Assembly (NCBI RefSeq): GCF_009905545.1
Contig: NZ_JAAALB010000009.1
Span: 124,001 to 188,000, forward strand
From: Cellulophaga sp. BC115SP
GTDB taxonomy: Bacteria; Bacteroidota; Bacteroidia; Cytophagales; Spirosomataceae
Direction of reading: 5' to 3'
DNA length: 64,000 nt
Part shown: positions 1 through 64,000 of the stretch, one piece after another
How the letters are laid out: every line of letters starts with the position of its first letter
Numbering within the stretch: position 1 is the stretch's first letter
The notes under the pieces: generated by a model
Database searches by the model: none
What the model saw: only the letters and a program-made list of their open reading frames with translations
Told to the model about the DNA's origin: nothing
Position numbers and translations under genes: made by a program

Positions 1-189
1 AGAAACCTTATATCCAACAGATTCTAAAGCAAGTTTGAGTTTACTAACACCGTAAGCAATACGAGGTTGTGATGGTTGGGAAACTTGTAAATAGATCGTC
101 TTTGCTCCATCCTCATTGCTCGTGATACTAGCAAAAGAATGAGATATGTTTAAGAAGAGGTAACAGAGTATGAGTGAAATTTTGTACAT
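1..189 (-). CDS. N-terminal fragment of a secreted protein, possibly a glycosidase
   Basis: An open frame starts at an ATG on the minus strand and runs off the left edge, giving 63 codons. The first ~20 residues are a clear signal peptide (MYKISLILCYLFLNISHSFA). The following segment (IAYGVSKLKLALESVGYKV) resembles the small non-catalytic N-terminal domain of alpha-glucuronidase-like and related uronic-acid glycosidases, but the piece is too short to assign. It is the last visible gene of the leftward pectin run, about 395 bp downstream of the isomerase-like gene and separated from it by an inverted repeat. A role on uronic-acid-containing glycans is inferred from the neighbours only. Confidence 0.6.
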   Translation of the reverse strand, partial: MYKISLILCYLFLNISHSFASITSNEDGAKTIYLQVSQPSQPRIAYGVSKLKLALESVGYKVS

Positions 190-418
190 AACTTATAGTC
201 CTGAATCTGAGAGCTTATGATTAATCCGAAAGGTATTTTGATATGATATTGGCCTGCTGCTCAATGAATCTTGTATTTTTTTCGGAATAAATCAGATTTA
301 ACACATACAAAGGTATATGCTTAGGAGGGTCAGACTATCTACCATTTTCTCTGAAAACTATAGGATATTTGCATAGGGGGAGTTCTTGCTAAATTAGCAA
401 AAGGATACGAGCTATCCT

Positions 419-572
419 TTATTTAGTGATTGAGCAATTGAGTGATTTAGTGATTATTTTCAAAATGATTTTTACCCAAAAAACCGAAATATCCTGACTG
501 AAATTTCGTGAGAAGCAGAATATTGTCAAAAAAAATAATCATTCATCCACTCAATCACAAATCACTAAATAA
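419..572. repeat. Long imperfect inverted repeat of AGTGATT-type words
   Basis: The left arm (about 419-459) is made of near-repeats of an 8-nt word, AGTGATTG/AGTGATTT. The right arm (about 533-572) is its imperfect reverse complement, ending 11 bases from the stop codon of the isomerase-like gene. The ~75-base loop contains a smaller GAAAT/ATTTC pair. It could act as a transcription attenuator or RNA-stabilising hairpin. The rest of the 190-583 gap shows no gene. Confidence 0.6.
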
Positions 573-583
573 CTCGTGTCATT

Positions 584-1429
584 TTATTGAAATATCTTTT
601 TCAAATAGGCTGTATTGGCGCTATAATTTCCTTTGACATCTTTAGGCTTGCTGGCATCCCTCGAACGTTCGATGATTAGCCAGCCTGACCATTTCATTTT
701 ATCTAAAGTTTTTTTTACCTTAAGCATATCTATTTCAGGGTCTTTCTCTAGCCAAACACCATCTTTATTGGTGGCATGAATCATACAGATACGGTTTTTA
801 CCTAGAATTTTTAATTCTTTATATAAATCACGACCTTCTTTGAGAGGGTTAGAAAAGTTAAAATAAATCTGGATGGCTGGAGAACCGATTTCTTTGAGTA
901 AAGCCACTTCCTCTTTGGCACTTAATGCTGTTTCGATGCCGATTACCACGCCTGCTTCTTCTGCCATTTTTCCAGCAACTTTTAATCTGCTAACAACCGA
1001 ATCTCGGATGGATGGGTCTTTCTTTAAGTCGCATTGTACACCAAGCGGTAAAAAAGCCACTTTTACATTCATAGCTTTCATGGTTTTTATACAATCTCGA
1101 ATTGACTGTTGATACTCCTCTCGACCGCAAAATGATTGAGCATAATAGCCTGTCATTGCTAAGGAACATATTTCAAGTTTTAATTCTTTGGCCATATCCA
1201 TAAAAACCTGACGAATAGAATCATTGGCAAGTTGGTTTTCAAAAGTGGGTCTTTTCCCTAAACCTCCCATATCCAATTCAAGTCCGTCGGCGCCAATTTG
1301 TTGAGTGAGCGTAATGGCTCCCAATTTTTGTCGTTTCAACAACATGAGGTCAATCAAACCTACTTTGTAACGAGTCGTTTGTGCCAGTCCTTGACTAGCT
1401 ATCATTAACAAAATCAATAAAAAACGCAT
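584..1429 (-). CDS. Secreted sugar phosphate isomerase/epimerase-like TIM-barrel protein
   Basis: 281 aa. Residues 1-16 are a signal peptide (MRFLLILLMIASQGLAQ), so the product is exported. The rest fits the xylose-isomerase-like TIM-barrel family (AP_endonuc_2 type): strand-helix units with GADGLELDMGG near residue 48, VVIGIETAL near 161, and a C-terminal MKWSGWLIIERSRD stretch carrying the acidic residues typical of the metal site. Exported members are common in Bacteroidota sugar loci, but their substrates are mostly unknown. It follows the STN-esterase gene after a 78-bp gap with a perfect hairpin, so it is probably co-transcribed. Isomerisation or epimerisation of a periplasmic sugar is a family-level inference. 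Confidence 0.8.
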   Translation of the reverse strand: MRFLLILLMIASQGLAQTTRYKVGLIDLMLLKRQKLGAITLTQQIGADGLELDMGGLGKRPTFENQLANDSIRQVFMDMAKELKLEICSLAMTGYYAQSFCGREEYQQSIRDCIKTMKAMNVKVAFLPLGVQCDLKKDPSIRDSVVSRLKVAGKMAEEAGVVIGIETALSAKEEVALLKEIGSPAIQIYFNFSNPLKEGRDLYKELKILGKNRICMIHATNKDGVWLEKDPEIDMLKVKKTLDKMKWSGWLIIERSRDASKPKDVKGNYSANTAYLKKIFQ

Positions 1430-1450
1430 TTCTTTGAGGGGTTAGTAGTC

Positions 1451-1493
1451 AGGCACAAGGCAAGAGTAAATAAAAAACTCTTGCCTTGTGCCT
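1451..1493. repeat. Intercistronic perfect hairpin (17-bp stem, 9-nt loop)
   Basis: Bases 1451-1467 (AGGCACAAGGCAAGAGT) pair perfectly with 1477-1493 around an A/T-rich loop. It lies between the isomerase-like gene and the upstream esterase gene on the same strand. No long T-run follows on either strand, so mRNA processing or attenuation is as likely as termination. Confidence 0.7.
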
Positions 1494-1507
1494 CTTTGCC
1501 TGTGCCA

Positions 1508-2887
1508 CTATTTCGAAAACATCTTCTCAATTATTTCAAAATCTTTGATGGCATTGGAAGGTAGCTTTTCGCCTTTTTCACCAAAAACATATAAGGCTGG
1601 GAAAGGCTCAATCGTAATACCTGTTTCAGTGATATTACCAGAAGTATCCTGAATCTTTTGAAGATCTAAGCCTAATTCTTTTGCCATAAAGCCATACATG
1701 GCTTTACGTTTGTTAGCTCCATAGTCATGTCCTTCGCTTGGAAAGTGGGCATTCTGAACTTTATTAGAAGCATGGTATAAATCATAAATTCGTTGTACAA
1801 ATGGAAATTCGGTTTGTGGGACAAACTGTGTCCAATCTTTTCCATCCGATATAATCATTTGTGCTCTTGGAGCTGCCATGGAGGCTATTTCTACGTTGTT
1901 AGTACCTTCTCCGCACAAATGCACACCCATACCACTTTCGCAAGGACAACCCCCACTGTGATACGAGGACATCATGGCTACGGGAACACTTACTTTGATA
2001 CGGTCGTCGATAGCAGTTAACAACATCGTTTGACTACCCCCGCCAGAAGCGCCCGTAATGCCTACACGCGTAGGATCGGCATCTTTGAGGCTTAGTAACC
2101 AATCCAGAATACGCATTCCATTGAGCATTTGAATCGTTTGAGCATGGCTACGACGGTGGTCTTCAGATTTGAACTGTAAGGTAGATTCGCCCCAAGCAAA
2201 AAGGTCGTAACTAAAAGCCATAGCGCCCATTTTGGCTAAAGCCGCACATCTATACTGACAATCGGCACGATAACGACCCTCCCCAAAATGCCCGTCTGGA
2301 TTCAGAATAACGGGAATTTTACCTTTCGATTTTAAAGGACGATATAAAGACCCACTCACATAAACACCAGGCAAAGTTTCGATAGCTACATTTTCAACCG
2401 AGTAGCCATCCATGATTCGTTTTTGTGTAATGATGGGTTGAGACTGCGGTTTAGCTGGCGCTTTTGGCATATCTAGTGCTTGCCAAATGCAGTTTTTCAA
2501 ATTGGCTTTACGCAATTCCCAAGAAGTAATATCTGGTGAAAGCGTAGACAAATAGTTTAATTGCTGTTTGCCTTCCTCGGGAGTTTTGAGGTGATATTGA
2601 AAAGCTTGTAATTTATATTTTCCCTCTCCTTCTTTGGTAAAAGTAATATCCTGCGAATCCATGATATGATGGAGCGTTGTTTCTAAATCAGGTCTAAAAC
2701 GCCATTCGGCATAAGTAACCTGTTTATCAGCCACCAAGGCTTCAGGATAGCGTATTTTCACCTTAAAACGAGATTCAATCGTCGATATAACCTCTTTTAA
2801 AGGTTTTTTAAACGCCTGATCTGCCGTCTGTGCTTGTATAAAAAAGCAAGAAGTTAGTAAAGTGATAGTGATGAGGATATTTTTCAT
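1508..2887 (-). CDS. Secreted acetyl-esterase-like alpha/beta hydrolase with N-terminal STN-like domain
   Basis: 459 aa with a signal peptide (residues 1-20). Residues ~24-95 (KPLKEVISTIESRFKVKIRYPEAL...) look like the STN/secretin short domain found at the N-terminus of TonB transducers. Residues ~165-430 are an alpha/beta hydrolase of the acetyl-xylan-esterase type. The nucleophile elbow GASGGG places Ser281; ISDGKDW offers Asp349 and SEGHDYG offers His387 as the rest of the triad. Several Cys residues cluster around 314-325 (GGCPCESG, HLCGEG). It sits between the GH2 and isomerase-like genes on the same strand with short gaps. Deacetylation of pectic sugars is the contextual inference. The STN fusion is unusual for an esterase. 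Confidence 0.8.
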   Translation of the reverse strand: MKNILITITLLTSCFFIQAQTADQAFKKPLKEVISTIESRFKVKIRYPEALVADKQVTYAEWRFRPDLETTLHHIMDSQDITFTKEGEGKYKLQAFQYHLKTPEEGKQQLNYLSTLSPDITSWELRKANLKNCIWQALDMPKAPAKPQSQPIITQKRIMDGYSVENVAIETLPGVYVSGSLYRPLKSKGKIPVILNPDGHFGEGRYRADCQYRCAALAKMGAMAFSYDLFAWGESTLQFKSEDHRRSHAQTIQMLNGMRILDWLLSLKDADPTRVGITGASGGGSQTMLLTAIDDRIKVSVPVAMMSSYHSGGCPCESGMGVHLCGEGTNNVEIASMAAPRAQMIISDGKDWTQFVPQTEFPFVQRIYDLYHASNKVQNAHFPSEGHDYGANKRKAMYGFMAKELGLDLQKIQDTSGNITETGITIEPFPALYVFGEKGEKLPSNAIKDFEIIEKMFSK

Positions 2888-2907
2888 AAGTTTTTAGGGG
2901 TCAGGGA

Positions 2908-2959
2908 ATAGGCACAAGGGGTAAGTGTTTTTACTTTTTGCCTAACCCCTAATGCCTAT
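2908..2959. repeat. Intercistronic inverted repeat of AGGCA/AGGGGT words
   Basis: Left arm near 2908-2925 (ATAGGCACAAGGGGTAAG) pairs imperfectly with 2941-2959 (CCTAACCCCTAATGCCTAT). It lies in the 75-bp gap between the GH2 and esterase genes and resembles the hairpins at 1451 and 27609 in word content. Confidence 0.5.
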
Positions 2960-2962
2960 CTC

Positions 2963-5737
2963 CTATTTTAAAAAATCAAAATACAAAACCATTTCAACAG
3001 CTCTTTTAGGCTCTTTTTCGTAGTCATAAAAGACGTGTTTCATACTCATAGGACCTGTGTTGTCAGCTCTGTTAGTTTTAGAACCAATGGCCGAAATACC
3101 TTGCATAAAGGAAATATCGCCACTTGGGAAATTAATCACATAGTTTTGATATGAATCTGTTTTGAAGGCTGGACTAAACAACCTGAAAAATACATCTTCT
3201 GTCTCAGTGACTACGGTAAAAGACTGACCTTTGGTTATAAACTTACACCAATACATATTGGCATGGTATCCTTTGAATTCTGGATAAACAAATGGTATTT
3301 CACCTGTTTCGGTAGTATTATAATCTTTCTGCCAAATACCAAATTGATTTCCTTTCAAACGATTTTTCCATACTCGGTATGGACCATTTCCTAAATACTC
3401 TACACCTTTAATTTCAGATTCTGGAAAAGAAAAGTTAAGTCCAAAATAATTCGTTAAATAAGCCGCTGGGAAATATTTAACTTTCAATTTTACCCAACCC
3501 GATGGATAAATGATCCATTGCAGTGTGTTGAATGCCTCTTTTTTGTCGTAAGTTGATTCAATCACTACATTTTCACCATCAAAACGGGTAGTAATATTTT
3601 TAAAATTGGTACTTCCTTCTTGTACTATTGGGCCGTTGTTGAATGGAATACTTCCTTTTTCCGTTTGTACTGATTTTAGCAAACCTGATTTTTTAGAAAA
3701 ACTAATCGTCAAACCATTCGCCTTGACTACATACAACGAATCTTGTTCTTGAAGCGTAGGTTTGGTACTTCCCGAAGTTTTCACCATTGCCTGTGCCATC
3801 GTTTTTGGCAAGGTAATTTTAAAACTCCAAGTAAAAATTTCTTTCCCAAAAGGGTCAAAAGCGCTTAGATACAAACCGTCATATTCTTGCCAATTTTGTG
3901 GTAGTTGCTGGCATGACACTGTTCCCTTTTCCAAGGGTTTCAAATTGGGCGAAAGGGCTTTACCTGAAAGTTCGGGCAACTGATGTAACCCTAAAGATTT
4001 GAGTTTCCAAGTAAAACGACATTGATTGGTATTGGTAAAATGATAGCGGTTTTCGATAGTAAATTTTCCATCAAAATCGGAAGTAATTTCTTTTGCCTCA
4101 AACTTGATTGGACTCCACACTTCTTTGATGGTAAAATAGCTTCCTTCTTTTTCACGATAAGGACCTACGATGCCGTCCGCGGCACGATTGCCATCAGTAT
4201 CTAGGATGCCATTTTTATCGGTTCTAACTATACCTTGGTCAACAAAATCCCAAAGGAAGCCACCTGCGCAAAGTGGTGTTGTCCATATATGCTCCCAGTA
4301 ATCTTCCAGACCAGCTCCATGGCCGCCATCATACATTCCATGCAAAAACTCGGTTGGCATGACAATGCTATGTCCGTGGTCATAATTACCAATACCGTAG
4401 TTATAATCGCGATAATGCTGTGTGTCGAACCCTGCAAAATCTTCCCATGCGTGAATCACAGGACGTCTTTGTAAATCTTTTTGAGGAAAAATAGGGTCTA
4501 ATTCGTAATTGTGACCACCTTCATTTCCGTTAATCCAAAAAATTACAGAAGGGTGATTTTCATCGTGTTCCATCAACTCTTCAAGACGTTTGGTACCTGT
4601 AGGCGTATCATAATTGCCATGCCAACCCGCCAATTCATCCATTACAAACAAACCCAAAGAGTCACAAGTATCCAGAAAATGATCATCGGGAGGGTAATGC
4701 GACATACGAACGGCGTTCATGTTCATATCTTTCATTAATTGCACGTCGAGTAAGCTTACTGCCTTTGAAGTAGTACGTCCTGAAGTTGGCCAAAACGAGT
4801 GACGATTTACCCCTTTGAACTTTATTTTAGTCCCATTGACATATACGCCATCACGCAATTTTACTTCGACGGTACGGAAACCAATTTTCTTTTCAACCAC
4901 GTGAACCGCTTTCCCATTCTGTAATAAACTTACCATCAATTTGTAGCGATTAGGTGTTTCGGATGTCCAAAGTTGAATGTTTTGATAAAGCTTTTCAAGG
5001 GTTAGTTCAGACTGACCAGCTTTGAGATTTGCTTGAATAGGAGTACCAACCTTTTGACCATTTAAGGTATGTAATTGTGCTGATAAAGTAAGATTTGTAT
5101 TACTTGAAGTAGTACGAATCACTGCCTTTAGATTCCCATTAGCCTTGGCATCAATAGAAACACGAGTAATATGCTGAGTAGGCAAAACCTCTAAATAAAC
5201 TGGACGGAAAATTCCACCAAAAATCCAAAAATCCCCTTTACGCTCAGCCTCATTAACCGACTGATTTGCAGAGTGCTTACTTACTGTTACTTCCAATAGA
5301 TTTTCAGCGCCGTAGTTGAGTAATTGTGCAATAGGATATTTGAAAGCATAATAGGCTCCTTGATGAATTTCACCAGCAGACTTTCCATTGATTTTTACTT
5401 CAGCATCGGTCATAACTCCTTCAAAAACAAGATTTAATGCTTTGCCTTGCCATGACTTGGGAGCTTGAAAATGATATTTGTAAAGTCCTTTTTCCTTACC
5501 TCTTGAGCTATCTTTGGCGAAGCCATAGTTGTATTTGCCAAATCCCTGCAATTCCCAGTTGGATGGAACAGGAATGCTTGTCCATTTGCCAGCATTACGA
5601 CCTTCAGTACAGAAAAAATCCCATGGAACGGTTTGGTCATGCCCTTTTCCAGAAAGATAAACTTTTTGGGTTTCTTGCGCATAGAGAGCCTTAAAACTCA
5701 GTACTAAGAAGAGAAAAAGTAAAATTCTTTTATTCAT
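2963..5737 (-). CDS. Glycoside hydrolase family 2, beta-galactosidase-like
   Basis: 924 aa from the chosen ATG, which begins a clean signal peptide (MNKRILLFLFLVLSFKALYA). An in-frame ATG 60 bases upstream would prepend an untypical extension. The order is a jelly-roll sugar-binding domain (~45-190), an immunoglobulin-like domain (~195-290), a TIM barrel (~295-590) and C-terminal beta-galactosidase small-chain-like domains. Catalytic signatures are visible: WINGNEGG gives the acid/base Glu at about residue 406, and PTEFLHG gives a candidate nucleophile near 463. NRHSFWP and MSHYPP are GH2 hallmarks. It is expected to work in the periplasm on galactose- or arabinose-terminated pectic side chains. 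It lies between the SASA esterase (upstream) and the STN-esterase (downstream). Confidence 0.88.
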   Translation of the reverse strand: MNKRILLFLFLVLSFKALYAQETQKVYLSGKGHDQTVPWDFFCTEGRNAGKWTSIPVPSNWELQGFGKYNYGFAKDSSRGKEKGLYKYHFQAPKSWQGKALNLVFEGVMTDAEVKINGKSAGEIHQGAYYAFKYPIAQLLNYGAENLLEVTVSKHSANQSVNEAERKGDFWIFGGIFRPVYLEVLPTQHITRVSIDAKANGNLKAVIRTTSSNTNLTLSAQLHTLNGQKVGTPIQANLKAGQSELTLEKLYQNIQLWTSETPNRYKLMVSLLQNGKAVHVVEKKIGFRTVEVKLRDGVYVNGTKIKFKGVNRHSFWPTSGRTTSKAVSLLDVQLMKDMNMNAVRMSHYPPDDHFLDTCDSLGLFVMDELAGWHGNYDTPTGTKRLEELMEHDENHPSVIFWINGNEGGHNYELDPIFPQKDLQRRPVIHAWEDFAGFDTQHYRDYNYGIGNYDHGHSIVMPTEFLHGMYDGGHGAGLEDYWEHIWTTPLCAGGFLWDFVDQGIVRTDKNGILDTDGNRAADGIVGPYREKEGSYFTIKEVWSPIKFEAKEITSDFDGKFTIENRYHFTNTNQCRFTWKLKSLGLHQLPELSGKALSPNLKPLEKGTVSCQQLPQNWQEYDGLYLSAFDPFGKEIFTWSFKITLPKTMAQAMVKTSGSTKPTLQEQDSLYVVKANGLTISFSKKSGLLKSVQTEKGSIPFNNGPIVQEGSTNFKNITTRFDGENVVIESTYDKKEAFNTLQWIIYPSGWVKLKVKYFPAAYLTNYFGLNFSFPESEIKGVEYLGNGPYRVWKNRLKGNQFGIWQKDYNTTETGEIPFVYPEFKGYHANMYWCKFITKGQSFTVVTETEDVFFRLFSPAFKTDSYQNYVINFPSGDISFMQGISAIGSKTNRADNTGPMSMKHVFYDYEKEPKRAVEMVLYFDFLK

Positions 5738-5836
5738 GATTGTTTTTGATGAGGGATAAGGGACAAAGGCACATAGAAAAATGAGATAACGTTTCAAATT
5801 TTTGCTCCCGTTATGCCCTATACCTGTTCATTGATA

Positions 5837-7261
5837 TTACTTTTTACTGGTAAATGGTCGTGCAGGGAGTCCCTCTTTGTTGAAAAAATTAGGTTCTGCA
5901 TCCTCTTGCCATGCAAATCGGATTGTTTTGGGTTCTGGAACTTTTTCGGAAAAAACTTCCACTTGGGTGCCTACAACAATGGCTTTTGCTTCGTGAAATT
6001 TTCCGTCAGCACCTGCTAGACTAAAATAGTTGAGGTCTTTTCCATCTTTACTCATCAAACCCCCACCCATAGAATCAAAGGATAAAATAGCTTTATCATT
6101 TCTGATTTTCATTTTTTTGAAAATGGGTCCAGAGGCAACTAAACCTTTTTTCCCGTAATCATGCTTCAGAGCTAAAAGTGCCAAACGTTTCCCGATTTCC
6201 CATTTGTACCAAGGATGAATATTGGTCAAAGTATCTGCCAAATCGGTCGTAGTTACGAAGTCAGTGTACTTTACTCTTTGAGTTACATTGGCTTGCGCTT
6301 GCCAAAAAGTAGGAAGAGTTTCCTTTTCCAAAACTACCTTACCTGTACTTTTTGAGTAGAGATAAGGGACTAATTGCACATAGTAAAAAGGCATTTTATT
6401 GTCTTTCCAAGCTTTTCTCCAACTACTAATCAGCGTTTCCATCTTGTTGGTATATTGTACCGAATCTTTCAAGAAACAATTACTTTCGCCCTGATACCAC
6501 AAAAATCCTTTCATGACAAATGACTCTAAAGGACGAATCATAGGATTATAAAACTTTGCAGGCTCACCTTCTACTTTTTGTCCTTTGAAATAAGGAGAAC
6601 CAGCAAAAGCTTCTTCCGAAATCCAAGGTTCTATTCTACTGCCTGGGATAGCCGACGAAATCATACCGATGGGCACGCCTGTCTGCTGGTGAACTTCTTT
6701 AGCAAAAAAGTAAGCAACAGCCGAAAAAGAACGCAAGGCGGAGTCTTGTGCTATACTCCACCCTTTGTGTTGTGGATCAGGTTTTATTAATTCTTTTCTG
6801 TTGACTAAAAAAATACGAATCAGTGGATTTTTGGCCACTTCCAACTCATCAACAGGATTGGGATCTGGGAGATTGGGACGTTTTACCTTACTGTTTTTTC
6901 GCATGGTATATTCCATATTCGACTGACCAGAGCATAGCCATACTTCTCCTATTAGGATATTTTTAAGCGTAATAACTTCCTTTCCTTCAATTCTTAACTC
7001 TTGAGGAATGCTTGTGGCTGGTAGTGCCTTGAGCCATACTTGCCAATTTCCTTCAGAATCTGCTGTTGTTTTGGCGGATTGTCCTGAAAATTGGACATTG
7101 ATTTGCTCCCCAACAGAGGCTTTTCCCCAAATATGAATAGGTTTTTTTTGTTGAAAAACCATATTATGCCCCAAAATTCGAGGTAAGACAATTTGTGCTT
7201 TTACCGAAAAAATCGAGCAAAAACTAAGTATTAACAGAATATATGATTTGATTTTTTTCAT
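5837..7261 (-). CDS. Sialate O-acetylesterase-type (SASA) carbohydrate esterase
   Basis: 474 aa with signal peptide MKKIKSYILLILSFCSIFSVKA. The SASA/DUF303 fold is shown by LCSGQSNMEYTM (Ser114 as nucleophile), GFLWYQGESN in the middle, and TDLADTLTNIHPWYKWEIGKR with the late Asp/His pair. In pectin loci this family usually removes acetyl groups from galacturonic acid or rhamnose; a sialate substrate is unlikely here. The gene starts just downstream of the palindromic cassette that carries a duplicate of the kinase 3' end. It is probably read from the same leftward transcript unless the cassette terminates it. Confidence 0.85.
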   Translation of the reverse strand: MKKIKSYILLILSFCSIFSVKAQIVLPRILGHNMVFQQKKPIHIWGKASVGEQINVQFSGQSAKTTADSEGNWQVWLKALPATSIPQELRIEGKEVITLKNILIGEVWLCSGQSNMEYTMRKNSKVKRPNLPDPNPVDELEVAKNPLIRIFLVNRKELIKPDPQHKGWSIAQDSALRSFSAVAYFFAKEVHQQTGVPIGMISSAIPGSRIEPWISEEAFAGSPYFKGQKVEGEPAKFYNPMIRPLESFVMKGFLWYQGESNCFLKDSVQYTNKMETLISSWRKAWKDNKMPFYYVQLVPYLYSKSTGKVVLEKETLPTFWQAQANVTQRVKYTDFVTTTDLADTLTNIHPWYKWEIGKRLALLALKHDYGKKGLVASGPIFKKMKIRNDKAILSFDSMGGGLMSKDGKDLNYFSLAGADGKFHEAKAIVVGTQVEVFSEKVPEPKTIRFAWQEDAEPNFFNKEGLPARPFTSKK

Positions 7262-7277
7262 AAAAACTTCAATAGTT

Positions 7278-7490
7278 TTAAGCTAAATCCCCTCTAACTA
7301 ATCCAAAATAGTTTGCTGCGCCCACTTGAGCTCACTAGTTCAAGACTTAGTCTTGGACTTATCTTTTTATACAGTTTATAAATTGAAACAAAAGCTAGTC
7401 CGAGACTAAGTTTCGAACTAGGGAAATTACCTTATTACTTAAGCTAAATCCCCTCTAACTAATCCAAAATAATTTGCAGCGCCCACTTGA
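7278..7490. repeat. Palindromic cassette bounded by a duplicated gene 3' end
   Basis: Bases 7439-7490 are the last codons and stop of the kinase gene. Bases 7278-7329 repeat the same 52 bases with two mismatches, 161 bp away. Both mismatches are synonymous in the kinase frame. Between them lie two ~25-base arms in inverted orientation: 7334-7359 (CTAGTTCAAGACTTAGTC...) and 7394-7421. Each arm is itself close to palindromic around ACTTAGT/ACTAAGT. The layout resembles a paired REP (BIME-like) unit inserted at a gene end with regeneration of that end. Confidence 0.75.
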
Positions 7491-8770
7491 CCACCTTTGA
7501 CATTAACTTCCAGGCCATTGATGGTTTTGTTGGAAGAATATACCCGACAAAGTGGTGCCCCTTTTACCACAGGTGCAATCATCTCTAATGCCTCTATTTC
7601 AAGTGCACGCGCTGCATAACTCGACGTATCGCCTCCTGCAATCAGCAAACGGGTAAGATGCGTTGATTCGATGACTTTTTTAGCAATCAATCCCAAGGCA
7701 GTTCCCAGTTTTTCGGATGACAGAGGAATACTTTCTTGTGAGCCTCCTTGGGTATGAATCATAACAGATTTCCCGTTTTCGATATAACTAATAGCTTGAT
7801 TAATATAGGATTGTAAGATATTCTCAGATAACTCTTCCTGTGCAATTAGTGGCGCATCAATGATGATTTCGATAAAATCATGTTGCTTTGCCCAATCAAT
7901 TTGAGCGCTTGTTACAGGCGAGCAACTTCCTGAAATCACCAACAAAGCATCTACTTTTGCGAGTGGTTGCCAAGTATTTTTAGGTGAAAAAACACCTTGC
8001 TGGTTCCAGTAGGAACCCAATGCCATTTCGATACCTGATGAGCCAATTGAAAATAAGATGTTAGGCTGTTCTTGCGCTTTTTCCTCTAAAAATTCTCCAA
8101 TTGTTAGTAAATGATCTTCATTGATGGCATCCATAAACAACGCCTTTTTGCCTGATGAAACTTGTTCGTTATGTGCTTTTGCTAAGTTGTTAGCTTCTAC
8201 CTGCAAAATATCGAGTAAACCAATTTCTACAGAAGTTTGTCTACCCAAATGCAAACGTAAATCGGCTTCGTCGGCGGGTGTTACGGGATGCTTGCTCATA
8301 GATGGATGGCGATCGAGACGATAGATTTGTCCATCGCTACCGATTCCCATACGAGCAAAGAGATTTCCAAAAACAGAGTACCGACCCAAAGATGGTGCTG
8401 CTACCAAAATAGGTGTCCATTGATTTTTGAATTGAGCCAAGCCCAATTCAAGCACCAAGCCGATGTTTCCTATTGCTGGAGAAGAATCGAATGTTGAACA
8501 AACCTTATAATGCACATGCTTAAGAGGTAGTTGAGCAAGCGCCTCAAAAGCAGGTGCTAACTCCTTTTGCATAGCCTCTACACCCAAAGCACGAGTTCGC
8601 CCTGCAATACCAATGGCTTGTAATTGAGGATATTGCTGTAGTTTTTCAACTGAGGGAACCTCAAAAAACAAAATGGTATTTAGTCCAGCTCTTGATAAAA
8701 ACTCCAAGGCATCGGTCGAACCCGTAAAATCATCGCCATAATAGGCAATAGACAACTGTGGTATTTGCAT
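7439..8770 (-). CDS. DUF1537 four-carbon acid sugar kinase family protein
   Basis: 443 aa with no signal peptide, so cytoplasmic. The N-terminal YYGDDFTGSTDALEFL motif is the hallmark of the OtnK/DUF1537 kinase family. The C-terminal domain carries a glycine-rich nucleotide-binding segment (IAGGDTSSYAARALE, then VKGAPLCRVY and NVKGGQVGAANYFG). Characterised members phosphorylate 3-oxo-tetronate or D-threonate/erythronate, and some act on related acid sugars. Here it may process a breakdown product of an acidic sugar released from pectin. It starts 2 bases after the GH140-like stop, so translational coupling is likely. Its last 52 bases are duplicated downstream. Confidence 0.85.
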   Translation of the reverse strand: MQIPQLSIAYYGDDFTGSTDALEFLSRAGLNTILFFEVPSVEKLQQYPQLQAIGIAGRTRALGVEAMQKELAPAFEALAQLPLKHVHYKVCSTFDSSPAIGNIGLVLELGLAQFKNQWTPILVAAPSLGRYSVFGNLFARMGIGSDGQIYRLDRHPSMSKHPVTPADEADLRLHLGRQTSVEIGLLDILQVEANNLAKAHNEQVSSGKKALFMDAINEDHLLTIGEFLEEKAQEQPNILFSIGSSGIEMALGSYWNQQGVFSPKNTWQPLAKVDALLVISGSCSPVTSAQIDWAKQHDFIEIIIDAPLIAQEELSENILQSYINQAISYIENGKSVMIHTQGGSQESIPLSSEKLGTALGLIAKKVIESTHLTRLLIAGGDTSSYAARALEIEALEMIAPVVKGAPLCRVYSSNKTINGLEVNVKGGQVGAANYFGLVRGDLA

Positions 8771-8772
8771 AC

Positions 8773-10158
8773 TTATTTACTTTCTAATACTAATACCCAA
8801 TCATTTCCATCTTTAGGCTCAAGTGGAGCATCGAATGTTTTAATTCCTGAGTTTTCTATCTCTCCAATTGCTTGATAGTTACCAGTACGAGGGTCAAACC
8901 ATTGAGCTTTTACTGTTTTTCCTGCAATTTTACCCATATTCACTTTGAAAGTACGTCCTGTATAAGTGTACAAAAACGCATAGTTTTTGCCACGAGTAGC
9001 TACTACATACTCATATTTTTGTCCATTATCTACTATCAAACTTTGATCTGGAATTCTTTCAAAAAATGGCTTAGATAGTAACAGAGCCTTCAAGTGTTTC
9101 ATCTGAAAAGAACCAGGTTTTGCCATTCCCTCATACCAATATTCTTGAGGACCGAATGAAGTATCATTGTATTTGGGACGGTGCATTTGCATGACCGAAT
9201 TTTGTCCATAAGTATAACCAAAAGCCCCTGCAAAAACAGACCAATATCCATAACGACGCACATCAGCATCTGTCCAGCGTGGTTGGTTTACATCATGCAA
9301 GCCGTAAGGGATACCCTCATAAGAAGGCTCACCGTCGATAACGGGTTTGGTTGGTTTGAGTTGATAATCCGCTTGGATATAGCGCCAATTGTCTTCGCCA
9401 TAATGCCACTTTTCTTTAGCTGAAGTATCCTGTGCATACGTGCGGTGACCTGATTGCACCATGTTGAAATCCAACCATGTATCCTTATGAAACCATTCTG
9501 AAGACGAAGTACGTCCACGTGGATGATAGGTAATCAAATGATTTTTATCGATGGCACGAATGGTTTTCCCGAAAACATCCCATACTTTTTTACCTGTACT
9601 ACCTTGAATATCGCCACCATTTAACCAAATGATATTAGAATAATTTTTGTAACGATTGGCTAAAAATGTTGCATAGATAATAGCACGTTCTGGCGTTACT
9701 TTTTTGTCTTTCACATTGCCTCCCCATAAAGGTACAAAGCCAATATAAATGCCCTTTTTCTCGGCGGTACGTACTACAAAGTCGACATGATCCCAAAAGT
9801 CATAAGCTTCATTATCAGCTACATCCAAACCTTTGGTTACTTTTGGTTTTGCAATATTGCCTCCCACTAATGCCGAATCACCATATATGTTGACCACATT
9901 GAGCGTGTGTAATCCCATTGCTTGAATCACATTGAATCCCTTTTGGCGACGATCTTCCAAGTAAGTTTCTACTTCTTCACGTGTAAGTTTTGAAAACAAT
10001 AGCCATCCCGTATCGCCAAGCCAAAAGAACGGTTTCCCATCTTTGGTAGAAAGATATCTTTTGTTATCAGAGACTTTTAAAGCGGGCACTTGTGCCTTAG
10101 TGATATTTCCTGTGATGAGAAGTAAGCCTATTAGAAAGGCTAAAAATCCTTTTTTCAT
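8773..10158 (-). CDS. GH140-like (DUF4038) glycoside hydrolase, apiosidase type
   Basis: 461 aa, signal peptide 1-22. The N-terminal (beta/alpha)8 domain is DUF4038-like: LSTKDGKPFFWLGDTGWLLF, then TREEVETYLEDRRQKGFNVIQ. The C-terminal ~90 residues form the small beta domain typical of the family (TGRTFKVNMGKIAGKTVKAQWFDPRTGNY region). The founding GH140 member (BT1012, which releases apiose-linked chains of rhamnogalacturonan II) uses an Asp and a Glu; matching candidates are Asp183 in NGGDIQG and Glu277 in IDGEPSYEG. Length fits the family. It is flanked by the big beta-helix protein (upstream, 74-bp gap) and the kinase (downstream, 2-bp gap). Apiosidase activity is inferred; DUF4038 proteins can have other specificities. 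Confidence 0.8.
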   Translation of the reverse strand: MKKGFLAFLIGLLLITGNITKAQVPALKVSDNKRYLSTKDGKPFFWLGDTGWLLFSKLTREEVETYLEDRRQKGFNVIQAMGLHTLNVVNIYGDSALVGGNIAKPKVTKGLDVADNEAYDFWDHVDFVVRTAEKKGIYIGFVPLWGGNVKDKKVTPERAIIYATFLANRYKNYSNIIWLNGGDIQGSTGKKVWDVFGKTIRAIDKNHLITYHPRGRTSSSEWFHKDTWLDFNMVQSGHRTYAQDTSAKEKWHYGEDNWRYIQADYQLKPTKPVIDGEPSYEGIPYGLHDVNQPRWTDADVRRYGYWSVFAGAFGYTYGQNSVMQMHRPKYNDTSFGPQEYWYEGMAKPGSFQMKHLKALLLSKPFFERIPDQSLIVDNGQKYEYVVATRGKNYAFLYTYTGRTFKVNMGKIAGKTVKAQWFDPRTGNYQAIGEIENSGIKTFDAPLEPKDGNDWVLVLESK

Positions 10159-10232
10159 GGATGTCAGATTGTTTTAATTAGGTTTATGTGGCAACATTTT
10201 CGTGGACTATGAGAGTTTTTCAGGTTAAAACC

Positions 10233-13200
10233 TTACTTTTTCTTTATCCAAATCGCTATACTACCATTGGTGGGATTTTTTAGTTGGTAGCTTTTCCCGC
10301 TCTCTAAGATTTCAGTATTAGATAAGAAATTGCCGTCTTTAGGAGAAAGAAATTTTACTTCAAATGTTCCTTTTTCTTTACTTAAATCTGCGGTAATTTC
10401 TGTTGAACTTTCGCTGTAAATAAAATATCCTTGTCCTAGCTGACCCAAAACCCATTGCGTAGTTGCTTGGCTCGCCCACTGAATCGGTTGCATACCAATG
10501 AGTTGAGTGGAAATCTCTTGAGGTAAATCAAAGCTCAGGCTAGGAATTGAGCCTCCTGCCATTAAAGCTGCCCAGCCATTTGCATCAAAACTATCGCCAT
10601 TATAAACTACTGCTTTTGTAGGGTACTTCATGCGATATTCGTTCACGGCACGATATACCTGCTCAGACGAAGAACGTTTCGGGTTCAACAAACGAGCATG
10701 TTGGCGTGGAGCTAAGTTTTGTCCACCTTTAGGTTCATACGTTTGTCCGTTGAATTGATAATGCCAATAACGAATATCTATGATATCGACCACCGCCGAA
10801 CGTTTTTTGTCTGCTAATATCGCATCTTGAACGTCTTTGGTTGTGCTTAATGCCACTAAGACGTCTTTGTGTTTTTCCTTTTGCCATTCGTCGATGACAT
10901 CCAACCAAAATTCAACAAAATGAAGTGGACCTGTGTATTCGGCACTAATCAATTGTACGACTCCTGTGTTTCCCGTAAAATTATCTAGACATTGACGGAT
11001 ATAGGCGCGATGCAATTTGCGACGAACTGGATGGTTAATGTCATAAAACTGTTCTGCCATAAAAATGCGCTTATCGCCAGCATAAGGCACTGGTTCAGGG
11101 AATCCTGTTTGATTGATATTATTGGCTGGACGCCATGGAAAATCAGCATAATGAGCGCCTGCTTCTATGATATTATGTTGAAAATAATTTTGATGAAAAA
11201 GTACCAAGGATTTCTGGTCAGCCAAATCAGCAAACTGTTTCAAGCGACTCCAATACCATTGGTTGTATTGTGTTAAATCATATTTACTCAAACCATCCCA
11301 CGCAGTTTCTTTACCGCTTCGGGCGAATGGTAATTCATAGAATGGAGGCCAAACTTCGCCATCCATACGACGAATACGTTCATGGTCGTCACGACGACGC
11401 TCGTACCAAAGCCCATAATTATGATCCATCACTTTTACATGACTTTCTTGCATCCAGTCGCTTAATTCAACTAAATCGTCAGTTAGTCCTTTACCCGTTT
11501 GTCCAGGGACAAATCGAGTAATATGTGGTTTGCTAGTCGCTAATCCATGCGGTCGGGATACGCCTGACCACCAAGGAACTTCTTGTCTTTTGCCTGTTTG
11601 TAAAGATTTCCCACGTACTAACCAGCCATTTTGCACTTGCAAATCAGGTGCTTTATTTGGGGTAATAATTTTAGGAATGCCGATTTGCTCTATACTTTGA
11701 AGTTTTTCTGCTATGTTTAGAGATAATCTCTGGGAAGCCTTTTCGATAAACTCTTTGAGTGTTCGGGCAGGTTCAACAGAAGCTTTGGTCAATGCCATAG
11801 CCACTTCTACTTTTGGACTACTTGATGCCTCTGTTTCTGTCGGCATCAAGAAAGTTCTTGCTTGAACTTCTGTGCCTAAGCGATTTTGAAGTTGTGCATA
11901 AAACAAACTTCTTGGTTTGATATGCTCGTTGGACATATCCCAATAGCCGTCTCCATCGAATTGAGCCCAAGTACCAAATGCCCAGTTTTGTGCGGTAGGT
12001 GGTTTTTGACATTCGACACGAGAGGCAGAACATTGCCAAAAAACACTATTGGCAGCCGACCAACCAGCTCCTTGTCCATCCTGACCCAAATTTGAAAAGC
12101 GTAGTGCATTACCATCCACATTGACAATATCAAATAAAACACCCGAAGCCCAAGAATCTACTGTACCGCTAAAACTATACGGAAGTTTGGATTCACATTG
12201 AACAAAAGCGTTTGGACCAGCGGCGCAATAGCCTACTGCAAAATCGTGATAGCCCTCTTCGGCATAAATTCTTTGAAAAAGCGTTTGTTGACCATTGGTA
12301 AAAAACGTATAGCGTCGTTGTCCGCCGATTTCAGAAATAGGCTGGGTAGAAATACAATCTTCGACGGTCACACAGCGAGCGGAAGCTTGTACATATACGG
12401 CAGAACCTGCAAAATGCTTGAAATCAACCTGACGAACCCATGCGTCACTTACGTTTTCTAATCCAATTGCCATCCAAAGATGGTTTTCGTCTTTGGGATT
12501 TTTGGTATCATAACTCGATTCTAGCGAAAGGTTTTCGATACCTATTTGATTGACACGTCCATTCCATTGAAATTTAACCACAGTTCCCGCTCCATAACTA
12601 GAATCAAGCGCAGTAGTCAGAGGAATATCTAAACAAATCCCTTTGGCTGTAATTTGAGTAATCGTTCTTTCCCAAGTAATATCTCTTTGATTGGGTTTCC
12701 AGCCAAGAGCAGTAACTCCCCCACCAAAATGGTCAGTTTTCAAAGTTTGAATCCATTCTTTGGTAGAAGGACGTTGTATCAAAATACGCTCACCAACTTT
12801 ATATTTCTCAGGACTATTTACACTTAAACAAGCTTGTCCAACAGGGACATAAGTGTCCAATACTTTCTCGGAACTCTCAATTTTTTTATCATCTTTTCCT
12901 CGAATACTAATCAAAGTCTCTCTTGAAATGCCTATTCCTTTTAGAATGGTTTGTCCACGACCAGCACCACGAATCACAATGCCTGAAGCTTTGATAAGCA
13001 GATTTCCTTTTATTTCGAAAATACCTTTTCCTAATACGACTGCACCTCTAAAGCCTTTGGCGTCTACTGGTAATCCTGCCACATAGTCGATGGCAGCCTG
13101 AATACGAGTCGTTGCATCGCCATTTGCTGCCTCTACTTTCACTTTTCCTGCTATAAATGGAATTACTTCTTCGCTTGCTTTGTAGCCACAAAAAGAAAAA

Positions 13201-13361
13201 TCAGGAATTCTATCTCCTTTACTTTCAGGGGTATATGCCAGCTTTCCTGCATCATCCAGATATACAGGAGGTTTGGGTGGAGCAACTTTTGGCTTTTGCC
13301 CTAATACTGAAAAAACACTCAGACCCAAGGAAAGAGATAAGATTATGGAGAAACGAGACAT
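10233..13361 (-). CDS. Large secreted beta-helix (pectate-lyase-superfamily) protein with uncharacterised C-terminal half
   Basis: 1042 aa, signal peptide 1-21. Residues ~70-500 look like a right-handed parallel beta-helix of the pectate-lyase-3 kind: TTRIQAAIDYVAGLP, AVVLGKGIFEIKGNLLIKASGIVIRGAG, and repeated short beta-turn segments with aligned Asn/Asp. The second half (~600-1040) has a different character. It contains HVKVMDHNYGLWYERRRDDHERIRR, TGNTGVVQLISAEYTGPLHFVEFWLDVIDEW and a final beta-sandwich-like tail, suggesting a TIM-barrel-like glycosidase domain. Bacteroidota proteins of this architecture carry DUF labels (DUF4955/DUF6298-like, from memory). The context argues for a pectin or rhamnogalacturonan-II enzyme; the exact bond is unknown. 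Confidence 0.75.
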   Translation of the reverse strand: MSRFSIILSLSLGLSVFSVLGQKPKVAPPKPPVYLDDAGKLAYTPESKGDRIPDFSFCGYKASEEVIPFIAGKVKVEAANGDATTRIQAAIDYVAGLPVDAKGFRGAVVLGKGIFEIKGNLLIKASGIVIRGAGRGQTILKGIGISRETLISIRGKDDKKIESSEKVLDTYVPVGQACLSVNSPEKYKVGERILIQRPSTKEWIQTLKTDHFGGGVTALGWKPNQRDITWERTITQITAKGICLDIPLTTALDSSYGAGTVVKFQWNGRVNQIGIENLSLESSYDTKNPKDENHLWMAIGLENVSDAWVRQVDFKHFAGSAVYVQASARCVTVEDCISTQPISEIGGQRRYTFFTNGQQTLFQRIYAEEGYHDFAVGYCAAGPNAFVQCESKLPYSFSGTVDSWASGVLFDIVNVDGNALRFSNLGQDGQGAGWSAANSVFWQCSASRVECQKPPTAQNWAFGTWAQFDGDGYWDMSNEHIKPRSLFYAQLQNRLGTEVQARTFLMPTETEASSSPKVEVAMALTKASVEPARTLKEFIEKASQRLSLNIAEKLQSIEQIGIPKIITPNKAPDLQVQNGWLVRGKSLQTGKRQEVPWWSGVSRPHGLATSKPHITRFVPGQTGKGLTDDLVELSDWMQESHVKVMDHNYGLWYERRRDDHERIRRMDGEVWPPFYELPFARSGKETAWDGLSKYDLTQYNQWYWSRLKQFADLADQKSLVLFHQNYFQHNIIEAGAHYADFPWRPANNINQTGFPEPVPYAGDKRIFMAEQFYDINHPVRRKLHRAYIRQCLDNFTGNTGVVQLISAEYTGPLHFVEFWLDVIDEWQKEKHKDVLVALSTTKDVQDAILADKKRSAVVDIIDIRYWHYQFNGQTYEPKGGQNLAPRQHARLLNPKRSSSEQVYRAVNEYRMKYPTKAVVYNGDSFDANGWAALMAGGSIPSLSFDLPQEISTQLIGMQPIQWASQATTQWVLGQLGQGYFIYSESSTEITADLSKEKGTFEVKFLSPKDGNFLSNTEILESGKSYQLKNPTNGSIAIWIKKK

Positions 13362-13371
13362 ACGATAAATT

Positions 13372-13486
13372 GAGTGATTCGGTGATTGAGTGATTGGTGA
13401 TTTTTTAAATGAAATATAATTGGGTCAATGAGCGATTTAATGATTAAAGAAAAAATCACTAAATCACTCATTGACTCAATCAAAAA
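13372..13486. repeat. Inverted repeat of AGTGATT-type words between two lyase genes
   Basis: Left arm ~13372-13404 (words GATTGAGTGATT, GGTGATTTTTT) pairs imperfectly with ~13448-13486 (AAAAATCACTAAATCACTC, GACTCAATC). It occupies almost the whole 128-bp gap between the PL1-like gene and the beta-helix gene and shares its words with the repeats at 419 and 46785. Confidence 0.6.
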
Positions 13487-13489
13487 TAT

Positions 13490-15127
13490 TTATGGTTTCA
13501 CGTTCTTCACGCTCACAACACTGTTCAAATACTCTTCGATGTTGGTATAGCCATCTTTGTTGCGGTCTTTGCTTGCGTCGTTGGCATCTTTAGGGTTCAA
13601 ACCATTTTTGATTTCCCACGCGTCAGGCATACCGTCATTGTCTGAATCTTTGTAAGGAGTACCTTTGTATTCTGGATAACCACCTACTTGACTAATATCT
13701 GTGATGATACCATTTTTGTAAGAATCAATTGGCAAACGACGGTGTTTGAATTGTGTTTCTGGCAATTTTACATTTGGCACAACGGTAATCTTACCAGTTC
13801 TTACTTGTTCGATTACACGAGCATCTACAGCATCACGCTTTGGAAGCGTCGCACCTGCATTGGCTAAGACATAATCATGAGCAGTTTTGGTTGGCAAAAT
13901 CGTCAATTTTGGCATTGGTAAAGGCTTATTCCAACGAATAGAATCTGTGTATTTACCTGCATTTGGTAAATCTTCTACTTGTACCCCACCATCCCAGTTA
14001 TTTTTAGTTACTCGCTCATTACCTTCCATGATGTTGCCGTCTACATACGCACGACCAAACGTAAGGTATTTCAACTTACTTCTACCCGATTCTGGTTTTA
14101 AGATACGATATCCAATAGAGGTGTTTTTAGGTGTTTCAGGACCAGGTTTGAAATAGTTGTTGATAATATTGTACATAGCACGATAATCACCACCATCAAT
14201 CGAACGGTGTACCCAGTTGAATACTACATTGTTCACAAAGTTAAAAATACCAAACCAACCAATCGAAGGGTTACGTCCTGCATTATCTGCCCAAAGGTTA
14301 CGCATGAAAGTACAGTTTTCGCCACCAAGAGTACTACCAAAAGCATGATTCCAAGTATCTAGTGCCTCAGAGAAAATAGAGTTTTGGATTGTGATATTTA
14401 CCGTAGGTAATTTATCTTCAATTTTACCTGTACTATCGTTATACATGTGACGGTACATCGACATATTTTCGTCCAAGCCCCAACTCGCTGATACGTGGTC
14501 AATCATAATGTTACCAATCGGGTTACCTCCGATAGAGTCATCACGACGACCCACATTTGTTTCGCCACGACGGAAACGCATATAACGAATCACCACATCG
14601 TGTGTATTAATCCAAACCGACTCGCCTGCTACACAAACCCCGTCGCCAGGTGCAGTTTGACCCGCAATCGTGATATAAGGAGCACGGATAATCAAAGGTC
14701 TTTTCAAGCGAATAATACCCGAAACGTTGAAAACAACCATTCTGGCACCACCTTGCTCACACGCCCAACGCAATGAACCAACACCATCATCTTCAAGACT
14801 TGTCACTACATATACTTTTCCGCCACGACCACCAAATGAATAAGCACCACCACCTTCAGCGCCAGGAAAGGCAGGAATATCAGCTTGTGGTAAGTCAATC
14901 GGGCGTGCAGCCCACGGAATGTAGGGTTTACCAGCTTTTGCTTCTTTCTGAATAATAGGCAATGCTTTTTGCCAAGCAATATCAGACAAACGTGTTGTCT
15001 CTTTCATCAACTCATCACTCTCCTTTTTAATATCGTCAGGAATCGATGGATATTGAGCCATCGATGTTTCTTGTTGCAATACCACAAGACCTAGCGCAAT
15101 TAGTGCGTTTAACAGCAGTTTTTTCAT
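13490..15127 (-). CDS. Secreted PL1-like pectate lyase with C-terminal calcium-binding repeats
   Basis: 545 aa, signal peptide 1-24. The pectate-lyase beta-helix begins at FPGAEGGGAYSFGGRGGKVYVVTSLEDDG and continues with GIIRLKRPLIIRAPYITIAGQTAPG, DVVIRYMRFRRGE, DDSIGG and IMIDHVSASWGLDENMS, the Ca-binding/active-site region of family 1 lyases. Residues ~490-535 (DSDNDGMPDAWEIKNGLNPKDAND, then DRNKDGYTNIEEYL) are thrombospondin-3/EF-hand-like calcium repeats. It should cleave polygalacturonan by beta-elimination, giving the unsaturated ends that GH105 removes. As first gene of the leftward run it has its own 680-bp upstream control region shared with the divergent GH2. Confidence 0.87.
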   Translation of the reverse strand: MKKLLLNALIALGLVVLQQETSMAQYPSIPDDIKKESDELMKETTRLSDIAWQKALPIIQKEAKAGKPYIPWAARPIDLPQADIPAFPGAEGGGAYSFGGRGGKVYVVTSLEDDGVGSLRWACEQGGARMVVFNVSGIIRLKRPLIIRAPYITIAGQTAPGDGVCVAGESVWINTHDVVIRYMRFRRGETNVGRRDDSIGGNPIGNIMIDHVSASWGLDENMSMYRHMYNDSTGKIEDKLPTVNITIQNSIFSEALDTWNHAFGSTLGGENCTFMRNLWADNAGRNPSIGWFGIFNFVNNVVFNWVHRSIDGGDYRAMYNIINNYFKPGPETPKNTSIGYRILKPESGRSKLKYLTFGRAYVDGNIMEGNERVTKNNWDGGVQVEDLPNAGKYTDSIRWNKPLPMPKLTILPTKTAHDYVLANAGATLPKRDAVDARVIEQVRTGKITVVPNVKLPETQFKHRRLPIDSYKNGIITDISQVGGYPEYKGTPYKDSDNDGMPDAWEIKNGLNPKDANDASKDRNKDGYTNIEEYLNSVVSVKNVKP

Positions 15128-15254
15128 GTATCAGTTTTTATTATGCTTATTGTTGGTAGATTTTGGTTGTTTCATTTCAAGAAATAAGTACCTCCCAAAA
15201 CCTGAGGTCTTTCTTTAGTCCTTCTCTAACTAAATAAAACCCTACTCGATGAGC

Positions 15255-15262
15255 CAAAATTA
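15255..15262 (-). promoter_or_regulatory. Candidate -7 box (TAATTTTG) for the leftward pectin run
   Basis: On the minus strand this octamer matches the Bacteroidota -7 consensus TAnnTTTG exactly. It would give a ~120-nt leader before the pectate lyase ATG. No well-spaced -33 TTG was found, so it is tentative. Confidence 0.4.
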
Positions 15263-15740
15263 CAAGGATTCCCTAGGGTCATGATATACAATTTTCTCAA
15301 TAAATTATAGGATTTTATCTTTGTACTTTTTCAAGAATGTTTATGCAGATTTAAACCTAAGTTTATACAATAATTTGAATACTTTTTACGCTATATCCAA
15401 ATTTATATTGTATCATTTTGACAGCGACTATTACCCTACAGACCCTCACAGACTCATTTGAAGGATTTCTGATGAAAAGTTATTTATATGAATTTTAAGA
15501 AAAAACTAGGAATAAATCGGCAATGTAATACTGTTTTGGTTCAATTTTATTACGTAGTAGCTACATTCAAAGAATCTACAATTCAAACTAGAAATTCATT
15601 ACCTAAGATAAAAACCTATATAAATAGCCTATTGCCTCTATTAGAGAAATAACTAACGAAAGCTCAATATTTGTCGATATATACCCAGATAAAATGGTAT
15701 AAAAGTTGGGAAAAATGGTACATAAAAATGGAGATATATG

Positions 15741-15758
15741 CCAATACCTTTGTATTGG
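15741..15758 (+). promoter_or_regulatory. Promoter -7 box inside a short palindrome upstream of GH2
   Basis: The octamer TACCTTTG (15745-15752) matches TAnnTTTG and lies 57 bp before the GH2 ATG. It is embedded in CCAATACCTTTGTATTGG, a 7-bp inverted repeat around a 4-base centre. A regulator binding the palindrome would cover the promoter, so this is a candidate operator. The rest of the 15128-15809 gap is AT-rich with no supported gene. Confidence 0.45.
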
Positions 15759-15809
15759 ATAGTAATATCCTATAAGGAATCCCCATTTTAATTCAGCAAA
15801 TTGACTGAC

Positions 15810-18221
15810 ATGTACAAAATTTTTTCTGTTTGCTTTTTCATAGTTAACCTCTATGCAAACTGTTTTTCTCAAAATACAGGTCGAACTGTTTTTAACTTTA
15901 ACGATAACTGGAAGTTTGTACAGGCTGACTTAAAAGATGCTCAAAGCATTTCTTTCGATGACCGAACGTGGAGAGTATTACAGCTACCACACGATTGGAG
16001 TATTGAAGGTCCTTTTGGGGCTAATCATCTAACGACCAACCAAGGAGGAGCATTACCCACTGGTATCGGTTGGTATCGCAAAACTTTTAATCTTCCATCG
16101 GCTACCAAAGACAAAAAAGTATATATAGAATTTGATGGTATTTATAGAAATAGCCAAGTATGGATTAATGGGCATTATTTAGGTAAAAGACCATTTGGCT
16201 ATAATGCTTTTCGGTATGAGTTAACGCCCTTTTTATGGACGAAGAATAATATCATTGCGGTAAAAGTAGATAATAGCGAACAGCCTAATACTCGTTGGTA
16301 TTCAGGGTCAGGCATTTATCGAAATGTTAGATTGGTCATCACTGGGACGGTGGCGATAGATTATCACGGTGTTTTTGTGAGTACGCCCAAGGTGACAGAA
16401 AACTTGGCGGAAGTAAAAGTACAGACGACGCTTCGTAATACAACATATCAACAATCTGATTTGGCTATTCGTCAGAGTATTGTTGATAATACTGGAAAAA
16501 TACTGATTTCGAAACAAGAGAGCATTTCTCTTTTAAAAGATTCATTACAAAATTTTACTCAAAATCTGACCTTAAACCAACCACGACTTTGGACGCTCGA
16601 TAAGCCTTATTTATACCAAGTTAAAACAGAGGTTCTTCAAAAAAATCAAGTGGTTGACAAGCAACTTAGTCCTTTAGGGATACGTACTTTTAAGTTTGAT
16701 CCAGCTACAGGATTTTACTTAAATGGCGTTCCTACCAAAATACTGGGCGTTTGCCAGCATCATGATTTAGGTGCTTTGGGTGCGGCTGTCAATGTGCGTG
16801 CGATGGAGCGTCAGCTTGAAATTCTAAAAGCGATGGGCTGTAATGGCATTCGTATGTCTCATAACCCTCCTGCGTCTGAACTTTTAGATTTATGTGATAA
16901 ATTGGGCTTTATTGTTATGGATGAGGCTTTTGACATGTGGAAAAAGAAGAAATCTAAAAAAGATTACGGACAATATTTTGAAGAATGGCACGCTCGTGAT
17001 TTGGAAGCGATGGTTAAGCGTGACCGTAATCACCCTTCGATTTTTGTATGGAGTATTGGCAACGAAATTAGAGAACAGTTTGATAGCACTGGCAGAACTT
17101 ACGCAAAGGAATTAGCAGGAATTGTTAAAAAATTTGATACGACCAGACCCATTACTTCAGCGCTTACCGAAAATGAACCAGATAAGAACCATATTTTCCA
17201 ATCAGGAGCTTTGGATGTTCTTGGTTTTAATTATAAACATGAAGCCTATACGGAATTTCCGAAACGTTTTCCGAACCACAGCATCATCGCTACCGAAACG
17301 GCATCGGCATTAGAGACCAGAGGACAATACGATACACCAAAAGCTGCAGTTCAACTTTGGCCAAAAGATAGTAAAAGTCCATTAGTAGAAGGTAATGCCG
17401 ACTGGACAGCCCCAGCCTATGACTTTGCGGCTGCCTATTGGGGCACGACACACGAGGAGTCTTGGAAAGCCGTAAAAAATGCGCCTCACGTAGCAGGTTT
17501 ATATGTGTGGACAGGATTTGACTATCTTGGCGAACCACATCCTTACAGCTATCCAGCCCGAAGTTCATACTTCGGAATTATCGATTTGGCTGGTTTTCCG
17601 AAGGACGTGTACTATATGTATCAAAGCGAGTGGACTCAAAAGCCTGTGCTTCATCTTTTGCCTCATTGGAATTGGAAGGCTGGACAAACCGTAGAAGTAT
17701 GGGCGTATTACAACCAAGCAGATGAGGTTGAGTTATTTGTAAATAATAAATCTCAAGGAATCCGTAAAAAAGGGAAAGATGAGTTTCATGTTTCATGGAA
17801 AGTACCTTTTGAAGAAGGCGTACTGAAAATTATTTCTAGAAAAGCGGGTAAGGAAGTTCTTAGTAAAGAAGTATTTACAGCAGGAAAAGCACAAAGAATT
17901 CGTTTGATAACTGACCGAAAAGCTATTTCAGCAGACGGTTTGGACTTATCTTTTGTAACCGTAGAAATCACTGATGAAAAAGGAAATATCGTACCAGATG
18001 CCAATCATTTAGTACAATTTTCTGTAGAAGGAAAAGGCAATTTGGTAGGCGTAGACAATGGTTATCAAGCAAGTCTTGAGTCGTTCAAAGCTCCTTATCG
18101 CAGTGCGTACCATGGCAAATGTTTGGCTATACTTCAAGCTACTAAGGAAGTAGGCAAAATCAAATTGAAAGCCAGTGCAGAAGGTTTGGAGTCTTCTGAA
18201 ATTGAGATTGTTACCAAATAA
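15810..18221 (+). CDS. Glycoside hydrolase family 2 with C-terminal DUF4982-like domain
   Basis: 803 aa from the ATG at 15810; an in-frame TTG nine bases earlier is less likely. The signal peptide is MYKIFSVCFFIVNLYANCFS. Order: sugar-binding domain (~25-180), immunoglobulin-like domain (~185-290), TIM barrel (~295-585), then a DUF4982-like domain (~605-690) and an Ig-like tail (~700-800). Acid/base Glu is near residue 419 (WSIGNEIRE) and the nucleophile near 496 (IATETASALE). RMSHNPP and VMDEAFDMW are GH2 hallmarks. A beta-galactosidase-like activity on pectic side chains is the best guess. It is followed by GH106 on the same strand after a 95-bp gap. Confidence 0.88.
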   Translation: MYKIFSVCFFIVNLYANCFSQNTGRTVFNFNDNWKFVQADLKDAQSISFDDRTWRVLQLPHDWSIEGPFGANHLTTNQGGALPTGIGWYRKTFNLPSATKDKKVYIEFDGIYRNSQVWINGHYLGKRPFGYNAFRYELTPFLWTKNNIIAVKVDNSEQPNTRWYSGSGIYRNVRLVITGTVAIDYHGVFVSTPKVTENLAEVKVQTTLRNTTYQQSDLAIRQSIVDNTGKILISKQESISLLKDSLQNFTQNLTLNQPRLWTLDKPYLYQVKTEVLQKNQVVDKQLSPLGIRTFKFDPATGFYLNGVPTKILGVCQHHDLGALGAAVNVRAMERQLEILKAMGCNGIRMSHNPPASELLDLCDKLGFIVMDEAFDMWKKKKSKKDYGQYFEEWHARDLEAMVKRDRNHPSIFVWSIGNEIREQFDSTGRTYAKELAGIVKKFDTTRPITSALTENEPDKNHIFQSGALDVLGFNYKHEAYTEFPKRFPNHSIIATETASALETRGQYDTPKAAVQLWPKDSKSPLVEGNADWTAPAYDFAAAYWGTTHEESWKAVKNAPHVAGLYVWTGFDYLGEPHPYSYPARSSYFGIIDLAGFPKDVYYMYQSEWTQKPVLHLLPHWNWKAGQTVEVWAYYNQADEVELFVNNKSQGIRKKGKDEFHVSWKVPFEEGVLKIISRKAGKEVLSKEVFTAGKAQRIRLITDRKAISADGLDLSFVTVEITDEKGNIVPDANHLVQFSVEGKGNLVGVDNGYQASLESFKAPYRSAYHGKCLAILQATKEVGKIKLKASAEGLESSEIEIVTK

Positions 18222-18316
18222 AATGCTTTAGGCAATAAGTCGTAGGCATTAGGCTTAAAGCGGGTAAAACGAATTCAATTTTGCCCACTAACTTTTAGAT
18301 TATCATCAAAAAATAT

Positions 18317-21300
18317 ATGTTTAAAAGGCTTATTCTGATAGTATTAGGTTTTGTTTTTTTCAAAACTACGGCACAAAGCTCTTATCAAGTCATTCCTTCA
18401 CAAAATGCCAAACCATGGGTATTTTGGTATTGGATGCAAGGTGGCGTTTCGAAAGCTGGTATAACTGCCGATCTTGAAGCGATGAAGGAGGTTGGTATTG
18501 GCGGAGCCTATCTCATGCCCATCAAAGGTCCTGCGAATCCACCTGTATATACACCTGCGGTACAACAGCTCACGCCTGAATGGTGGGAAATGGTTCGTTT
18601 TTCGATGTCCGAAGCCAAGCGATTAGGCTTGCAAATGGGTATGCACGTTAGCGATGGATTTGCTTTGGCAGGTGGTCCATGGATTCGTCCTGAGCAATCT
18701 ATGCAAAAAGTGGTATCTGCCTCTGTGCATGTATCAGGGGGAAAAACGATTCAACAAAAATTGCCATTACCTCCTACCAAAGAAAACTATTATGAAGATA
18801 TTGCTGTGTTGGCGTATCCACGTTTGGCAGAAGATACACTTTCTACATTATCTGTTAAGCCCTCAATAACAAGTAGTTTGCCTAATATTTCTGGACAGCA
18901 ATTAATTAAAGTTGGCAATAAAGAGAGTTTTAAAACAGATACAAAAGCGTGGTTTCAATATGCCTTTGACAAGCCTTTCACTTGTCGCTCTATCTATATT
19001 CGAACAGGTGGTAATACTTATCAGGCGCATCGTTTGGCTGTTGAGGTAAGCAATGATGGGATTAATTTTAGAAAAGTTACCCAATTAGAGCCCCCTCGAC
19101 ATGGTTGGCAAGATACCGACTCGGATGTAACACATGCGATACCCACTACCACAGCAAAATATTTTCGTTTTGTTTATGATAAAAATGGCTCAGAACCTGG
19201 CGCTGAGGACTTGGATGCTGCCAAATGGAAACCTTCTTTGAAATTATTGGAACTTCAACTTTTTGCAAAACCTCAAATTCATCAATACGAAAGTAAAACA
19301 GGTGAAATTTGGAGAATGAGTAAACAAAGTTCTTCTGAACAGTTGGCAGATAATCTGTGTGTTCCGAGTAATAAGATTATTGATATCAGTCGCTTTGTTG
19401 ACAAGGAAGGGAATCTCACATGGAAGGCACCTAAAGGTCTTTGGGCGATTGTAAGAATTGGACATACTTCTACGGGACATACCAATGCAACTGCTGGGGC
19501 GGGAAAGGGACTTGAATGTGATAAATTTAGTGAAGAAGCCGTAAAAATTCAGTTTGATAACTGGTTTGGAGAAGCTCAAAAGCAAATTGGACCAGTGTTG
19601 AGCAAGGAGGTTTTACGATATTTCCACGTAGATAGTTGGGAATGCGGGAGTCAAAATTGGTCAAAGAATTTTGCTCAAGAATTCTCAAAGCGTCGTGGCT
19701 ATTCTTTAATGCCTTATTTGTTGGTTTATACTGGAACTCCCGTACAAAGTCGTCGTATATCCGAGCAAGTTTTATTTGACATTCGTCAAACGATTGTGGA
19801 TTTGGTTTTGGAAAAATTCTATGGAACCTTACGTAAAATCACTGCCGAAAAAGGCTTGATTTTCACCGCAGAAAGTATTGCACCAACCATGATGAGCGAC
19901 GGACTGGCACATTACAAGTTGGTAGATATTCCGATGGGCGAATTTTGGCTCAATAGCCCTACTCACGATAAGCCCAACGATATGTTGGATGCTATTTCAG
20001 CAGCCCATATTTACGGAAAAAACATCATTCAGGCAGAGGGTTTTACGACAGTTCGTATGGCTTGGAATGAACACCCTGCCATGTTGAAAACGCTACAGGA
20101 TAGAAATTATGCGCTAGGAATCAACAAATTAGTGTATCATGTCTTTTCTCATAATCCATGGATTGACAAACAGCCAGGGATGACTTTAGATGGTGTTGGC
20201 TTGTATTTTCAACGAAATCAAACCTGGTGGAAGCCCGCAAAAGCTTGGGTAGATTATGCCACTCGTTGTCAGGAATTATTGCAACAAGGTAAACCCGTAG
20301 CAGATATAGCCGTATTTACTGGTGATGATTTACCAAGACGCTCAGTATTACCAGATAGATTAGTGGGTACTTTGACTGGCTTATTCGGTTCGGAAAAAGT
20401 CACTCAAGAACAAAAACGTCTTGCCAATGAGGGTCAACCTATGCGTCAGATGCCTGCGGGAGTGGGTAATTCTGCTAACATGGCCGATGCCGATCAGTGG
20501 GTCAATCCATTGCGAGGGTATGCTTACGACTCATTTAGCCCTGATGCTTTAAAAACTGCAAAGGTAGTCGACAGGAAAGTGAGTTTCTCTGATGGGAATA
20601 GCTATGCTTTATTGGTATTGCCAAGAGCGTTAAAATTGAGTCCAAATACGAATGCTACTTCAGAGGCTACTTTACAAAAATTGCTTCAATTGATTCAAGC
20701 AGGCGCAAATGTAGTAATCAGCGAAAGACCAGCAGTGAGTTTGAGTAAAAGTAATTCTCCCAATTTACCTTCATTAATCGAACAGATTTGGGGAGGTAGC
20801 TTTCAAGAAAATGATGGTTTTCAGGTAAAAAAATTAGGAAAAGGGAAAATCATTCTTTCGCCCATAATTCCAGAGGATTTGCAAGGATTAGGTATTAAAC
20901 GAGATGTAGAAGTAGTGGAATCTTCAGGGAAATATGCGACAGATATTGCTTGGATACATCGCAAAGAGGTTGATAAAGAAATCTATTTCATTGCCAATCA
21001 GCACAATAAAGCACGAACGCTGACTTATCACTTGCGTATGGAAATGCCATTTGTTCAAAGCTATAATCCTGTGACAGATACTTGGAATACTTTAGAAGCG
21101 AAAAAGCAAAATGGAATTAGCACCTTGACTTTTACGTTACCTGCCAATGGTTCTATTTTTGTGATTGGTAGCAAAGAATCGTTGACAACAACAAAACCTG
21201 TTGGAGATGTACAAAAAATACAAAGTCTTGAAGGTTCGTGGCAGGTAAATTTTGAAAAAGAAAAAGGAGGCCCGAGTACGACTCAGCTATTTAATACGTT

Positions 21301-21694
21301 GACAGATTGGAGTGTAAATGGCGATTCACTTATTAAATATTACTCAGGGACAGCCACTTATACCAAAAGCTTTGACTGGAATGGAAACAATTCCGCCACC
21401 TATTGGTTAGATTTAGGTGAGGTAGCTAACATTGCTTCTGTAAAACTCAACGGAAAAGATTGTGGAGTCGCTTGGACAGCACCATTTAGAGTTGATATAT
21501 CGAAGGCATTGGTGAAGGGGAAAAATACAGTTGAAATTGAGGTAAGCAATACGTGGCATAACCGACTGATTGGCGATAATCGTTTACCACAAAATCAACG
21601 TGTAACTTTTACCACAGCGCCATTCAGATTAGAGGGTAGACCTTTAGAAAAAGCTGGACTTCTAGGTCCTGTTGTAATTCTTTCAGAGAAATAA
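18317..21694 (+). CDS. GH106 alpha-L-rhamnosidase
   Basis: 1125 aa, signal peptide 1-19. The family opening is plain: AKPWVFWYWMQGGVSKAGITADLEAMKEVGIGGAYLMPI. The catalytic barrel extends through ~residue 700 with RYFHVDSWECGSQNW and FTAESIAPTMMSDG. The C-terminal region ends in a GH2-type jelly-roll (TYTKSFDWNG..., VKLNGKDCGVAWTAPFRVDISKALVKG, VEIEVSNTWHNRLIGDNRLP), as expected for GH106. It removes alpha-linked rhamnose from rhamnogalacturonan-type glycans in the periplasm. It is paired with the upstream GH2 and ends before a strong hairpin. Confidence 0.9.
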   Translation: MFKRLILIVLGFVFFKTTAQSSYQVIPSQNAKPWVFWYWMQGGVSKAGITADLEAMKEVGIGGAYLMPIKGPANPPVYTPAVQQLTPEWWEMVRFSMSEAKRLGLQMGMHVSDGFALAGGPWIRPEQSMQKVVSASVHVSGGKTIQQKLPLPPTKENYYEDIAVLAYPRLAEDTLSTLSVKPSITSSLPNISGQQLIKVGNKESFKTDTKAWFQYAFDKPFTCRSIYIRTGGNTYQAHRLAVEVSNDGINFRKVTQLEPPRHGWQDTDSDVTHAIPTTTAKYFRFVYDKNGSEPGAEDLDAAKWKPSLKLLELQLFAKPQIHQYESKTGEIWRMSKQSSSEQLADNLCVPSNKIIDISRFVDKEGNLTWKAPKGLWAIVRIGHTSTGHTNATAGAGKGLECDKFSEEAVKIQFDNWFGEAQKQIGPVLSKEVLRYFHVDSWECGSQNWSKNFAQEFSKRRGYSLMPYLLVYTGTPVQSRRISEQVLFDIRQTIVDLVLEKFYGTLRKITAEKGLIFTAESIAPTMMSDGLAHYKLVDIPMGEFWLNSPTHDKPNDMLDAISAAHIYGKNIIQAEGFTTVRMAWNEHPAMLKTLQDRNYALGINKLVYHVFSHNPWIDKQPGMTLDGVGLYFQRNQTWWKPAKAWVDYATRCQELLQQGKPVADIAVFTGDDLPRRSVLPDRLVGTLTGLFGSEKVTQEQKRLANEGQPMRQMPAGVGNSANMADADQWVNPLRGYAYDSFSPDALKTAKVVDRKVSFSDGNSYALLVLPRALKLSPNTNATSEATLQKLLQLIQAGANVVISERPAVSLSKSNSPNLPSLIEQIWGGSFQENDGFQVKKLGKGKIILSPIIPEDLQGLGIKRDVEVVESSGKYATDIAWIHRKEVDKEIYFIANQHNKARTLTYHLRMEMPFVQSYNPVTDTWNTLEAKKQNGISTLTFTLPANGSIFVIGSKESLTTTKPVGDVQKIQSLEGSWQVNFEKEKGGPSTTQLFNTLTDWSVNGDSLIKYYSGTATYTKSFDWNGNNSATYWLDLGEVANIASVKLNGKDCGVAWTAPFRVDISKALVKGKNTVEIEVSNTWHNRLIGDNRLPQNQRVTFTTAPFRLEGRPLEKAGLLGPVVILSEK

Positions 21695-21747
21695 AAAGAG
21701 ATTCAAATAGACAAAAAATTCATTAAATTAATTTGGGGATAGTTAGA

Positions 21748-21774
21748 TTTAGGCGTTGCATTGCAACGCCTAAA
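21748..21774 (+). terminator. Palindromic terminator-like hairpin after GH106
   Basis: TTTAGGCGTTGCA and its reverse complement flank a single central base, giving 13-bp arms that end in AAAATTTTG. It lies between two convergent genes (GH106 and the carboxylesterase) and could end transcription from both sides. Confidence 0.65.
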
Positions 21775-21784
21775 ATTTTGCTAT

Positions 21785-22417
21785 CTAGTTGATGGGGAAA
21801 TACTTTTCCAACCATATTTTAGCTAGTTCAACATCATTGTATGTCAAATTATGGCTAGTTGGCAAAGCATGATGTTCCACTTCAAACCCTTGTTCTTTTA
21901 AGATTTCCAAATAAGTTGTGGTATCCTTGGGCGGAACAGTTGGGTCGTTTTTTCCATTCGAGAAAAATACTGGGACTTGCTGTGCTTTTTCGTTTAACTC
22001 TGGTGCTTGAAAAGGCAACATAGGTCTAAACAAGATAGCTCCAGCCAAAAAGTTTGGATATTTTAGGAGTGTTGCTCCTGCAATATTGGCACCATTTGAA
22101 TAGCCTAAAGCGACAATTTTGGCATTTTCTAAATGGTTTTCTTGTAAGACTTTTTCTATAAACACCTTCATTTCATCAGTACGAAAAGCCAAATCTTTTT
22201 CATCAAAAACGCCCATTCTGATTCTTCTGAAAAAACGGGGCATACCACCTTCATTTACATTTCCTCTTAAACTTAATAAATGAAAATCTTTGGTTATATC
22301 CTTTGCCAAAGGTATTAAATCTTGTTCGTCGCCACCCGTTCCGTGCAAGAGGACAAGCACGGGAGCATTAGGTTTTTTTGACAACTCAAGAATATATTTT
22401 AAGGGTTGAAAGTCCAT
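21785..22417 (-). CDS. MhqD-like phospholipase/carboxylesterase-family hydrolase
   Basis: 210 aa, cytoplasmic, alpha/beta hydrolase of the Abhydrolase_2 type. VLLHGTGGDEQDLIPLAKDI opens the fold. GYSNGANIAG gives nucleophile Ser107; KNDPTVPP offers Asp158 and SHNLTY offers His189. The sequence LLSLRGNVNEGGMPRFFRR is characteristic of hydrolases encoded next to MhqO-type dioxygenases, as in the Bacillus mhq genes for quinone and aromatic stress. Here it sits 80 bp downstream of such a gene on the same strand. It may hydrolyse a ring-fission or thiol-adduct product; that role is inferred from the pairing. Confidence 0.82.
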   Translation of the reverse strand: MDFQPLKYILELSKKPNAPVLVLLHGTGGDEQDLIPLAKDITKDFHLLSLRGNVNEGGMPRFFRRIRMGVFDEKDLAFRTDEMKVFIEKVLQENHLENAKIVALGYSNGANIAGATLLKYPNFLAGAILFRPMLPFQAPELNEKAQQVPVFFSNGKNDPTVPPKDTTTYLEILKEQGFEVEHHALPTSHNLTYNDVELAKIWLEKYFPIN

Positions 22418-22445
22418 GATAAATCGTGTTTAAATGTTAGAATAA

Positions 22446-22489
22446 ACTATGGGCTCTTCTGCGAAACCCTTTGCTCAAAAGCCCATAGT
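22446..22489. repeat. Hairpin between the MhqO- and MhqD-like genes
   Basis: ACTATGGGCT near 22446-22455 pairs with AGCCCATAGT near 22480-22489 around a ~24-base loop. It lies in the intercistronic gap and may modulate the ratio of the two products. Confidence 0.5.
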
Positions 22490-22497
22490 CCAAATCC

Positions 22498-23433
22498 TTA
22501 CGCTAATACTGGCAAGGCTTTTTCGATACGTTCACGTTGAGCTTCATATCTTGAAGGCAACATCAAATGCTGTCCTAATTCTGATTCATCCTCATCGATG
22601 TCAAAACCTGGGTTATCAGTTGCTATTTCGAATAAAACACCTCCTGGTTCTCTGAAATACAAAGAGTGGAAATATTGGCGATCTATTTGCTCGGTGATAT
22701 TCAAGCTTAAGGCTACGATTTTTTCACGCATTTTCATTAAATCAGTATCGTTACTTACTCTGAAAGCTACGTGGTGAATGATACCGCCAGCCACTATACC
22801 TCTCGATTCGTTTGGTAATTCAACTAAGTCAACTTTAGAAGTCAAGCCATCTTTTGTCATGGTGTAACGAGTACGATTACCTTCTTTTTTCTCCAATTCA
22901 TAACCAAAAACATCTGTCAAAATAGAAGCGGTTGGGGCTATGTTGTTGAGTGTAAGCGTCACAGCATAAATGCTATTAAGCGCATATTCAGGTTTTACAC
23001 CATACACTTCTGGCAAAGTATCCTGAGGAGTATCTGTTTCAATCAATTCTATTTTCAAACCATCTGGGTCAAGAAAAGCGATATATCTTTCACCAAATTT
23101 CAAAGTAGGTTTGCTGTAAAAGACATTGTTGTCGTCCAATCTTTTTACCCAAAAATCTAAGCTTCCTTTTGGTACAGAATAGCTTACTTCTGTCGCCATA
23201 CCTGCTCCTTTAAGACCTCTTTTTACTCGATCTCCCCAAGGGAAGAATGTCAATACTGAGCCTAAATCTGCATTTGCATTGGCAAAGTAAAAATGATAAG
23301 TATGAGGGTCATCGAAGTTGACAGTCTTTTTGATAAGACGTAATCCTAATACTTCTGTATAAAAATGAAGATTGCGTTTTGCATCACCCGCGATAGCTGT
23401 TACATGGTGCATGCCTTTGATGTATGATTCCAT
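22498..23433 (-). CDS. MhqO-like ring-cleaving dioxygenase (glyoxalase/VOC fold)
   Basis: 311 aa with two vicinal-oxygen-chelate repeats. The first opens with GMHHVTAIAGDAKRNLHFYTEVLGLRLIKKTVNFDD, the second near residue 150 with LNSIYAVTLTLNNIAPTASILTDVFGYEL. Metal-ligand candidates are the early His pair, the IIHHVAFRV His, and the late Glu in GVLFEIATDNPGF. The ending (DEDESELGQHLMLPSRYEAQR) is typical of the MhqO family, linked in Firmicutes to hydroquinone and catechol resistance. It is followed by the MhqD-like hydrolase, with which it likely forms an operon. An exact TAnnTTTG box lies at 23474-23481 on this strand. Confidence 0.85.
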   Translation of the reverse strand: MESYIKGMHHVTAIAGDAKRNLHFYTEVLGLRLIKKTVNFDDPHTYHFYFANANADLGSVLTFFPWGDRVKRGLKGAGMATEVSYSVPKGSLDFWVKRLDDNNVFYSKPTLKFGERYIAFLDPDGLKIELIETDTPQDTLPEVYGVKPEYALNSIYAVTLTLNNIAPTASILTDVFGYELEKKEGNRTRYTMTKDGLTSKVDLVELPNESRGIVAGGIIHHVAFRVSNDTDLMKMREKIVALSLNITEQIDRQYFHSLYFREPGGVLFEIATDNPGFDIDEDESELGQHLMLPSRYEAQRERIEKALPVLA

Positions 23434-23473
23434 AATGAATAAGTCGTTTAGTAATTGTTGTTGTTTGATGAGT

Positions 23474-23481
23474 CAAAATTA
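23474..23481 (-). promoter_or_regulatory. Candidate -7 box (TAATTTTG) for the mhqO-like operon
   Basis: Exact TAnnTTTG match on the minus strand, 40 bases before the ATG, implying a leader of about 35 nt. No clear -33 TTG at normal spacing. Confidence 0.45.
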
Positions 23482-23591
23482 CTAGCTTATTCAGGGCTGT
23501 GCATTGATGTATGATAAGTAATGATAGGAGAGGGGTCAGGGTTGAGGGATTAGTGAAAGTTTAAGTATAAAATATAGTTATGAGTTAAGAC

Positions 23592-23697
23592 TGTACGAAG
23601 AAGGCTTTCTATTTTGTTCAAAAGTATTCTTACTGATTAGTATTTTTTGATGTAGTGGCAACCGCAAGGGTTGCCACTACATCAATTTTATTTTTAA
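23592..23697. mobile_element. Degenerate copy of MITE-like element family B with perfect hairpin
   Basis: Begins with TGTACGAAG and runs parallel to the element at 57744: both have CTATTTTGTT, then ...ATTAG..ATTTTT.AATGTAG or GATGTAG, then the hairpin, then CA.CAATT.TATTTT. The right terminal repeat is missing here. The hairpin at 23647-23685 has a perfect 17-bp stem (GTAGTGGCAACC core, GCAAG loop) and lies just downstream of the Crp-like gene, where it could serve as its terminator. Confidence 0.55.
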
Positions 23698-23717
23698 ATC
23701 TTCAAATCACCAAATTT

Positions 23718-24302
23718 TCAAATTCCCTTAGTTGCCAATACTTTTCGGACACGGCTGAGGGACTCGGGCGTGATGCCAAGATAAGATGCTATCATCGTTT
23801 GTGGAATACGGTGAACGAGATTAGGATACATTTTGATAAAATCCAAATAGCGAGTTTCGGCTTGTGCTGCTAGTAGTAGATTGATGCGCTTTTGCATAAA
23901 TCTGATGGAATTATGTAAAATCTTAGTTTGCCAAGGAGCAAACTCTGGAATCAAAATGGCAGCTTTATCATAGAATTTTCGAGAAATCTGTACCAAGTCT
24001 GTGTCTTCTAAGGTTTCTACATAGAATAGGGAAGGTTCACAAAAGTAAAAGCTATTTTTATCGTTGACCCACCAATGTTCTGGCGCAAAAAATATCGCGT
24101 GCTCTTTGCCCTGATGGTCGATGGTATAAGCACGAATCAAGCCATTACAGACAAAAAAAGTAGAATCATCAATGGTATCTTGCTCTATGAGAATCGTATT
24201 TTTCTTAACGTGTTTGATAGTCAATTCTGAAGAAAGCTGGTCGAATTGTTCATCGGTAGTGGGAATATACTTTTGTAAGTATTCTTTAAATATATCTTTC
24301 AT
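23718..24302 (-). CDS. Crp/Fnr-family regulator (cyclic-nucleotide-binding-type sensor)
   Basis: 194 aa. Residues ~25-120 form the cNMP-binding-like beta-roll (VKKNTILIEQDTIDDSTFFVCNGLIRAYTIDHQGKEHAIFFAPEHWW). A helical dimer interface follows, then a C-terminal winged helix ending in TMIASYLGITPESLSRVRKVLATKG, the usual Crp recognition helix pattern. It belongs to the short Bacteroidota type that often controls neighbouring stress genes. It is encoded just upstream of the MhqO/MhqD-like pair, on the same strand but separated by a hairpin, so it has its own promoter (box at 24350-24357). Control of the pair is a reasonable guess. Confidence 0.85.
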   Translation of the reverse strand: MKDIFKEYLQKYIPTTDEQFDQLSSELTIKHVKKNTILIEQDTIDDSTFFVCNGLIRAYTIDHQGKEHAIFFAPEHWWVNDKNSFYFCEPSLFYVETLEDTDLVQISRKFYDKAAILIPEFAPWQTKILHNSIRFMQKRINLLLAAQAETRYLDFIKMYPNLVHRIPQTMIASYLGITPESLSRVRKVLATKGI

Positions 24303-24349
24303 AAAAGTTTTGGATCAATATGGCTTGAAGAGATAAGTTAAGTAATACA

Positions 24350-24357
24350 CAAAAATA
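24350..24357 (-). promoter_or_regulatory. Candidate -7 box (TATTTTTG) for the Crp-like gene
   Basis: Exact TAnnTTTG match on the minus strand, 48 bases upstream of the ATG, between the esterase-operon terminator and the gene. Confidence 0.45.
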
Positions 24358-24377
24358 CATCTTAATGACTTTTGAAA

Positions 24378-24402
24378 TAAAAAAAGGCGGATAAATCCGC
24401 CT
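24378..24402 (-). terminator. Rho-independent terminator of the CE8-GH43-GH105-esterase run
   Basis: Read on the minus strand: AGGCGGAT, a two-base loop, ATCCGCCT, then a run of T residues. It lies 43 bases after the esterase stop codon and is a textbook intrinsic terminator for the leftward operon. Confidence 0.8.
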
Positions 24403-24444
24403 AAAAACGCATAAAAGAATTTTGTAGCTTACTTAAATTAAGAA

Positions 24445-25365
24445 TTATCGAACTAGAATTCCTATTTCAGAAAGCCATTTCTCACAAATCTCTGTCCATA
24501 TTTCTGCCGAACCAGGGTTATTTCTTAGTGCAATAGCGTGCGCGCCTTGTGGAAAAATATGTAACGCGCTACTTACTTTGTTTTCTAAAAGAGACTGATA
24601 CAGCATCAAGCTATTATGTGCATCAACGGCGTTGTCATTAAAAGCACAAACAATGAAAGCCGGACAAGCTTTTGGCGTTACCTGATGCTGAATTGAGTAT
24701 TGTTTTACTAATTCCTGAGAGGGATTTTCGCCTAAAAGGTTTTTTCTACTGCCTTTATGAGCATATTTGTCCAAATCCACGACGGGTGAAACCAAAATCA
24801 TAAAGTCGGGATGTGCTGAAAATTTGTCGAGCGAATCGCCAACCGAAGCAATATCTTTTGTAGTTACTCCTGCCAAACTAGCCAAATGTCCGCCTGCCGA
24901 AGAGCCCTGAATACCTACTTTATCGGGTTTGATTCCCCATTTGCTAGCGTTTCTACGAATATATTTGAGGGCTCGCTGGGCATCTTGCAAAGGACCAATC
25001 TCTCGGTTGATTAAATCAGGACTATTAGGTAAGCGGTAATTGAGCACAAAAGCCGAAACTCCCATGGTATTAAACCATTTCGCCAACTGAAACCCTGAGA
25101 TAACATAAGCCAAACGCTCATATCCACCGCCGGGACAAATCACGACAGCGGCGCCTTTATTTTCTTGATTTGATGGAAAAAAGGCATACATCCCTGGAGT
25201 ACCAACACGATATACCCGTTCATTAGCGATGCTGTCTTTGATACTTAAGCCTTTGGAATTGGGCATTTTACCTTTTTCCCATAAAGGAATAAACTCTTGA
25301 GCTAATAACGTTTGGCTCGATGCCCAACAGAGAAATGAACATAGTAACGCTTTTAAGATTTTCAT
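24445..25365 (-). CDS. Secreted acetyl-esterase-like alpha/beta hydrolase
   Basis: 306 aa, signal peptide 1-22. The fold is BD-FAE/Abhydrolase_3-like: GAAVVICPGGGYERLAYVISGFQLAKWFNTMG forms the oxyanion-hole region and GIQGSSAGGHLASLAG the nucleophile elbow (Ser156). Catalytic Asp and His are probably in ICAFNDNAVD and FPQGAHAI. Such enzymes in pectin or xylan loci remove acetyl groups. It is the last gene of the leftward run, 20 bp after a second esterase and ahead of a strong terminator. The two esterases are clearly different sequences, not a recent duplication. Confidence 0.83.
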   Translation of the reverse strand: MKILKALLCSFLCWASSQTLLAQEFIPLWEKGKMPNSKGLSIKDSIANERVYRVGTPGMYAFFPSNQENKGAAVVICPGGGYERLAYVISGFQLAKWFNTMGVSAFVLNYRLPNSPDLINREIGPLQDAQRALKYIRRNASKWGIKPDKVGIQGSSAGGHLASLAGVTTKDIASVGDSLDKFSAHPDFMILVSPVVDLDKYAHKGSRKNLLGENPSQELVKQYSIQHQVTPKACPAFIVCAFNDNAVDAHNSLMLYQSLLENKVSSALHIFPQGAHAIALRNNPGSAEIWTEICEKWLSEIGILVR

Positions 25366-25385
25366 CAGAACAAAAATTAGAAATG

Positions 25386-26363
25386 TTAAAGTACTTTTTT
25401 CAAGAAATCAGCCATATATTGAGCTGACTCGTCGGCCCAAGGATGAAATAGCCAAAATGGATGTACCTTCACATTGAACTGATGAACTTCTTGGTAAATA
25501 CCCCACTCCTTATATTGACCAATTAGTTCATCTTGTCCTGCATGAAAACGAGAATAGCCACTATTCAAGAACAGCATCGGAACAGACTTTTCGGTAATCC
25601 AGTATGCAGGTGATGCCTCTTTCCAAACTAAAGGTTTTTCTGAAAATACACCGCCCAGCCAAGCTGCGTCTGGAGAATCACTTTTGCGCTCAAGATTGAG
25701 GGACGATGGCGCCAAAAAATTAATTACACCATCAATATCTACGATTGCCTGAAGCTTGGTGGATATGCCCAAATGATTTCCCATTGTACCTTCAAATTGA
25801 GGTACACCACCTGTTAATCCTACCAATGATGCCAAATGTCCACCAGCCGAACAACCTGAAATCGCCATCTTGGTAGTGTCGATATCAAATTCTTGCGCAT
25901 GAGCTTTTACCCAACGAATAGCGGCTTTGATATTGTGGACAGCCGCAGGGTAAGGTGCTTCGAGCGATAATTGGTATTCAACAGGAATGGTCACAAATCC
26001 TTTATTGGCAATTAATTGTGCCAAAGGAACTTGCATGGATTTTTCTCCAGAACGCCATCCCCCACCATGAATCATCAATAGCGCAGGGTATTTTCCTTTC
26101 TTTTTGGGTCTAAAAATATCCAGATGTAAATCTCTTGGACCAAAAGGAGTTTGTGGTAAATGTGCATAAATCAAGTCCCTTGCCTCAGTCACATTTGCTG
26201 GTGTCTGATCGGGTACTGGAATTGCATAGGGGTAATCTCTCTTGATTTGGCTATGCACTTTCCTGATATTATAAGTAGTATCTCTTGGAATTGGCTTGTA
26301 TTGTGCTATTGATATTTTACCAGAAAATGACAATAGAAATATGAGTAATAATTTGATTTTCAT
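25386..26363 (-). CDS. Secreted alpha/beta hydrolase, putative carbohydrate esterase
   Basis: 325 aa from the chosen ATG at 26363, which opens the signal peptide MKIKLLLIFLLSFSGKISIAQ; an ATG seven codons upstream is in frame but gives a poorer leader. LDIFRPKKKGKYPALLMIHGGGWRSGEK is the HGGGW oxyanion motif. AISGCSAGGHLASLVG gives nucleophile Ser172. The protein matches the BD-FAE/Abhydrolase_3 esterases of Bacteroidota pectin and xylan loci. It lies 27 bp after GH105 and 20 bp before another esterase, so the three are probably one transcript. Substrate: acetyl or other ester on pectic glycan, by context. Confidence 0.82.
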   Translation of the reverse strand: MKIKLLLIFLLSFSGKISIAQYKPIPRDTTYNIRKVHSQIKRDYPYAIPVPDQTPANVTEARDLIYAHLPQTPFGPRDLHLDIFRPKKKGKYPALLMIHGGGWRSGEKSMQVPLAQLIANKGFVTIPVEYQLSLEAPYPAAVHNIKAAIRWVKAHAQEFDIDTTKMAISGCSAGGHLASLVGLTGGVPQFEGTMGNHLGISTKLQAIVDIDGVINFLAPSSLNLERKSDSPDAAWLGGVFSEKPLVWKEASPAYWITEKSVPMLFLNSGYSRFHAGQDELIGQYKEWGIYQEVHQFNVKVHPFWLFHPWADESAQYMADFLKKVL

Positions 26364-26390
26364 TTCATTATGTTTTATAGTCAATTCGTA

Positions 26391-27584
26391 CTAACTTCTT
26401 TTCTCAAACTCAATAGCTAATAGAATAAATGGACCAACGGCTTTAGGATCGTTGTCTCTTTTGGCTTCTTTACAATAATATTCATAAGTTCCATCGCGAT
26501 AGGGATTGCCTCCCAAACCTGCTCCTGCGCAAGTCTCGGCAATGGTAATTCCTCCATCGGGTTGTTCTTTAATAAAATGTTTCAGAATACCTTGGTAGCC
26601 TTTTTGAGCTATGGATAAATACTTTTTGTCAATCACTCCCAAACGTATTCCTTTCATGAGAGTATAGACAAACATCGTCGAAGCCGATGCTTCTACGTAA
26701 TTACCCTCCTTTGCTCCTACGTCCATCACCTGATACCAAAGTCCCGTTGAAGTGTCTTGATATTTTTGTAAAGTCTTAGCTACTTGATGAGTTATGGCTA
26801 AAATAGCTTTATACTGAGGGTGGTTTTTGGGGAAAAATTCTAATGTATCTACCAAGGTCATGGCATACCATCCCATACCACGCCCCCATGTATGAGCAGA
26901 TTTGCCTGTTTCTTTATCAGCCCATTTTTCTTGTTTACTTTCATCCCAACCATGGCTATACAAACCTGTGACTTGATTCTTATTGTGTCGATCAATCAGT
27001 AGAATTTGCTTGGCAACATCATCAAAAAGCGTAGGTTCTTGAAAAACTTTGGCATATTGAGCCAGAAAAGGTGTTGCCATATAAAGTCCATCAAGCCACA
27101 TTTGATGTTGATAGTGTTTTTTGTGCCAAAAACCTCCTTCAGTGGTTCGAGGATGCGAACGCATTTGATCTCGTAAAGTGTCTAATGCTTTTTTATACTT
27201 CGCTTCCTTTGTCTTTTCATAAATGGCAAATAGGATTTTTCCTGAGTTTACAGCATCAATATTATACTTTTCTTTATCATAAGTGGTAATTGTGCCATCT
27301 GCCAAAATCAAATCATCAGCATATTTTTTGACATATTCATAGTATTTGATGTCGCCATTGTATTCCCAAAGTTTTTGTAGTGAAAGACAAACTAATCCTT
27401 GACAATAGCCCCAAAAAGGCTTTTTGGCAAAGTCTAACATCCAAGCCTCAGGATTCCGTTTTATATCTGAATCGGCCATACGAACCGACCAAGCTGTTTT
27501 TGATTTATCTCGTGCCATGGCTGGGTACAATACCGATGTACCAGAATACGCCAAGGCCATCTGTAAAAGTGTTCTTCGTTGCAT
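26391..27584 (-). CDS. GH105 unsaturated rhamnogalacturonyl/glucuronyl hydrolase
   Basis: 397 aa. The alpha6/alpha6 barrel of GH105 is recognised by KPFWGYCQGLVCLSLQKLWEY, NIDAVNSGKILFAIYEKT, HQMWLDGLYMATPFLAQYA (Asp165, matching the YteR catalytic Asp), HTWGRGMGWYAMTLVDTL and NYVEASASTMFVYTLMKG. The first 25 residues (MQRRTLLQMALAYSG...YPAMA) look like an export signal with a twin-arginine start. GH105 removes the 4,5-unsaturated uronic acid left by pectate or rhamnogalacturonan lyases, so it complements the PL1-like lyase at 13.5-15.1 kb. It is 75 bp downstream of GH43 with an intercistronic hairpin. Confidence 0.9.
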   Translation of the reverse strand: MQRRTLLQMALAYSGTSVLYPAMARDKSKTAWSVRMADSDIKRNPEAWMLDFAKKPFWGYCQGLVCLSLQKLWEYNGDIKYYEYVKKYADDLILADGTITTYDKEKYNIDAVNSGKILFAIYEKTKEAKYKKALDTLRDQMRSHPRTTEGGFWHKKHYQHQMWLDGLYMATPFLAQYAKVFQEPTLFDDVAKQILLIDRHNKNQVTGLYSHGWDESKQEKWADKETGKSAHTWGRGMGWYAMTLVDTLEFFPKNHPQYKAILAITHQVAKTLQKYQDTSTGLWYQVMDVGAKEGNYVEASASTMFVYTLMKGIRLGVIDKKYLSIAQKGYQGILKHFIKEQPDGGITIAETCAGAGLGGNPYRDGTYEYYCKEAKRDNDPKAVGPFILLAIEFEKRS

Positions 27585-27608
27585 AGGAAATATAGGGTTG
27601 AGGCAAGG

Positions 27609-27647
27609 AGGGATGAGGCATCAGTTTTTTACTAATGCCTTATCCCT
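27609..27647. repeat. Intercistronic hairpin between GH43 and GH105
   Basis: Left arm 27609-27625 (AGGGATGAGGCATCAGT) pairs with 27631-27647 (ACTAATGCCTTATCCCT) with two mismatches and a 5-T loop. Word content (AGGCAT, AGGGAT) matches the hairpins at 1451 and 2908. Confidence 0.6.
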
Positions 27648-27659
27648 GACAACTAGTGC

Positions 27660-29297
27660 CTATTTTTCAATTCTAAACCAATCTACATCGGCGTAACCTG
27701 AGTCGTTGATTTGCGTGGTTCTTGTGCAGAATAAGCCGATTTTAGCGCCAATCCAATGTCCAACAATTGCTTGAAATGGTTCTCCCATATTTTTAAAAGT
27801 TTGTCCATCAAGACTATAGCTAAATTGACAACGGGCTTTATCTAAAACCTTAACTCTTAAATAAACTGGCGTATTAGCAGGGATAGGAGTCTCTGTTATA
27901 GTTTCAACTTCGGGCTTACCTTCAGATGCCTTTTGAGATTCTCCATAAATTAAAAAGATTCCCTCTTTACCTTTACTTTTCAGTCCAATATGTGCGTAGC
28001 TTTTCCCTAAAATAATTAATCCTACCTTCTCATTTTCAAGCTTTTGATTAGGTGTAAAGATTAACTTCGTTGTAGCCGTAAATTTCTCAGTTGGGAATTT
28101 CTGTAATAAAATATTAGGTACTTCCCAGTTGTTTTTGGCATTATCAGGGACTTTTTGAGAGTACAAACGTAAGCTTCCTTTGTTGGTCAGACTATGCCAA
28201 ATTCCTTTCGGATTTGCCTGCCATTGCCACTGCAAACCAAGAGTATTGCCCTCAAACTCATCCGATTCGGCTGGTGTAACAATTGGATACGTTTTACCTA
28301 CATTCGGTTTAAGATAAGTCATCACAGGTTCGCCGATGCCATCACCATCGGGGTCATTGCCAATGACTGGCCAATCTTTTACCCATTTCATGGGTTGCAA
28401 ATGTACCACACGACCATATACATCTTTGTCTTGAAAATGTAAAAACCAATCTTCTCCCGTTGGAGTATCTACCCACGCTCCTTGGTGAGGACCATTGACA
28501 GGGCTATTTCCTTGATTCATGACTACTTTTCTTTCGTAAGGACCATATACATTTTTGGAACGAAGCACCAATTGCCAACCCGTAGAAACTCCACCAGCAG
28601 GAGCAAAAATATAGTAGTAACCATTACGCTTATAAAACTTGGGGCCTTCCACCGTCGGGTCAGTTTCATGACCGTCAAAAATTATTTTGCCTTCGTCAAC
28701 AACTTTGGTTCCTTCGGTATTCATCTTCTTGATAGTCAGCACGCTTTTAATTCCAGCACGACTGCCAGCCCAACCATGAACCAGATAAACTTGTCCGTCT
28801 GTATCCCAAAGAGGACATGGGTCTATTAACCCTTTTCCTTCTTCCACCAAAATAGGTTCAGACCAAGGACCAGTAGGATTTTTAGCTTTGGTCAAATAAA
28901 TACCAAAATCAGGATCAGGATAATAAATCCAAAACTCCCCAGCATGATAGCGAATCGCAGGAGCCCAAACGCCATTGCCATGTTGAGTTTTTGAAAAATG
29001 CTCAAAAGGAGGTTGACGCTTTAGCGCATGACCAATGATAGTCCAGTTGACCAAGTCTTTTGAATGTAGAATAGGTAAACCTGGAACTGCATCGAAACTG
29101 GATGCTATCATATAAAAATCATTACCCACACGACAAGCATCTGGATCAGAATAGTCGGCATCGAGGACAGGATTTTTGTACTGTCCATTACCTAAATCTG
29201 AAACCCAAACTTTAGAAATTGTTGGGCTATTTTGTGCCAATGTACCTAATGAAAACCCTAATGCACAGAGAGTTAATAATTTGCCAAATGATTTCAT
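27660..29297 (-). CDS. GH43 arabinofuranosidase/xylosidase-type hydrolase with C-terminal beta-sandwich
   Basis: 545 aa, signal peptide 1-21. The five-bladed propeller of GH43 is shown by NPVLDADYSDPDACRVGNDFYMIASSF (catalytic base Asp in the YSDPD motif), LIDPCPLWDTDGQVYLVHGWA (pKa-modulating Asp) and DPTVEGPKFYKRNGYYYIFAPAGG (acid Glu in EGPK). Residues ~345-545 form a concanavalin-like (DUF1349/GH43 C2-type) domain, with WQWQANPKGIW at its start. In pectin loci this type often trims arabinose, galactose or xylose side chains; which one is open. It lies between CE8 (upstream, 243-bp gap containing a REP-like palindrome) and GH105. Confidence 0.88.
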   Translation of the reverse strand: MKSFGKLLTLCALGFSLGTLAQNSPTISKVWVSDLGNGQYKNPVLDADYSDPDACRVGNDFYMIASSFDAVPGLPILHSKDLVNWTIIGHALKRQPPFEHFSKTQHGNGVWAPAIRYHAGEFWIYYPDPDFGIYLTKAKNPTGPWSEPILVEEGKGLIDPCPLWDTDGQVYLVHGWAGSRAGIKSVLTIKKMNTEGTKVVDEGKIIFDGHETDPTVEGPKFYKRNGYYYIFAPAGGVSTGWQLVLRSKNVYGPYERKVVMNQGNSPVNGPHQGAWVDTPTGEDWFLHFQDKDVYGRVVHLQPMKWVKDWPVIGNDPDGDGIGEPVMTYLKPNVGKTYPIVTPAESDEFEGNTLGLQWQWQANPKGIWHSLTNKGSLRLYSQKVPDNAKNNWEVPNILLQKFPTEKFTATTKLIFTPNQKLENEKVGLIILGKSYAHIGLKSKGKEGIFLIYGESQKASEGKPEVETITETPIPANTPVYLRVKVLDKARCQFSYSLDGQTFKNMGEPFQAIVGHWIGAKIGLFCTRTTQINDSGYADVDWFRIEK

Positions 29298-29408
29298 AAA
29301 TGTCTAATTATGAGGAAAATGTAAAGTCTTAAGTATCATGAAAAAGTGATTAAGATGTCTGGACTTTGTAACTGATTTTTGCAAAACAGTTTTAGACTGC
29401 CTAAAAAA

Positions 29409-29437
29409 GCTAGTCCAAGACTAAGTCTTGAACTAGG
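29409..29437. repeat. Single palindromic REP-like unit related to the 7334/7394 arms
   Basis: The bases CTAGTCCAAGACTAAGTC... through GAACTAG form a near-perfect palindrome centred on ACTAAGT. Its reverse complement matches the arm at 7334-7359 almost base for base. The surrounding 29298-29540 gap carries no supported gene. Confidence 0.65.
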
Positions 29438-29540
29438 AACTTCAATTTTGTCCAGTAATGAGAGGCGATTACATTTATTTAACAGCATACGATTTTGAAT
29501 ATATTCCATTAAACACTCCGCATTCATCACTCCAAACTCA

Positions 29541-30551
29541 TCACTCACCTCCGTTCCACCAGTTTGTAATTTGTTCTTTTGTACCAAAAATCTTTTCCAA
29601 TGTATAATTACGTAGTTCTTTTTTACTCAACTGACGACTCCAAGTAGCTCTTTTGGTAGGGTTTGCACCTTCGCCCGTAGATTGATATTCAGCATATAAT
29701 ACTGTTTTTTCATTTGCTGGATTACCCCAATTATTCCAACCAATAGACAAAATATGACTACCCATTTCGGTACGTATAAAAACTGTTTTACAAGCTGGTC
29801 GCCACGGACGACCTAAAAATACTTTTTTGGCAGTGGAGTCAGCTGTGAGTTTACAGTCAAAAAATACAAATCCATAAGGCTGGTAATCAGGCGTCGCTGC
29901 TGCCGTGATGTAAGAATCTGAAAGACTTTTTAGGGTACATGACTGAAAAACAACGATAGCTTTGCCAAACAAATAATCAGTAGTCCCTTCAATTTGACAA
30001 TTGACATAATACTGGCGAGTGCCCTCTCTGGCAGCATAAAGCGTGTCTTGATTTCCCAAGAGAGTGCAATTTTTACAAACAAACCTATCTCCTTCCACAT
30101 GCAATGCTACTGCTTGCCCTACTCTTCCAGCACTGTTAACAATCGTGAGGTTTTCGAGAATTATATCTGGCGCATCAACCAAAAGTGTGTACGAATTATA
30201 GGTGCTAAACTGCGTTTTGCCTACAGCATCTTTTTGCCCGTTGGAATAGGTTTTGCCAGAATAGTCACCATTGGTAATTACCACACCTTCGCGACTTTCA
30301 CCGATAAGATGTAGGTTGGGTTTATTGGCTGGAATGGTCACTTTTTCGTGATAATTACCATTTTTAATAAACAAAGTAACTCGTTGTTGTGAATGATCTC
30401 GAAAAGCCATAATCGCCTCTTGGATACTTTTGAAGTCCCCCGAGCCGTCTAAGGCAACCGTAAATTTGGTCGGATAAGTCGTAGTCTTTTGAGCTATCGC
30501 CACCGATAAACTCAAAAAAAACAATAACATTGAAATAAGACTTTTTTTCAT
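29541..30551 (-). CDS. Pectin methylesterase, carbohydrate esterase family 8
   Basis: 336 aa, signal peptide 1-20. All CE8 signatures are present in order: FTVALDGSGDFKSIQEAI, GQAVALHVEG (Gln146), LLGNQDTLYA (Gln168 and Asp169), TTDYLFGKA (Asp192, the nucleophile; LFG replaces the more usual IFG/VFG) and FLGRPW (Arg248). It removes methyl esters from homogalacturonan, preparing it for the pectate lyase. It is the first gene of the leftward esterase/GH43/GH105 run and diverges from the ECF sigma gene, sharing a ~440-bp control region with LacI-like palindromes. Confidence 0.92.
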   Translation of the reverse strand: MKKSLISMLLFFLSLSVAIAQKTTTYPTKFTVALDGSGDFKSIQEAIMAFRDHSQQRVTLFIKNGNYHEKVTIPANKPNLHLIGESREGVVITNGDYSGKTYSNGQKDAVGKTQFSTYNSYTLLVDAPDIILENLTIVNSAGRVGQAVALHVEGDRFVCKNCTLLGNQDTLYAAREGTRQYYVNCQIEGTTDYLFGKAIVVFQSCTLKSLSDSYITAAATPDYQPYGFVFFDCKLTADSTAKKVFLGRPWRPACKTVFIRTEMGSHILSIGWNNWGNPANEKTVLYAEYQSTGEGANPTKRATWSRQLSKKELRNYTLEKIFGTKEQITNWWNGGE

Positions 30552-30828
30552 TTTTTAGGAAAATATTAAATACATAATTCCATCTCAACTAGCTGGAAAT
30601 GATATTTTATTCTTTGAATAGGCTATAAATAACCCACACATAATCATCTGATTAAGTAGAATTTTGAGGAATACAAATTGACCTAATGCGTACCTCTATT
30701 TTTTCGGAGAAATAGAAAATGCTATGGAAGAATTACAAGTTTTTTTGTAATTATAAATAGGTTTACGGTTCGAAATTCAGATATAAGTTTGGTGCACACA
30801 AATAATATTTTTGATTTTTTTACGCAAT

Positions 30829-30856
30829 CGTTGCCGGCAACGTTGCCAAACGTTTG
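30829..30856. promoter_or_regulatory. Two adjacent LacI-type palindromes in the divergent pectin control region
   Basis: CGTTGCCGGCAACG (30829-30842) is a perfect 14-bp palindrome and CAAACGTTTG (30847-30856) a perfect 10-bp one. Both have the central CG dyad typical of LacI/GalR-family operators, and their centres are 16 bp apart. They lie between CE8 (minus) and the ECF sigma gene (plus). No LacI-family gene is seen in the window. The rest of 30552-30992 is AT-rich with no gene. Confidence 0.5.
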
Positions 30857-30957
30857 ACCTATTGATTTGAAAATGCAATCGGTTTAATTTTTATCAAAAT
30901 GTATGTTTTTCTATAAGTATATTTTTAAATTGCCTTACTTTTAAGATAAATCTAAGT

Positions 30958-30965
30958 TAATTTTG
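30958..30965 (+). promoter_or_regulatory. Candidate -7 box (TAATTTTG) for the ECF sigma gene
   Basis: Exact TAnnTTTG match, 27 bases before the ATG at 30993. It overlaps an in-frame TTG at 30963, which argues that the ATG is the true start. Confidence 0.5.
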
Positions 30966-30992
30966 TACCTTTCTAATTCAAATTTTTCATTC

Positions 30993-31580
30993 ATGCTCGA
31001 TGAATCCGCATACTTGCAGCTTTGGCAAAAGATTATCAAAGGAGATAGAAAAGCCTTTGAGAAGCTGTTTGATGCCCTTGGTAAAGAGTTAGTTAGCTAT
31101 GCTTATAAAATTTCGCTAGACCGAGCTTTGGCAAAAGATGCGGTGCAAGATGTCTTTGTAGATTTGTGGTTGTATCGAAGCAATTTGAATGAAGACGTTC
31201 AGGTAAAATTTTACCTCTATCGTTGTGTACGGAGAGCCACGACCAAACTTCTTAAAAGAGATAATCAGGAAAATACTGAAGTACAATGGTATCCTATGGA
31301 CTTTGAAGCTGATGAATTATCCCCAGAAATGTTGTTGTGTAGAATCGAATCGGAAAGTTTTCAAGAAGCACAAATTGAAAAATCTTTAAAAATTCTTTCA
31401 GAACGAGAAAGAGAGATCATTACGCTCAAATACTACTCTAATCTTAAGCTCAGAGAAATTGCTAACTTATTAGAAATCAAGGAGCAAACTGTAGCTAATA
31501 TCCTTCAAAAAGCCTTAACCAAACTACGTCAACAATTGTCCTATTTAATCTCGATAGTGCTATTTTTCATCTTTGGTTAA
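30993..31580 (+). CDS. ECF-type RNA polymerase sigma-70 factor
   Basis: 195 aa from the ATG at 30993. The sigma-2 region is near residues 15-85 (KGDRKAFEKLFDAL, AKDAVQDVFVDLWLY). Sigma-4 is at ~130-180 (LSEREREIITLKYYSNLKLREIANLLEIKEQTVANILQKALTKLRQ). The C-terminus is hydrophobic (LSYLISIVLFFIFG). This is the Bacteroidota class that pairs with a FecR anti-sigma and an STN-bearing SusC; all three follow in order here. It should direct transcription of the SusCD import genes and perhaps the pectin enzymes when the receptor meets its ligand. Confidence 0.9.
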   Translation: MLDESAYLQLWQKIIKGDRKAFEKLFDALGKELVSYAYKISLDRALAKDAVQDVFVDLWLYRSNLNEDVQVKFYLYRCVRRATTKLLKRDNQENTEVQWYPMDFEADELSPEMLLCRIESESFQEAQIEKSLKILSEREREIITLKYYSNLKLREIANLLEIKEQTVANILQKALTKLRQQLSYLISIVLFFIFG

Positions 31581-31727
31581 AAAAAATCAAAAAAAAATTA
31601 CATTTCTTGTGGTAGTAAAATTCAAAACGCTTCTCTGTATTTGTAAAGGGATAATACTTTCAAACAGTGAGCCGTGATAATGACATAAATTCACAAAGTG
31701 TTTTGATACTATTTCTTCAATCACTTT

Positions 31728-32891
31728 ATGCCTTTGCCACGTTTAAATTTCCCTATTAACAACCAAACTAACGTTGATGTGAACAATTATGTATCATATA
31801 CGCCCGAAGAATTAGCTCAGGATCAGTATTTTATCCAGTGGGTTAATGCTACCGATTTGGCAGCAGAAAACTTTTGGCAAAATTGGCTCGAAACCTATCC
31901 CTTTAAAAGAAAAGATATTGAAATAGCTCGACAAATTGTGCTTTTAACAAACCAAATGGCTGATTCTGACTTTTCAGATGATGAGATGGTGGAGTTGAAA
32001 AGTGCTATTTTCGTACAAATTGCGCAATATGAAACTCCTTCTATTTGGGGTCGTTTCCGTCAAAACTGGGCATGGGTAGCGGTGGCAGCCTCATTAGCTC
32101 TGGGAATAGGTTTGTGGTGGCAAAAATCGCAATTGGTTTCTGACAATACCTATTTGGCACAAGTAAATATGGCCAAAAAGAAATACGAAATTATTGAATC
32201 ATTGAACCTAAACGAAGAACAAAAAGTAGTAAGTCTTCCTGATGGTAGTTCAATTATGTTAAAAAAAGGAGCACGTATTTCGTATCCTGAATCCTTTGAA
32301 GGAGATAAACGTGAAGTGTATTTGACGGGCGAAGCCTTTTTTGAAGTAGCAAAAGATGCTACTAAGCCATTTTTTGTTCACGCCAATCAAGTTATTACCA
32401 AAGTATTAGGCACAAGCTTTACGATACGAGCCGTTGCAGATGCTCCGACCGTAACAGTAAATGTCAAAACTGGGCGAGTTGCTGTCTTTCTAGCCAATAG
32501 TCAAGAGGAAACCCAACAAGCTCAAACCAAAAAGTTAGAAGGATTGGTACTTTCACCAGGCGAAAGGGTCGTCGTCGAAGAAAATAATATTGGCGCCGTC
32601 CAAGCTCCAAAGCCGTTTTCAGAGACTGTTAGTCCAAATACCTCTCAGTCGATCGAGCATATTTCATTTGAATTTAATGAAACTCCTTTAAAAGACGTTT
32701 TTGCTCGAATCGAACAGGTTTATCACTTAAAAGTTGAGTACAATGAGCATTTGATGGGCAATTGCCCTGTCACAGCGTCATTGACCGACGAGCCTTTGAA
32801 TCAAAAGCTACACCTTATTTGTAAAGCAGTAAGAGCTAACTATGTCCTGTCGGAGGGGAAAGTGGTAGTATCTGGTGCTGGATGTGAATAA
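31728..32891 (+). CDS. FecR-family anti-sigma factor
   Basis: 387 aa. Residues 1-110 are the cytoplasmic anti-sigma part. A single membrane segment at ~113-131 (NWAWVAVAASLALGIGLWW) is followed by the periplasmic FecR domain (~165-240: VVSLPDGSSIMLKKGARISYPESF, REVYLTGEAFFEVAKDATKPFFVHA). The C-terminal DUF4974-like region is at ~305-380 (SFEFNETPLKDVFARIEQVYHLKVEY). It holds the ECF sigma inactive until the STN domain of the downstream SusC signals. It is 147 bp after the sigma gene and 195 bp before SusC. Confidence 0.9.
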   Translation: MPLPRLNFPINNQTNVDVNNYVSYTPEELAQDQYFIQWVNATDLAAENFWQNWLETYPFKRKDIEIARQIVLLTNQMADSDFSDDEMVELKSAIFVQIAQYETPSIWGRFRQNWAWVAVAASLALGIGLWWQKSQLVSDNTYLAQVNMAKKKYEIIESLNLNEEQKVVSLPDGSSIMLKKGARISYPESFEGDKREVYLTGEAFFEVAKDATKPFFVHANQVITKVLGTSFTIRAVADAPTVTVNVKTGRVAVFLANSQEETQQAQTKKLEGLVLSPGERVVVEENNIGAVQAPKPFSETVSPNTSQSIEHISFEFNETPLKDVFARIEQVYHLKVEYNEHLMGNCPVTASLTDEPLNQKLHLICKAVRANYVLSEGKVVVSGAGCE

Positions 32892-32988
32892 AACAAATGC
32901 TATGAAAGAAAATCTATTTAACTCAAAATCCTTAGTGCCTATGTAATACAGTCGATTACGTCCTGTTTTTTATCTCAAAAAAAAGAGC

Positions 32989-33036
32989 CGATAAAGTGCA
33001 ATTTATCGACCCTTTAGCCACCAATCCTTGCAGGGA
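32989..33036 (+). repeat. Two small hairpins in the fecR-susC gap
   Basis: CGATAAA...TTTATCG near 32992-33011 and AATCC..GGATT near 33026-33041 fall in the 195-bp gap before SusC. They could attenuate read-through from sigma/anti-sigma into SusC. No T-run makes either a convincing terminator, and no other gene is supported in the gap. Confidence 0.35.
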
Positions 33037-33086
33037 TTGCAGCTATTCTTTTGTCAAAATCGTCCAAATTTTAACAATCTAAAGTT

Positions 33087-36000
33087 ATGAAAAAAATTCA
33101 ACAGAATTATCATTTTGTTTGGCAAATCATGAAACTAACCTTTTACCAGCTTTGCTTGATGGCAGCATTTTTCAACCTTTCGCTTGCTTTACCTAGCAAG
33201 GGACAAGAGGTGCTGCGTCAGCCTTTATCTATCAAGGCTAGTAATCAAAGCATAAAAGAAATCTTGCATACCATTGAAAAAAATAGTGATGTCCGCTTTG
33301 TATATAGCTCACGTATAATCAACAGCGAACGCAAAGTTTCTGTGACACTCAACAATACTACTTTAGGACAAGTATTGAATAAATTATTGCTGCCTTTGCA
33401 AATCAAGTATGAGATTTCGGGCAGACAAATCGTGTTGGATGTCGCCGAACCCATTGAAGAAACAACGCAAGTAGTTGAGGAGATGATACCCGCTGATATT
33501 TCTGTTTCGGGGAAGATTACCGACGAAAGTGGTAGCGCCTTAGCAGGCGTAAACATCATTATTAAAGGTACTCGAACAGGTACAACTTCTGACGATAAAG
33601 GTTTTTATAAAATTGCCGTTCCTAAAAAAACTAATTCATTGGTTTATAGTTTTGTAGGATATAAATCTGCGGAAAAACTTGTAGGCGAACAGACTATTAT
33701 CAATGTACAGCTTCAGCCAGAAAATAATGCCCTCGACGAAGTTGTAGTGGTTGGTTATGGTCAAGTACAAAAGCGTGATTTGACGGGTTCGGTTGTTTCA
33801 ATCAAAGAAACACAAATTACCTCAACTCCCGTTACTAACGTTCTTGAGACCCTTCAAGGAAAAGTTGCTGGGATGGATCTGACTCGTAGCAGTGGCGAAA
33901 GTGGGGCATCTTTGAACTTTTCGATTCGTGGTAACCGCTCTTTGAATGCTTCGAACCAACCTTTGATTTTGGTAGATGGTGTCCAATATGGTTCTTATAT
34001 TGACATCAACCCGAACGACGTAGCATCAATCGAAGTGCTAAAAGATGCCTCTTCAACAGCTATTTATGGTTCGAGAGGTGCCAATGGTGTTATTTTGATT
34101 ACTACAAAAAATGGAAAAGCTGGCAAAACTAAAGTCGAGTTTAACAACTACTATGGTCTTAATTTGTTATCAGATTATCAGCAAGTAACTAATTCACAGC
34201 AATTTGTAGCAATGCAGCGTGAAGCCTATCGTGCCGCAGGTCAGTGGAGTAGTACAGCAGATGATGCCAAGATTTTCAATGTGTTATTACCCAATATTCA
34301 AAAAGGCGTTAATACCAATTGGGCAGATTTGATGTTACATAATGGTAGTGTTCAAAACAACCATTTGGCTATTTCAGGAGGTAATGAAAAGACCAAATTC
34401 AGATTATCTTCTGAGTTTTTTGACGAAAGAGGTTTATTAAAATATGATGAACTCAAGCGTTTTGTACAACACTTAAACCTTGACCATCAGATTTTTAGCA
34501 ACCTGAAAGTAGGAATGGTGTTAAACTTCAATAGCTCAACGCAACAACGTAGAAATACCAGTTTTTGGAATCTAATCAAAAACTCTCCACTGGGCGAGCC
34601 CTACGAAGCAGACGGGTCTATCAAAACATATCCTTTCCCGGGTAATCTGACTTATAATCCTTTACTAGACGAAGATCCTGCCAACTATAATAACGAAACC
34701 AGTAGCAGCCGAATATTTATGTTGGGTTACGCTGATTGGAATATTTTGAAGGATTTATCGTTGCGTTCTAGTTTCAACGTTGATATGTTTAATAGTCAAC
34801 AAGGTATTTTTGAAGGAAAAAATACCACCTTGGCTGGTGTCAATAGTGGCTACTCTCGTTCGGCATTAATAGACCAACGCAATCGTAATTGGACTTGGGA
34901 AAATGTATTGAACTATAACAAAACTTTCAAAGACCATACGCTCAATACCATGGTTGGAACGAGTATGATTAGTTATCGTACCGTAAACTTTTCTGCCGAA
35001 GGTAAAGACCAACCATTCTCATCTGCTCTATTTTATAATTTAGGTACCAATACTCGCGACATCATTACCAACAGTAGCTTGACAGAAAGCTCATTAGCTT
35101 CATTTTTTGGACGTATCAATTACAAGTACAAAGATCGTTATTTTGTAACTGGTTCAGTTCGTTTTGATGGTGCTTCGGTATTGGCTCCCGGCAAAAAGTG
35201 GGCATCTTTCCCTTCTTTAGCTTTAGCATGGCGTCCATTGGCTGAGTCTTTCTTGGCTAATAGTAATATTCAGAATACACTTTCCGAATTCAAAGTAAGA
35301 GCAAGTTATGGAGTTTCGGGCAATAGCGCTATTTCACCATATCAAACACAAGGAGGCTTGAGTCGAGTAGCTTTTTCATTTGATGAAAATCCTGCCTTTG
35401 GATACTGGCCGAAATTACTAGCAAATCAAGATTTGGGATGGGAAAAAACAGCTACCCTTAACTTTGGATTAGACTTTGGTATTTTGAAAAACAGAATTAC
35501 AGGTACCATCGACTACTATACCACCAACACCAGTGATTTGTTGATGGATAGAATTCTACCAAGTTTGACAGGATACAGCACAACAGTTGCAAACGTGGGT
35601 AAAACTAAAACTCGTGGTTTGGATGTAGTTATTTCAACGCATAATGTTCATACAAAGAAGTTTAGCTGGTCAACAGACCTCAATTTCGCCACTTTCAAAG
35701 AAGAGATTGTTCAATTAAGTGTAGGTGGAGATGACGTAGCCAAAGCATGGTTTGTTGGTAAGCCATTGAGAGTATTTTATGATTATGAAAAAGCAGGTAT
35801 TTGGCAAACTTCAGAAAAAGATGAAGCAGCCAAATATGGTAAAACCCCAGGTGAAATCAAGGTAAAAGATCAAAATGGAGATGGTAAAATTACTGCTAGT
35901 GATGACCGTGTGGTATTGGGGCAAGCTTCACCAAAATGGTCGGGTGGTATTACTAACTATTTTACTTATGGAGATTTATCCTTGTCAGTATTGGTATATG

Positions 36001-36377
36001 CACGTGTAGGACAAACCATTGCCAGTGATTACTTGGGTTATTACTATCCAGGGGGAACGACTGCTGTAGTGGACTATTGGACACCAAGCAATCCAACTAA
36101 CTCATATCCACAACCATATTTGAATCGCACAGACCAGTATATCTCTACGCTCAAATACATTGATGGGTCATTCTGGAAAATCAAGGATATTCGTTTGAGC
36201 TATAATTTACCAAAATCATTATTGAAAAAGACTCCTTTGAGTAATGTCACCATTTATTCGACAGCCAAAAACTTCTTCACTTTCAGCAAGATAGCAAACT
36301 ATGACCCTGAGCGTGGCGGTTCGGTCGACTTTCCGCTTACCAAACAATTGGTATTTGGTTTAAATGCTAGTTTTTAA
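33087..36377 (+). CDS. susC: SusC/RagA-type TonB-linked outer-membrane transporter with STN signalling domain
   Basis: 1096 aa, signal peptide ending near residue 40. Residues ~45-115 are an STN domain (LSIKASNQSIKEILHTIEKNSDVRFVYSS), then a carboxypeptidase-regulatory-like domain (~137-212: VSGKITDESGSALAGVNIIIKGT), a TonB-box-like DEVVVVGYGQ, the plug (~225-340) and the beta-barrel ending in LVFGLNASF. The STN domain marks it as a transducer that talks to the upstream FecR anti-sigma. It imports oligosaccharides, presumably pectic, together with the adjacent SusD. The symbol is by family, not orthology to starch transport. Confidence 0.92.
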   Translation: MKKIQQNYHFVWQIMKLTFYQLCLMAAFFNLSLALPSKGQEVLRQPLSIKASNQSIKEILHTIEKNSDVRFVYSSRIINSERKVSVTLNNTTLGQVLNKLLLPLQIKYEISGRQIVLDVAEPIEETTQVVEEMIPADISVSGKITDESGSALAGVNIIIKGTRTGTTSDDKGFYKIAVPKKTNSLVYSFVGYKSAEKLVGEQTIINVQLQPENNALDEVVVVGYGQVQKRDLTGSVVSIKETQITSTPVTNVLETLQGKVAGMDLTRSSGESGASLNFSIRGNRSLNASNQPLILVDGVQYGSYIDINPNDVASIEVLKDASSTAIYGSRGANGVILITTKNGKAGKTKVEFNNYYGLNLLSDYQQVTNSQQFVAMQREAYRAAGQWSSTADDAKIFNVLLPNIQKGVNTNWADLMLHNGSVQNNHLAISGGNEKTKFRLSSEFFDERGLLKYDELKRFVQHLNLDHQIFSNLKVGMVLNFNSSTQQRRNTSFWNLIKNSPLGEPYEADGSIKTYPFPGNLTYNPLLDEDPANYNNETSSSRIFMLGYADWNILKDLSLRSSFNVDMFNSQQGIFEGKNTTLAGVNSGYSRSALIDQRNRNWTWENVLNYNKTFKDHTLNTMVGTSMISYRTVNFSAEGKDQPFSSALFYNLGTNTRDIITNSSLTESSLASFFGRINYKYKDRYFVTGSVRFDGASVLAPGKKWASFPSLALAWRPLAESFLANSNIQNTLSEFKVRASYGVSGNSAISPYQTQGGLSRVAFSFDENPAFGYWPKLLANQDLGWEKTATLNFGLDFGILKNRITGTIDYYTTNTSDLLMDRILPSLTGYSTTVANVGKTKTRGLDVVISTHNVHTKKFSWSTDLNFATFKEEIVQLSVGGDDVAKAWFVGKPLRVFYDYEKAGIWQTSEKDEAAKYGKTPGEIKVKDQNGDGKITASDDRVVLGQASPKWSGGITNYFTYGDLSLSVLVYARVGQTIASDYLGYYYPGGTTAVVDYWTPSNPTNSYPQPYLNRTDQYISTLKYIDGSFWKIKDIRLSYNLPKSLLKKTPLSNVTIYSTAKNFFTFSKIANYDPERGGSVDFPLTKQLVFGLNASF

Positions 36378-36412
36378 GAAAGTACTTGGTAAAACTTCAA
36401 ACATGATTCATT

Positions 36413-38089
36413 ATGAAAAAGATTTTTAGATATATAATTGCTTCAATCGGTTTGACAGGAACATTAGGGCTCAATTCCTGCTCTGATTTTTTGGAAGAAA
36501 CCAATAAAAATACGGTTACTTCAGACCAATTTTACAAAACTGCCGAAGGAATGGAAGGGCTCGTTAATTCATGCTATGCCCCAACACGTATTTGGTATGG
36601 AAAAGTAATTGGTCATCTTTTGACCGAAGCAGGAACAGACGAAATGCTTCCAGGTGGATTTACAGGTTATACCTATTTCCATGATTATAGCTCCACTTTA
36701 CAAGCAACAGAAACGGGCTTTTTATTTGTTTGGAAAAGCTTTTATAGAGGTATCAATGCTTGTAATACAGCGCTGGAATATCTTCCGACATCGCCTCTTT
36801 CAGCTAGTCAGAAAGCCGTTCGTGAGGGAGAAATCCGCTTTCTTAGAGCTTTTTATTACTATCATTTGACAGAGACATTTGGAGACATTCCGCTTCGGAC
36901 TAAATCGACGATAGCGCCAGAAACAACGGCACTCAGAAACTCCAAAGATGACATTTATAAATTGATTTTCAGCGATTTAGAAACTGCTCTAACTCAGTTA
37001 AAAGGTGTAGTAACTCCACAGGGAGGGCGTATTACCGAACCAGCAGTAGCGGCACTTTTGGCACGTTTGTATTTGACGCGTGACAAAAACACCGAAGCCT
37101 TAACAATGGCCGACCGAGTGATTAACAATTATAGTTATAAGCTCATGAGCGACTACAAAGCCCTTTGGAATATCAACAACAGCGACGGTAGCAAAAACTC
37201 TGAAGTAGTATGGTTTGTAAATTATTCCGAAAACAACAACCTCAATGACTATGGTCGTTATGATGACCTAGGATATTATTGGTTATGGGAAGGCGGAAAT
37301 CATGCTCACGTATTGTACTTGCCGTATTTTGGTGGAGATAAAGGTTGGACTTATGATGTAGAAACAGGGCGCCCATTAGTGCAATATATGCCTTCAAAGT
37401 ATCTATTAAATATATTTGATGAAACAAAAGATGCTCGCTGGGCAGGCTCATTCCGTATGGTGTGGTATGCCAATGACCCTACTTCTCTTGCTTCGGGAAT
37501 GAAACTTGGCGACACATCTGTAGTAATATCAAAAACGCCAGTAAGTGCCGAATACCGTAAATCAAAACCTTATGTGATTTATGATGTAAACGATATTTAC
37601 CAAGCAGATGGCTTACCCACGATTCCCCGCTGGCACTTCCCTGCACTTATCAAATTTGCAGACCCAACTCGTTCGGCAAGAGATGTAATTAACAGTAAGC
37701 GTGATGCTTTTGTATTTAGGTTATCCGAAATGTATTTAATTGCAGCAGAAGCAAGTATGAAACTTGGTGATAATACAAAAGCTGCCAGTTATGTCAATGT
37801 TGTTCGTTCAAGAGCAGCACTTCCGGGACAAGCATCCGCTATGCAAGTAAAAGCAAGTGATATGACTTTAGATTTTATTCTTGATGAAAGAGCCAGAGAA
37901 TTTGTTGGAGAACAACTTCGTTGGTTTGACCTAAAACGTACAGGCAAACTAATCGAACGTGCGACCAAATACAATCCTTTTGCTGCACCAAACATCAAAG
38001 CGTACCATACTTTACGCCCTATTCCTCGTGTGGAAATAGATGTATTGCAGAACAAAAATGAGTTTTTGCAAAACCCAGGGTATAATTAA
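36413..38089 (+). CDS. susD: SusD/RagB-type surface glycan-binding lipoprotein
   Basis: 558 aa. The lipobox LGLNSC places the lipidated Cys at residue 23. SusD/RagB features follow: SDFLEETNKNTVTSDQFYKTAEGMEGLVNSCYAP, EIRFLRAFYYYHLTETFGDIPL, and the C-terminal FRLSEMYLIAAEASMKLGDNTKAASYVNVVRSRA with DERAREFVGEQLRWFDLKRTGKL. It forms the lid on the SusC barrel and binds the glycan at the surface. It starts 35 bp after SusC, as usual for these pairs. Confidence 0.92.
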   Translation: MKKIFRYIIASIGLTGTLGLNSCSDFLEETNKNTVTSDQFYKTAEGMEGLVNSCYAPTRIWYGKVIGHLLTEAGTDEMLPGGFTGYTYFHDYSSTLQATETGFLFVWKSFYRGINACNTALEYLPTSPLSASQKAVREGEIRFLRAFYYYHLTETFGDIPLRTKSTIAPETTALRNSKDDIYKLIFSDLETALTQLKGVVTPQGGRITEPAVAALLARLYLTRDKNTEALTMADRVINNYSYKLMSDYKALWNINNSDGSKNSEVVWFVNYSENNNLNDYGRYDDLGYYWLWEGGNHAHVLYLPYFGGDKGWTYDVETGRPLVQYMPSKYLLNIFDETKDARWAGSFRMVWYANDPTSLASGMKLGDTSVVISKTPVSAEYRKSKPYVIYDVNDIYQADGLPTIPRWHFPALIKFADPTRSARDVINSKRDAFVFRLSEMYLIAAEASMKLGDNTKAASYVNVVRSRAALPGQASAMQVKASDMTLDFILDERAREFVGEQLRWFDLKRTGKLIERATKYNPFAAPNIKAYHTLRPIPRVEIDVLQNKNEFLQNPGYN

Positions 38090-38185
38090 GGAATAAGGTA
38101 GAATTGTGAGTTACGATTGTAATCAATGGGTACGCTAAAAAATTCAAGTGCTTGTATGGTACATTTACCCTGATAAAGATTAAAC

Positions 38186-38404
38186 ATGAGTTATCCTGAA
38201 TTTTTCGGGATTGGGATTATGCTCTAAGTTTTTATCAAAAAAGTGGTCGAAAAATATTTTTCGACCACTTTTTTGATGCTATTATGCTAGATATGACTTG
38301 GTTTAAGACGCAATCATTGCGTCTCTACTGATGGAATACAAATTTTAAATTAATTAATCGCTCGCTCACTCAATCTCTAAATCGCTAAATTCGAGATGAC
38401 TCAT
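38186..38404. mobile_element. MITE-like element, family A, copy 1 (219 bp)
   Basis: The ends are terminal inverted repeats: ATGAGTTATCCTGAATTT at 38186 and, reversed, AAATTCGAGATGACTCAT at the right. Inside is a 44-bp perfect palindrome at 38234-38277 (core GTGGTCGAAAAAT / ATTTTTCGACCAC), then a second hairpin with AGACGCAAT / ATTGCGTCT at 38306-38324, then ACTCAATC-type words. A second copy with the same order is at 46855-47103. No coding capacity. It lies between SusD and GH95 and could terminate SusCD transcription. Confidence 0.7.
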
Positions 38405-38522
38405 ACTTTTCTATGAGTACAATTACGTAAAATATTACTTATGTGTAAGATGGTATTAATGACTTTTTTAAACAACAAAATCTAGCATCTAGTACTATCA
38501 TTTACTTCTAAACAATCCAATT

Positions 38523-40994
38523 ATGAATTTAAAAACAATAGCCGTCAAAGCTCTTTTTTTAAGTACATCTAGCTTATTAGCTTTTTCACAAAGTCCTCAA
38601 CAAGATTACAAACTTTGGTACAAAAAACCTGCCTCTTCGTGGAATGAAGCGCTACCAATTGGGAATGGGAGACTTGCTGCCATGGTTTTCGGAAACCCTG
38701 CGATAGAACACCTCCAGCTCAATGAAGAAACGGTTTGGTCTGGACAGCCTCATAATAATGTGGTTGAAAGTCAAGGAGCAACAATCCCTTTATTGAGAAA
38801 ACTTCTTTTTGAGAAAAAGTACGCTGAGGCACAGGAGCTATCCAAACAGAAGATGGTTGCACCTCAAAACGGTATGAGTTATCAGCCTTCTGGTGATGTA
38901 TATCTTCGTTTCAAAGGGCATGATAATCCACAAAATTATTATCGTGACCTCAATATCAGTAAGGCTACCTCTACAGTAAGCTATGAGATCGATGGCGTTA
39001 AATATAAGAGAACAGCAATAGCCACATTAGGAGACAATGTGATTGCGGTAAAATGTGAAGCGAGCAAAGCAAAAGCGCTTAATTTTTCGGTTGGCATCAA
39101 TTCTGCTCACCAAGAAAAACATATTTATGTAAAAAATGGACTATTAACCCTAACAGGCACACCAGCTGCGCAAGAAAATTTAGCCTCCAAAATCAATTAT
39201 GAAGTGGATGTAAAAGTCCTCTCAAAAGATGGTAAGGTAAGTACCAACGATTCAAGTATTGTCATCAACGACGCTACCGAAGCTACCATTTATATTAGCA
39301 TTGGTACTAATTTTAAAAACTATAGAGACCTTTCTGCTGATGCTCACGCAAATGCAATGAGCCTTTTGAATAAAGGTTTGAAGAAGAGCTTTTCTCAATT
39401 ACTCCAAGAGCATATTAAAAATTATCAGCAATATTTTAATCGTGTTTCTCTAGATTTAGGAAAAAGCAGTTCAGTCAATTTACCTACCGATGAGCGTTTA
39501 CAGCAATTCAATTCGCAGTTTGACCCTGAATTTATTGCCCTTTATTTCCAATTTGGCAGATATTTGATGATTGCTGGTTCACAACCCAATGGGCAGCCTA
39601 CCAACTTACAAGGCAAATGGAATGACCGAGTAAAACCCGCTTGGGACAGCAAATACACTATTAATATCAATACCGAAATGAATTATTGGCCAAGCGAACC
39701 AACCAATTTATCCGAATTGGGTGATCCCTTGTTCAAGATGTTAAAGGAGTTAGCCGTGACTGGTCAGGAAAGTGCAAAAAAGCTTTACAATGCTCGTGGC
39801 TGGATGGCACATCATAATACGGATATTTGGCGTATTACAGGACCAGTCGATGGAGGTTTTTATGGCATGTGGCCAATGGGTGGTGCTTGGCTGAGTCGTC
39901 ATTTGTGGGAGCATTATTTGTATACAGGTGACAAAAAATTTTTGCAAGAAATATATCCTATCCTCAAAGGTGCATCAACCTTTTATGTAGATGCCATGCA
40001 AAAAGAGCCAGAACATGGTTGGTTGGTAGTCAGTCCGTCGATGAGTCCTGAAAATACGTACAAAGACCCTATCGGTGGTAGTGCAGGTTTGAGCTATGGC
40101 ACAACAATGGACAATCAGATTGTTTTTGAGCTATTGACGCATACCATACAGGCTAGTAAGGCTTTGAAACAAGATCAAATGTTTGCGGATACCTTAGATA
40201 ATATACGTAAGCAAATTCCGCCAATGCAAATTGGACAATTTGGTCAGTTACAAGAGTGGATTAAAGACTGGGATAGACCTGACGACAAACATCGTCATAT
40301 CTCACATTTGTATGGTTTATATCCTGCCAATCAAATTTCTCCTTATCGCAATCCAGAGTTGTTTTCGGCAGCAAATCAGACCCTTATTTCTCGTGGCGAT
40401 ATTTCGACAGGCTGGAGTATGGGTTGGAAAGTGAATTTTTGGGCAAGAATGAAAGATGGAAATCATGCTTATACTTTGATTAAAAATCAGTTGACGCTTG
40501 TTTCTCCAAAAGTACAAAGCGGACAAGGTGGTGGTACCTATCCGAATTTATTTGACGCACACCCACCCTTCCAAATTGATGGAAATTTTGGTTGTACTGC
40601 TGGCGTAGCCGAAATGCTTTTACAAAACCATGATGGTAGTATTGAAGTATTACCAGCTTTACCAAGTGAATGGAAAGATGGTAGTATCAAAGGCTTAAAA
40701 GCAAGAGGGGGATTCACCGTTGATATTTCTTGGAAAAACCAAAAAGTAACGAAATTAGTCATTCACTCTCAATTGGGAGGCAATTGTCGTTTGAGACTAG
40801 CATCAGAGACAAAACCAAACAATACCGCTCTGATACAAGCACAAGGCGAAAATCAAAATCCATTTTATCAGGTGGAAAAAGTGGCAACGCCGTTAGTAAA
40901 CCCTAATGCTAAGATAAATCCGCCTGTTTTGAAGGCAACACAATTATGGGATTTAAGTACGCAGGCAGGTAAAACTTATGTGCTGAATTTTTAA
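38523..40994 (+). CDS. GH95 alpha-L-fucosidase-type hydrolase
   Basis: 823 aa, signal peptide 1-22. The family opening [27 protein letters not shown] is followed by [12 protein letters not shown], the catalytic-domain [19 protein letters not shown] (paired Asn residues of the active site), [25 protein letters not shown] (acid Glu candidate) and [19 protein letters not shown] (Asp). Length fits GH95. The family cleaves alpha-1,2-L-fucose, and some members cleave alpha-L-galactose, from plant glycans including xyloglucan and rhamnogalacturonan. It sits after SusCD on the same strand but 430 bp away behind a MITE-like element. A strong terminator follows. Confidence 0.9.
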
Positions 40995-41016
40995 AAGATT
41001 AAATTATAATTTATGC

Positions 41017-41050
41017 AAGGAGATGATTATCGCAATCATCTCCTTTTTTA
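41017..41050 (+). terminator. Rho-independent terminator after GH95
   Basis: AAGGAGATGATT pairs perfectly with AATCATCTCCTT around a 5-base loop, followed by TTTTT. It lies 23 bases after the GH95 stop. Confidence 0.85.
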
Positions 41051-41150
41051 TTTTAACTATTCTCAAATTCCTTCCCTCTTTGTCACCTAGCCGACAAATG
41101 GCTTCTGGGTTTTTATTCAACTTTGTATCATAAACAAACAGAGAACACAA

Positions 41151-41600
41151 ATGAAAAACATATTATGCATAGCATTGCTACTATTCTCAATCGTAGTTAA
41201 TGCACAGAATACCAGACAAAAACATTTTTTACTTGAAAAAAATACAGCAATCAGTGGCTATGATCCTGTTAGCTATTTTTCAAATAAGCCTCTAAAAGGA
41301 AAAATAAATTTGACGTACAACTATGAAGGTATTAATTACCGATTTGCTAATCCCAATAATTTGGAAACCTTCAAAAAAACACCTGAAAAATATGAGCCTG
41401 CTTACGGAGGATGGTGCGCTTATGCAATGGGAGCTAAAGGCGAAAAAGTTGAAGTAGACCCAGAAAACTATCGTATTTATGAAGGAAAATTATACTTGTT
41501 CTACAAGAATTTTTTCTCAAATACTTTAGACGACTGGAAAAAAGAGGAAGTGAAGCTAAAGAAACAAGCAGATACAAATTGGAACAAAATTTTTAAATAG
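41151..41600 (+). CDS. Secreted YHS-domain protein
   Basis: 149 aa, signal peptide 1-18. The YHS-like domain runs from TAISGYDPVSYFSNKPLKG through FANPNNLETFKKTPEKYEPAYGGWCAYAMGAKG, with a single Cys in YGGWCAYAMG. YHS domains are associated with metal binding, often near copper or redox proteins. It starts 6 bp before a DoxX gene and is probably co-transcribed with it. The exact function is unknown. Confidence 0.85.
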   Translation: MKNILCIALLLFSIVVNAQNTRQKHFLLEKNTAISGYDPVSYFSNKPLKGKINLTYNYEGINYRFANPNNLETFKKTPEKYEPAYGGWCAYAMGAKGEKVEVDPENYRIYEGKLYLFYKNFFSNTLDDWKKEEVKLKKQADTNWNKIFK

Positions 41601-41605
41601 ACCTT

Positions 41606-41998
41606 ATGAAAACCTTCAACCTTCTGGTAAGACTAATTCCAGCCATTATTATGCTTCAGACCTTATTCTTTAAGTTTTCAGGAGCAGCCGAAAGCGTGTA
41701 TATTTTTAGTAGTATTGGTATTGAACCTTGGGGTAGAATTGGCACAGGTATTTTAGAATTAGTTGCCTCTCTTCTTTTGTTGCTTGATCGTCAGACGCTT
41801 TGGGGTGCTCTATTAGGCATAGGATTGATGTTTGGGGCTGTTGTTACTCATCTCTTCTTGCTCGGAATCGAGATTATGGGCGATGGTGGGCAGTTATTCT
41901 TCATGGCACTTGCCACCTTAATTTGCTGTACATGGTTAGTATATCAGCGAAGAGAGCAGTTGAGAGTAATTCTGAATACAGCTCTCAAAACAATTTAA
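41606..41998 (+). CDS. DoxX-family membrane protein
   Basis: 130 aa with about four membrane helices: RLIPAIIMLQTLFFKFSGAAE, GTGILELVASLLLLL, TLWGALLGIGLMFGAVVTHLFLLGIEI and LFFMALATLICCTWLVY. The pattern fits the DoxX/DoxD-like fold linked to thiol and quinone redox and membrane stress. It follows the YHS gene by 5 bp and precedes a Crp/Fnr regulator with its own promoter. A second, different DoxX-like gene is at 45967-46338. Confidence 0.82.
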   Translation: MKTFNLLVRLIPAIIMLQTLFFKFSGAAESVYIFSSIGIEPWGRIGTGILELVASLLLLLDRQTLWGALLGIGLMFGAVVTHLFLLGIEIMGDGGQLFFMALATLICCTWLVYQRREQLRVILNTALKTI

Positions 41999-42007
41999 GC
42001 ATTTTTG

Positions 42008-42015
42008 TATATTTG
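42008..42015 (+). promoter_or_regulatory. Candidate -7 box (TATATTTG) for the Crp/Fnr gene
   Basis: Exact TAnnTTTG match 26 bases before the ATG at 42041, beginning 9 bases after the DoxX stop. It overlaps the region downstream of an in-frame TTG at 42005, supporting the later ATG as start. Confidence 0.55.
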
Positions 42016-42040
42016 GGAATCATCAATCCCCCAAATACCT

Positions 42041-42739
42041 ATGAATTTAGACACAAAATATTGGTATTTAAGAGACCACAGACTTTTTAGTGTGCTTTCT
42101 TCTTCCGAGTTAAAATCAATTTGTATGATTACCAACTTCAAAACGGCGAAGAAAGGTGAAATTATTTTGTTCTCGCATGATGAAGCTGTAAGAGTATATT
42201 TCTTGAAAAAAGGTACACTGAAAATTGTGGAAGTAGATGATAGAGGCAACGAAATCGTTAAAGATATTATTCAAAAAGGTGATATTTTTGGAGAGTTTAC
42301 CCTCACCGAATCTGACACCGATGAATATGCAGTAGCGGTATCAGATAATGTGATTTGTTGTAGCTTTAAAATGGAGGATTTCGAAAAGCTCCTTGAGCAA
42401 AACCCTCAATTAGGGCTATCTTATACAAAATGGATAGGTTTTAGATTTAAAAGGTTACAAAATAGATATACCAATTTGATGTTCAAGGATGTTCGTACTA
42501 GATTTATGAGTTTTATGAACGAATGGGCCTCTAAAGAAGGTACACAACAAAATGAAGATATCGTTCTTCATAATTATCTTACACATCAAGACATAGCAAG
42601 CTTGATTTGTAGCACTCGCCAAACTGTTACTCAGCTATTCAATGAGTTTAAAGAAAAGGGAGTTCTAGACTATTCTCGAACTGAAATTATTCTCAAAAAG
42701 ACAACCATAACCGCTAATTATATAGGTGTAAAAAGCTAG
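42041..42739 (+). CDS. Crp/Fnr-family transcriptional regulator
   Basis: 232 aa from the ATG at 42041. The N-terminal cNMP-like beta-roll (FKTAKKGEIILFSHDEAVRVYFLKKGTLKIVEVDDRGNEIVKDIIQKGDIFGEFTLTE) is followed by a dimer helix and a C-terminal winged helix (YLTHQDIASLICSTRQTVTQLFNEFKEKGVLDYSRTEIILK). No Fe-S Cys cluster is evident. It heads a plus-strand series (DM13, barrel protein, YceI, DinB-like) and probably regulates it or itself. Confidence 0.88.
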   Translation: MNLDTKYWYLRDHRLFSVLSSSELKSICMITNFKTAKKGEIILFSHDEAVRVYFLKKGTLKIVEVDDRGNEIVKDIIQKGDIFGEFTLTESDTDEYAVAVSDNVICCSFKMEDFEKLLEQNPQLGLSYTKWIGFRFKRLQNRYTNLMFKDVRTRFMSFMNEWASKEGTQQNEDIVLHNYLTHQDIASLICSTRQTVTQLFNEFKEKGVLDYSRTEIILKKTTITANYIGVKS

Positions 42740-42775
42740 TATCTAACTTAATCTTCTTTCTCTATTGATTTTTTT

Positions 42776-43231
42776 ATGATAAGATATTTAGTCCTCTGGC
42801 TATGCGTTGGAGGTGGGTTGACTGCGTGTACCCAAGAAATTACCCCTGCGGTAAATACTCCTGTTTCAGTACCTAAAACACTCGATAGCATGAGCACAAA
42901 AAACTATACTACAGGCAAGAAATTAATTGCGATGGGTAGTTTTCAAAATGCTGTTCATCAGACTACAGGAATTGCTAAAGTTTATGCTGACTCAGTACAG
43001 AGGAGTTACACATTAGTACTCGAAAATTTTAAAACTGATGCAGGACCAGACCTAAGAGTTTATCTAGCAGAAGATCGAGCTGTGACGAACTTTATTCAAA
43101 TCTCTGATAAAGTTCAGAATGGAAATGTCGTATATGACATTCCGAGTGATATAGATTTGAAGAAAAGAAACCACGTTTTAATCTGGTGCAAAAGCTTTTC
43201 GGTGCTATTCGGAGCTGCTGAACTCAAATAA
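42776..43231 (+). CDS. DM13-domain lipoprotein
   Basis: 151 aa. A lipobox (GGLTAC) puts the lipidated Cys near residue 18. The DM13 domain spans ~45-150: KLIAMGSFQNAVHQTTGIAKVYADSVQRSYTLVLENFKTDAGPDLRVYLAED, then VVYDIPSDIDLKKRNHVLIWCKSFSVLFGAAEL. DM13 carries a near-invariant Cys, here in IWCKSFSV, and is thought to take part in electron transfer. It is 36 bp after Crp/Fnr and 8 bp before a beta-barrel protein. Confidence 0.85.
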   Translation: MIRYLVLWLCVGGGLTACTQEITPAVNTPVSVPKTLDSMSTKNYTTGKKLIAMGSFQNAVHQTTGIAKVYADSVQRSYTLVLENFKTDAGPDLRVYLAEDRAVTNFIQISDKVQNGNVVYDIPSDIDLKKRNHVLIWCKSFSVLFGAAELK

Positions 43232-43239
43232 GATAACTT

Positions 43240-43956
43240 ATGAAAAAAGTACTTTTGCTGTTGTTGATGCTATGCTCAATAACAACCTTCGGTCAATATG
43301 CCAAAACTCAAGAAGATATCGATTTGTCAATTGCCTTTGGTCAGTCATTTGCACCCTCTCTTTCCTATCAAAAACTCTATGGATTGGGGAAAAACAAGCG
43401 ATTTAAAATTGGATGGGGCTTACGAGCCAATGGGCTCTTTAGTGGAGAAAAAACCTATCGAACCGCTCCCGCAAGATTAACCTCAGGACAATATAGCATT
43501 TTTGCCTTGTTCTCCGACGACATCGTGAGTAATATCGATACTCTACGTTTATCAAAAACGGCATTGGGTTCATTTAACGCCAAAATAGTGTTACAATATA
43601 GTTTCAGGAAATTTGATATTGGCTTTAATATCGATGCGATTGGGGTAAGTTTTGGAGGGAATCAAACTGGAAAATTTGTCTCTGCTGAATCTGCCTCTCT
43701 CAACAATACCACGCAAGTAGCTAAACCTAGTATATTCAATCTACTACTGATTAGCGATAGCGATTTAGGAAGTCTGAATTCTGAACTTTATGCCTCCTAT
43801 CACCTCAACACCAAATGGAGTTTACGTTCAGGAGTAAGTTTTCAGTTTTTAGAATATAAAACAGACCGTTTATTAACCTTTGAAAATGACCGTTTTAGAC
43901 ACAAAATCTTGCAACCATTTTTGGCAATATCTTACCAAATTGGTCATAAAAAATAA
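43240..43956 (+). CDS. Outer-membrane beta-barrel-like protein, unknown function
   Basis: 238 aa, signal peptide 1-18. Alternating hydrophobic and polar strands with terminal aromatic residues (LSYQKLYGLGKNKRFKIGWGLRANG, KIVLQYSFRKFDIGFNIDAIGVSF, YASYHLNTKWSLRSGVSFQFLEYKT, ILQPFLAISYQIG) fit a small outer-membrane barrel. No named family is recognised. It is tightly packed between the DM13 lipoprotein and YceI genes and probably part of the same transcript. Confidence 0.75.
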   Translation: MKKVLLLLLMLCSITTFGQYAKTQEDIDLSIAFGQSFAPSLSYQKLYGLGKNKRFKIGWGLRANGLFSGEKTYRTAPARLTSGQYSIFALFSDDIVSNIDTLRLSKTALGSFNAKIVLQYSFRKFDIGFNIDAIGVSFGGNQTGKFVSAESASLNNTTQVAKPSIFNLLLISDSDLGSLNSELYASYHLNTKWSLRSGVSFQFLEYKTDRLLTFENDRFRHKILQPFLAISYQIGHKK

Positions 43957-44500
43957 GCTATATTACAAAAGTATTTTTACAGGAAGACTAATGATTTTTA
44001 GTCATCTAGCCTTTTCTCAAAACTGGAAAGTTGTTTCTAATTCAATTACTTTTAAAATCAAACATGCTTTTGGCGCCACAGCCGAAGGAAATATTGGAGG
44101 CTTTAGTGGTTCGATATATTTTGACACCAATCAATTATCTAAGACAAATATGAATGCCAGTCTTGAAGCCCGAACAATAGACACAGGTTTGGGCTTACGG
44201 GACAAAACACTCAAGGGAAGCAAGTATTTTGAGATAGAAAAATTCCCCAAAATATCAATTACCAGCACTAAAATCGAGCATGGAGCTAAGGAAAATGAGT
44301 ACATAGGAAGTTTTGATTTGACACTTAAAAGCAAGACAAAAAATATCAAAATTCCATTTAATTTCATTAAAACCACAAACTCAGGGCAATTTAAAGCCAG
44401 TTTTCAAATTAATAGGCTAGATTTTGACATCGGTGAATCAAGTGCATTACTTGGTGATATAGTTACAATTTTTGTTACCATAAATACTGTTCCATTATGA
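43940..44500 (+). CDS. YceI-family periplasmic protein
   Basis: About 186 aa from a TTG at 43940 that overlaps the barrel gene by 17 bp; an ATG at 43991 is the alternative and would shorten the leader. The leader MIFSHLAFSQ-type end suggests export. The YceI lipocalin-like domain runs from WKVVSNSITFKIKHAFGATAEGNIGGFSGSIYFD to SFDLTLKSKTKNIKIPFNF and IGESSALLGDIVTIFVTI. YceI proteins bind isoprenoid-type lipids, and many are induced by stress. Its stop codon overlaps the next ATG by 4 bp. Confidence 0.8.
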   Translation: MVIKNKLYYKSIFTGRLMIFSHLAFSQNWKVVSNSITFKIKHAFGATAEGNIGGFSGSIYFDTNQLSKTNMNASLEARTIDTGLGLRDKTLKGSKYFEIEKFPKISITSTKIEHGAKENEYIGSFDLTLKSKTKNIKIPFNFIKTTNSGQFKASFQINRLDFDIGESSALLGDIVTIFVTINTVPL

Positions 44501-45003
44501 GAAGCAAAGGCGTTTCACTACAGATTATCAGACAGTTAGAGAATGTGCTGTCTAGCATAGATGTAACACAGTACACCCAACCTTTAGCTGTTTTTAATGG
44601 TAGTAGTTTGGGACAACATGTACGTCATACAATCGAGTTTTTCCAATGCTTTATAGAGGGTCTTGAAAATGATGTTATTGACTACGATGCTCGAAAAAGA
44701 GATATACAAATTGAAAACGATTTAGCCTATACGCTCGACTGTTTGAGAAATATCTCAGCAAGGATTCTTGAAATTTCAAATACAGAGAAGCCATTATTTA
44801 TCGCCACTTATTATGATGACGCCATTCCAGAAATGGTCGTTTCTAATGTGCAACGAGAGTTGGTGTATTTGATAGAGCACTCTATCCACCATTTTGCATT
44901 GGTTCGCATTGGAGTTCAAGAAAATTTCCCAGAGATTTCTCTTCCATTTAGTTTTGGCATAGCGTATTCTACTATTAAATACCGAGAAAGTGTTTCGGTG
45001 TAA
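44497..45003 (+). CDS. DinB-like (metal-binding four-helix) protein
   Basis: 168 aa. The first His pair is in SSLGQHVRHTIEFFQCF and the second in YLIEHSIHHFALVRIG; together they form the metal site of the DinB/YfiT-like fold. Predicted mostly helical and cytoplasmic. Members may be thiol-S-transferases, and this one sits in a redox-flavoured cluster. It overlaps YceI by 4 bp, so the two are translationally coupled. The last codons and 20 bases beyond its stop are duplicated 160 bp downstream. Confidence 0.78.
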   Translation: MRSKGVSLQIIRQLENVLSSIDVTQYTQPLAVFNGSSLGQHVRHTIEFFQCFIEGLENDVIDYDARKRDIQIENDLAYTLDCLRNISARILEISNTEKPLFIATYYDDAIPEMVVSNVQRELVYLIEHSIHHFALVRIGVQENFPEISLPFSFGIAYSTIKYRESVSV

Positions 45004-45183
45004 GTAGCATTTTTTTTCATTCATTAGCCTTTGTTGGAGTTTTCTCCAACAAACTGGCGACAGCAACAAACCAGCTAAATCATGATCCTCGGCACTTAAT
45101 TTGTTGCTTACGCTAGAATCGTTGGAGATAACTCCAACGATGGCAAAAAGTGTTTCGATGTAAGTAGCATTTTTTTACATTCA
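44985..45183. repeat. Second palindromic cassette bounded by a duplicated gene 3' end
   Basis: Bases 44985-45023, the end of the DinB-like gene plus ~20 bases, recur at 45145-45183 with three mismatches, 160 bp away. Between them are two hairpins, GTTGGAGTTTTCTCCAAC (45034-45051) and CGTTGGAGATAACTCCAACG (45120-45139), in an overall inverted arrangement that also pairs GCG..AGCAACAA with TTGTTGCTTACGC. The architecture matches the cassette at 7278-7490, although the palindrome sequence differs. Confidence 0.75.
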
Positions 45184-45201
45184 CATTCTGCATTAATACA
45201 C

Positions 45202-45927
45202 ATGTGCGTACTGACTTATATTCCAACTGAAAATCAAGGATTTATATTGACATCCAATAGAGACGAAGCCGTCTCAAGAGTTTTGGCTATACCACCCAAA
45301 AAATATCAGCTTGGAGGGCAATATGTGTTTTTCCCAAAAGATCCCCAAGGAGACGGAACTTGGATTGGAAGTTGTGGAAACTTCACACTTTGTTTGCTGA
45401 ATGGGGGCGTTGAAAAACATACCCCCCAACCTCCTTATCGGCAAAGTCGTGGCAAAGTAATCTTAGATTTTTTTGAATATTATTCAGTTCAATTTTTCCT
45501 TCAATCCTACTACTTCAATGGAATAGAACCTTTTACTTTAGTAATTATCGAAAGTCAAAAAGAACGAATTTTGCATGAAATCAAATGGACTGGTGAGGAA
45601 ATTTTGTATCAAGAAAAAGAAGCCAACCTTGCACATATATGGTCATCTGTTACCCTTTACTCGCCAGCAATAATTCAGCAACGAGAGAATTGGTTTAAGG
45701 ATTTTTTACAAGAAATACCCAATAAAGAATCTTTATTAGACTTTCACCATTTTGGAGGAAAGGGTCATGCTAAAAGTAATCTAAAGGTCAATTTTGAAAA
45801 CCAATTAAAAACCGTTTCTATAACTCAATATACCATTACCAGAAATGAATTTACTATTCATTACGAAGATTTAATTCAAGATAAAACTTATGATTATCGG
45901 GTTTTTATGGAACATGAAGTACAATAG
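45202..45927 (+). CDS. NRDE/TANGO2-family protein
   Basis: 241 aa. It starts MCVLTYIP, the second-position Cys typical of Ntn-type members of this family, and carries the name-giving NRDE at residues 19-22. GTWIGSCGNFTLCLLNGG is the usual follow-on. The family (transport and Golgi organisation 2 in eukaryotes) is implicated in heme trafficking; the bacterial role is not settled. It follows the palindromic cassette by 18 bp. The inserted cassette may have separated it from the DinB-like gene. Confidence 0.85.
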   Translation: MCVLTYIPTENQGFILTSNRDEAVSRVLAIPPKKYQLGGQYVFFPKDPQGDGTWIGSCGNFTLCLLNGGVEKHTPQPPYRQSRGKVILDFFEYYSVQFFLQSYYFNGIEPFTLVIIESQKERILHEIKWTGEEILYQEKEANLAHIWSSVTLYSPAIIQQRENWFKDFLQEIPNKESLLDFHHFGGKGHAKSNLKVNFENQLKTVSITQYTITRNEFTIHYEDLIQDKTYDYRVFMEHEVQ

Positions 45928-45940
45928 TGATAAAAATTAT

Positions 45941-45961
45941 GGTGGAGAATGTTTCTCCACC
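45941..45961. terminator. Bidirectional hairpin between convergent genes
   Basis: GGTGGAGAA, TGT, TTCTCCACC: a perfect 9-bp stem with a 3-base loop between the convergent NRDE and DoxX genes. Its TGGAGAA core resembles the hairpins at 45034 and 45120. Confidence 0.6.
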
Positions 45962-45966
45962 AACCC

Positions 45967-46338
45967 TTAAGCAGCAGTATTAAATAGACGGTCTTTTACT
46001 TCTGGAAATCTTACCGCAGTTGCAATCCAAATCAATACCTCAATAGCTACAGGAATAGCAACAGGCTGATTACTCACAAAGTGAACTGCAATGGCTCCGC
46101 TCATGTAAGTCATGGCTAATAATGCGCCTACAACGCTAGTTCTTGGAATAAACCAAAGAACAACAATGACTAACTCTAAAATTCCAAGAAAGGTTAGATG
46201 CGCTTGTCCTCCCAAAGTTTTGGCCATTTCGGCAGTTCCTTCACCACCCAAAAGTTTGAATAATCCACTTCCAGTAAATACAAATGCTACTAAAATAGTT
46301 AAGCCCCAAATAATAATTTTATTCATCGTCGAGTTCAT
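45967..46338 (-). CDS. DoxX-like family membrane protein
   Basis: 123 aa; an ATG four codons later (46326) is an alternative start. Four membrane helices: KIIIWGLTILVAFVFTGSGLFKLLG, LTFLGILELVIVVLWFIP, SVVGALLAMTYMSGAIAVHFV and AIPVAIEVLIWIATAVRF. It matches the DoxX-like_2/DUF4870-like small membrane proteins often encoded beside HxlR regulators. It diverges from an HxlR gene with a shared 94-bp control region. A role in redox or detoxification is inferred from that pairing. Confidence 0.82.
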   Translation of the reverse strand: MNSTMNKIIIWGLTILVAFVFTGSGLFKLLGGEGTAEMAKTLGGQAHLTFLGILELVIVVLWFIPRTSVVGALLAMTYMSGAIAVHFVSNQPVAIPVAIEVLIWIATAVRFPEVKDRLFNTAA

Positions 46339-46357
46339 AATTTTGTTTATTTTTTTA

Positions 46358-46386
46358 CAAAATTATGACTAGATGCTATACTTTTG
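46358..46386. promoter_or_regulatory. Back-to-back -7 boxes for DoxX (minus) and HxlR (plus)
   Basis: CAAAATTA (46358-46365) is TAATTTTG on the minus strand and TACTTTTG (46379-46386) lies on the plus strand; both fit TAnnTTTG. They are 13 bases apart, so one HxlR dimer bound between them could control both genes. The nearby ATGACTAG...TAGTTACAT gives weak dyad symmetry. Confidence 0.5.
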
Positions 46387-46432
46387 TTATTAGTTACATA
46401 AAGGATAGTAGTATCAAAAACAATAGTATTAG

Positions 46433-46780
46433 ATGGAAGAGATTCGTACCGCTAAATCTTGCAAACAAGCAAGACTAGCTATTCAAGATACCCTAGATGT
46501 TGTTGGAGGAAAATGGAAATTAGTCTTGATTTCAGTCTTGAGACATGGTCCTCGAAAGTTTAATGAGCTCTCTCGGGAAATACATATTAGCCCTAGAATT
46601 TTATCGAAAGAATTACAGGAACTAGAAAGTCATGGATTGGTATCCAGAACAGTGTGTAATACCAAACCCGTCACAGTAGAATACGCCTTGACAGAATACA
46701 GCGAAACGCTTTCAGAAGTAGTTATGTCCATGCACCAATGGGGTGTCAAACACCGTCAGCGTGTAATGGAGTTGGTCTAA
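46433..46780 (+). CDS. HxlR-family transcriptional regulator
   Basis: 115 aa. A winged helix of HxlR type: CKQARLAIQDTLDVVGGKWKLVLISVLRHGPRKFNELSREIHISPRILSKELQELESHGLVSRTVCNTKPVTVEYALTEYSETL. A Cys near residue 10 (KSCKQARLA) sits where several HxlR regulators sense electrophiles by thiol modification. It diverges from the DoxX-like gene, its likely target, and is followed by a MITE-like element. Confidence 0.88.
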   Translation: MEEIRTAKSCKQARLAIQDTLDVVGGKWKLVLISVLRHGPRKFNELSREIHISPRILSKELQELESHGLVSRTVCNTKPVTVEYALTEYSETLSEVVMSMHQWGVKHRQRVMELV

Positions 46781-46784
46781 ATCC

Positions 46785-46832
46785 TAAATTTAGTGATTTA
46801 GTAATTGAGTGTTTGAGTGATTATTTTTTCAA
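46785..46832. repeat. AGTGATT-type word repeat flanking the second family A element
   Basis: TAAATTTAGTGATTTAGTAA and GTGTTTGAGTGATTATTTTTT just after HxlR are the imperfect reverse complement of AAAAATAATCACTCATGCGC and TCAATCACTAAATTTAGG at ~47057-47094. Together they pair across most of the MITE-like element. Confidence 0.55.
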
Positions 46833-46854
46833 TCAGTTTAAATACTTTAGCTAT

Positions 46855-47103
46855 ATGAGTCATCCCGAATTTTGGAATAACTTAAAATAGAGACCTCTTG
46901 TTTGTGTTTATTGGGATTCAACAAGGTGAACGATTGTACTGTTTATGCAAAAAGGCGGTCGAAAAACTCATTTCGACCGCCTTTTTGCATACTATATTCC
47001 AACATGACATCTCTTTAGACGCAAAGCATTGCGTCTCTACTAGTAACATCTAGATTAAAAATAATCACTCATGCGCTCAATCACTAAATTTAGGATGACT
47101 CAT
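46855..47103. mobile_element. MITE-like element, family A, copy 2 (249 bp)
   Basis: Terminal inverted repeats ATGAGTCATCCCGAATTT at the left and AAATTTAGGATGACTCAT at the right. Inside, a perfect 20-bp stem with 6-base loop at 46945-46990 (core GGCGGTCGAAA / TTTCGACCGCC) and an AGACGCAAAGCATTGCGTCT hairpin at 47017-47035, in the same order as in copy 1 at 38186. No coding capacity. It sits between HxlR and the SusD gene, convergent to both, so it may provide bidirectional termination. Confidence 0.7.
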
Positions 47104-47154
47104 GATTAGACAAGGACAAAATATAATTCACAATTCACCACTCACAATTAACAA

Positions 47155-48681
47155 CTAGTATCCTGCGTTTTGGTACATTTTTACAGGATCTAATTTGTAT
47201 TCATCAAATGGAATTGGGAAGTAATAGTCCTTTGTACCAAAGTTAGAAACTTTGGCTGTTCCATAATCTGATTGCGATTTGGATTTCATGTAGTTAACTA
47301 ACTCTGTAGCATTGAAGAATCTCAATAAATCGAACCAACGGTGGTGTTCGAATGCCAACTCGACACGACGCTCATGCAAGATAGCCAACTTCAAGGTTGG
47401 GAATTTCTGACTGTATGTTGGGTCTAATTTCGAAACCTCGTAGGTCGGTAATTTAGCACGCTCACGTACTTGGTTGAGATACATAATCGCGTTAGCCTCT
47501 TCGCCCAAATACAAACTTACTTCCGACAACATCAAAATCACATCGGCGTAACGAATTAAAGGCCAGTCGTTTCCACCATAACCATTTGCACCTGCGGCTG
47601 AACTTACATCTCTAAATTTGGTGATATACCAATCTTTCACTGTGGCATCGTTGGCATATTTGATAGAAAAATCTTTACGCAAATCAGTCGATTCGTATTC
47701 TTTTACTAAATCCGCCTTTACGTTACCTCCTACACCACTACTTGGCTTAAGAGAAATTAGTGTTTCGCCTTTTGCTTGGTTATTGGCTGCGATTGAAGAC
47801 GAATACGTTGGATCACCTTGTTTGCTAACAATCTGGAAAATGATTTCAGGGTTTGTAGTTTTCTTGGCTACATCAAACACATCTGCATAAGGAATATCCT
47901 TCAATGAAGTAAATGCCTTCATATTGTAGGCTGCCAACAAATAAGTTTTAGCATTTCCTAGGTTTGTTCCACGGTTCGCCTGATCTAAGGTCGTTGCCAT
48001 AGTCAAATACACCTGACCAAGCAAGGCATTAGCAGCAGCTTTTGACACACGACCCTTGTCAGATGCAGGCTGGTGGTTAGGTAGGTTAGAATTGACAGCT
48101 TCTTTCAAATCAGCTACGATTTGATCATATACTTTTTCTTTCTTTTCACGGAAAGTGCTGTTTTTGACGTCAGTTGTCGTGTTTAATTGCTGAGTAACCA
48201 AAGGTACATCACCCCATTTGCGAACCAAATGAAAATAGATTAAAGCACGAAGAAACTTCGCCTCAGCATTGTAGATATCTCTATTAGCTGCTGTAGTGTA
48301 TGTTACCTTGTCAATATTAGAAATCACCTGATTGGCACGAGAAACAGTCTGATAAAGTGCTAACCAGTGACTTTTCAAGTAAGTATTACTTGGTAAAATT
48401 GAAAAGTCATTAAACTGAAATGGCTCTCCTGCATTTGATTGGTTATCATTACGACCAGCATCGTCTGAGCGTTCGTCGGTATATAAACCACTATTTTCAC
48501 CAATGTTATTTGAACTTCTCAAAGACTGATATACGCCGTTGACCGCTTGTAAAACGTCGTTTTCGGTTTTAAAAAAGTCTGTAGCATTTACGGCATTCGG
48601 GTCGTTTTGCATTACAAAATCGTCCGAACAAGCACTTAAGCTGAGCGCTACAAGTGCCAAAATTGATATTTTCTTAATCAT
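47155..48681 (-). CDS. susD: SusD/RagB-type lipoprotein, second pair
   Basis: 508 aa. Lipobox ALSLSAC gives a lipidated Cys at residue 18. NDPNAVNATDFFKTENDVLQAVNGVYQSL, AEAKFLRALIYFHLVRKWGDVPLV, and RYADVILMLSEVSLYLGEEANAIMYLNQVRERAKLP with HERRVELAFEHHRWFDLLRF are SusD hallmarks. It is last in a four-gene leftward set and starts 33 bp after its SusC. No glycan hydrolase is next to it, so the ligand is open. Confidence 0.9.
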   Translation of the reverse strand: MIKKISILALVALSLSACSDDFVMQNDPNAVNATDFFKTENDVLQAVNGVYQSLRSSNNIGENSGLYTDERSDDAGRNDNQSNAGEPFQFNDFSILPSNTYLKSHWLALYQTVSRANQVISNIDKVTYTTAANRDIYNAEAKFLRALIYFHLVRKWGDVPLVTQQLNTTTDVKNSTFREKKEKVYDQIVADLKEAVNSNLPNHQPASDKGRVSKAAANALLGQVYLTMATTLDQANRGTNLGNAKTYLLAAYNMKAFTSLKDIPYADVFDVAKKTTNPEIIFQIVSKQGDPTYSSSIAANNQAKGETLISLKPSSGVGGNVKADLVKEYESTDLRKDFSIKYANDATVKDWYITKFRDVSSAAGANGYGGNDWPLIRYADVILMLSEVSLYLGEEANAIMYLNQVRERAKLPTYEVSKLDPTYSQKFPTLKLAILHERRVELAFEHHRWFDLLRFFNATELVNYMKSKSQSDYGTAKVSNFGTKDYYFPIPFDEYKLDPVKMYQNAGY

Positions 48682-48714
48682 TTTTCTCTTTTTAAAATAG
48701 TTTTCTACAAAAGA

Positions 48715-51700
48715 CTAGAAAGTCAACTTAGCTCCTAAAGTATAGGCTCTTACAAGCGGATACTTTCCATAATCAACGCCTGGAGTAAGGTTTGCGCCGT
48801 TGTTGTAGTCTACTTCTGGATTATAACCTCTGTAATTGGTCAACGTAAAGGCGTTGTCTACTGCCAGATAAATACGTGCACCACTCAAGCCTTTTTGTCC
48901 TTTCAACCAATTGTCAGGAATTGTAAATCCTAAGGTCATATTGGTACATCTCAAAAATGAACCATCTTGTAAATAGAAGGTCGACAAACGAGTACTGTTA
49001 CTTTGTGTACCACCACGAGAAGCACGATAAATCATACCATTGCCAGGTTCAGCTTCTGAACGGTAGCGATTTACGGCATCTGCATATTGGTTACCCGAAC
49101 CTTCCATGTTGAAAGTATAATAATACTGACCATCAAGCACTTGATTTCCATAAACCCCGTTGAAAGATGAAGTAAAGTCGAAGTTTTTGTAAGAAGCAGT
49201 AATCGCAAAACCGTAAGTAAATTTAGCATAAGGAGAACCAATGACTGTTTTATCCAAATCATTCACAACGCCATCGCCATTGGTATCTTCAAAATACAAA
49301 TCTCCTGGTTTTAAAGGATTACTTGAAGCAGTAGAACGAGCTGGTCCTTTGATTTTATAACCAGCAGTATAAGTCTGAGTTGCCGCGTTATAATTGGCGT
49401 TATCTTCTGCAATATTGGCCATATCTGCCTCACGAACCATACCTTTTACTTTGAATCCGTAGAACATCCCGATTGGCTGACCTTCTTGAGTAATATGTGT
49501 CAAGTATGAACGTTCTGCTCCGTTAGTCAAAATGGTATTAGCGCCGCCTAGGTCTAGTACTTTATTACGGTTAAGCGAGAAGTTTCCTGAAAGATTTAAA
49601 CGGAAATCTGACGTTTGAACAACTCTTGCATCTAACTGTAAATCAATACCTTGATTTTGAACTTTAGAATTACGTAAGTTTGTTAAAATCGTTGATGTTC
49701 CTGATACCGCCGAAACTGGTTGGTTAAACAATAAATCTGTTGACTGACTCAAATAATAGTTAGCCATCAAGAAAATACGATTGTTGAATAAGCCCAAGTC
49801 TGCCCCGATATTGTATTGTGAAGTAGATTCCCAACCCAAACTTTGGTCACGCAAGGCATTAGGATATACCGCCGACGCTACCGTTCCATTCCCAAAAACA
49901 ACCCCTGTTGGGCTTGACATCGTTTGAGCAAAACCATAATTACCAATATTATTATTACCACTTAATCCCCAGCTAGCACGAAGTTTTAGACTTGTTTCAG
50001 GACCAAATTTTTCAGTAAAAAATGGTTCACTCGAAAGTGCCCAACTTGCAGATACTGAAGGGAAATTACCCCAACGGTTTAGTGGACCAAAACGAGAAGA
50101 AGCATCACGACGATAAGAAGCTGTTAAGAAGTACTTTTCTTTGTAGTTATAAGACAAACGAGCTAAGTAAGAAAGTAAAGTAGTGGTTGATTTACCAGTT
50201 GCACCATTTAAGGTAAAATTGGTAGCATCAGCACCTTTACCTGTAATTTCTGGAATACGGTCATCTTGGAAACCTTTTGCTGTTACACTAATCACATCAA
50301 TATCTAACTGCTGTGCCGAATAACCTGCCAATGCACCAATCGAATGTCCGTCAAATTGCTTGTTAAAATTCAAGGTATATTCTACCAACTTATCCATTTC
50401 TGAACGAGTTTGTGCCACTGCATTGGCCGCTGCAATTGCTTGTGCAGAACCTGGAGGGTTAGCACCATTACTTAAAGTTGTTGGTTGATAAAACTCATAT
50501 TTCTCATTGTAAGTCTGTAAACCAAGGTTAATTTTAGCCAACAAACTTGGTAAAATCTGGTACGAAGCATTACTACTAAATGTACCTCTTACGCCTTTTC
50601 TCGAAATCTTCGTTTCAGTCGCTAGCGCCACAGGGTTCTCAACGGATTGGTAGGCGTAATTGGCTGAAAGACCAGCAGCTTCATTTTTTCTCAATGAACC
50701 ATCATCATTATACGCACGGAAAATTGGCATATAGATAAGCGCTCCCATGATTGGTCCTTGGTTGAAACGACCTTCTTGCACTTCACGGTTTTCATTGGTC
50801 GTAATAGCCAAGTTGGCAGCTACGCGCAATTTCGAACTTACTTGTCCATCTAAATTTGCACGGAAATTGATACGGTCTTGCTTAGTGCTTTTGATAATAC
50901 CGGGCTGACTCAAATATCCACCGCTAATGGCATAACGAGTAGAACCATTTCCGCCGGTGAACGACAAGTTATGACGCTGTACCATAGAAGTTTGGTAAAG
51001 CTCATCTTGCCAATCGGTATTGTACTTTGGCGTAATCATTTTCTGATTAGCAAAATCATACAAATCTGGTGGTAAACTCACAGAGGAAGCATTTCCAACT
51101 TTTGCGACACGAGTTGCGTTGTCGTCAGAATACATGGCATCTGTCCATGTTTTTCCAGAATTTAAGATTAAATCTTTGTAAGTATTATTGTGCCCATCAA
51201 TCAATAATTGCGTAAACTGCTCGGCATTTAGCAATTTTACTTTATTGCTTAATTGATTAAGCCCATATTGCACATCATATTGGAATTGTCCTTTACCCTC
51301 TTTTCCACGTTTGGTTGTAATCAATACTACCCCACCAGCAGCTCTTGAACCATAAATTGCTGCCGAAGCTGCATCTTTCAAAATATCAATACTTTCGATA
51401 TCATTAGGGTTGATAAACAGGTCATTTCCTACTGGATAACCATCTACCACATACAATGGGTCTGAGCTGGCATTGATAGAACCTACGCCACGCACACGAA
51501 TTTTTGTGCTAACATAAGGTGCGCCACTCACTTGTGAAATTTGTACACCAGCTACTTTACCTACCAAAGCCTGACCAACGGTAGGCGTAGTAAGATTTAA
51601 TTCTTTGGCTTTCACACTCGAAATAGCACCCGTTACATCACTCTTGCGAACAGTCGAGTAACCAATCGCAACTACTTCTTGTAACTCTTGTGAGTTTTCT

Positions 51701-52035
51701 ACTAACTGAATCGTCAAGTTAGACGCTTTTCCAACAGTAACTAACTGACTATCAAATCCTACAAATGAAAAAACTAATACTGAACCTTCTGTAGCTTGGA
51801 TGGTAAATCTACCTTTGGCATCGGTAACAGTTCCTTTTTTTGAGGTTTTGTCATACACGTTTACGCCAGCCAATGGCTCACCTTTGGACGTAGTTACGGT
51901 TCCTGTGACAGGATTTGCCATTTTGCCCAACGATGCCGACATCACGGTTTGGGTTGGCATAACAGCCATTGAACCCGAAAGACACAAACATAATAATGCC
52001 TTCAGGACAAGCTGTTTTTGTAAAATGTTTTGCAT
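48715..52035 (-). CDS. susC: SusC/RagA-type TonB-linked outer-membrane transporter, second pair
   Basis: 1106 aa. After an N-terminal export signal (to ~residue 34) comes a carboxypeptidase-regulatory-like domain (VTGTVTTSKGEPLAGVNVYDKTSKKGTVTDAKGRFTIQ), then LQEVVAIGYSTVRKSDVTGAISSVKAKEL, the plug, and a barrel ending in AYTLGAKLTF. Unlike the pectin SusC it lacks an STN domain, so it is not an anti-sigma-coupled receptor. It is preceded, 30 bp upstream, by the beta-propeller gene. Confidence 0.92.
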   Translation of the reverse strand: MQNILQKQLVLKALLCLCLSGSMAVMPTQTVMSASLGKMANPVTGTVTTSKGEPLAGVNVYDKTSKKGTVTDAKGRFTIQATEGSVLVFSFVGFDSQLVTVGKASNLTIQLVENSQELQEVVAIGYSTVRKSDVTGAISSVKAKELNLTTPTVGQALVGKVAGVQISQVSGAPYVSTKIRVRGVGSINASSDPLYVVDGYPVGNDLFINPNDIESIDILKDAASAAIYGSRAAGGVVLITTKRGKEGKGQFQYDVQYGLNQLSNKVKLLNAEQFTQLLIDGHNNTYKDLILNSGKTWTDAMYSDDNATRVAKVGNASSVSLPPDLYDFANQKMITPKYNTDWQDELYQTSMVQRHNLSFTGGNGSTRYAISGGYLSQPGIIKSTKQDRINFRANLDGQVSSKLRVAANLAITTNENREVQEGRFNQGPIMGALIYMPIFRAYNDDGSLRKNEAAGLSANYAYQSVENPVALATETKISRKGVRGTFSSNASYQILPSLLAKINLGLQTYNEKYEFYQPTTLSNGANPPGSAQAIAAANAVAQTRSEMDKLVEYTLNFNKQFDGHSIGALAGYSAQQLDIDVISVTAKGFQDDRIPEITGKGADATNFTLNGATGKSTTTLLSYLARLSYNYKEKYFLTASYRRDASSRFGPLNRWGNFPSVSASWALSSEPFFTEKFGPETSLKLRASWGLSGNNNIGNYGFAQTMSSPTGVVFGNGTVASAVYPNALRDQSLGWESTSQYNIGADLGLFNNRIFLMANYYLSQSTDLLFNQPVSAVSGTSTILTNLRNSKVQNQGIDLQLDARVVQTSDFRLNLSGNFSLNRNKVLDLGGANTILTNGAERSYLTHITQEGQPIGMFYGFKVKGMVREADMANIAEDNANYNAATQTYTAGYKIKGPARSTASSNPLKPGDLYFEDTNGDGVVNDLDKTVIGSPYAKFTYGFAITASYKNFDFTSSFNGVYGNQVLDGQYYYTFNMEGSGNQYADAVNRYRSEAEPGNGMIYRASRGGTQSNSTRLSTFYLQDGSFLRCTNMTLGFTIPDNWLKGQKGLSGARIYLAVDNAFTLTNYRGYNPEVDYNNGANLTPGVDYGKYPLVRAYTLGAKLTF

Positions 52036-52065
52036 AAAAATGAGATTAAATTTTGTTGTGATACA

Positions 52066-52959
52066 TTACCATTGTAAGCGGATAAATGTAGTATTCATAC
52101 GGCGTGAAGAGGTCACTGCAAAGCCTTCAAGAGGGTTATCTGAAAGGGTAAAGCCTTCTAATTCATCAGCTTTGTCAATATCTATTGTTTTTAGCACGAC
52201 TTGTTCACCAGTTTCGATGGACTTTTCAAAATCCAAAAAACTAAAGCGCCAGCGTCGTCCTTCAATTTGATTTTGAATCAAAACCAGTATTTTCTTTTCG
52301 GGTATCCATAAAAGATTTTGCACAAAAGCGCCACACGAGAACTTTTTGTATAAAACTCCTTTTTCGGAGGTCTTTTGCGCTTTTGCCAGCGCTAACGGAT
52401 TGTATAAACGTACTTCGTTTTTGCGATTACCATAATCAGCGGTAGCGACATACCACTGTTTTTTGTATTGTACATATTCGGGGCGAGTACCTTGAATACA
52501 AGCATCGTCGTCGATAGTCGAGATAAGATTATTGTCAAGCTTTCTAGTAGTCTGTAAACCTTTCCAATCAACTTGGTAAATAACAGCTTTCCATTGAGAA
52601 CCTTCAGGATTTAGGCGCACGCTATTGCCAATAAAAGTAGGTAATCCTTTATGATAGGCTATTCCTGTTGGGTGTCCGATAATGTCTTTCCCATCAATAC
52701 TCAAGGCTATTTCTTTATGCTGATAAGTTAACGAATCGCCAACACGCTTATACTCACGAATCACCCCAATTTCACGGTCGCCATAAGCAAAATACTGATT
52801 ACCAATACGACTGATTCCTTGTCCAGCGCCCAAAGAATCAAGGTTAAATGTTTTTTCTGCCTGAAGATTAATCTCAGGTAATTGGCTTGCTCTCCACAAA
52901 AAAGACATAGCCAACAATCCCATCATCAATGGGTATTTGATCAATAAAGAAACTTGCAT
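52066..52959 (-). CDS. Exported beta-propeller-like protein of unknown function
   Basis: 297 aa, hydrophobic leader ~1-26 (MQVSLLIKYPLMMGLLAMSFLW). Repeated blade-like segments are visible: GISRIGNQYFAYGDREIGVIREYKRVG, GHPTGIAYHKGLPTFIGNSV, GTRPEYVQYKKQWYVATADYGNRKNEVRLYNP and FVQNLLWIPEKKILVLIQNQIEGRRWRFSFLDF. The ending DELEGFTLSDNPLEGFAVTSSRRMNTTFIRL also fits a propeller closing strand. No catalytic motif is evident. It sits between a YdcF-like gene (upstream, 31 bp) and SusC (downstream, 30 bp), suggesting a partner for uptake of one specific ligand. Confidence 0.7.
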   Translation of the reverse strand: MQVSLLIKYPLMMGLLAMSFLWRASQLPEINLQAEKTFNLDSLGAGQGISRIGNQYFAYGDREIGVIREYKRVGDSLTYQHKEIALSIDGKDIIGHPTGIAYHKGLPTFIGNSVRLNPEGSQWKAVIYQVDWKGLQTTRKLDNNLISTIDDDACIQGTRPEYVQYKKQWYVATADYGNRKNEVRLYNPLALAKAQKTSEKGVLYKKFSCGAFVQNLLWIPEKKILVLIQNQIEGRRWRFSFLDFEKSIETGEQVVLKTIDIDKADELEGFTLSDNPLEGFAVTSSRRMNTTFIRLQW

Positions 52960-52990
52960 AAAATAGAGATGAATGAAGTGTTACGACCTA

Positions 52991-54250
52991 TTACGGGTCC
53001 ATTGGCTCCAATGAATTCAACATCATGGACTCAATTAATGGATAAAACTCAGCTTCGGTTTCAGAAATACGCTTTCCTTTACGATACGGCACATATCCCA
53101 ATTCTTTTTCACAGCGTTTATCCAAATTCAACTCGTGGATATATTGACTTTGAGAAACCGAGGTTGAAGTAATACAAGGTTTATCAGCAGGTATTCCGTA
53201 TTGAAAAATCAATCGAGCGGTATTACGCATATTGGTCGTGGTATGACGAGCATGTGGTTCTACCAAAATGGCATTGGCAGGTACATGAAGCTTTTCGACC
53301 ATATACTTTTTCATCTCAATAGCCTCATTATAAGGCGTTTTGTAAGGATGAACTTTGCCACCAGAAACAACAATTAGAGGAGCTTTTCCTTCGAAATATC
53401 TAACAGCCGCCACACGACAACGCATCATTCCTTCGGCACTCATGGGCATATCTTTTACGTCAGGACCAGCGCCTGGCACCAAAATCAGTGAATAAGGATA
53501 TTTGTTCCAAGCAATCGTTTTTAGTCGGTCAACAACAGGTTTGTTGACACCACTCGCCATAGGTTCGTAGTCTGCGATTTGCTCTCTTTCGTTGATCTCT
53601 AGGGCAAACAAAGCTGAAGAAAGTGACGGTAAAAAGAATAGTTTTGAGCCACTCACCGTTGCCTGAACTGCACGAGTTAAGTCGCCCACCAATTGATAAT
53701 AGCCTTTTTTGGTAATATCAAAAGCAATAGAATCTATCAACGGATAATTCGGTTTTTGACCGCCCAAATATACCCCAATTGTCCAGTTTACACCACGAGC
53801 ATCTTGCGTCCAAGCTTTTTGCAATAAAGCATTAACATCTTGATTTTCAAGCTTCCCATAAGCTAATGATGGTACTAAAGATTGTTTTACCAAATTTTCT
53901 AACAAACTTCCTTTGGTGCATAATTGCGACAAGCGAAGCGATACAGTTTTGATTTCTTCTTCTGAAAATCGAAGCGATTCGACTAAACAAGCGGGCTTAG
54001 AAGCGCAATTTTTGAGTGCATCCGAAAGTTGTGAGTTTTTTTGAGTAGCCAGTTTTTGCAGGACTTCATCTGCTTCCAACTGTAAACGTAGCGATTTGGA
54101 TTCCTCCAACAAAGTCAAGAATAAGTAGTTTTTGCGCTGAACCCAATTGGTTTCTTTCGTTTGGCTACTTACAGGAGTTATCGTTTGTTGTGCAAAAGTT
54201 GCTGAAAGCAATCCACACAGACAAAGGATTGTGAATATAGTTTTTTTCAT
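52991..54250 (-). CDS. YdcF-like (DUF218) exported protein
   Basis: 419 aa, signal peptide 1-20. The first ~170 residues are mostly helical with no recognised domain. Residues ~230-390 are the DUF218/YdcF-SanA-ElyC fold: YPYSLILVPGAGPD, GMMRCRVAAVRYFEGKAPLIVVSGGKVHPYKTPYNEAIEMKKYMVEKLHVPANAILVEPHARHTTTNMRNTARLIF. The family resembles AdoMet- or nucleotide-type binding proteins acting at the envelope. The N-terminal extension makes it twice the usual length. It is the first gene of the SusCD set, with a TAnnTTTG box at 54340-54347. Confidence 0.8.
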   Translation of the reverse strand: MKKTIFTILCLCGLLSATFAQQTITPVSSQTKETNWVQRKNYLFLTLLEESKSLRLQLEADEVLQKLATQKNSQLSDALKNCASKPACLVESLRFSEEEIKTVSLRLSQLCTKGSLLENLVKQSLVPSLAYGKLENQDVNALLQKAWTQDARGVNWTIGVYLGGQKPNYPLIDSIAFDITKKGYYQLVGDLTRAVQATVSGSKLFFLPSLSSALFALEINEREQIADYEPMASGVNKPVVDRLKTIAWNKYPYSLILVPGAGPDVKDMPMSAEGMMRCRVAAVRYFEGKAPLIVVSGGKVHPYKTPYNEAIEMKKYMVEKLHVPANAILVEPHARHTTTNMRNTARLIFQYGIPADKPCITSTSVSQSQYIHELNLDKRCEKELGYVPYRKGKRISETEAEFYPLIESMMLNSLEPMDP

Positions 54251-54339
54251 GATTTTGAACCGAACACCTCAAATTGTCGGTAGCATTTATAGAAAACGGA
54301 TAACCTCTTTGCTCAAAGGCATCAAGTGTAATTCGAGGG

Positions 54340-54347
54340 CAAAAGTA
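54340..54347 (-). promoter_or_regulatory. Candidate -7 box (TACTTTTG) for the YdcF-propeller-SusCD operon
   Basis: Exact TAnnTTTG match on the minus strand, 90 bases upstream of the YdcF-like ATG. Divergent from the small-protein gene at 54574. Spacing to possible TTG elements is off-standard, so it is tentative. Confidence 0.4.
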
Positions 54348-54534
54348 ATAGCAGGTTCAGTCCAAGTCTGTCAAGTGAAAAACAAGTTTAGATTAAGAAA
54401 TTATGAATATTATTATATGGAGAAAATATAAAATAAATTCAATTTTAAGGAAAACGCCCTTTTGAAAACCGTAAATCTCTACTCAATGGCTTAATTTAAT
54501 TATAATCATCTCAAAATTGTAAGAAATAAATATT

Positions 54535-54542
54535 TACTTTTG
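54535..54542 (+). promoter_or_regulatory. Candidate -7 box (TACTTTTG) for the frameshifted small-protein gene
   Basis: Exact TAnnTTTG match 32 bases before the TTG start at 54574. The preceding GAAATAAATATTTA is also found in front of the paralogue at 58125, so the promoter was duplicated with the gene. Confidence 0.5.
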
Positions 54543-54573
54543 TTATAGAAAGAATCCCTCTAAAACCTATCTA

Positions 54574-55124
54574 TTGAAAAAAGCTATCAGCATAACATTC
54601 TTGTGTTTGTTGCTATACAATATGTTTAGCACTAGCTTGGTGTTGCTTTTTTCAAGAAGAATATTCAACAGGCAAGTCCTATATCCAAAAACGACGGGTG
54701 GATTGAAATTAAGATGCCCATTGCACTCCCCTACAGTGGAGATTTTGCCAACTTGACGAAACATGAAGGCTTAATCGAGTATCAAGGCGAGTTTTATAAC
54801 ATCATTGAGCAACACTATTCAAACGATACGCTTTATACCAAAATCAAGACCAACAATAAGGCCAAACAAAAGTATCAGTCTCTCTCCGACGACTTCAGTT
54901 TACAGTTTTCAGATAATCATTCTAGCAAAAGTACGCCACTCAAAAAGGCTTTAGAATTATGTAAGTCTTTATTTTCAAGCTATTTACAAAGCATTACACC
55001 TACGTTTACAACCATCTCTGATGGCCTACACCTGAAAATTAAACATCAATTTTACAGTTGCTACATTTATAAAAACAACTATACTTCAAGTATTTTCAAT
55101 CCTCCCGAAATGGCTTCTGTTTAA
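54574..55124 (+). pseudogene. Small envelope-protein paralogue A, frameshifted at a T-run
   Basis: Two frames must be joined. The first (from TTG 54574) reads MKKAISITFLCLLLYNMFST, a membrane anchor like the paralogue at 58125. Just after it, six T residues at 54647-54652 shift the frame. With seven T's the reading would continue as FFKKNIQQASPISKNDGW and into IEIKMPIALPYSGDFANL, matching the paralogue to the C-terminus (PPEMASV). The downstream frame alone is open from an ATG at 54714 to the stop at 55124. The cause could be a real mutation, slippage-based phase variation or a sequencing error. The function of this Bacteroidota small-protein family is not known to me. Confidence 0.7.
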
Positions 55125-55424
55125 GGTAATTATTCTTCTGATGTATGATTTTACATTAGGCTTAAATTATTGTGTCTATACTTTTTGAAAGGTATAGCGT
55201 ACAATGATTGTGGGGAATTTTATTTTATCTATTCAAACTTTCAACTCCAAAAACTTGTAGTTCGCTGAATAAAAAATAGTATTTGTCAACTCATATAACT
55301 GAAATATCAACTTTGAGTGTCGTTGTCCGACAGTCGATGGGAAAAGTATTGTCTTCTATGAAACAAAACAACGATTTTTCTTGATACAAGTGGGTTGAAG
55401 GTTACCTTTCAAATCCCTATCAAC

Positions 55425-57650
55425 ATGAAATTCAAATTTTACCTATATCTATGCTTTACTATTTTTATTAGTGAATCATGCTACTTGGTGTCAAGCTCAA
55501 ATGACCAAATGGTGCAGTATTTATCAGACACTTATGATAGAAATTTTGTCAAAGAAAATTCTTTTTGCCCAGAGGCTGAGTTTGTCTTCTTTGATTCGCT
55601 TTCGACCAAGCACCCCGACTCAGGGATGAGGCTACAAGCAAGCTTTTTTAAAGCAAATGGTTTTCTAAAAATGGGTCAAGAAAAAGAAGCAGTAAATGCG
55701 CTAGAGAAAATCTTATATGCTGTAACTGAAGACCATCGACATTATTCTGAGATATTGAAAAGCTATGCGGTGGCCTATTTGCGAATGGGAGAACGTCAAA
55801 ATTGTATCAGTAATCACTCTGCAGAATCATGTATTTTACCTATTAAAAACGCGGGAGTTCATCAAAACAAAACAGGTTCACAAAAAGCCATTGAGGTTTA
55901 TCAAAAGCTTCTTCAGCAAAACCCAAAGGATTATGAATCTATGTGGTTGTTAAACATTGCCTATATGACACTTGGTGAATATCCTGCAAAAGTGCCCCAA
56001 CAATGGTTGATACCTAATTTGGATAAAGATAATTCAGGCTATTCTGTAAAACCGTTCACTGATATTGCTCCAAATTTGGGACTCAATAAAAGAAATATGG
56101 CTGGAGGAACCCTCATTGATGATTTTAATAATGATGGTTATCTGGATATTGTTACTTCTGATTGGGGACTGAAAGGTGCTATGCATTATTTTCGTAATGA
56201 TACCAAAGGCGGTTTTATGGACTGTTCGGTCATATCTGATTTAGGACGTTTTAAAGGTGGTCTAAACATGATTCAGGCTGATTATAATAACGATGGATTC
56301 TTGGATATTTTCGTACTTAGAGGCGCATGGATGGGTAATTATGGTCGACAAGCCAATTCTTTACTCAGAAATAACGGTGATAATACCTTTACAGACGTAA
56401 CCGTAGAAAGCGGACTTTTCTCAGAACATCCTACTCAGGCGGGAGTTTGGCGTGATTTTAATAATGATGGTTGGTTAGATTTGTTTATCGGTAACGAAAC
56501 AGGGGGAATGAATGAGTATAACCCTTGTGAGCTATTCATCAGTAATAAAAACGGTACTTTTACTGAAGTGGCTGCTATTGCAAAATGTCAAATTATCGAC
56601 TTTGTCAAAGGAGTTAGTGCTGCAGATTATGATCATGATGGGCTTCAGGATATTGTTATTTCGGGCATCGGAGGACGAAGAACTTTACTCAAAAATACAG
56701 GCACCAAAAATAATATTCCACAGTTTGAGGATGTTACTGAAAAGTCAGGATTAAATGATATTCAGATTAATACCTTTCCGATTTGGTTCTGGGATTATGA
56801 CAACGATGGCTGGCAAGATATTTTTGTATGTGGTTATCAGTTCGATACCTCGATTCCATACACTGCAGCAACTGAAGCTTTAGGGATTCCTAATCAAGCC
56901 AGTACCATGAATTTGTATCACAATAACCATGATGGAACGTTCAAAAATGTAACCAAAGAAGCTAATCTCAATAAATCTGTCTTTACGATGGGCTCCAATT
57001 TTGGAGATATTGACAACGACGGTTATTTGGATATGTACTTAGGTACAGGCAATCCTGATTATAAATCTCTAGTGCCCAACCGACTTTTCAGAAATATGGG
57101 TAATGGAAAATTTGCCGATGTTACCGTTTCGGGCAGAGTAGGTAATTTACAAAAAGGACATGGTGTAGCAATCAATGACCTTGATAATGACGGAGATAGT
57201 GATATTTTCATTGAAGTGGGTGGCGCCTATGTTGGTGATTCTTACAACAATTCGCTGTATTTGAATCCTGGGCAGAATAATAACCGATGGATTAATATTC
57301 AATTAGAAGGTACCACAACCAATCGTTCGGCTATTGGTTCGCATGTAAAAGTTACCTTCAGAGAAAAAGGAGTAAAAAGGGTTGCTTATCGTGATGTAAA
57401 TTCAGGAGGAAGTTTTGGTGCATCCGCTTTGAGAAGAGAAATCGGTATTGGACAAAGTGATTTAATTGATGAGCTTGAAATTACATGGGCTCAAACAGGC
57501 AAAAAGCAAGTTTTCAAAAACCTAAAGCCTAATCAGTTTATCAAAATCAAAGAAGGAGACAATACCATTACCAAAGTATATCTCAAAACGACTCTATTCC
57601 CAAGCCAGTCTACAGAGATTCCTATTTGTAATACTAAAATGAGTCTTTAG
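55425..57650 (+). CDS. CRTAC1/FG-GAP (VCBS) lipoprotein with UnbV-type C-terminal domain
   Basis: 741 aa from the ATG at 55425; an in-frame TTG 30 bases upstream is less likely. The leader MKFKFYLYLCFTIFISESC ends in a possible lipobox Cys. Residues ~60-190 hold TPR-like helices (AVNALEKIL, AIEVYQKLLQQNPKDYESMWLLNIAYMTLGE). Calcium-type FG-GAP repeats follow: DFNNDGYLDIVTSDWG, DYNNDGFLDIFVLRG, DFNNDGWLDLFIGNE, DYDNDGWQDIFVCG, DIDNDGYLDMYLGTG and DLDNDGDSDIFIEVG. The C-terminal ASPIC/UnbV domain includes YRDVNSGGSFGASALRREIGIG. A surface role is inferred. It lies between the two paralogous small genes. Confidence 0.85.
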   Translation: MKFKFYLYLCFTIFISESCYLVSSSNDQMVQYLSDTYDRNFVKENSFCPEAEFVFFDSLSTKHPDSGMRLQASFFKANGFLKMGQEKEAVNALEKILYAVTEDHRHYSEILKSYAVAYLRMGERQNCISNHSAESCILPIKNAGVHQNKTGSQKAIEVYQKLLQQNPKDYESMWLLNIAYMTLGEYPAKVPQQWLIPNLDKDNSGYSVKPFTDIAPNLGLNKRNMAGGTLIDDFNNDGYLDIVTSDWGLKGAMHYFRNDTKGGFMDCSVISDLGRFKGGLNMIQADYNNDGFLDIFVLRGAWMGNYGRQANSLLRNNGDNTFTDVTVESGLFSEHPTQAGVWRDFNNDGWLDLFIGNETGGMNEYNPCELFISNKNGTFTEVAAIAKCQIIDFVKGVSAADYDHDGLQDIVISGIGGRRTLLKNTGTKNNIPQFEDVTEKSGLNDIQINTFPIWFWDYDNDGWQDIFVCGYQFDTSIPYTAATEALGIPNQASTMNLYHNNHDGTFKNVTKEANLNKSVFTMGSNFGDIDNDGYLDMYLGTGNPDYKSLVPNRLFRNMGNGKFADVTVSGRVGNLQKGHGVAINDLDNDGDSDIFIEVGGAYVGDSYNNSLYLNPGQNNNRWINIQLEGTTTNRSAIGSHVKVTFREKGVKRVAYRDVNSGGSFGASALRREIGIGQSDLIDELEITWAQTGKKQVFKNLKPNQFIKIKEGDNTITKVYLKTTLFPSQSTEIPICNTKMSL

Positions 57651-57656
57651 AAATTA

Positions 57657-57737
57657 TTGCGGATATGGGATTGCTGATTTGGGATATATTGAAAAATACA
57701 TTCATTTACTATATATCCTAAATCACCAATCCCGTAT
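57657..57737. terminator. Long hairpin after the FG-GAP gene
   Basis: GGATATGGGATTGCTGATTT near 57661-57680 pairs imperfectly with AAATCACCAATCCCGTATT near 57720-57738. It follows the FG-GAP stop by ~10 bases and ends against a MITE-like element. Related GGATT/GGGATT words recur at 57900-57925. Confidence 0.45.
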
Positions 57738-57743
57738 TAAGGC

Positions 57744-57895
57744 TGTACGAAGGATTCTATTTTGTTGAGAAGCTTTATGATCATTAGAATTTTTAATGTA
57801 GCTACAACCCTTGCGGTTGTCATGTTGAATGTGGCAATCGCAAGGGTTACAGCTACACCAATTATATTTTAATGAAAAAGCCAAACTTTCGTACA
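57744..57895. mobile_element. MITE-like element, family B, complete copy (152 bp)
   Basis: Ends are TGTACGAAGG at 57744 and CTTTCGTACA at 57895, inverted terminal repeats. Inside, GTAGCTACAACCCTTGCGGTTG near 57799-57820 pairs imperfectly with GGCAATCGCAAGGGTTACAGC near 57833-57853. The left half matches 23592 onward base for base in several blocks. It has no coding capacity. Confidence 0.6.
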
Positions 57896-57995
57896 CTACT
57901 AATCCCATGTCCGTAATCCGAAATAGTTGATTTTTGAAATCTATATTTATACACAACATATAATATCTGGTCAAAATAGCTTCTTTGACTAGCAC

Positions 57996-58037
57996 TTTTC
58001 CATCAGTGGGCGAATTAATTTGTCTGCTGATGGAAAA
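57996..58037. repeat. Hairpin upstream of the intact small-protein gene
   Basis: TTTTCCATCAG (57996-58006) pairs perfectly with CTGATGGAAAA (58027-58037) around a 20-base loop. It lies ~50 bases upstream of the -7 box at 58086 and may be an operator or an upstream terminator. The remainder of 57896-58124 has no gene. Confidence 0.45.
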
Positions 58038-58085
58038 TCATGAAAGTTTCGCTTGTTTATTAGTATATTGTATGAAATAAATATT

Positions 58086-58093
58086 TATTTTTG
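58086..58093 (+). promoter_or_regulatory. Candidate -7 box (TATTTTTG) for small-protein paralogue B
   Basis: Exact TAnnTTTG match 32 bases before the TTG start at 58125, in the same position and context as the box before paralogue A. Confidence 0.5.
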
Positions 58094-58124
58094 TTTTAAG
58101 AAGAAAAAACCTCAACTATATCCT

Positions 58125-58676
58125 TTGAAAAAAATCGTCAGCATTTCATTTCTCTGTCTGTTGCTATACAATATGTTTAGCACTGGCATTGTTTTGTTAT
58201 GTTTTGACAAATCAATTCAAAAAGCTACTCCAGTTACTCAAAATGATGAATGGCTAGAAATCAAAATGCCTATTGCCCTACCCTACAGTAGCGATTTTTC
58301 CAATATTACTTCTCATGAGGGTTTAATTGAATATCAGGGTGAGTTTTACAATATTATTGAACAACACTATTCAAACGATACGCTTTATACCAAAATCAAG
58401 ACCAACCATAAAGCCAAACAAAAATATCAATCTATATCTGAAGAGCTTAGCCAACAATTTTCTGATAATCACTCAGAGAAAAGTTCGCCTTTGAAAAAGG
58501 CTTTAGACTTATGTAAACATTTATCATCTAACTACTTACCTCAACAAGTAAGTCTGGAAAACAAATACCTTCATTTCATCGAAAGCAAAAAGCCAAGTCT
58601 GTTCTACTACTCTTATCTATACGCTCATCTATATTCTTCAGGAGTTTTTATGCCTCCCGAGTTAGCTTCAGTTTAA
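58125..58676 (+). CDS. Small envelope protein, paralogue B (intact), TTG start
   Basis: 183 aa from the TTG at 58125. The same TTG AAA AAA start is conserved in paralogue A, and a longer in-frame ATG at 58053 would run through the promoter. Residues ~3-27 are a hydrophobic anchor or signal (IVSISFLCLLLYNMFSTGIVLL). The soluble part has WLEIKMPIALPYSSDFSNIT, GLIEYQGEFYNIIEQHYSNDTLYTKIKT and a C-terminal FMPPELASV. This pattern belongs to short, uncharacterised Bacteroidota envelope proteins that I recall near TonB receptor genes. It lies upstream of the AhpD-like pair and TonB receptor; a link is inferred. Confidence 0.72.
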   Translation: MKKIVSISFLCLLLYNMFSTGIVLLCFDKSIQKATPVTQNDEWLEIKMPIALPYSSDFSNITSHEGLIEYQGEFYNIIEQHYSNDTLYTKIKTNHKAKQKYQSISEELSQQFSDNHSEKSSPLKKALDLCKHLSSNYLPQQVSLENKYLHFIESKKPSLFYYSYLYAHLYSSGVFMPPELASV

Positions 58677-58757
58677 TGTAATGATCTTCCTTACGTATTG
58701 TTATTTACGTTAGGCTGATATTGTATTGCCCAAATATTTATTAACTGAAGCAAAGTT

Positions 58758-59300
58758 ATGTCACATATCACTTTACCAAATCCAAATCTCCCAGGAATTT
58801 CAGGTCTTTTGGATTATAACAAAACAACCGCACAGCCTTTACTCAATCTTGCAGAGATCTTACTAAGAAGTGAGTCGACTCTTACAAGTGGCGAAAGGGA
58901 GCTTATTGCGGCACATGTATCTTATCTCAACAACTGTCATTTTTGTCATACTTCACACGCAGCAGCAGCAGTTGCTCACTTAGGTTGTGACATTAGTGTC
59001 ATGGACGATATCAAGAAAAACTTCGTTGAAACGCCCATTTCTCCAAAATTAAGAGCATTATTAGACATTGCAGGAAAAGTGCAAAAAGGTGGTAAGCACG
59101 TTTTACCAGAGGATATCGCTATAGCTCGTGAAGCAGGTGCAAGCGACCGTGAACTGCACGATACAGTCTTAATTGCGGCAGCCTTTTGTATGTTCAACCG
59201 TTATGTAGATGGGTTAGGAACTTGGGCTCCACAAGCTAATGAGGATTATTTGGAAATGGGTCAAAAAATGGCATTCCTAGGATATAACCGACCACGATAA
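58758..59300 (+). CDS. AhpD-like (carboxymuconolactone decarboxylase family) protein 1
   Basis: 180 aa. It carries the AhpD-type redox motif Cys60-x-x-Cys63 with His67 (NNCHFCHTSHAAAA), an upstream ERELIAAHVSYLNN helix and a C-terminal LHDTVLIAAAFCMFNRYVDGLGT helix, the layout of peroxidase-related CMD proteins. The N-terminus ITLPNPNLPGISGLLDYNKTTAQPL is shared with the next gene. It should act on peroxides or disulfides in the cytoplasm. It is 81 bp after the small protein gene and 209 bp before its paralogue. Confidence 0.85.
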   Translation: MSHITLPNPNLPGISGLLDYNKTTAQPLLNLAEILLRSESTLTSGERELIAAHVSYLNNCHFCHTSHAAAAVAHLGCDISVMDDIKKNFVETPISPKLRALLDIAGKVQKGGKHVLPEDIAIAREAGASDRELHDTVLIAAAFCMFNRYVDGLGTWAPQANEDYLEMGQKMAFLGYNRPR

Positions 59301-59509
59301 TCTGCTGTAAAGATCTATTTGAGAGTTTAAATCATTCATAAAAATAGATAGTTGATTAGTGGGTCAATGTCCTATGATTGTATTCATTTTCTATTTACAG
59401 CATAAAACCCTGTGAATAGAAGCACATTGTCTCAACTTAAGATTTGTTGATTAAATACCTATTTATCAACGAGTTATTTTTTTGTCTATCCCCAACAGAA
59501 ATTACGATT

Positions 59510-60076
59510 ATGCCCCATATATCTTTACCAGAACATTTGCCAGGCATTACTGGCCTATTAGAATATAGCCAAGAAACGGCTCAACCCATTCGTGATTTAA
59601 CACAACTGTTACTTCGAGGCGACAATACCTTATCGCAAGGCGAAAGAGAGCTTATTGCTACCATTGTGTCTTATCGCAACGGATGTATATTTTGTACCAA
59701 TGCACATACTGCTGCTACAGATTTACTACTTGGCGAGACAGAAACCTGTGAAATCATGAAACAAGACATCGATCAGATGGCTGTTAGTGATAAAATGAAG
59801 GCTTTATTAAAAATAGCCTCTCTTGTACAAATCAATGGAAAAGCCGTTACCCCAGAGTCAGTTGAACTAGCGAAGTCTTTCGGCGCTACTGATGCAGAAA
59901 TTCATGATACCGTATTGATTGCAGCATTATTCTGTCTCTACAACCGATATGTAGACGGTATGGCAACTTTTACTCCCGACCCACAAAGTGGTTTTTATCA
60001 GCAATTAGGCGAACGAATTGTCAATCATGGCTACCAACGTTTACCTCAAGGTTATGACCATTTAAAAAAATCTTAA
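59510..60076 (+). CDS. AhpD-like (carboxymuconolactone decarboxylase family) protein 2
   Basis: 188 aa from the ATG at 59510; the upstream extension is not conserved. The same layout as gene 1: PGITGLLEYSQETAQPI, GERELIATIVSYRN, Cys59-x-x-Cys62 with His66 (NGCIFCTNAHTAA) and IHDTVLIAALFCLYNRYVDGMAT. A tandem duplication that has diverged substantially. It ends 11 bp before the TonB receptor gene, so a common transcript is likely. Two redox-type CMD proteins next to a receptor and an MFS transporter point to handling of a reactive or aromatic ligand, which is inference. Confidence 0.85.
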   Translation: MPHISLPEHLPGITGLLEYSQETAQPIRDLTQLLLRGDNTLSQGERELIATIVSYRNGCIFCTNAHTAATDLLLGETETCEIMKQDIDQMAVSDKMKALLKIASLVQINGKAVTPESVELAKSFGATDAEIHDTVLIAALFCLYNRYVDGMATFTPDPQSGFYQQLGERIVNHGYQRLPQGYDHLKKS

Positions 60077-60087
60077 ATTGAATCGAC

Positions 60088-62853
60088 ATGAAAAAACATA
60101 TATTATCTATATTCATTTTTATCAGCATTATTACTCAAACAATAGCACAAGTAGCTACAGTAACAGGAAAAATCACAGACGCACAAACGCAAAAACCTAT
60201 TCAAGGAGTTGCTATCAGAGTTAAAGGAAAACTTGCAGGTACGCAAACCAACGCTAATGGTAGCTTTAGTATATCGCTAAAAACTCCTGCCTCTATTGTG
60301 GTTACAATGATTGGTTACGAAGCCAAAACTGTTGATGTTACTAATAATCAGGCTATTGATATTTCACTTTCTCCAGCTAATTCAGAGTTAGATCCCGTTG
60401 TAGTAACAGCTTCACGTGTTGAAGAACGCATTTTGCGTTCGCCTGTCAGTATCGAAAAAATGGATATTCGACAAGTTCAGCAAACACCATCAGCCAATTA
60501 CTACGATGGTCTACAAAATATCAAATCCTTGGATATGGTTACGAGTAGTCTTACTTACAAACAAATCAATACAAGAGGATTTAATAGTACAGGAAATGGA
60601 AGATTTTTGCAATTAGTCGACGGTATCGACAACCAACCAGCAGGGTTAGGTTTTGCGATGGGAAATCTATTTGGTCCACATGATTTGGACGTAGAAAGTG
60701 CTGAATTAATTGCTGGTGCGGCATCCGCGCTTTATGGTCCAATTGCTTTTAATGGCTTGTTGAATACTCGCACCAAGAACCCTTTTGATTTCCAAGGGCT
60801 CAGCATTCAAACGAAATTTGGTCTCAATCACGTGGGTGACGGAACAGGATTAGGCGCAAAACCCATGAGCGATTTGGCTTTGAGATATGCAAAAGTTTTT
60901 AACAACAAATTTGCTTTCAAAATCAATGCTTCTTATCTCAGAGGTACCGATTGGTATGCCAACGATTATACAGATATTGACCCAAATACGCCAGCGGCGA
61001 GCCGTGGGGCAAACAACCCAGGTCGTAATGCCTTGAATATTTATGGTGATGAAGTGGCTCAAACCTTACCTAATATTGGTAGAGTTTCAAGAACAGGTTA
61101 TGAAGAAAAAGATTTGGCGACTTATGGTGTGTATAGCCTTAAACTGAATGGTGCTTTGCATTATCGTATTAATGATAACCTTGAGGCCATTTACCAAATG
61201 AATTTTAATCAAGGAACGGCTCAGTACACAGGAAGTAACAGATTCGTTATCAATGATTTCCAGTTCATACAGCATCGTCTCGAACTAAAAGGAAGTCAGT
61301 TTTACATAAGAGCGTATTCCAACCAAGAAATTTCGAATAACTCCTACAATACACGTTCGCTTGGTCAACAAATCAACCGTACTTGGGTGCGCGACTTGAA
61401 TGGCAATATTGTGACGCCCGACAAAGCAGATGCCACTTGGTTTCAGCGTTATGCGGCTGCTTTCAATGGTACAATCAGTGGTGTAACAGCTCAAAATCAA
61501 ACACAGGCAAGAGCTTTTGCTGACCAAGGTAGATTAGTACCTGGCACAACGGCTTTCGATGAAGTTAGAGATAGATTAATTCATACTGTTGGATTATCTG
61601 GCGCAGGTATCAAAAGTAACTGTAGCTTAAAACACATAGAAGGACTTTATGATTTTAGCTCCGTGGTAAAAGTTTTCAATTTGCAAGTTGGAGGAAACTA
61701 CAGAAAATACTATCTCGATACAGAAGGTACTTTATTTGACGACAAAGGCAAAAACCTCACAAATGATGAATTTGGTTTATTTACTCAAGCTTCAAAAAGT
61801 CTTTTCCAAGATAAGTTAAAAGTAACATTATCAGGAAGATATGACAAAAACCAAAACTTTGATGGTCAATTTACGCCAAGAGCATCAGCGGTATTTTCCC
61901 CAACTGAAAGACATAATTTTAGAGCTTCGTATCAAACTGGTTTCAGAAACCCAACTATTAGCGACCAATATATTAAGCTTGACGTAGGTCCAATTTTGAT
62001 TTTGGGAGGTGCTCCTATCAACTCGCAAGGAATGAATGTTTACGAAAATTCTTATACAGCTGCTTCTGTAGGAGCGTTTGGTAGTGGATTTGGTGCTGAT
62101 ATGCAAAAAGGCGTTCCTTTCCCTACAGCTTTAGCCAACAATAAGGACAAACTGGTAAAATCAAATGTGCCATATATCAAACCAGAACGTGTTCAAAGTA
62201 TTGAAGTAGGCTATAAAGGATTATTGACTTCAAAATTACTTTTTGACATTAACTACTATTACAGTCAATACAAAGATTTCATCATCAACTCTGTAGTAAT
62301 TAGACCAAATAGCCCAGTAACATTACCAGACGGAAGTGTAAACCCAGCAGCTGCGGCAGATATTTTGAATGGAAATATCAAAGCGTTTCAATTGTACACT
62401 AACGCCGCAGATAAAGTATCTATTCAAGGAGTTACAGCTGGCTTGACTTGGGCTTTACCTAAAAACTACCAATTACATGGCAATGCAACTTGGATAGATT
62501 TTAATATAATGGATGCCAATCCAAACAATATTCCTGCTTTCAATACACCGACTTGGAAAAGCAACGTAACTTTTTCTAATCCTAAACTTACAGACAAACT
62601 AGGTTTTAGTGTGGCATGGCACTGGCAAACTGCATTCGATTGGTACGGAACATTTACAGAATTGAGACCTGGAAGAATAGGAGCTTACAATTTATTAGAT
62701 GCGCAGGTAAGCTATACCGTTCCTTCACTTAAAACAAAAATCAAACTGGGTGCTGCCAACTTGACCAATCAATATGTAGTGCAAGCTTACGGCTCACCAG
62801 CCGTTGGAGGAATGTATTATATCAGCCTCAATTTTGATGAATTTTTAAGATAA
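60088..62853 (+). CDS. TonB-dependent receptor with carboxypeptidase-regulatory-like N-terminal domain
   Basis: 921 aa, signal peptide 1-20. Residues ~22-105 are the CarboxypepD_reg-like domain (VTGKITDAQTQKPIQGVAIRVKGKLAGTQTNANGSFSI). The TonB-box region and plug follow (LDPVVVTASRVEERILRSPVSIEKMD). The barrel includes GFRNPTISDQY and VQSIEVGYKGLLTSKLLFDINYYYSQY, ending in MYYISLNFDEFLR. It differs from SusC (shorter, no SusD partner), so it resembles siderophore- or small-molecule-type receptors. The ligand is unknown. It follows the AhpD-like pair by 11 bp and precedes an MFS transporter by 27 bp. Confidence 0.88.
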   Translation: MKKHILSIFIFISIITQTIAQVATVTGKITDAQTQKPIQGVAIRVKGKLAGTQTNANGSFSISLKTPASIVVTMIGYEAKTVDVTNNQAIDISLSPANSELDPVVVTASRVEERILRSPVSIEKMDIRQVQQTPSANYYDGLQNIKSLDMVTSSLTYKQINTRGFNSTGNGRFLQLVDGIDNQPAGLGFAMGNLFGPHDLDVESAELIAGAASALYGPIAFNGLLNTRTKNPFDFQGLSIQTKFGLNHVGDGTGLGAKPMSDLALRYAKVFNNKFAFKINASYLRGTDWYANDYTDIDPNTPAASRGANNPGRNALNIYGDEVAQTLPNIGRVSRTGYEEKDLATYGVYSLKLNGALHYRINDNLEAIYQMNFNQGTAQYTGSNRFVINDFQFIQHRLELKGSQFYIRAYSNQEISNNSYNTRSLGQQINRTWVRDLNGNIVTPDKADATWFQRYAAAFNGTISGVTAQNQTQARAFADQGRLVPGTTAFDEVRDRLIHTVGLSGAGIKSNCSLKHIEGLYDFSSVVKVFNLQVGGNYRKYYLDTEGTLFDDKGKNLTNDEFGLFTQASKSLFQDKLKVTLSGRYDKNQNFDGQFTPRASAVFSPTERHNFRASYQTGFRNPTISDQYIKLDVGPILILGGAPINSQGMNVYENSYTAASVGAFGSGFGADMQKGVPFPTALANNKDKLVKSNVPYIKPERVQSIEVGYKGLLTSKLLFDINYYYSQYKDFIINSVVIRPNSPVTLPDGSVNPAAAADILNGNIKAFQLYTNAADKVSIQGVTAGLTWALPKNYQLHGNATWIDFNIMDANPNNIPAFNTPTWKSNVTFSNPKLTDKLGFSVAWHWQTAFDWYGTFTELRPGRIGAYNLLDAQVSYTVPSLKTKIKLGAANLTNQYVVQAYGSPAVGGMYYISLNFDEFLR

Positions 62854-62880
62854 TAAGTGCTAAAACAACCTTATAATTTT

Positions 62881-64000
62881 ATGCAATCAACTATTCACAC
62901 AACCAAGGTTAAGTTGGCATTTACACTTTGTATGCTGAGTTATTTATTAGGGGGCTGTATTTCTACCATGATGTCGTCCTATTTGCCTGTTGCGTTGCCA
63001 GATTTACTTAATAGATTACTCAACGAGCAAAAGCTCTCCGAATATGGCGCTTATATCAATGCAATATTTCTATACGGTTGGATGTGCGGTGGCTTAAGCA
63101 TGGGTTTTACCAGCGATAAAATTGGTCGAATTCCTAGTTTAAGTATCGTAACAGCACTTTGTGGTTTGGGAACCGTATTTATTGTTTTTGTTAAAGACTG
63201 GTACGTTCTTCTTGCCTTACGCTTTATCTCAGGCGTAGGTGTTGGGGGAATCTTACTATTGACCACGGTCTATATCTCTGAAATTTGGCCAGAAAAAAAT
63301 CGACCTGTCATTTTGGGCATTTTGGCGGTTTCGTTTCCTTTGGGAATCGTACTCTCAGGCGGAATCACCATTTTATTTCCTTATTGGCATCAAGCTTTTT
63401 GGATTGGTCTTATCCCAATTGGTATCGCTATTTTGATGTTTGTTTTTTTACCAGAATCACCAGAATGGCAAAAGTCGCAAGGAAAAGCCAAGAGCACTAC
63501 TCCAATAGAATCCATCGATTACCATAAAAACCTCTGGACTGGAATTCTTATTTTCGGTGCGGTACTTATTGGACTTTGGGGAATTTTCTCTTGGTTGCCT
63601 ACATGGGTACAAGGTTTATTGAGCAATGGTCAAAAAGGTCAACAAGAAAGAGGTATTGTCATGATGCTTTTGGGTGTTGGCGGAATTATCGGTGGTACAC
63701 TTTCTGGTTTTCTGATAAAGTCATTTGGATTCAAGAAAACGCTACTAGCAACTTTCTTAGGATGTAGCAGTGTGTGTATGTTATTGTTTTTGACGAATCA
63801 TACCTTCAGTGGCTTGGTTTATATCGAAACGGCGCTATTATCTCTCTTTTTTGGTATTAGTCAAGGAGCGCTTTCGAGCTTTATTCCTGCGCTTTTCCCC
63901 GCGCAAGTCAGAGGGTTCGCAACGGGGCTATGCTTTAATATCGGAAGATTTTTTACCGCTACAGCCGTATTTTTTGTAGGAAGTTTGGTATCGGTTTTAG
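62881..64000 (+). CDS. MFS transporter, aromatic-acid-symporter-like, truncated by window end
   Basis: An ATG at 62881 opens a frame of 373 codons that stays open to the right edge. Membrane helices are clear (LAFTLCMLSYLLGGCIST, YGWMCGGLSMGFTSDKIGRIPSLSI, LRFISGVGVGGILLLTTVYI, WTGILIFGAVLIGLWGIFSWLP). GFTSDKIGR matches MFS motif A, and FLPESPEWQKSQ is the post-helix-6 segment of the aromatic-acid/sugar symporter group. It carries the compound across the inner membrane, probably the same one the TonB receptor brings through the outer membrane. The C-terminus is outside the window. Confidence 0.85.
   Translation, partial: MQSTIHTTKVKLAFTLCMLSYLLGGCISTMMSSYLPVALPDLLNRLLNEQKLSEYGAYINAIFLYGWMCGGLSMGFTSDKIGRIPSLSIVTALCGLGTVFIVFVKDWYVLLALRFISGVGVGGILLLTTVYISEIWPEKNRPVILGILAVSFPLGIVLSGGITILFPYWHQAFWIGLIPIGIAILMFVFLPESPEWQKSQGKAKSTTPIESIDYHKNLWTGILIFGAVLIGLWGIFSWLPTWVQGLLSNGQKGQQERGIVMMLLGVGGIIGGTLSGFLIKSFGFKKTLLATFLGCSSVCMLLFLTNHTFSGLVYIETALLSLFFGISQGALSSFIPALFPAQVRGFATGLCFNIGRFFTATAVFFVGSLVSVL

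Follow-up and report, generated by a model that had tools for sequence, protein, structure and literature searches.

A pair of inverted palindromes, bracketed by two copies of the 3' end of a DUF1537-family kinase gene, was inserted between this gene and its neighbour, both of them sugar-metabolism genes, in the lineage of the genome studied here, since the site holds a single gene end, and the element is absent, in both relatives whose version of the gene is 89-96% identical at the protein level. Judged by its substitutions, the working gene end beside the element is of an ancestry different from that of its surroundings and of the orphaned copy. The DNA analysed, called the window, is a stretch of 64 kb.

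The dissemination mechanisms of REP-like elements are called poorly understood in the abstract of PMC8266576, and the routes by which palindrome pairs of this kind reach new sites are poorly known. Here a filled site can be compared with two empty relatives and a readable scar stands beside a mosaic gene end, while a second scar, around an element of another family, lies 38 kb away in the same window. Such scars allow one to ask whether the elements move by a transposase, by recombination between alleles or by repair at hairpins. Among the literature matches listed, none described a REP-like pair enclosed by a long duplication of a gene end.

The duplicated end of the kinase gene

The genome of the window (G000) was compared with those of Flectobacillus longus LYT7W (G001) and Flectobacillus sp. 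BAB-3569 (G003), the three belonging to one genus, Flectobacillus, by gene identity. The kinase protein was matched in 6 of 39 genomes, its own included (G000, G001, G003, G004, G017 and G019), with an identity of 96% in G001, 89% in G003 and 59% in G004; the matches in G017 and G019 were weak. The locus contains the following features.

5837-7261, minus strand: SASA-type carbohydrate esterase gene (PF03629), the next gene of the same-strand cluster
7278-7329, minus strand: orphan copy of the 3' end of the DUF1537 gene, stop codon included, assigned to the resident allele (50/52 to 7439-7490, 52/52 to G001)
7330-7334, no strand: 5-nt junction of orphan end and element, of which only the last A is common to many other copies
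7335-7421, no strand: palindrome-pair element of family B, 87 bp, CTAG at both ends (75 full copies in three Flectobacillus genomes)
7335-7359, plus strand: first palindromic arm (arm complementarity, pattern scan)
7371-7385, no strand: central short palindrome, ACAGTTTATAAACTG in many copies, with one mismatch here (copy sequences)
7395-7421, minus strand: second palindromic arm, inverted (arm complementarity, pattern scan)
7422-7438, no strand: 17-nt spacer before the stop codon (no other match in five Flectobacillus genomes)
7439-7490, minus strand: gene-end copy of the intact reading frame (50/52 to 7278-7329)
7439-7645, minus strand: gene stretch of discordant ancestry adjoining the element (differences to G001, two-state sites)
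7439-8770, minus strand: DUF1537-family kinase gene, 443 aa (PF07005, SBD_N; PF17042, NBD_C)

An earlier note on this DNA had described a 52-base gene end repeated 161 bp away with silent changes, and this was confirmed by alignment: 7278-7329 and 7439-7490 are identical at 50 of 52 positions with a spacing of 161, both mismatches are silent, and the same C-terminus, QVGAANYFGLVRGDLA-stop, is read from both copies. The repeat begins exactly at the stop codon, as the note had it, the next base outward being T in one copy and C in the other. The inverted arms reported between the copies were also found (7332-7359 and 7397-7424, 86% complementary, with 37 nt between them). A pattern derived from the arms gave 6 matches in the window, each of the two arms here and a half element at 29410 being matched on both strands, compared with 0 in 100 shuffles. 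In a scan of the 64-kb window, direct repeats of 18 nt or more lying no further than 400 bp apart fell into three families: the 52-nt pair, a gene-end pair at 44987/45147 and the DFNNDGYLDIV repeat, which from its sequence looks like a coding repeat. A chance origin of the 52-nt pair is excluded by the repeat identity, the shuffles of the arm pattern and the window scan.

The element core (7335-7421) is separated from the repeats by unconserved filler of 5 nt (7330-7334) and 17 nt (7422-7438). For the 17-nt spacer together with the preceding CTAG no other match at up to 3 mismatches was found in five Flectobacillus genomes. The insert folds strongly as RNA (109 nt, -34.8 kcal/mol, z -5.5) and the element folds strongly as a DNA single strand (88 nt, -19, z -5.9). 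The Rfam search returned 10 matches at E <= 1, all of them microRNA families far below their gathering scores, and an Rfam RNA identity of the element was rejected on this basis.

In G001 and in G003, which lack the element here, a 16-nt gap separates a single kinase gene end from the esterase gene. In G000 the order is now gene end, 109 bp with the palindrome pair, second gene end, gap and next gene, the gap between the two reading frames having grown from 16 to 177 nt. The target at 7278-7490 is thus duplicated in G000 and single in both empty sites, and the insertion at a gene end that had been suggested is borne out. Since the outer copy (7278-7329) equals the G001 gene end at all 52 positions and is colinear with the intergenic DNA and the neighbour gene of G001 and G003, it is, on these alignments, the displaced resident gene end. 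The 100 bp beyond it differ from G001 by 1%, whereas the working end diverges.

About 6 kb were aligned to G001 and G003 by script after removal of the element and the orphan copy. G000 differs from G001 at 225 of 6039 sites. In the stretch 7439-7645, 20 of 207 sites differ from G001, compared with 79 of 2855 further right; this is next to the maximum (21) of any 207-site window in the 6-kb alignment, and among 2000 permutations none reached 20 at 7439-7645 and 2% reached it at any place. Fifteen of the 20 differences are silent. Two-state informative sites join G000 with G001 in 4 of 24 cases within 7439-7645, compared with 370 of 440 on the right (Fisher p ~5e-12) and 227 of 341 on the left (p ~2e-6), and the minimum over any 24 consecutive informative sites of the alignment falls exactly on 7472-7645. 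It is this difference count together with the pattern of two-state sites that assigns a discordant ancestry to the gene end, and the diverged allele that the earlier note had supposed is found there, in the working copy. A second discordant stretch, where G000 groups less with G001 than the surroundings do, was seen at about 4546-4769; allele imports in this gene cluster may also occur without an element.

The reading frame of the kinase is complete, and the esterase keeps its natural leader, since the orphan end, next to which the 16-nt leader is retained, still precedes the esterase gene. If the two genes are cotranscribed, a strong hairpin would lie in the message between them and might affect its stability.

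The element family and its flanks

Copies of family B were gathered from fetched stretches of G000, G001 and G003, and the copy numbers are lower bounds. The searches scored 40 of 138 candidates in G000 and 40 of 114 in the genus search, therefore all counts are given as "at least"; the place C140:15895-15985 of G000 matched and was left out of the extracted copies, as were several places of G003 and G001. A copy was called full when it matched the consensus from position 8 or earlier to position 79 or later of 87. At least 97 places were extracted, 75 of them full (at least 33 in G000, at least 25 in G003 and at least 17 in G001). The family was present in three of the five genomes of the genus search; in the other 36 of the 39 genomes the element had no match at E <= 0.001. 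Gene context was assigned by a simple ORF rule, by which 50 of the 75 full copies lie between codirectional, 23 between convergent and 2 between divergent genes, and none in a long ORF.

The likeness to paired REP (BIME) units proposed earlier was thus supported by a dispersed paired palindrome. As far as REPINs and BIMEs are described in parts of PMC3116915 and PMC8266576, family B is like them in its many dispersed, extragenic copies of two inverted palindromes with a short spacer, in its strong folding as a single strand, in its tandem arrays with flanks and its single-palindrome forms, and in its position, the simple ORF rule placing 73 of 75 copies between genes that are codirectional or convergent. 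It is unlike those described there in three respects: the compared copies typically begin and end with CTAG, with no GTAG tag 5' of the stem; the family adjoins none of the RAYT-type loci; and the window copy is bracketed by a gene-end duplication. The RAYT-type gene that was to be looked for is present in G000 (NCBIfam NF047646, 97 bits with a cut-off of 80), but it sits with a different palindrome of its own. No family-B element was found in any of the six RAYT-type loci of G000, G001 and G003 (L115, L116, L117, L195, L196 and L197), while L115-L117, where the G000 RAYT and its two orthologs stand, hold the palindrome GGTGCTGGAT..ATCCAGCACC. The G000 RAYT therefore finds no support as mobiliser of family B, being accompanied by its own palindrome, and since the RAYT-type loci hold no family-B element, the family is by its form REPIN/BIME-like and not a proven REPIN.

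Flanking repeats were rare among the other copies. In G000, 5 of the 33 full copies belong to tandem arrays or pairs with array repeats (L055, L034), and direct repeats of more than 20 nt flank, apart from these, only the window copy, L044 and L054. The repeats at L044 (114 bp) and at L079 of G003 (69 bp) carry the palindrome of the RAYT, which is recurrent in these genomes. The 42-bp repeat at L054 is of the AATTTGAAAAT type, which occurs several times at the G003 site, and the G001 ortholog has the element without the right copy. For a more sensitive test, 57 single copies were compared with a threshold set at the 99th percentile of mismatched flank pairs; 18 of the 75 copies were dropped as arrays or pairs (L055, L034, L074, L088, L101, L092) or for RAYT-palindrome repeats (L044, L079). 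Only the window copy, L077 and L054 exceeded the threshold, that is, one clear flank duplication and two doubtful ones. The mean flank excess had p = 0.0006 with the window copy and 0.015 without it; when L054 was also left out p was 0.12, and without L054 and L077 it was 0.22. In L077 (G003, element at 1549-1634) the left and right flanks, 2 and 10 nt from the element, agree in 45 of 68 columns, and the G001 site without the element (L166) has a single copy of the left flank. This match was equalled by 118 of 5000 shuffles, which is not significant allowing for the 57 copies tested; an old duplication of about 65 bp, since decayed, may have left this trace at L077.

The full copies of G000 were also compared with their G001 and G003 orthologs (58 pairs of 66 sought), and in 11 of these pairs the relative had no detectable element; few of the comparisons are clean, the differences in many element-less relatives covering the entire intergenic stretch. 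An overlapping target was obtained in the two window pairs, in the L055 array compared with G003 (four rows), and at L044 through the RAYT palindrome. Ten G003 or G001 copies without a partner in the fetched G000 set gave a doubled target in none of the 15 comparable pairs (18 sought). The duplication was therefore rejected as a constant hallmark of family B, nearly all other tested copies being without a comparable flank repeat. This is also the outcome of the refuting condition that the earlier note had set itself, and its idea that the element brings or regenerates the gene end is not supported; the outer gene end is best read as the displaced end of the resident and not as part of the element.

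The second duplicated end and the origin of the duplications

The other gene-end pair of the window surrounds an element that is unrelated to family B.

44497-45003, plus strand: gene of 168 aa with a duplicated 3' end
44987-45023, plus strand: gene-end copy in the intact gene, 37 nt (local repeat scan)
45024-45149, no strand: unrelated dispersed palindrome pair, family C
45147-45183, plus strand: orphan copy of the gene end, 35/37 (local repeat scan and relatives)

The copies 44987-45023 and 45147-45183 agree at 35 of 37 positions with a spacing of 160 and abut the family-C element, lying 2 and 0 nt away from it. In G001 the element is absent and the gene end is single, the two matches overlapping by 35 nt at 218374-218408 of contig 9; in G003 the element is present without the full duplication. 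Bases absent from G001 and G003 occur in both copies of G000, so that in the second case a single allele seems to have been duplicated. Seventeen single copies out of 42 full ones of family C were tested, and a flank repeat was found only at the window copy (p of the flank excess 0.24 with this copy, 0.87 without it); the other 25 were dropped as loci with several units, some of which have flanking repeats of their own (L222, 34 nt; L243, 18 and 62 nt; L245, 59 nt). The cleanest of three comparisons with element-less relatives, L223 and its element-less G001 ortholog L270, showed no long duplication; in L222/L264 and L232/L271 the differences extend over wider stretches. The divergence step at the second element was rejected as proof of an import, the same step being found between G001 and G003. 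In G001 the first palindrome of family C stands alone at several sites (L220, L227, L229, L239).

The reading that we favour for the kinase gene, with slightly less than even confidence, is homology-facilitated illegitimate recombination (HFIR), a one-sided event by which the old gene end was orphaned. In HFIR the illegitimate end often lies at a microhomology between donor and resident. The donor DNA would have contained the 3' end of this gene from a related allele, its stop codon followed by the palindrome pair. It would have entered by homologous recombination inside the kinase gene (from about 7645 onward), while its other end, just past the palindrome, would have been joined without real homology some 52-56 bp inside the old gene end. 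The old end would remain as an orphan, the reading frame would be whole, the next gene would keep its own leader, and the hairpin would become part of the operon transcript. Such an event should be harmless to both genes, since the frame stays whole and the esterase leader is kept. HFIR is reported as rare in the part of PMC5361080 that concerns it, where the same one-sided logic is put forward to explain the orphan immunity genes of T6SS arrays in Vibrio: there too one end is homologous and the other illegitimate, and the resident 3' part is kept downstream as an orphan; unlike in those arrays, here only 52 bp are left and the joint adjoins a repeated palindrome pair. Small variable segments in E. 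coli and other species are partly ascribed to homology-assisted illegitimate recombination (PMC2884548). They are likewise short replacement blocks between close relatives, some with palindromic units, but a duplicated gene end is not among the features described in the sections of that paper concerned.

HFIR is supported by the empty site with one gene end in G001 and in G003, by the identity of the orphan to the G001 end while the working end diverges, and by the discordant stretch abutting the element; its part 7472-7645, beside the joint, would provide the homologous end, although it may be a separate later import. The 17-nt spacer is unmatched in the five genomes, as expected if it is donor-derived. 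The G003 site of the second case, with gene, palindrome pair and no full duplication, has the arrangement that the model requires of a donor. Against HFIR, a donor with the element behind the kinase gene was not found in the genomes searched for the gene (39 genomes; named records), and the discordant stretch could be a later homologous import clipped at the duplication; another such stretch exists at about 4546-4769. In the second case one allele seems to have been duplicated, and the repeats there reach the element almost without a gap, an arrangement not predicted by HFIR. Nor does HFIR gain support from the divergence step at that element, because G001 and G003 show the same step. The main rival, which seems somewhat unlikely, is that the pair transposed, or was copied, into a staggered or single-stranded target whose repair duplicated a variable 37-56 bp, the discordant gene stretch having come later by ordinary recombination. 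This would account for two unrelated palindrome pairs in 64 kb, each between target copies and each with an element-less, single-copy site in G001, for the gene-end pairs being two of the three local repeat families of at least 18 nt (the third being coding-like), and for the abutting, one-allele repeats of the second case; L077 is a possible third, decayed example, within the statistical limits given above. A variable target duplication fits the second case better, but it is not a visible rule for either family: only 3 of 57 family-B and 1 of 17 family-C single copies are above the 99th percentile, the family-B excess fades to p = 0.015 without the window copy and 0.22 also without L054 and L077, the G001 ortholog of L054 has the element without the right-hand repeat, and L223/L270 show no long duplication. 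Neither is the length constant: it is 52 nt in one case and 37 in the other, and almost none of the other single copies tested shows a duplication. In the first case the element and the repeats are kept apart by filler of 5 and 17 nt. We consider it unlikely that one common process brings at least two unrelated palindrome-pair families into the DNA of Flectobacillus and duplicates 37-56 bp of the target, often with a gene end involved. By such a process, which we doubt to the same degree, the restored end would keep the upstream gene intact and older duplications would have decayed, of which L077 may be one; if it is real, it would be a long-duplication mode of insertion, undescribed for REP-like elements among the literature matches listed.

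A tandem duplication of flank and element, followed by loss of one element to leave flank-element-flank, is improbable. Tandem REPINs with flanks, and REPIN excision, are reported in part of PMC3116915, flank-plus-element arrays exist here (four units at L055, two at L034), and a tandem duplication of 190 bp (97%) comprises the RAYT 3' end and its palindrome; but the route takes more steps than HFIR, since after insertion and duplication an excision must leave no footprint and re-create the exact G001/G003 junction. Least credible, and hardly to be expected at all, is the remnant of a site-specific integrative element that recombined at the 3' end of the gene and then shrank by deletion to 109 bp. 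Site-specific integration of this kind typically restores the gene end with silent differences and displaces the end of the resident. The intervening DNA is a dispersed repeat without room for an integrase gene, and the discordant stretch extends about 155 bp past the duplication into the gene, which site-specific integration leaves unchanged.

Other palindromic repeats

Several further arrangements were observed. At L039, L040, L052 and L053 a full family-B pair in one genome corresponds to a single palindrome of the outer half-arms in a relative (G001 or G003), which would be explained by exact loss, or by gain inside a palindrome. Neither relative seems to have more than one palindrome at L039, and a gain in G000 is suggested there. 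Half elements of family B (window 29387-29436; L065-L070) lie inside short units, several of them bounded by TGATTACTGGACAAAA and TTTTGTCCAGTAATCA, and these units resemble a MITE that might have captured one arm.

L055 in G000, L101 in G001 and L088 in G003 are tandem arrays of 138-bp units, each consisting of the element and about 50 bp of flank; the array has 4 units in G000, 3 full and 1 partial in G001, and 2 in G003. The tandem duplication of the RAYT 3' end and its palindrome (190 bp, 97%) lies at L115 1923-2297 (G000, contig C35), and a related one is found in G001 (L116 1291-1588, 93%). Perfect inverted repeats of the AAAAAGTGGTCGAAA / AAAAGGCGGTCGAAA type occur at 38234-38277 and 46944-46991 of the window and probably represent another dispersed hairpin family; AAAGCGGTCGAAA hairpins of a similar kind adjoin element copies in L046, L062 and L228.
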